In this document: positions 1-20,576 of the stretch, in pieces
Position numbering within the stretch: the stretch's first letter is position 1
How the letters are laid out: the number at the start of each line of letters is the position of its first letter
From: a virus
Strand: one strand, 5' to 3'
Virus record (IMG/VR): IMGVR_UViG_3300009285_000747
Coordinates: 1 to 20,576 of that record
DNA: 20,576 bases
Notes under the pieces: model-generated
Databases searched by the model: none
Seen by the model: only the letters and a program-made list of their open reading frames with translations
Told to the model about the DNA's origin: nothing
Program-made: the position numbers and the translations under genes

Positions 1-317
1 GAGGCTTTACCGGCAGCGGACTGATGTTGCATGAATTCGACCAGTCCGAGCAATTCACGTTCGATGCGGTGGTGTAATAATTTGCCGTCAGCTTCGTGAA
101 AGAATCTCTTCAGGATACGTTCTACGGTGCCTTGAGAATCGGCATCGTTGGGGCGTGCCAAGCGATACAGTTGCGTGCGCTCGCTCGGCAACGCGCCTTG
201 CCAGTAATAGGTAAACATGAGCAGGCAATAAATGCCGTGTTCGGCATGGGTGAGATCCAGAGTATCGAGCAGATAATCGGCCGGGTGTAGTTTGAAATAG
301 GGCAGACGTTCAAGCAT
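1..317 (-). CDS. DUF1376 (YdaU-like) phage replication-associated protein, 5' part
   Basis: Reading leftwards from the ATG at 317, the frame stays open for 105 codons to the window edge, so only the N-terminal part is present. The protein begins MLERLPYFKLHPADYLLDT and continues with LTHAEHGIYCLLMFTYYW, which is the hallmark N-terminus of DUF1376, the domain of E. coli Rac prophage YdaU and many prophage replication-module proteins. In such phages the domain is usually followed by a winged-helix or replication-initiation region, which would lie outside this window. The start overlaps the last 8 bases of the upstream HTH gene, so the two probably form one leftward operon, divergent from the packaging and structural genes. 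The family has no firmly established biochemical activity; a role in replication is inferred from usual gene context. Confidence 0.85.
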   Translation of the reverse strand, partial: MLERLPYFKLHPADYLLDTLDLTHAEHGIYCLLMFTYYWQGALPSERTQLYRLARPNDADSQGTVERILKRFFHEADGKLLHHRIERELLGLVEFMQHQSAAGKA

Positions 318-507
318 TGGTGCTGCTCCCATTTTTGGTCCTGGAGTCGATCCAGGATTCCAGATCGGAGCGCCGATAACGGATCGAACCGCCGGCTTCA
401 ATCCAAGGCGGTCCGTCGATGTTTTGGCGTGATCGCCATGTTGACAACGTGTGAATGGACAATTTCAGGTAATCCGCAGCTTCCTGCGGGGTGAGAAGAT
501 CGGTCAT
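310..507 (-). CDS. Small HTH DNA-binding protein (excisionase/AlpA/MerR-like HTH_17)
   Basis: A 65-aa protein starting MTDLLTPQEAADYLKLSI. The pattern LTPQEAADYL, then a turn, then TLSTWRSRQNIDGPPW and IRYRRSDLESWIDSR is the classic winged-helix fold of the HTH_17 family, found in phage excisionases, AlpA-type activators and small prophage regulators. The whole protein is essentially that one domain. An upstream in-frame ATG at 564 would add 19 residues, but the domain starts right after the ATG at 507, so the shorter form is preferred; neither start has a strong ribosome binding site. It overlaps the DUF1376 gene downstream and faces the repeat array at 580-713. It could be an excisionase, an operon regulator or a replication-module DNA binder; the sequence does not decide between these. 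Confidence 0.8.
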   Translation of the reverse strand: MTDLLTPQEAADYLKLSIHTLSTWRSRQNIDGPPWIEAGGSIRYRRSDLESWIDSRTKNGSSTNA

Positions 508-590
508 ATTTCGACAGTCCGGCAAAAGCATAATGAAAGCACAATTTACTGCCACGCGCAACAAAGCGCAATGTCATCCTATGCAACAAT

Positions 591-677
591 GGTTCAACGT
601 CGGTTCAACCATCGTTCAACAATGGTTCAACCGCTGTTCAACCGGAGGGTCAACCGAATGGTCAACCAGAATCCAAC
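591..677. repeat. 11-bp iteron array, core GGTTCAAC
   Basis: Eight near-copies of the octamer GGTTCAAC begin at 591, 602, 613, 624, 635, 647, 659 and 670. Spacing is exactly 11 bp for the first five, then 12, 12 and 11. Copies are GGTTCAAC (591, 602, 624), CGTTCAAC, TGTTCAAC, GGGTCAAC, TGGTCAAC and AATCCAAC. A weaker copy, TATGCAAC, sits at 580 in the same register. Spacing close to one helical turn places all copies on about the same face of the DNA. The array lies in the divergent region between the leftward HTH gene and the rightward TerS-like gene, so it may be an operator, a replication iteron array or a terminase recognition site. Confidence 0.8.
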
Positions 678-680
678 CAG

Positions 681-713
681 CAGTTTCAGAGCAGTATCAG
701 AGCAGTTTCAAAG
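681..713. repeat. Second 11-bp tandem repeat, CAGTTTCAGAG x3
   Basis: Three perfectly contiguous 11-bp units, CAGTTTCAGAG (681), CAGTATCAGAG (692) and CAGTTTCAAAG (703), follow directly after the GGTTCAAC array. They share the TTCA core and the 11-bp period but differ in the flanking bases. This looks like a second, diverged subset of binding sites, about 90 bases before the TerS-like start. Confidence 0.75.
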
Positions 714-803
714 CATGAGCAAACCAAAGCAGGGGTCCAGGGGATTCCAAACGCCTCAGCCCCCGCTTGCATTCCCACACACCCAACGGCACAATCCCAA
801 ACC

Positions 804-1295
804 ATGCCAGCAGCCGGCGCACTCGCCGATGTCGACCCCAAAGCCAACCTCGCACGCTACGCCAACGGCGAGCGCATCGTAGATATCGCCGCTTCCCTCG
901 GCGTAGTCCCCTCCTCAATCATCAGGCAATTCCTCCGCGATTGTCCCGACGATTGGCGCGAGGTCCAAGCCTCAGCATCCCTGCAAGCCTACCTCGATGC
1001 CGTGCAGGCACTCGATCAACTCGAGGCAGTTGAGGGGCCAGTCGCGTGCAATCTCGCGCAGGCGCGGGTTAAGACGCGCCAATGGGAGCTCGAGCGCCTG
1101 CTCAAGCGCCTGTACGGTCCGTCGCAGGAAATCACCGGCGCCGATGGCGGGCCGCTGGTTGTTGAAATTGTCAAGTTCAGCGGGCGCACGCTCGAGGGCG
1201 AGAATGTGGATAAGTCGGGTCGAGATGTAACCGATGGCGCATTATCGGTGTTATGTCAACTGGAACGCCCCGCTCCCAAGCTGCCTAGCAAGTAG
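804..1295 (+). CDS. Probable terminase small subunit (TerS-like)
   Basis: A 163-aa protein with an N-terminal helix-turn-helix at about residues 22-46 (GERIVDIAASLGV, then PSSIIRQFLRD). A helical middle follows, ending ARVKTRQWELERLLKRLYGP at about residues 89-108 and then SQEITG. This plan, with an HTH followed by the QWxLERLxxxxYGPxxxITG segment, is typical of small terminase subunits of temperate phages, which recognise the packaging site and form a ring that feeds DNA to the large subunit. Position just upstream of TerL supports the call. No clear Shine-Dalgarno site precedes the ATG at 804, so the start is not certain. The C-terminal 40 residues show no recognisable motif. The repeat array at 580-713 lies just upstream and may be its target. 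Confidence 0.72.
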   Translation: MPAAGALADVDPKANLARYANGERIVDIAASLGVVPSSIIRQFLRDCPDDWREVQASASLQAYLDAVQALDQLEAVEGPVACNLAQARVKTRQWELERLLKRLYGPSQEITGADGGPLVVEIVKFSGRTLEGENVDKSGRDVTDGALSVLCQLERPAPKLPSK

Positions 1296-1545
1296 GCAGT
1301 AGCAGTCCTCCGCTGTACCAGCACTGATACGCTGCACGTCAAGGTCTGCGCGCGTCTGCGATCTCCTGGCCGTCCTCGAGGAGTCCCGCGAAAGCATGCT
1401 TACCCGGCGCAGGAGTCCCGTTCCAGCGCGCCTTGGTCGATTTCGTGGGCCACGCATTCGTCTGGGCTTTACCGTGGAGCTTGTGTGTTGGAAACTTGAC
1501 AGTGTTAAGAAGTTGGCGTATTTACGCTGGCGAAGGAGGTTTGCG
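1296..1545 (+). other. 250-base gap between TerS-like gene and next CDS
   Basis: No convincing gene is seen on either strand. The plus frame of the downstream gene stays open back to an ATG at 1396, but that stretch is Arg-rich with no recognisable family, and the strong ribosome binding site lies at 1533-1540. A 10-bp direct repeat, AGGAGTCCCG, occurs at 1379-1388 and 1411-1420. A possible promoter lies at 1496-1524. No tRNA or clear terminator was recognised. The gap could hold regulatory or packaging signals. Confidence 0.5.
1496..1524 (+). promoter_or_regulatory. Possible sigma70-type promoter
   Basis: A perfect -35 hexamer TTGACA (1496-1501) is followed by a 17-bp spacer and TATTTA (1519-1524), a weak -10 matching consensus at only its first three bases. 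It sits directly upstream of a very strong ribosome binding site (1533-1540), which would leave a very short leader. It could drive the packaging and structural operon, but the poor -10 makes this tentative. Confidence 0.3.
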
Positions 1546-1875
1546 ATGAAGGTTGCCGATGTGTTGCGAGGGTATGAGGGGGCGGTATGCGTGGTACATT
1601 TTTTGGCGGTCACGTTGCCGGAATTTCAGGGGGAGGTATATCACGGTGGGGGGCCGGTGCAGAATCCGGCGTGTTTGCTGCAGGTAACGCTGTTGCAGGG
1701 GAAGGTGAGTGGTTCGGGGAAGTTGATTCGGTTTGGGGAGACGAGGGGGGATGAGATTTTGGGGTGGACGCGGTTGGAGGCGTTGGAGGTAGTTGAGGTG
1801 TTAGGGGTTTTGGGGGCGGATGGGGTGACGGTTACGCCGGTTCCGCGTGAAACATTGGTTTTGGATGCTGCGTGA
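1546..1875 (+). CDS. Hypothetical protein, extremely G-skewed gene
   Basis: A 109-aa protein beginning MKVADVLRGYEGAVCVV. The start is fixed by the near-perfect Shine-Dalgarno AAGGAGGT (1533-1540) five bases before the ATG. The stop overlaps the next start as TGATG. I do not recognise a family; the protein is rich in Val, Leu and Gly, with no signal peptide, membrane helix or catalytic motif visible. The DNA is remarkable: by hand count, 1621-1860 holds about 47% G and only about 12% C on this strand, with G-ending codons dominating and many GGGG runs. Neighbouring genes do not look like this. It may be a recently acquired cargo gene. The good ribosome site and the tight coupling to the next gene argue that it is expressed. 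Confidence 0.6.
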   Translation: MKVADVLRGYEGAVCVVHFLAVTLPEFQGEVYHGGGPVQNPACLLQVTLLQGKVSGSGKLIRFGETRGDEILGWTRLEALEVVEVLGVLGADGVTVTPVPRETLVLDAA

Positions 1876-2048
1876 TGCCGCTCACTGGCAAGGGCGAGAA
1901 GATCATGGGGGCGATGCAGCATCGATACGGTCCGAAGAAAGCCGAGCGGGTGTTTTACGCCTCGCGCAATGCTGGGCGGATTACGGGGGTAGACGCTGGT
2001 TCGATGAAGCGGCGCGCGCTGGCTCAGGCGTTGCGCGCAAAAAAATGA
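1875..2048 (+). CDS. Small basic phage protein (KGEKI...YGPKKAERVFYAS family)
   Basis: A 57-aa basic protein, MPLTGKGEKIMGAMQHRYG, followed by PKKAERVFYASRNAGRITGVD. This resembles a widespread small phage protein found among packaging and structural genes, with pattern KGxKIxxAMxxxYGxKKGExVFYASxNxGxIxG. Its function is not known to me. Its ATG overlaps the upstream stop (TGATG), and its own stop overlaps the TerL start (ATGA at 2045-2048), so it is coupled on both sides. This overlap also identifies the correct TerL start. Lys/Arg-rich ends suggest nucleic-acid contact, but that is inference. Confidence 0.75.
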   Translation: MPLTGKGEKIMGAMQHRYGPKKAERVFYASRNAGRITGVDAGSMKRRALAQALRAKK

Positions 2049-4450
2049 AAGTTCAGCTTCCCGCTGGCGGCTGGCGACCGCGGCCGTATCAGATCCCGGC
2101 GTGGGAGTACCTGGAGGGCGGGGGGAAGCACTGCGAGTTGGTGTGGCACCGGCGTTCTGGAAAAGACGAGTTATCGCTGCATTGGACGGCGACCTCGGCC
2201 TTTGAGCGGGTGGGCAATTACTGGCACATGCTGCCGCAGGCCAATCAGGCGCGCAAGGCGCTGTGGACGGCGGTCAATTCGCATAGCGGGAAGCGGCGCA
2301 TCGATGAGGCGTTTCCTGAGGCGCTCAGGACTTCGCAGAACGATACCGAGATGTCGATCAACTTTGCCAGCGGCTCTACCTGGCAGGTGGTGGGCAGCGA
2401 CAATTTCAATTCGCTGCTGGGCTCGCCACCGGTGGGCATGGTGTTTTCGGAATGGGCGCTGTGCGATCCGGCCGCTTGGGGTTATCTGATGCCGATTCTG
2501 GAGGAAAACGGCGGCTGGGCGATTTTCAACACCACGCCGCGGGGCAAGAATCATGCCTATCGTTCCCTTGCCGGGGCGAAAAAGAATCCGGCCTATTTTG
2601 GCGAATTGCTCAGCGCCGACGCTACCGGGGTGTTCACGGCAGCGCAGTTGGAGGCGATCCGCGCGAGTTTGATCGAGACTTTCGATGAGGAATACGGCCT
2701 GTCGCTGTTTGAACAGGAGTACCACTGCTTCAAGCCGGATGCCTTGGTTGTGTGTTCCGATAAGGCACGTCAGATTTCACAAATTAGCGTTGGCGACACG
2801 GTACTGACTCACACAGGGCGGTTCCGCCGCGTTGAGCAAGTGCATAAGCGGCGCTACGCTGGGCCGATGTTGAAAATAGAGTCTTACGGTTCCCGCCCAC
2901 TTGTTTGCACCCCGGAACACCCAGTGTATCTATGCGATCCGTCGCAGCAGTCGTATTCGTGGAAGAAGGCGAGCGATATTGTTGTCGGCGACTGGCTTGT
3001 CACTCCAAAGTTGGATTGTTCACAAAAACCAGTCATCTCCCAGTCTCTAGCCAAGGTCATTACGTGGTTTGTGTGCGAAGGAAGCGCGAGCGGAAACGCC
3101 GTATCGTTTTCCATTGGAGCGCATGAGCCGGATAACGTCGAGGACCTGTGCGTTGCACTGCGCACTGAAGGATATGATCCAACGCTTAGGAGAGTAGCGA
3201 ATGTTTCAGTAGTTTCGGTAAATTCAGTAGGACTCGCGGATTTTCTTGTTTCACAAGCCGGTTCTGGATCACACAACAAAAGGCTTCCTTTGGCGCTTCT
3301 AAAAGGAAATGAGCAAGCGGTATTCGATACATTGATGCGTGGCGATGGCTGCATTCATTTACCAAAAGTAGGAAACGCACGTCCGGTGTACTGCTACAGC
3401 ACAGTGTCGGAGGGGCTTGCACAGCAGGTCCAGATCGTCGGCGCGGCGCTGGGTTACTCGGGCACCTATTCGGTTAGGCAAGAACAGGTATCCATGCTTG
3501 CGAACGGTCGAGAAATTGCCGGAGGCATGTCGTTTTCCGTACAGATGCGCAGATGGGCCGGAAACGATCGTCACGGAGGTAAAACAAGATCGGCGAAGAA
3601 CTCTATTCTCGGGCGCGTGCATACCATCGAAACAGAAGATTATGTAGGAGCCGTTCATAATCTACGCGTCGTTGGAGATGAGAGTTACGTTGTTAACACG
3701 CGTGCAGTGCACAACTGCTCTTTCGAAGCGGCCAACCTGGGGGCGATCCTGGGGCGTGGTCTGGTGCGCGCCGAGCGCGAAGGTCGGATCGACGACAGGC
3801 ATGACTACGACCCGGCCGGGGCGCCCATCGAGATTTCCTCGGACATCGGTTTTCGGGACGCTTCGAGTTGGTTTTTCTGGCAGCCGTGTCTGGGCGGATT
3901 TCGTATCGTCGATTTCGACAAGGGCGCCGGGCTGGATGCCGACGAATGGGCCGAGCGATTGCAAAAGCGAATTGACGATCGCGGCTACCGTCTCGGGCGC
4001 ATCTGGTTGCCGCAGGACGCCAAGGCGAAGACGTTCGCGGCGAAACATACGGCGATCGAAGTGTTCCTCGCCCATTTCGGTGCCGATATCATGCGCATCA
4101 CCCCCGCGGTTGAGCGCGCCGACCGGATCAATGCCGCGCGGCGCGTGCTGCGCCGCACCTCGTTTCACGCGAGCAAGACCGAAAAGGCACGCGACGGTCT
4201 GTCAGCCTGGAGTTACGAGTACGACGAGGAACGCAAAGAATTCTCCAAGGAACCGGCCCATAACTGGGCCTCTCACGACGGCGACGCCTATAGCTATGGG
4301 GCTATCGTCATGGAAGAACAATCCCCAGCCGAGGAAAAACCGAAGGAACGCGCCGTGGTGGTCGGCGCATCCGATTATTTCGGCGGGGCGACACTGGATG
4401 ATCTGTGGCGCGACCACCAACGGCAGGTTGACCGAGTGCAAAGGATTTAG
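2045..4450 (+). CDS. Terminase large subunit (TerL) precursor containing an intein
   Basis: An 801-residue precursor that motors DNA into the prohead. The ATPase part shows an atypical Walker A, HRRSGKD (residues 35-41), Walker B VGMVFSE (130-136) and the coupling segment IFNTTPRGKN (160-169). The RNase H-like nuclease follows, with acidic clusters at SSDIGFRDAS (Asp600), LPQDAKAKTF and SHDGDAYSYG (Asp745, Asp747). The conserved TerL junction QEYxCSFxAA is split: EQEYH ends at residue 227 and CSFEAAN resumes at 558, with a 330-residue intein between. Removing it leaves a normal 471-aa TerL. The start at 2045 is chosen because it overlaps the upstream stop and the protein begins just before the ATPase; an open frame back to 1847 is a shadow of the small gene. 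TerL must splice to be active. Confidence 0.93.
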   Translation: MKVQLPAGGWRPRPYQIPAWEYLEGGGKHCELVWHRRSGKDELSLHWTATSAFERVGNYWHMLPQANQARKALWTAVNSHSGKRRIDEAFPEALRTSQNDTEMSINFASGSTWQVVGSDNFNSLLGSPPVGMVFSEWALCDPAAWGYLMPILEENGGWAIFNTTPRGKNHAYRSLAGAKKNPAYFGELLSADATGVFTAAQLEAIRASLIETFDEEYGLSLFEQEYHCFKPDALVVCSDKARQISQISVGDTVLTHTGRFRRVEQVHKRRYAGPMLKIESYGSRPLVCTPEHPVYLCDPSQQSYSWKKASDIVVGDWLVTPKLDCSQKPVISQSLAKVITWFVCEGSASGNAVSFSIGAHEPDNVEDLCVALRTEGYDPTLRRVANVSVVSVNSVGLADFLVSQAGSGSHNKRLPLALLKGNEQAVFDTLMRGDGCIHLPKVGNARPVYCYSTVSEGLAQQVQIVGAALGYSGTYSVRQEQVSMLANGREIAGGMSFSVQMRRWAGNDRHGGKTRSAKNSILGRVHTIETEDYVGAVHNLRVVGDESYVVNTRAVHNCSFEAANLGAILGRGLVRAEREGRIDDRHDYDPAGAPIEISSDIGFRDASSWFFWQPCLGGFRIVDFDKGAGLDADEWAERLQKRIDDRGYRLGRIWLPQDAKAKTFAAKHTAIEVFLAHFGADIMRITPAVERADRINAARRVLRRTSFHASKTEKARDGLSAWSYEYDEERKEFSKEPAHNWASHDGDAYSYGAIVMEEQSPAEEKPKERAVVVGASDYFGGATLDDLWRDHQRQVDRVQRI
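2726..3715 (+). other. Intein with LAGLIDADG-type homing endonuclease domain, inside TerL
   Basis: Intein residues 228-557 of the precursor. Splicing block A is CFKPDALVV with nucleophile Cys1 (codon 2726-2728). Block B has the TxxH motif TPEH (Thr289, His292). Block F is near YVGAVHNLRVVGDESYVVN. Block G is AVHN followed by Cys+1 (codon 3716-3718), with the penultimate His and terminal Asn intact. All residues for standard class 1 splicing are therefore present. Between the splicing blocks are two degenerate LAGLIDADG helices, VITWFVCEGSA (Glu345) and FDTLMRGDGCI (Asp434), each keeping its acidic residue, so the endonuclease may be active. The three 60-base lines at 3181-3360 are about 45% GC by hand count, against about 72% at 3721-3780, which marks horizontal acquisition. 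Confidence 0.93.
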
Positions 4451-4453
4451 ACC

Positions 4454-4732
4454 ATGACCTATGTGATCCAGAGCGGCAATTACACCAATCTGTCCTCCGA
4501 TACGCTGGTGCGCACCGGCGCCGGCGCGCTGATTGGCATCTTCGTTGCCTCCGCCAGTGCCACGCCGACCATCAAGGTGTGGGATGCACTTAGCGCCGCG
4601 GCACCGGTGCTGGTGAATACCTTTACGCCCATCGGCGGCACCTTCTATCCCATACCGGCGCAGTTCAACACCGGCTTGTACGTCGATATCGACGGCACCG
4701 TGGATTGCACCGTGTTCTGGCTGCCGGGCTGA
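4454..4732 (+). CDS. Small conserved phage structural-module protein
   Basis: A 92-aa protein, MTYVIQSGNYTNLSSDTLVR, rich in Thr, Ala, Val and aromatic residues. It has an alternating hydrophobic pattern that suggests an all-beta fold, ending in VDCTVFWLPG. No signal peptide, membrane helix or catalytic motif is visible. The start follows the TerL stop by three bases, and the stop overlaps the next start (TGATG at 4730-4734). I do not recognise a named family. The position between TerL and the portal suggests a minor virion component such as a head decoration or fibre-attachment protein, but that is context only. Confidence 0.7.
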   Translation: MTYVIQSGNYTNLSSDTLVRTGAGALIGIFVASASATPTIKVWDALSAAAPVLVNTFTPIGGTFYPIPAQFNTGLYVDIDGTVDCTVFWLPG

Positions 4733-6099
4733 TGTTCGCCACGCAACACCAAAATTGGAACCCGGTGCGCGCCGGGAATCTCGTCGATTGGTGGAGCGCC
4801 AAAGACTCCATCACGCAAGCCGACGCTACCGAGCGCGTCTCGGCGTGGCTGCCGCTGTGGGGCGCAAATAGTCAAGTGCAAGCCACCACCACCGCCCAGC
4901 CGATCCTGCTGCCGGATACGGGGGTGAATTATCTCTCGGTGCCTGGAATAGCATCGAACTATGCGAGTTCTCCGGACTCCGCAGCAGTTTCGCTGTCAGG
5001 AGATCAGTCTATTGCTGCTCGTGTCTCGCTGAAGGACTGGACGCCATCTGCGAATGCGGTAATCTGGGCGCACTTCAAGAACACTGTTAACCGCCGCGGT
5101 GTGCTGTTGTATATAACGACCGATGGAAAACTACATTTCTTGTGGTCTGCGGATGGCGATATTTTTTACGATAAAGCAAGTACCGTTGCTAATACGATTA
5201 CTGCTGGAGCATTGGCGTGGATCATGGTTACGTTTGATGTGGATAACGGCGCCGCAGGTAATGACATAAAGTTTTATACAGCGCCCGACAGCGCTTCTTT
5301 ACCTACAACGTGGACCCAACTCGGTGCTACTGTCACAACGGCTGGTGTGGCATCAGTATTCGATACGATTAATCAGATCACGATTGGTACCGACGAGGCC
5401 GGTACTGACGCGCCGCAAAAAATCTTTCGCACAGTGTATTTGTCCGGTGTTGTTGCCTCAGATGGCACTGGTGGGACGATTGTGTTCGATGCTGACTTTA
5501 CTGCCGTTCCCGAAGGCGCAACCTCCTTCGTCGAATCCTCCTCGAACGCTGCCACTGTAACCATCAACACCAGCGGCGCGACTCCCGCGCAAATCGTAGC
5601 GGCGGGACAGCCGAGTTTGCTCTGGAATGGGGCAGCTTATTGGATGCAGACTGGCGCGATTACCATTCCTGCACCGTACTTCATCGCGGAAACGCAAAAA
5701 GCACTTTCCTGGACTTCGGGCGATGTGGCCTTCGATGGCAGGACGGCAAATAGTTTTGCGCTCCAGCAAATCACCGGATCGCCACAGGTGCGGCTACACG
5801 ACGGCGGCGCCGATAGCACCACAGTCTCGCCCACGCTCTCCACCTATTACGTCGTAACCGCAGGTCAAGCCGCTGATGGAGCGGGTACGTTGCGCTTGAA
5901 TCTCGGGACCGCCACGACCGCCACGATGAGCGCGACTGGACTGGGCGGCATCACCGAATGTTGCGATGGTTCTGGAACACTGACGTTCTGGAACGGTCAG
6001 AAAAAATCGAAACTGGTCTATGCGGCAATCCCTGCCGCTGCCGATCAGGAACGTCTGGTGCGTTATTTGGCCGTCATGGATAACGTGACGCTCTCCTGA
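4732..6099 (+). CDS. LamG/concanavalin-like phage protein, probable surface or carbohydrate-binding component
   Basis: A 455-aa protein from the ATG at 4732 (TGATG overlap with the previous stop; an earlier in-frame ATG at 4705 is less likely). The segment from about residue 85 to 245 reads like a LamG/concanavalin A jelly-roll: SLSGDQSIAARVSLKDW, GVLLYITTDGKLHF, AWIMVTFDVDNGAAGND, IKFYTAPDS, INQITIGTDEAGTD. A second beta-rich half (about 290-450) contains SWTSGDVAFDGR and ATMSATGLGG. Such domains usually bind carbohydrates or form virion-surface folds. The middle of the gene is markedly AT-richer (about 43% GC at 5101-5220 by hand count) than its ends, suggesting a swapped domain. Its place between TerL and the portal is unusual for a receptor-binding protein. 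The stop overlaps the portal start. Confidence 0.65.
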   Translation: MFATQHQNWNPVRAGNLVDWWSAKDSITQADATERVSAWLPLWGANSQVQATTTAQPILLPDTGVNYLSVPGIASNYASSPDSAAVSLSGDQSIAARVSLKDWTPSANAVIWAHFKNTVNRRGVLLYITTDGKLHFLWSADGDIFYDKASTVANTITAGALAWIMVTFDVDNGAAGNDIKFYTAPDSASLPTTWTQLGATVTTAGVASVFDTINQITIGTDEAGTDAPQKIFRTVYLSGVVASDGTGGTIVFDADFTAVPEGATSFVESSSNAATVTINTSGATPAQIVAAGQPSLLWNGAAYWMQTGAITIPAPYFIAETQKALSWTSGDVAFDGRTANSFALQQITGSPQVRLHDGGADSTTVSPTLSTYYVVTAGQAADGAGTLRLNLGTATTATMSATGLGGITECCDGSGTLTFWNGQKKSKLVYAAIPAAADQERLVRYLAVMDNVTLS

Positions 6100-8237
6100 T
6101 GGCCAAAGAAAAGCAAAAAACCAGTGCTCCAGTCCAATACTACGAGGGACTGATCGCCGCCTACGAGCGCGCCTTCAAGCCATGGGAGACGCGCGCTGAA
6201 AAAGTCGTGCAGCGCTATCGTGGCGAGCAGGCCCGCGCTGCCAATGGTTCGCAGACCAAGTTCAACATCCTCTGGTCCAATGTCAATACGCTGGTGCCGT
6301 CCTGCTATTCGCGCCTGCCGCAGCCCGATGTCGGACGGCGATTTCGCGATCAAGACCCGGTGGGCCGCGTCGCCTCGCTCATTCTGGAGCGCGCGCTTAC
6401 TTTCGAGATCGAACATTATCCCGATTACCGCGCTACCATGCGCGAAGCAGTGCAGGACCGCTTCCTCCCCGGCCGCGGCGTTGCCTGGGCACGCTATGAG
6501 CCGCATTTCAAGGCGGCTGCGTCGCAGTTGCCATCCGACGGCCTGCAAGTCACCGAAGATGAAGATGCCCCCAAGGAGCAAATCGACTATGAGTGCGCTC
6601 CCGTCGATTACGTCGCCTGGCGCGACTTCGGTCACAACGTGGCCCGTACTTGGGAAGAAGTGTTCGTGGTTTGGCGGGTGGTATACATGCACGAGGAAGG
6701 CGTTGTCGAACGCTTCGGCAAAGCCATCGCCGCCAGGCTCCCCTACGATGCCACGCCCGAGGACAAGCGTAAGGAACTGACTCAGCAGGAAGTCAAAAAG
6801 CAGGCGCGCATCTACGAGATTTGGGATCTCCAGAAAAAGCGCGTGTTCTGGATGTCCCGCAGCCAACCCGAGCTGCTCGATGAACGCGACGATCCGCTGG
6901 GACTGGCCGAATTCTTTCCCTGCCCGCGTCCGCTCTATGCCACGACCACCAACGAAACCCTCATCCCGGTGCCGGACTTCGCGCTGTATCAGGATCAGGC
7001 GCGTGAACTGGACACCATCGCCGATCGCATCAACGGCCTGGTGGAAATGTTGCAAGTGAAGGGCGTATACGATGCCGCAGTGCCGGTGTTGGAACGAGTA
7101 TTTACCGAGGGTTTGAACGGCAAGCTCCTGCCGGTAAAAAATTGGGCTGCGTTTGCCGAGAAAAAAGGCTTGGCCGGAGCCATCGACGTGCTGGATTTGA
7201 AGCCGATCTACGAAGCACTCAAGGTTTGTTTCGAAGCGGCGCGCGAAATCATCAATTTCATCTACCAGATCACCGGCATTTCCGACATCGTGCGCGGTCA
7301 GACCGAAGCCTCCGAGACGCTAGGCGCGCAACAGTTGAAGGTGAACTTCGTTGGCCTGCGCCTGGGCGACATGAAGCGCGACGTGGCGCGCTTTGCGACC
7401 GATCTGTTGCAATTGAAGGCGCAAATCATGTGCCAGCATTTCACCCCGCAAACCATCATGGCCATGGCGGCGGTAGAACAACTCTCCCCTGCCGACCAGC
7501 AGCATGTTTTCGAGATGGCACCGCCCGGCAACGATCCCATGAGCGGGGCACCGTTGCCGCCGCAGCCGGTAATGGGCGAGGACGGCAAGCCACTCCCGGG
7601 CGCGGCGATGCTGCTGTTGTTGGGCGAGGCGAGAATTGCCGACCCAGAAGCGGATTCGCCCAACCCACTGCGGGCATTTCGCATCGAAGTCAACGCCGAC
7701 TCTTTGGTGCAACTCGATGACCAGGCCGAGAAGGAAGCCGCCAAGGAAATGCTCGGCGGCATCGCTAAGTTCCTGGAAACCGCCGCCGTCGTGGTTGCCG
7801 GTGCGCCGCAAATGCTGCCGGTGATGTTGGAATTGATGAAGTGGGCGCTGACCAAATACAAGGTAGGCAAGAATATCGAAGGCACTATCGATCAGGCGCT
7901 GGAACAGATGAAGCAGGCGGCAATGCAACCGCCCGCACCGGACCCCGCCGTTGCCGCCGAGCAGGCCAAAGCCGATGCTGCCAAACAGAAAGCGCAATTG
8001 GATGTCGGCGTGGCGCAGCAAAAAGCGCAGATCGAACAGCAGCATATGGCTGCCGAGCAACAGCATGACCGCGCCAAGCTCGGCATGGAAGGCCAGCAAT
8101 TGCAAATGGACGGTCAGAGAATGGCGATGGAAGGCCAGAACCAGCAGCAGCAAATGATGATGAAGAATCAGCAAATGCAGGCCCAGCACGCGCAAAAAAT
8201 GCAGATGGCGAAGATGCCGCCGAAGAGGCCGCAATGA
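6099..8237 (+). CDS. Portal protein (P22-like)
   Basis: A 712-aa protein, close to the size of the P22 portal, that forms the dodecameric DNA gate at the head vertex. The N-terminal region has the podoviral portal pattern YERAFKPWETRAEKVVQRYR, KFNILWSNVNTLVPSCYSRLP and FLPGRGVAWARYEPHF. The centre includes YQDQARELDTIADRINGLVE and the stretch INFIYQITGISDIVRGQTEA, typical of portal stem/crown helices. From about residue 595 the tail is rich in Gln, Met, Ala and Lys, with runs such as QQKAQIEQQHMAAEQQ, a long coiled coil comparable to the barrel helices of P22-type portals. The start overlaps the preceding stop by one base (TGATG), and the gene ends overlapping the next start. Confidence 0.92.
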   Translation: MAKEKQKTSAPVQYYEGLIAAYERAFKPWETRAEKVVQRYRGEQARAANGSQTKFNILWSNVNTLVPSCYSRLPQPDVGRRFRDQDPVGRVASLILERALTFEIEHYPDYRATMREAVQDRFLPGRGVAWARYEPHFKAAASQLPSDGLQVTEDEDAPKEQIDYECAPVDYVAWRDFGHNVARTWEEVFVVWRVVYMHEEGVVERFGKAIAARLPYDATPEDKRKELTQQEVKKQARIYEIWDLQKKRVFWMSRSQPELLDERDDPLGLAEFFPCPRPLYATTTNETLIPVPDFALYQDQARELDTIADRINGLVEMLQVKGVYDAAVPVLERVFTEGLNGKLLPVKNWAAFAEKKGLAGAIDVLDLKPIYEALKVCFEAAREIINFIYQITGISDIVRGQTEASETLGAQQLKVNFVGLRLGDMKRDVARFATDLLQLKAQIMCQHFTPQTIMAMAAVEQLSPADQQHVFEMAPPGNDPMSGAPLPPQPVMGEDGKPLPGAAMLLLLGEARIADPEADSPNPLRAFRIEVNADSLVQLDDQAEKEAAKEMLGGIAKFLETAAVVVAGAPQMLPVMLELMKWALTKYKVGKNIEGTIDQALEQMKQAAMQPPAPDPAVAAEQAKADAAKQKAQLDVGVAQQKAQIEQQHMAAEQQHDRAKLGMEGQQLQMDGQRMAMEGQNQQQQMMMKNQQMQAQHAQKMQMAKMPPKRPQ

Positions 8238-8602
8238 TGGCGCTCGGGCACAAAGTATTCGGCGCGGGACTGCCGGGGCTCGCGGTGGCCTCGCTCTGTA
8301 ATGACGTGGCCAGCGCCTTGACGGCAACCGGGACCAATCAAGCCACCGCCTACGCCATGACCGCAGCGGACAACGAATTCACTACGGTGGCCTCCGGTAC
8401 CGGGGCCATTCTGTACGCCGGTACGCCGGGGGACGAGCAGTGGGTCTATAACGGCGGCGCGAACCCGCTCACGGTGTACCCGGCATCGGCCTACTCGATC
8501 AATAACCTTGCCGCCAATGTCGGCATATTGGTGCCGGTGAACACCAGTTGCGGATTCAAACTGGTTTCTTCGACGCGCTATGCAGGGATGCTTTCCAGAT
8601 GA
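8234..8602 (+). CDS. 122-aa virion-module protein, paralogue A
   Basis: A 122-aa protein starting MMALGHKVFGAGLPGLAVAS; the second ATG at 8237 is an equally good start (TGATG with the portal stop). The chain is rich in small residues and predicted beta strands, with ILYAGTPGDEQWVYNGG and LTVYPASAYSINNLAA. It is paralogous to the protein at 8901-9269: aligned without gaps from residue 26 to the end, about 46 of 97 residues are identical by hand count, and both are 122 aa. No family was recognised. Location between portal and scaffold suggests a head decoration or minor capsid protein. Its stop overlaps the next start (ATGA). Confidence 0.75.
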   Translation: MMALGHKVFGAGLPGLAVASLCNDVASALTATGTNQATAYAMTAADNEFTTVASGTGAILYAGTPGDEQWVYNGGANPLTVYPASAYSINNLAANVGILVPVNTSCGFKLVSSTRYAGMLSR

Positions 8603-8910
8603 AACATCGCTACGTGCAAATCGACGGTGAATTGGTCGAAGTCCCGCGTGACTGGATGCCGGAGCCGCGCGCCGATCACCACATCATGGATGACATTAAG
8701 CCATACCGATCCATGATCGACGGCAGCGAAATCACTTCCCGTTCCAAACACCGCGAACACTTGCGAGCGCACGGTATGATCGAAGTCGGCAACGATTCGA
8801 GCCTGCACAAACCTCGTCAACCCATTGCCTCACCGCCAGGGTTGAAGGAGAAAGTCATCCAGGCGGTGAACGCAGTGGAAGAAAGGAAAAGGAGATCGAA
8901 ATGCCATTAG
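8599..8910 (+). CDS. Conserved phage protein (DIKPYRSMIDG...SRSKHREHLRAHG motif)
   Basis: A 103-aa protein starting MKHRYVQIDGELVEVPRDW. The central motif DIKPYRSMIDGSEITSRS, then KHREHLRAHGMIEVGND, is a recurring conserved module in podophage and siphophage structural operons, usually near portal, scaffold and capsid genes. I know of no established function. The C-terminus is basic and helical (LKEKVIQAVNAVEERKRRS). The ATG at 8599 overlaps the upstream stop, and the gene overlaps the next start by 10 bases; an in-frame ATG at 8548 lies inside the previous gene and is unlikely. It separates the two 122-aa paralogues and probably belongs to head assembly. Confidence 0.75.
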   Translation: MKHRYVQIDGELVEVPRDWMPEPRADHHIMDDIKPYRSMIDGSEITSRSKHREHLRAHGMIEVGNDSSLHKPRQPIASPPGLKEKVIQAVNAVEERKRRSKCH

Positions 8911-9269
8911 CCAGAAACGTGATGCGAGCCGGAGTGTCGGCCGGTGCTGCGCGCGCTATCAACGGCAACGAAGTTGCCGCAGCCGTAACCGCCGCCGGGA
9001 CCACCCAGGGCACCGCCACCGCTCTTACGGCGGACCTGAACGATGTCACCACCGGTACCACCGGACAGGGCGTGATCCTGTATTCCGGCGTGCCCGGAGA
9101 TTCGCAGATCGTCTATAACGGCACCACCGCAGATCTGCGCGTGTACCCGCATTCCGGGGGCAACATCAACCAGCTCGCGGCCGATGCCGGATTCGTGCTG
9201 GCGCGAGCTACGGCGGCGAAGTGCTATCTCATCAATTCCACGCAGTGGATCGCATTCCTGTCGGCCTGA
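8901..9269 (+). CDS. 122-aa virion-module protein, paralogue B
   Basis: A 122-aa protein starting MPLARNVMRAGVSAGAARA, preceded by a good Shine-Dalgarno (AAGGAG, around 8889-8894). It shares with paralogue A the segments GxILYxGxPGDxQxVYNG, LxVYPxS and INxLAAxxG, with about 47% identity over an ungapped 97-residue alignment counted by eye. The composition, with Thr/Ala/Val strands and turns, suggests a compact beta fold. It precedes the scaffold-like gene. A head-decoration or minor capsid role is plausible but not shown. Confidence 0.75.
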   Translation: MPLARNVMRAGVSAGAARAINGNEVAAAVTAAGTTQGTATALTADLNDVTTGTTGQGVILYSGVPGDSQIVYNGTTADLRVYPHSGGNINQLAADAGFVLARATAAKCYLINSTQWIAFLSA

Positions 9270-9281
9270 TCTGGAGATCCC

Positions 9282-10385
9282 ATGAGCATCCGTGAAGCAG
9301 TCGAAGCGGCGGTCAACACCGTCGAGGAAAAACAAAGCGCAACGCCGGCACCGGCAGCGCCGAGTCCCGCTGTTTCCGCCCCCGAGACGCCGGTTAAGAC
9401 CGATGCCGAGGAAACCGAGGCGCAGAAGCTCGGACGCACCGCAGGTCGGCCACGCGATGAGCACGGTCGATTGCTCCCCGGAAAACCGGACAAACCGGCT
9501 GCGTCAGCCGCACCAGTTGCGGCGCCAGTGCTGGCGCAGGAGCCAAGGTCTGGCGTTGCACGGCCCTCGTCGTGGAAAAAAGACCATTGGGAAGCATTCG
9601 ACAAGATCGCCGCAGAAAATCCGGCACTCGCCGAATACTTGAATCAGCGCGAAAGCGAATTCGCCAAGGGCGTATCGACCTACAAGCAGGAATACGAGAA
9701 CGTCAGACCGCTCGCCGATGCCATGCAGCCGTTGCTGCCGATTCTCCAGCAGTACGGCATTCAGCCTGCCCAATGGATCAACCAGATGGGTCAGGCGCAC
9801 CACTCGCTTCTGTTCGGCACCCCGCAACAGAAGCTGCAGATGTTTGCCAAACTCGCGCAGGATTACCAAGTGCCTCTCCAGGCACTGTACGATCCGCAAA
9901 TGCAGCAGCAATTCCTGATGCAGCAGAGCCTGCAACCGGCACCACAGGTACAACAACCTGATGTGCGCGCCGCGGTGCAGGAGCAATTGAGCGAAGTGTT
10001 CGCCAAGCAAGACCTGGAACGCTTCCAGACGGAGAAGGATGTGAGCGGTTCCCCGCTCTATCCGCATTACGATGAAGTCAGGAACACCATGGCACAACTC
10101 CTTGAAGCCGGTGTCGCCCAAGACCTCAAAAGCGCCTATGAAACCGCGTTGATCGCCCCGCAACACAGACATCTTTGGGAAGCCGAGCAGCAGGCCAAGC
10201 AGGCCGCCGCTCAGAAAGCGGCCCAGGAAGCGCAGGCGAAGGCAACCGCAAAGGCGAAGGCAACCGCAGTCTCTACCCGGACTTCCACTCCGGCCGGAGA
10301 AGCAACTGCGACGAAGCCCAAAGGTATCCGCGCCAACGTCGAGGCGGCATTCGATGCCGTCACTTCGCAGGGCGGAAGGGTTTAA
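9282..10385 (+). CDS. Probable scaffolding protein
   Basis: A 367-aa, highly charged, helix-rich protein located directly before the major capsid gene, the standard place for a scaffold. The first 100 residues are low-complexity Pro/Ala/Glu. The middle holds helices such as ESEFAKGVSTYKQEYENVRP and the Gln-rich FLMQQSLQPAPQVQQP. The C-terminus has a long Ala/Lys/Gln helix (EAEQQAKQAAAQKAAQEAQA) and a basic end near GIRANVEAAFDAV. Scaffolds of P22-type phages are similar elongated helical proteins with basic C-termini that bind coat protein and leave the prohead. A short Shine-Dalgarno (GGAG, about 9271-9275) precedes the ATG. Identification rests on position and composition rather than a sequence signature. 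Confidence 0.7.
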   Translation: MSIREAVEAAVNTVEEKQSATPAPAAPSPAVSAPETPVKTDAEETEAQKLGRTAGRPRDEHGRLLPGKPDKPAASAAPVAAPVLAQEPRSGVARPSSWKKDHWEAFDKIAAENPALAEYLNQRESEFAKGVSTYKQEYENVRPLADAMQPLLPILQQYGIQPAQWINQMGQAHHSLLFGTPQQKLQMFAKLAQDYQVPLQALYDPQMQQQFLMQQSLQPAPQVQQPDVRAAVQEQLSEVFAKQDLERFQTEKDVSGSPLYPHYDEVRNTMAQLLEAGVAQDLKSAYETALIAPQHRHLWEAEQQAKQAAAQKAAQEAQAKATAKAKATAVSTRTSTPAGEATATKPKGIRANVEAAFDAVTSQGGRV

Positions 10386-10407
10386 TCGAACCAAATAGGA
10401 GGCAACC

Positions 10408-11445
10408 GTGCCTACTTACGCAAATTCCGACATCTCGGACATGATCGCTACTACGATTCAATCCCGTAGCGAGGATCTGGCCGACAACTTCACCAATAAC
10501 AACGCCTTTCTTCGCACTCTGAAGAAGCGCGGCAATATCAGGACTGTGAGCGGCGGCAACGTCATCCTGGAGGAAATCGCCTACACCGACGCCTCCTCGA
10601 TCAACGTCAACAGCTACAGCGGCTATGAAGTGCTGAATATCGCGCCGAACAGCCCGATCAGTGCAGCGAGCTTCAACCTCACGCAGTACGCCGGCGCGGT
10701 ATCCATGTCCGGGCTGGAATCTCTCCAGAACTCCGGCCGCGAGCAACTGATCGATTTGATGACTGGTCGCGTTCAGGTAACAGAGGGTCAACTGCAAAAC
10801 CGCATGGATAACGACCTGTACTTGGACGGCACCGGAAACTCCGCGAAAAACGTCACCGGCCTTGCCGCAGCCATACCGGACGATCCGACCACCGGAACTT
10901 ACGGCGGCATCAGCCGCGCGACATGGACGTTCTGGCGTTCGCAACTGTACGACGCATCCTCAGACGGGGGCGCGGCGACTTCAGCGGCGAATATCCAGCA
11001 GTACATGACTACGCTCGGTCTGGAATGCGTGCGCGGCTCGAACAAACCCGATCTGTGGGTGCTGGATTCCAACTTCTACGGGTTCTACGTCAACTCGCTG
11101 CAAGCCATTCAGCGCATTACCAGCGCCGATGGCAGCGCCGGGGCTGGCGCCGGATTCGGGCCTGACCTCATGTTCTATGGCGGCGGCTTCCCGGCCAAGG
11201 TCATTCTCGGGGGAGGCATTTCAGGAGCGATCAGTTCGACCGATACGGCAGGCGGCGCAACCGCGAATCACGCCTGGTGCATCAACACGGACTTTTTCTT
11301 CTACCGTCCGCACAAGGACCGCAATTTCGTTCCCATCGGTGGAGAGCGCCAAAGCGTCAACCAAGACGCCATCGTGAAACTCATCGGGTGGGCTGGCAAC
11401 GTAACTTCCAGCGGGCCGCAGTTCTGCGGCGTGCTGATCGCATAG
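10408..11445 (+). CDS. Major capsid protein
   Basis: A 345-aa protein with GTG start at 10408 and a strong ribosome binding site (TAGGAGG, 10397-10403). It begins MPTYANSDISDMIATTIQS and has features of HK97-fold coat proteins in this phage group: an early helical arm (FLRTLKKRG), NVILEEIAYTD, a long spine-like helix region around REQLIDLMTGRVQVTEGQL, NRMDNDLYLDGTGN, and a C-terminal section with NTDFFFYRPHKDRNFVPIGG and NQDAIVKLIGWAGN. Position after the scaffold and the strong translation signal fit the most abundant virion protein. Several hundred copies would form the icosahedral shell. Confidence 0.88.
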   Translation: MPTYANSDISDMIATTIQSRSEDLADNFTNNNAFLRTLKKRGNIRTVSGGNVILEEIAYTDASSINVNSYSGYEVLNIAPNSPISAASFNLTQYAGAVSMSGLESLQNSGREQLIDLMTGRVQVTEGQLQNRMDNDLYLDGTGNSAKNVTGLAAAIPDDPTTGTYGGISRATWTFWRSQLYDASSDGGAATSAANIQQYMTTLGLECVRGSNKPDLWVLDSNFYGFYVNSLQAIQRITSADGSAGAGAGFGPDLMFYGGGFPAKVILGGGISGAISSTDTAGGATANHAWCINTDFFFYRPHKDRNFVPIGGERQSVNQDAIVKLIGWAGNVTSSGPQFCGVLIA

Positions 11446-11455
11446 GAGCACCATC

Positions 11456-11947
11456 ATGCCTAACCTTTCCACTTCAAGCCTTTTGGGCGCGGCTTTCGAC
11501 AGTCCCGGCAGTACCGTCGATTTTGCGCTGCTCACCAAGGCAAACGGCAACAACGACAGCGAATGGGTGTACGTCAAGGTAAGCGGGACGTGCCTGACCG
11601 GAACATTGGTCGCCATTCTGAACGCCGGCACGGCGCTCGCCTGCACCACGGCGTACCTGGTCACTGCGGCCAGCGTCGGCACCGAATTGGCTTGGTGCCA
11701 GACGTTGATTTCCGATCAGCAGTGCGGCTGGGTCGCAAGACGCGGCAATAACATGTACGTCGGCTGCTCGGGAACCTGCGCCATGGATACGCAGTTGTAC
11801 CTCGCCGGCAGTGCAGGGTATCTGACCACCACGGCCGGGAGCGCCACCATGGCCGGGATCGTGCTGCTTGCTTCGGCGAGCACTGCGAGCCTGGTTGTGA
11901 CAACGGCCCTGCTTACCTACCCGCGCGCCGTGGCGCAATTGAGCTGA
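11456..11947 (+). CDS. Probable head decoration or capsid-associated protein
   Basis: A 163-aa protein starting MPNLSTSSLLGAAFDSPGST just after the capsid gene, with a short purine-rich ribosome site (TAGGAGC). The sequence is beta-rich, Thr/Ala/Gly-heavy and unusually rich in cysteine (for example GTCLTG, ACTTAYL, WCQTL, QQCGWV, VGCSGTCAMD). The section WVARRGNNMYVGCSGTC and LYLAGSAGYLTTT resembles small trimeric capsid cement proteins in style, but I cannot name a family. Its stop overlaps the next start (TGATG). Context favours a capsid-stabilising role; the cysteines could form disulphides in mature virions. Confidence 0.6.
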   Translation: MPNLSTSSLLGAAFDSPGSTVDFALLTKANGNNDSEWVYVKVSGTCLTGTLVAILNAGTALACTTAYLVTAASVGTELAWCQTLISDQQCGWVARRGNNMYVGCSGTCAMDTQLYLAGSAGYLTTTAGSATMAGIVLLASASTASLVVTTALLTYPRAVAQLS

Positions 11948-12855
11948 TGACGCAGCTCGCAGCCGCAGCCCAAGGGGCAGCATTTCCTGTTCTCACGCAG
12001 GACGGGGAAGAAGTCCCTTGGGTCGGGCTGAAACTCGAAACCGGCTTGGCCAATTCCACCGAGCAAATCGATGGCAACATCGAGGCGACGCTGGCGCGCG
12101 GCTATGTCGGTTACGAGACACTGCTTGGTCAAGAGAACGGAACGGTCTCTATTGTCGGGTCCGGCCCTTCTCTAAAAGAGAACTGGCAAAGCATCAAGGA
12201 TGTAGGCGGTGACATCATCGCTTGCAATGCGGCGCTGCAGTTCCTTTTGGACAAGGGCGTGGTACCAAAATACGCCATGTTTTTCGACGCTGATGTGCTG
12301 GCGCAGGAATTCGCCATACCGCATCCCGATGTCATCTACCTGGTTGCTTCCCGTTGCCATCCTTTTGTGTTTACCCTTCTGGAAAAATGCAAAGTCATCG
12401 TCTGGCATGCCGCTGGCGATTTGAATACCAAGGCAATTCTGGAAAAACACGGTCTCATGGAAGCGATGGTGGGAGGCGGTTCTGCTGCCGTCACGCGCAC
12501 CATGGTGCTCGCGCCGCCGATGGGTTATCGAGACCTGCATTTGTGGGGAGCGGATAGTTCTTTTGCCGATGGTGCAACGCATATCCGCAAGAGCACTACG
12601 GAGGAGCGCACCATCGAAATCATGGCCTGGGGACGAGCGTTTTTTACCTCTCCCTGGATGGCGCAGCAAGCCGAGGACTTCAAGATTCTTGCGCCGCAGT
12701 TGCGCGACCTCGGTATTCGTATCGCGGTGCATGGCGATGGCTTGATCCCCCATCTGGCGCGGCGCATGGGATTGAATGTCGATGGTCAATCGTACTGGTG
12801 GCAATTGTGGCGCGATGCCATCGTCAAGGCCAGAATCCTCTGGTCGCAACTATAG
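11947..12855 (+). CDS. DUF115/MptE-Maf-like protein, probable glycosyl- or pyrophosphoryl-transferase
   Basis: A 302-aa protein. After a divergent N-terminus it carries VSIVGSGPSLKENW (GSGPS, 71-75), then DIIACNAALQFLLDKGVVP, YAMFFDAD (around 110-116) and later YLVASRCHP, GGGSAAVTRTM and DLHLWGADSSFADG. This is the core pattern of DUF115, a family that includes archaeal 6-hydroxymethylpterin pyrophosphokinase MptE and bacterial Maf proteins that transfer nonulosonic acids onto flagellin. No pterin pathway is present here, so a sugar-transfer role is more attractive, but that is inference. The gene is coupled to the capsid-associated gene upstream (TGATG) and followed by a strong ribosome site for the next structural gene. 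It may modify a virion protein or a host surface structure. Confidence 0.75.
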   Translation: MTQLAAAAQGAAFPVLTQDGEEVPWVGLKLETGLANSTEQIDGNIEATLARGYVGYETLLGQENGTVSIVGSGPSLKENWQSIKDVGGDIIACNAALQFLLDKGVVPKYAMFFDADVLAQEFAIPHPDVIYLVASRCHPFVFTLLEKCKVIVWHAAGDLNTKAILEKHGLMEAMVGGGSAAVTRTMVLAPPMGYRDLHLWGADSSFADGATHIRKSTTEERTIEIMAWGRAFFTSPWMAQQAEDFKILAPQLRDLGIRIAVHGDGLIPHLARRMGLNVDGQSYWWQLWRDAIVKARILWSQL

Positions 12856-12867
12856 GAGAGCATTCAC

Positions 12868-13587
12868 ATGCTTGCTTCAGACGTAGCTAACAGGCAATTC
12901 TCGGGGGCAGCGGACCCGGATGCGGTGATGATCGCGCGTTTCTATGTACGCGCTGTTCAGAACCGCTTCAAGAGCAAGGCAGAAGGCAGACCGGTGTTCG
13001 AGAACAAGATTTACTGCGACTATTACCCTGCCGGCAACAACCTGCTGCGCATGGACATACCGGCCCGAGACGAACACAAGGCGCGCTTCGCGAGGCAGTG
13101 GGCTTTTTTCCAGAATAACCAATCCGCCGATGCCGGGGCATTCGGGACGCCGCTTTCGGCGTGGCCTCTGTTGACTCCCGCCGACGTGGAAAATCTGAAA
13201 GCGGCCAAGTTCCTGACGATCGACAATATCGCCGCGGCGTCGGATCAGCAATTGCAGTCTCTGGGGATGGGTGCTGCGGGCATGAGTCCCGACGTATTGC
13301 GGGCGCGGGCGCAAGCCTTTCTGCAAGTGGCCAAGGACACGTCTTTGCCGCAGCATCAAGCCGAACAGATCGAGGCGCTGAAAAAGGCGCAGGACGAAAC
13401 CAACGCCAAGCACGCAGCCGAGATGGCCGAGCTTCGCGCCATGCTGACCAAGCAGCCGCAAAAGACCAAGGGGAAAAAAGGCGCGAAGAAAAAGGACAAA
13501 TCTGAACGCACGCCGGAACAGGTTCAAGCGGCCAAGGACCGCATGGCCAAGGCGCGGGCTGCCATCAAGAACAAGGCGCATGCCTGA
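12868..13587 (+). CDS. Conserved structural-module protein with HhH-like segment and lysine-rich tail
   Basis: A 239-aa protein with a good ribosome site (TAGGAGAG before the ATG at 12868). The first half (VMIARFYVRAVQNRFKSK, YCDYYPAGNNLLRMDIPARD, ARFARQWAFFQNN) resembles a family of uncharacterised proteins often found between capsid and adaptor genes in podophages. Residues about 105-150 read like a helix-hairpin-helix segment (DVENLKAAKFLTIDNIAAAS, QQLQSLGMG). The C-terminal third is a charged helix ending in strongly basic Lys runs (KTKGKKGAKKKDK), suggesting nucleic-acid or acidic-partner contact. Its stop overlaps the next start (TGATG). Function is not established. Confidence 0.65.
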   Translation: MLASDVANRQFSGAADPDAVMIARFYVRAVQNRFKSKAEGRPVFENKIYCDYYPAGNNLLRMDIPARDEHKARFARQWAFFQNNQSADAGAFGTPLSAWPLLTPADVENLKAAKFLTIDNIAAASDQQLQSLGMGAAGMSPDVLRARAQAFLQVAKDTSLPQHQAEQIEALKKAQDETNAKHAAEMAELRAMLTKQPQKTKGKKGAKKKDKSERTPEQVQAAKDRMAKARAAIKNKAHA

Positions 13588-14495
13588 TGGCCAATTCCAC
13601 GATGCTGCAACTGGTGGACCGCGTGGCGAATGAGATGTCGCTGTCCGCGCCGACATCGGTCATCGGCAATTCCAACTTGGTAGTGGTGCAACTGCTGGCG
13701 CTGATGAATGCCGTCGGCTATGAGTTGCAGCGCGAGCACGACTGGCAGGCGATCACCAAGGAATACCGTACCAACTTGGTGACGTACAGTTACACCGGCG
13801 ATACAACTGCAGACAGCACGTCGGTTACGAATATGTCCTCGATCACAGGACTGTCGGCGCGCTTCATGGTTACGGGAACGGGAATTGAGAGCGATACCTA
13901 CGTGTCGAGCGCCTCCGGGACTACCGTCGTGCTATCGCAGCCGGCGAGCGCGACTGGTACAACGATCACATTGACGTTTTCGCAGACTCAATACACGCTG
14001 CCCTCGGATTGGGACCGTCCGGTGGATTACACCGATTGGGACAAGGCGAAGCACTGGCGCATGCTTGGGCCAGTAACGGCGCAGCAATGGCAGTTGTTGA
14101 AATCCGGCTTCATTGCAAGCGGCCCGCGCCTGCGCTACCGGCTGCTTGGCGGCTATTTCCAGATCTGGCCGCCATCGGGAATTGACGATTATTTCGGCTT
14201 CGAATACATCAGCTCTCAATGGGTGCTCGCCACGGCGGACACCATCACTCCGACCAAGACGAGTTTCACCGTCGATACCGATACTTGCGTCTTTCCCGAT
14301 ACGCTCATGGTGCTCGGGGTGAAATCCAAGTATATGCTGGCCAAGGGCTGGGCCGACCCTTACGGGACTTTGTACGAGCAGCACAAGGGTATCGCTTGGG
14401 CAAGTGAGGCCGGCGCAGCGACGCTTTCCATGGCCCCGCGCCCGGCGGATGTGCTCATTGGCTGGGGCAACATACCTGATAGTGGATTCGGCTGA
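13587..14495 (+). CDS. Head-tail adaptor / tail tubular protein A-like
   Basis: A 302-aa protein. The N-terminal helices TMLQLVDRVANEMSLSAP and LVVVQLLALMNAVGYELQRE, then HDWQAITKEY, match the pattern of podophage adaptor proteins (T7 gp11/P22 gp4 class) that sit under the portal. A beta insertion follows (about 70-130) with TYVSSASGTTVVLSQPAS, then LPSDWDRPVDYTDWDKAKHW and YFQIWPPSG, typical of the receptor-like beta part. It is coupled at both ends by TGATG overlaps, with the sugar amidotransferase immediately downstream. Twelve copies would link the portal to the nozzle. Confidence 0.82.
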   Translation: MANSTMLQLVDRVANEMSLSAPTSVIGNSNLVVVQLLALMNAVGYELQREHDWQAITKEYRTNLVTYSYTGDTTADSTSVTNMSSITGLSARFMVTGTGIESDTYVSSASGTTVVLSQPASATGTTITLTFSQTQYTLPSDWDRPVDYTDWDKAKHWRMLGPVTAQQWQLLKSGFIASGPRLRYRLLGGYFQIWPPSGIDDYFGFEYISSQWVLATADTITPTKTSFTVDTDTCVFPDTLMVLGVKSKYMLAKGWADPYGTLYEQHKGIAWASEAGAATLSMAPRPADVLIGWGNIPDSGFG

Positions 14496-15646
14496 TGGAC
14501 ATTGCCAAACGCTACGGGCTGCCCCTCGAGGTGCGCTTCTGCACGCGCTGCACCATGTCCAACCAGCGCCCGCGCATTACCTTCGATGCAGAAGGCGTTT
14601 GTTCAGCCTGCCGTTATGCCGAGTATAAACGTGGCATCGACTGGAACCAGCGCGACCTCGAGTTGCGCACCCTGTGTGACCAGTATCGCAAGGGCAACGG
14701 CGACTACGATGTGATCGTTCCCTGTAGCGGCGGCAAGGATTCCGGGTTTGTGGCGCATCAGTTGAAGCACCTGTACGGCATGACCCCGCTTACCGTGACC
14801 TGGGCGCCGCTGAAGGCGACCGACATCGGACGCAAGAACCTGGATGCGTTTATCGACTCCGGGTTCGACAACCTGCTCGGCAAGCCCAATGGGCAGGTCA
14901 CGCGGCGGCTGGCGGCTCTCGCAACCCGATACCTCGGCGATCCATTCCAGCCGTTTATCTACGGGCAGACCAATTTTCCGTTGCAGATTTCCGTGCGCTA
15001 CAAGATTCCGCTCATCATGTATGGCGAGAACGGCGAAGTGGAATACGGCGGGGACATGAAGAACGCCATTCGTCCAGAACGGGATATAGACGATCACGCC
15101 CATCACTATTTCTCCGGCCTGACGCCGGAGTTCTGGACCGCACATGGCATCTCGGCTGCTGACCTGAAACCGTTCATGGCTCCGCCTCGGACGGTATTGC
15201 AGGCCAATGGCACGCGCATCCACTTCATGGGCTACTACAAGTTCTGGGACCCGCAGGAGAACTTCTACTACTGCTCGGATAACACAGGCTTTTCACCAAA
15301 CACCGAGCGTTCGGAAGGCACCTATTCCAAGTACGCGAGCTTGGACGATTGTCTGGACGGCTTTCACTACTACTTGGGTTATGTAAAGTTCGGCATTGGA
15401 CGGGCGACTTCGGATGCGGCGCACGAGATCAGGGACGGCAAGATCACCCGCGATGAAGGCATTGCGCTGGTGCGGCGCTTCGATGGCGAGTTTCCGAAGC
15501 GCAATTATGCGGACTTCCTCGAATACTGCTCGTTCACCGACCGCGACTTTACCGATATTGTTGATGGTTGGCGCGCGGAACACATCTGGCGCAAGGCCGA
15601 GAATTGGGAACTGAGATATCCGATATGGCAAGCATCCGCCCCATAA
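14495..15646 (+). CDS. N-acetyl sugar amidotransferase (WbpG/PseA-like)
   Basis: A 383-aa PP-loop enzyme. A four-cysteine zinc-ribbon-like element opens the protein (RFCTRCTMSNQRP and GVCSAC; Cys16, 19, 36, 39). The ATP-pyrophosphatase loop CSGGKDSG follows (SGGKDS at 78-83), then GKPNGQVTRRLAALATRYLG, QTNFPLQISVRYKIPLIMYG and ENGEVEYGG, which are characteristic of the N-acetyl sugar amidotransferase family (WbpG, PseA). These enzymes adenylate an N-acetyl group and replace oxygen with nitrogen to make acetamidino sugars of O-antigen or flagellin; ammonia often comes from HisH/HisF-like partners, which are not in this window. Full length is intact. It sits between adaptor and nozzle genes, overlapping the adaptor stop by 1 base and the nozzle start by 22, so it is embedded in the virion operon. 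This is not a usual phage core gene. Confidence 0.88.
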   Translation: MDIAKRYGLPLEVRFCTRCTMSNQRPRITFDAEGVCSACRYAEYKRGIDWNQRDLELRTLCDQYRKGNGDYDVIVPCSGGKDSGFVAHQLKHLYGMTPLTVTWAPLKATDIGRKNLDAFIDSGFDNLLGKPNGQVTRRLAALATRYLGDPFQPFIYGQTNFPLQISVRYKIPLIMYGENGEVEYGGDMKNAIRPERDIDDHAHHYFSGLTPEFWTAHGISAADLKPFMAPPRTVLQANGTRIHFMGYYKFWDPQENFYYCSDNTGFSPNTERSEGTYSKYASLDDCLDGFHYYLGYVKFGIGRATSDAAHEIRDGKITRDEGIALVRRFDGEFPKRNYADFLEYCSFTDRDFTDIVDGWRAEHIWRKAENWELRYPIWQASAP

Positions 15647-17172
15647 GACCGCGCATCAAGATAGCATCGCTGCCCGCCACGGTGGGTGGCTTGAATGCGC
15701 GCGATTCCTATGCCGAGATGCCGCCGACGGATGCGGTAGTTCTCACCAATTATTTCCCGCGCACGACCACCGTCGATTTGCGTTTCGGCTACTCGCAGCA
15801 TGCAACCGGAATGACCGGGCAATCGGAAACATTGATGGCCTATGCCGGAGGCAGTTCCAACAAGTTTTTTTCCGCCAATTCCGGCGGTCGCATCTACGAG
15901 GTCACATCCTCCGGGGCGGTGGGCGCTGCCGACGTTACCGGACTCACCAATGGGCGCTTTCAGTACATCAACATCGCCACCAGTGCCAACAATTACCTGA
16001 TGGGCGTAAACGGCGCGGATAAGGCCCGCTTCTATACCGGCTCTGCCTGGGCGACCGATGGCGACGGCGCACCATACGATATTACCGGCGTGGATTCCGC
16101 TACTTGTATCGGCATCAACATGCACAAGAATCGTGTCTGGTTAATTAAGCAGAACGATCTTCGCGCCTGGTATCTGCCCACGGGGGCCATAGGGGGCGCG
16201 GCTGCAGCACTTGATCTGCGCGCTTTTGCCCCGCATGGCGGCGGTTTGGTGGCGATGGCAACGTGGACCATAGACGCCGGGCAGGGCGTCGATGACTATG
16301 CTGTGTTCATCACCAACAAGGGCGACGTAATCGTGTACGCCGGAACCGATCCGGCGAGCGCCACGACCTGGGCGCTGCGCGGTGTATGGTACTTGGGCAC
16401 CCCGGTAGGCAATCGCCCCTTCATTAAGTGGGGCGGCGATTTGCTGCTCATCTGCCGTGATGGCGTGCTGCCGCTCTCTCAAGCTCTTGCCTCATCTCGG
16501 GTGAACAATCGCACCGCTATTACCGACAAGATCCAGCAGGCCATCGGCTCTGCGATCGTCGATTACGGTTCCAATTTCGGCTGGCAGTTATGCCTGTTCC
16601 CGCTGCAGGATATGCTGGTGTTAAACGTCCCGGTTTCTGCCGGCAGCGCGCAGGAACAGTATGCAATGAATACCATCACCGGCGCATGGGGACGTTTCAA
16701 TAGCTGGGCAGCGAACTGCTGGGAATTGTTCCAAGACGAACTGTATTTCGGCGGCAATACCTACGTCGGGCAAGCCTGGGATACCAACGCCGACAACGGC
16801 AGCGCCATCAACGGGTTCATCCTGCAGGCATTCAATGAATTCGGCGCGCCTGGGATCACCAAGCGAGTTACGTCAATGCGGCCGATGTTTCTCACCAACG
16901 GCGTGCCGCAGATATACGCCAACGTCAATTGGGATTACGACTTGTCCGATCCCACGGCTGCGCTGTCATTCAGCGCGACGAATTATGGAGTATGGGACAC
17001 GGCTACTTGGGATAATGGACTGTGGGGAACCGATCTGGTCCCGACCTTTGCCATTCAGGGGGCGACTGGTTCAGGTATCGCCGGTGCGCCAGTGTTCAAA
17101 TCGTCCTGCTCGGGGTTGCAACTGCAACTGGTATCCACTGCGATCTCGCTGGAGATTGGGGGCTTCCTGTGA
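15625..17172 (+). CDS. Tail nozzle / tail tubular protein B-like (P22 gp10 / T7 gp12 class)
   Basis: A 515-aa beta-rich protein from the ATG at 15625; an in-frame ATG at 15568 lies deeper in the amidotransferase gene. The N-terminus LPATVGGLNARDSYAEMPP, then DAVVLTNYFPRTTTVDLR, is the hallmark opening of podophage nozzle proteins, which begin with a GGLN...D...A..L.N..P pattern. It continues with propeller-like repeats (GVNGADKARFYTGSAW, YAVFITNKGDVIVYAG, PFIKWGGDLLLICRDG). The C-terminus ISLEIGGFL is typical of the class. It would form the hexameric tail tip attached below the adaptor. Its stop overlaps the GNAT start (GTGA at 17169-17172). Confidence 0.85.
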   Translation: MASIRPIRPRIKIASLPATVGGLNARDSYAEMPPTDAVVLTNYFPRTTTVDLRFGYSQHATGMTGQSETLMAYAGGSSNKFFSANSGGRIYEVTSSGAVGAADVTGLTNGRFQYINIATSANNYLMGVNGADKARFYTGSAWATDGDGAPYDITGVDSATCIGINMHKNRVWLIKQNDLRAWYLPTGAIGGAAAALDLRAFAPHGGGLVAMATWTIDAGQGVDDYAVFITNKGDVIVYAGTDPASATTWALRGVWYLGTPVGNRPFIKWGGDLLLICRDGVLPLSQALASSRVNNRTAITDKIQQAIGSAIVDYGSNFGWQLCLFPLQDMLVLNVPVSAGSAQEQYAMNTITGAWGRFNSWAANCWELFQDELYFGGNTYVGQAWDTNADNGSAINGFILQAFNEFGAPGITKRVTSMRPMFLTNGVPQIYANVNWDYDLSDPTAALSFSATNYGVWDTATWDNGLWGTDLVPTFAIQGATGSGIAGAPVFKSSCSGLQLQLVSTAISLEIGGFL

Positions 17173-17627
17173 AGCTCGTCTATGGTGCCGATGAGTTCCT
17201 GGCGAAATGGGTCATGTCCCGTTCGCCTACCGAGCATCACGGCTTTGGCCCCTGCGTGGCCATTGGGGTGCAGAGCCACGGACAACTTGCCGGTGCGGTG
17301 GTGTTCCACGAGTACCGACCGCACTGCAAGTCGATTCAGATGTCGTGCGCCGGAGCCCACAAGCGTTGGCTTTCGCGTACCGCGCTGGAGGTTTTCTTCT
17401 CCTACCCATTCGTTCAGTTACAATGCGAACGGATCACGGCAATTGTTGCAAAAAAGAACCGGCCTTCTCGATCACTTGTTGAAGGCGTGGGCTTTAAGCT
17501 GGAAGGCGTCGTGCGCAAGGGCTTCGGCCTTGATGACGCCATCATCTACGGCATGCTGAAACACGAATGCCGTTGGCTAAAAGGACTACGCCATGAAAGA
17601 CGCACCTTCTCCACCTCCAGCTCCTGA
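17169..17627 (+). CDS. GNAT-family N-acetyltransferase
   Basis: A 152-aa protein with a GTG start overlapping the nozzle stop. It begins VKLVYGADEFLAKWVMSRSP. It shows the GNAT architecture: a beta-strand pair AIGVQSHGQLAGAVVFHEY, helix ALEVFFSYPFVQLQCERITAIV, then AKKNRPSRSLVEGVGFKLEG (motif A/B region with Asn and Ser before the second helix, and GF-x-LEG) and DDAIIYGMLKHECRWL. GNATs of this type recur next to podophage tail genes. The substrate is unknown; it could acetylate a protein or an amino sugar. An open frame upstream to 17022 lies within the nozzle gene and is rejected. It overlaps the next gene by 35 bases. Confidence 0.82.
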   Translation: MKLVYGADEFLAKWVMSRSPTEHHGFGPCVAIGVQSHGQLAGAVVFHEYRPHCKSIQMSCAGAHKRWLSRTALEVFFSYPFVQLQCERITAIVAKKNRPSRSLVEGVGFKLEGVVRKGFGLDDAIIYGMLKHECRWLKGLRHERRTFSTSSS

Positions 17628-19026
17628 CTACACCGGCGCAGCCCGGGCGCAGGGCACGGCCAACACTGAAACGGCAGTTGCCCAAGCGCGGCTTGGCAAT
17701 CCGAATATCAATAACCCCTATGGAAGTCAGCAGGTTTCTTGGAGTGCGCCCAATGATCAGGGCGTCCCGACGCCGACAATCAATCAAACGCTGAATCCGC
17801 AATCGCAGCAGATTTTCGATGCGCAGCAGCAAACTCGTATGGGATTGGCGAATCTCGGGCAGCAGGGCATTGGTACTGCGCAGAGAACCATGGGCACGCC
17901 GTTTCAGCCAAGCGGGCCCGGGGTGCAGACTTCGCTAGGATACCAAGGCCAGCCGCAGGGTGCGCCTGATCTTGCCGGGTATGGACAGGCCGGGGCCAAT
18001 GTACCAGCGGGACAGGGAATAGCCGGTGCTCCGAATCTTTCCGAGTCTGCGCAGCGGAACATCGACGTATCGCGCAATCCAGACATGCCGGTACGGCCCG
18101 GAATGACAGGACAGCAAGCGATCATGTCGCGCCTGCAACCGCAGATCGAGCGCGAACGCGGGCAACTGGAAACGCAGCTTCGCAATCAAGGTTTGGTTGC
18201 TGGCGGCGAAGCCTACGGCAATTCGATGACCTTGCAGAACCAGCGCGAGAACGACATGCTCGCGCAGGCTGCGTTACAGGGCATCGGCTTGGATTTTACT
18301 GCCAATCAGCAGGGTTTTGGACAAGCCATGGCGCAGGGACAATTCGGAAATCAGGGTCTCGGCCAGAATCAGCAAGCTGCTCTTGCGCAGCAGGCCGCGC
18401 AAAATGCTGCGCAGCAGCAGGGTTTCGGGCAGCAGTTCGGCGTGCAAGGATTGCAGAATCAGGCCATCGGCCAGAATCAGGGTGCGGCGCTCCAGCAGCA
18501 GCAGGCGCAGAATGCGGCCGTCGGCCAAGGGTTCAATCAGGCGCTGCAAGGCGGTCAGTTCGGAAATCAGGCGCAGCAACAATCGTTGCAACAACAGGCA
18601 TACCAGCGCAATCTCCCTTTGAATGAGATCACGGCGCTGATGTCCGGTTCGCAGATTCAGAACCCGCAGTTCCAGCAGTACCAGGGCGCGAACATCCAGC
18701 CGGCGCCGATGTTCAACGCCGCGCAGCAGCAGGCCCAGTACAACCAAGGACTCTATGGCTTGGGCGTCGGGCAGTACAACCAAGGACTATCGACACTCGG
18801 GCAACTCGGAGGGGCGGCACTCGGGATGTTCAATTTTTCCGACCGTCGCCTGAAGTCGAACATCGTCCGCATTGGCACGCATCCGCTCGGCATCGGCATC
18901 TACGAATACGACATCTTCGGCAGGCGCGAACGTGGCGTCATGGCGGATGAACTGCTGACCGTGCGACCGGAAGCTGTCGTGACGCATCCGAGCGGCTACA
19001 TGATGGTGAATTATGCAAGCCTCTAA
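17593..19026 (+). CDS. Gln-rich virion protein with short C-terminal S74 (intramolecular chaperone-like) domain
   Basis: A 477-aa protein starting MKDAPSPPPAPDYTGAARAQ, with ribosome site AAGGA near 17580 inside the GNAT gene. The centre (about 240-345) is extremely rich in Gln, Asn, Gly and Ala and contains 36-residue repeats. The last ~65 residues, SDRRLKSNIVRIGTHPLG, IGIYEYDIF, ERGVMADELLTVRPEAVV and YMMVNYASL, match the Peptidase_S74 tail-spike chaperone domain, including the SDxRxKxNI motif. In full-length tail spikes this domain autocleaves after trimerisation. Here it is short and ends at the window-typical YASL. Position after nozzle and GNAT suggests a tail-associated or ejected protein. 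The C-terminus overlaps the next gene by 14 bases. Confidence 0.78.
   Translation: MKDAPSPPPAPDYTGAARAQGTANTETAVAQARLGNPNINNPYGSQQVSWSAPNDQGVPTPTINQTLNPQSQQIFDAQQQTRMGLANLGQQGIGTAQRTMGTPFQPSGPGVQTSLGYQGQPQGAPDLAGYGQAGANVPAGQGIAGAPNLSESAQRNIDVSRNPDMPVRPGMTGQQAIMSRLQPQIERERGQLETQLRNQGLVAGGEAYGNSMTLQNQRENDMLAQAALQGIGLDFTANQQGFGQAMAQGQFGNQGLGQNQQAALAQQAAQNAAQQQGFGQQFGVQGLQNQAIGQNQGAALQQQQAQNAAVGQGFNQALQGGQFGNQAQQQSLQQQAYQRNLPLNEITALMSGSQIQNPQFQQYQGANIQPAPMFNAAQQQAQYNQGLYGLGVGQYNQGLSTLGQLGGAALGMFNFSDRRLKSNIVRIGTHPLGIGIYEYDIFGRRERGVMADELLTVRPEAVVTHPSGYMMVNYASL
18310..18600 (+). repeat. 36-residue (108-bp) coding repeats in the Gln-rich protein
   Basis: Three units start with QGFGQ/QGFNQ at residues 240, 276 and 312 (bases 18310, 18418, 18526), an exact 36-residue period. 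Units 1 and 2 share the pattern QGFGQ, then GLxNQ or GLGQNQ, then xAALxQQxAQNAA. The third is truncated (QGFNQALQGGQFGNQ). The periodicity points to in-frame duplication and probably a repeated helical or fibrous element. Confidence 0.75.
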
Positions 19027-20359
19027 CATCAACCTGATGGCACCGAACGAATACAGCGTCGAAGCGCAGGCCCTCGAGCGACGGCGCAAGCTCGCCGAAC
19101 TGATGCAGCAGCAATCGCTCGAACCGCTGCAAGCGCCGCCTTCCTCTGGCGGCTGGGCCGTGCCGATGTCGCCGCTCGCGCCGCTTGCCAAAATGCTGCA
19201 AGGCTACGCTGGCGGGCGCGGAATGCAGCAGGCCGATGAACGCTCGAAGGCGTTGGCCGCGAGGATTCGGGGGGACCGCGAGGCCGACTACGGGATGTTG
19301 ATGCAAGGAATGCAAGGACGCCCTGAGCAAACGATTCAGCCTGATCCGCAGGAGGTTTCGCAGGCGGCAGACTACGGCACGCCAGCGGTTGCGCCAAGTA
19401 CCGCTCCAGCCATTGCACCGGGTCAATTCAACCCCGCGATGATTGCGCAACTGCGCACTCCAGAGACGCAACAAGCGGCCATGAATATGTGGATGCAGCA
19501 GCAAAAACCCACTGCACTTGGTCGCTCCCTTGTGAGACCTGGTACTGGTGAAGTGATTGCTACCGATTCCACATGGAAGTTGGAACAAGATGCGGCGCGT
19601 GCGTCCAGAGAGTCAGAAGCCACGTTGAGGCGCGAAGAAGCGCGAGCAGCGCAGGCGCGCGAGCAGTCTTGGAGAGATCAGCAGGCTCGACAGGCAGCCG
19701 CGGAACGTGTTGATCTCGCGCGGCAAACATCCGCTGACCGTGCGGCAATGCGGCAACCTCCGCAGCCGCAACCATTAGTGCAGATCATGGGGCCGAATGG
19801 TCCGATATGGGCAACACGCGAGCAGGCTACCGGCCAAGTCCCTGCTGGTCCAGGATCGAAGGCTGAGAAAGTTGCGGAGGGCAAACAGTTGCTCTCAACT
19901 GAACTGGATAATCTTCGAGAAGATTACAAGACGTTGAACGAAAGCCGCGCCATCCCAAGTTCGGAGCGTGGCACGGCGTCCAACGTGGCCTCGTGGATGC
20001 AATCCAGCGGTGCAGGGCAGTTGCTCGGCAGGATGGGCGGCACGAAAGAACAAGACGCACGGAACCGCATACAAAGCGCGCGACTGCGTGTAATGAATGC
20101 CATCAAGAACGCTACCGGTATGAGCGCGCAGCAACTCAACTCCAACGTAGAGTTGCAGACGTGGCTTTCCGCATTGACTGACCCATCCAAGAGTTACGAA
20201 TCCAACATCGGCATCATTGATGCAATTGACACTGTATTTGTTCGCGGAGGACAGGCGCCCAAAGGACAGCGTGCCGGTGGGCAGATCACTCCGCAACGTC
20301 GCTCGACTGACCGCAGCATCCGAGATCAAGCAGATGCAATTTTGAAAGGCACGCCGTAA
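19013..20359 (+). CDS. Probable ejection / internal virion protein
   Basis: A 448-aa protein starting MQASNINLMAPNEYSVEAQA; the in-frame ATG at 19037 (MAPNEYS) is a possible alternative start. It is mostly helical and charged, with low-complexity stretches. There is a basic coiled-coil region at about 195-245 (EATLRREEARAAQAREQSWR) and a C-terminal region with LRVMNAIKNATGMSAQQLNS and VELQTWLSALTDPSKSYESN. Ala/Gln/Arg-rich helical proteins in this place after the nozzle are typically ejected into the host with the DNA, like P22 gp7/gp20 or T7 gp14/15. No enzyme motif is visible. The stop overlaps the next start (TAATG). The ejection role is inferred from position and composition. Confidence 0.68.
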   Translation: MQASNINLMAPNEYSVEAQALERRRKLAELMQQQSLEPLQAPPSSGGWAVPMSPLAPLAKMLQGYAGGRGMQQADERSKALAARIRGDREADYGMLMQGMQGRPEQTIQPDPQEVSQAADYGTPAVAPSTAPAIAPGQFNPAMIAQLRTPETQQAAMNMWMQQQKPTALGRSLVRPGTGEVIATDSTWKLEQDAARASRESEATLRREEARAAQAREQSWRDQQARQAAAERVDLARQTSADRAAMRQPPQPQPLVQIMGPNGPIWATREQATGQVPAGPGSKAEKVAEGKQLLSTELDNLREDYKTLNESRAIPSSERGTASNVASWMQSSGAGQLLGRMGGTKEQDARNRIQSARLRVMNAIKNATGMSAQQLNSNVELQTWLSALTDPSKSYESNIGIIDAIDTVFVRGGQAPKGQRAGGQITPQRRSTDRSIRDQADAILKGTP

Positions 20360-20576
20360 TGGCATCTGCCGACGAATACGCCGGCTGGATCGTTGCAAAT
20401 CAGGCGAGGAAGGGCACGCCTGAATTTGATGTTGTTGCACGCGCTTATCAAGAGGCGAAGGGGGCAGATGACATACCACATCAACCTGCTCCAACACCAG
20501 CCTTCGAGCAGGAAGCAGCGCAGACCGTCAACGAGCCGCCGTCGTGGTATCAACCGATGCGCCAAGTTGGGCTTAC
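20359..20576 (+). CDS. Large internal virion protein, N-terminal fragment
   Basis: The frame opens at the ATG overlapping the previous stop (TAATG) and runs without a stop to the window edge, giving 72 complete codons. It begins MASADEYAGWIVANQARKGT and continues PEFDVVARAYQEAK. This short YAxWIVxNxxxKGTPEFxxVAxAY motif is common at the N-terminus of phage ejection and internal virion proteins, some of which carry a lytic transglycosylase further on. The catalytic part, if present, lies outside the window. The following stretch is Pro/Gln/Glu-rich linker. Confidence 0.7.
   Translation, partial: MASADEYAGWIVANQARKGTPEFDVVARAYQEAKGADDIPHQPAPTPAFEQEAAQTVNEPPSWYQPMRQVGL

Follow-up and report, generated by a model that had tools for sequence, protein, structure and literature searches.

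A putative legionaminic-acid-type sugar amidotransferase among the virion genes of a phage and its possible role in virion glycosylation

What would a phage do with a sugar amidotransferase encoded in the middle of its virion genes? The question is raised by a window of 20,576 nucleotides (the whole stretch of DNA analyzed, positions 1 to 20,576 of IMG/VR record IMGVR_UViG_3300009285_000747), in which a first-pass annotation described an intact N-acetyl sugar amidotransferase (NASAT) of "WbpG/PseA type" between adaptor and nozzle genes, and proposed that it modifies sugars either on virions or on the host surface. If the virion proposal were true, some phages would put sialic-acid-like sugars on their own particles, with possible effects on adsorption and recognition; small transferases for glycoengineering could be supplied, and what looks like a stray "LPS gene" carried by a phage would become a directly testable system.

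The amidotransferase gene and its neighbors

The window features considered here are the following:

1847..4450, plus strand: large terminase with an in-frame intein-like insert (Pfam domains; comparison with the terminase of the related contig G002)
6099..8237, plus strand: portal protein (phrog_12082)
10408..11445, plus strand: major capsid protein, MCP (phrog_9953)
11947..12855, plus strand: PF01973 (MptE-like/DUF115) protein of 302 aa, Maf-like; proposed CMP-nonulosonate protein glycosyltransferase
12868..13587, plus strand: phage protein (phrog_20268), function not assigned, syntenic in relatives
13587..14495, plus strand: SU10-type head-tail adaptor (phrog_6013; Pfam SU10_adaptor, PF24175, 31 bits against a cut-off of 27)
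14495..15646, plus strand: NASAT (TIGR03573/WbuX family), predicted legionaminic-acid type, 383 aa
14540..14611, plus strand: putative Zn-binding tetracysteine element of NASAT (residues 16-39: C16, C19, C36, C39)
14726..14743, plus strand: ATP pyrophosphatase PP-loop of NASAT, SGGKDS (residues 78-83)
15625..17172, plus strand: virion gene directly 3' of NASAT (phrog_5107), probable nozzle by position

The NASAT frame runs from an ATG at 14495 to a stop codon at 15644-15646 and encodes 383 aa without internal stops. The product matches the NCBIfam model TIGR03573 at 329.9 bits (cut-off 203.2) over profile positions 2-344 of 344, and the structure 8WEX (8wex_A in the PDB) at 7.6e-98 over residues 5-377; Pfam and PHROGs gave no match. 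Both motifs by which the family is defined, the tetracysteine CXXC...[GN]XCXXC and the PP-loop SGGXDS (PMC10607449), are present, and in LpNASAT, which has the same tetracysteine motif, zinc was detected by ICP-MS (PMC10607449). Thus, the claim of an intact enzyme with a four-cysteine element and an SGGKDS loop was borne out, and the HMM search that had been suggested for it gave the expected family. No match to another PP-loop family such as QueC or TilS appeared, which rules out that assignment, and no catalytic residues were lost. An alignment of 80 bacterial homologues has 102 columns with a conservation of at least 95%, and the window protein follows every one of them; with no fewer than 27% of its positions differing from the nearest relatives, this full set is good evidence for maintained function. 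Judged by this alignment, the gene is intact and under clear constraint. A decayed gene is ruled out by the retention of these columns, and a foreign composition by GC (0.576) and GC3 (0.74) values inside the range of the neighboring phage genes.

The gene overlaps both of its neighbors, by exactly the 1 and 22 bases initially reported. The adaptor stop TGA (14493-14495) has one base in common with the NASAT start, a TGATG overlap of the type that could allow translational coupling, and an in-frame ATG of the downstream virion gene occurs at 15625 (MASIRPIRPRIK...), 22 bases inside the NASAT frame; in the program-made ORF list the downstream frame opens earlier, at TTG 15568. Sigma-70 promoters or terminators inside the region showed no excess over shuffled sequences. 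NASAT is embedded among virion genes rather than being cargo at an edge, and co-translation with its neighbors, which had also been proposed, is plausible. The naming of those neighbors held for the adaptor, which scores over its Pfam cut-off, and in part for the nozzle, which is probable from its position. The nozzle candidate matches PHROG 5107 at 402.7 bits; its AlphaFold2 (AF2) model is poor (pLDDT 45.6), and no phage structure was found among the PDB matches of its profile. PHROG 5107 is labelled "amidase, lysis", and since its place behind the adaptor points to a nozzle, this label may be wrong.

NASAT at the adaptor-nozzle junction is a rare insertion, since none of the 78 related viral loci with both flanking genes and a measurable gap between them gave a NASAT match. 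The gap in these loci is usually small (most commonly 14 bases). It exceeds 400 bases in eight of them, six of which have 520 bases. A further insertion is seen in the terminase, where about 300 aa, with a match to Hint_2 and one to Intein_splicing (PF14890) just below the cut-off, are absent from the G002 terminase.

Bacterial kin and viral relatives

Legionaminic acid (Leg) is a bacterial relative of sialic acid. The bacterial NASATs closest to that of the window, with up to 73% identity, are located in Leg operons, and those of the best matches contain LegB-, LegC-, LegH-, LegG-, LegI/NeuB-, PtmE-, HisF-, and HisH-type genes, the families having been assigned by Pfam and the Leg names being an interpretation of these families. 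Across 25 bacterial loci of the clade, LegG is present in 23, NeuB-type genes in 22, PtmE-type genes and HisH in 21 each, and HisF in 19. The LegG- and PtmE-type genes indicate legionaminic rather than pseudaminic acid. In a quick tree of 91 rows, the window NASAT falls inside a 28-row clade of Leg-operon sequences (SH-aLRT 95). Because the bacterial kin lie in Leg operons, the initial "WbpG/PseA type" appears too loose, with the NASAT family standing and "Leg-type" probably fitting better, a distinction drawn from the operons of its kin. Its expected product type, by analogy, would be the 5-acetamidino-7-acetamido nonulosonic acid that forms a homopolymer in Legionella LPS, according to a title cited in PMC3694923.

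With LpNASAT of Legionella pneumophila (8WEX) and the TIGR03573 family (WbpG, WbuX), the window protein shares full-length homology, the tetracysteine, and the PP-loop, but it is phage-encoded, among virion genes, and without HisF or NeuB in the window. Similarly, the bacterial Leg operons with NASAT-HisF-HisH hold the closest sequences and the same presumed chemistry, whereas the window NASAT stands alone among virion genes. Neither NeuB/LegI nor the HisF/HisH partners were found near it: NeuB and HisF are absent from the 20.6-kb window, a fragment in which truncation may explain the absence, and HisH was not among the scanned window ORFs. A second NASAT-like protein, in locus L020, is 33% identical over just 123 residues.

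NASATs 65-67% identical to that of the window are found on two IMG/VR contigs, G001 (45.5 kb) and G002 (27.3 kb). Given identities of 72% for the MCP and 48-54% for the adaptor and the downstream gene, together with 54-56% for the G002 portal, both contigs are, by sequence, phages of the same group. Their NASAT lies not at the adaptor-nozzle junction but inside a run of sugar genes that includes a cytidylyltransferase (LegF-like), Epimerase_2 (LegG-like), NeuB (LegI-like), HisF, a LegH-cluster gene, and radical SAM/SPASM and PfkB genes. A DegT domain is present in G002, where the run adjoins the terminase on its upstream side, and G001 has a homologue. Thus, both NeuB and HisF are near NASAT in these two phages; HisH was found in neither, and their pathway, in contrast to that of the bacterial operons, is compact, several of its proteins looking shorter than the bacterial counterparts. 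SIS, DegT, and CTP_transf_like domains of this run were identified in locus L003, with homologues in L002. The run of sugar genes at L003:811-11999 and L002:1013-15255 is kept between two diverged phages, and the NASAT PP-loop of both phage relatives reads SGGKDG versus the canonical SGGKDS of the window, so their activity may differ.

A sister grouping of the window NASAT with the two phage copies has a support of only 67, which leaves a common origin undecided. More distant NASATs occur on further viral contigs bearing terminase, connector, or capsid genes, so that phages have acquired NASAT-type genes more than once. On L006, L008, L012, and L014, which are other viral contigs, NASAT is close to terminase, connector, or capsid genes, in some cases along with radical SAM and GT2 genes, and most belong to a separate viral NASAT clade.

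A Maf-like gene in the morphogenesis cluster

Three genes upstream of NASAT, separated from the preceding capsid gene by one small gene, lies the PF01973 gene (58.9 bits against a Pfam cut-off of 34.6). Maf enzymes take CMP-nonulosonates as donors for the O-glycosylation of flagellin, and PF01973 shows a resemblance to the sialyltransferase Cst-II (PMC11339370). A profile built from 15 phage copies matches Maf (5mu5) at 9.6e-15 versus a pterin pyrophosphokinase at 1.4e-4, and for the AF2 model (pLDDT 81) Maf 5mu5 is the best match, followed by the archaeal MjHPPK and then by CMP-sialyltransferases. The protein is thus closer to Maf than to HPPK. Of the three-domain Maf architecture, however, only the central 5mu5 region (263-435) is aligned, the N- and C-terminal domains being absent, and for this reason we call the protein Maf-like and not Maf. 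It also differs from the Maf flagellin glycosyltransferases in being encoded beside a capsid gene and not beside flagellin.

Most relatives carry the gene at the corresponding position, and among 41 related contigs 33 contain PF01973. It is therefore core across the group, which rules out that it is special to phages with NASAT; the two genes co-occur in all three NASAT phages of the group, as the core status of one of them would give anyway. These three phages and L099 have a common Maf-like subtype (42-64% identical within, 28% on average to the others, in a comparison where MCP averages 66%). Such co-variation with NASAT is weak evidence, drawn from one phage sublineage. Slots beside the gene hold a Methyltransf_13/14-type gene in L100 and a methyltransferase in L164, and in L130 and L111 the Maf-like protein has a C-terminal extension without a Pfam match that, by eye, looks glycosyltransferase-like.

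Possible targets of the amidinated sugar

The best reading of the locus, to which we give a probability of roughly one half (0.48), is that NASAT amidinates a Leg-type sugar which the Maf-like protein attaches to virion proteins. From its position within the morphogenesis cluster, NASAT would be made while virions assemble, late in infection. Using ATP (PP-loop, AMP plus PPi chemistry) and ammonia, either free or delivered via HisF/HisH partners encoded by the host or by phage genes beyond the fragment, it is predicted to convert an N-acetyl (acetamido) group on a legionaminic-acid-like nonulosonic acid, or on a precursor, into an acetamidino group. The Maf-like protein would then transfer the CMP-activated sugar onto Ser/Thr of a virion protein, and the resulting charged, amidinated glycans could alter adsorption or shield the particle. 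The intact NASAT, its placement among virion genes, the conserved Maf-like gene, and the Leg-like pathway of the relatives are consistent with this. Against it stand the sugar pathway missing from the fragment (no NeuB, HisF, or HisH), the presence of only the central Maf domain together with the second fold match to the Methanocaldococcus jannaschii pterin pyrophosphokinase, and the occurrence of the Maf-like gene in many phages, known from fragment contigs, without a known NASAT, so that this gene need not use amidinated Leg. More tentatively, we propose a phage lineage with its own nonulosonic-acid glycosylation of virions by amidinated sialic-acid-like sugars, in which a core Maf-like transferase would be combined with exchangeable tailoring genes (the Leg-like pathway, NASAT, and methyltransferases).

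The first-pass annotation had left virion and host-surface sugars side by side. The virion side has gained new support from the conserved Maf-like gene in the cluster, as well as from the methyltransferase genes or C-terminal extension at this gene in some relatives; the host-surface side is kept as a rival that we hold to be rather unlikely. In such a case, NASAT would amidinate host legionaminic acid in O-antigen, capsule, or flagellin, and the changed sugar would prevent progeny or competing phages from re-adsorbing, or give a lysogen a different serotype. The substrate could come from a host, given that the bacterial kin lie in Leg operons, and no pathway genes are seen in the window itself. 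There is also a precedent in the prophage-encoded O-acetyltransferases atr29/atr30, which have been assigned to the acetylation of nonulosonic acids in Acinetobacter capsules (PMC6586298) and likewise represent phage genes tailoring such acids, although they O-acetylate host capsule and the change proposed here is amidination. However, a place among virion genes with overlaps on both sides suits a conversion gene poorly and would come late for exclusion, a Maf-like candidate transferase is encoded three genes upstream, and neither an integrase or lysogeny gene nor any other hint of lysogeny was seen in the window. The virion-gene placement and the conserved transferase candidate favor virion glycosylation over a change of the host surface.

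It is improbable, in our view, that the two genes are functionally unlinked, with the PF01973 protein being a pterin or other pyrophosphokinase, or structural, and NASAT a recent passenger of marginal role. PF01973 also includes the archaeal MptE, the MjHPPK structures rank second by fold, and NASAT at the adaptor-nozzle site is unique to the window among the 78 loci; yet Maf is the better match by profile and by fold, the NASAT residues are clearly constrained, and the genes occur together in every NASAT phage of the group. Finally, an amidino sugar meant for another target, such as hypermodified phage DNA or a small molecule, is very improbable, since nothing in the window suggests base modification and the related phages have nonulosonate genes, even if virus-encoded glycosyltransferases acting on DNA are known from work cited in PMC12619734.

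Phage tailoring of host glycans is already known, as is the glycosylation of some mycobacteriophage virions, where sugar is reported on capsid and tail proteins (cited in PMC12619734), the acceptor class proposed here. No nonulosonic acid or Maf-like gene is mentioned there, and the likeness is one of phage sugar on virion proteins. In tblastn searches of 50,697 phage records, neither two NASATs nor the Maf-like gene of the window type gave a match, while the capsid protein, used as a positive control, found Mx8, BUCT555, and others. No description of a Leg-type NASAT or of such a Maf-like gene in phages was found among the top-ranked open-access papers. Each enzyme family is known and, as far as these searches reach, the setting is new.

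Some further features of the window were observed. On the minus strand, positions 3-564 hold two frames, one resembling by eye a DUF1376-type protein and the other a small helix-turn-helix protein, which are separated from the plus-strand morphogenesis genes by an iteron-like array of direct repeats at 583-677 (GGTTCAAC-type, 11-base spacing). The structural module also contains two similar 122-aa ORFs, at 8234-8602 and 8901-9269, and several relatives have copies matching both, at one place or another.
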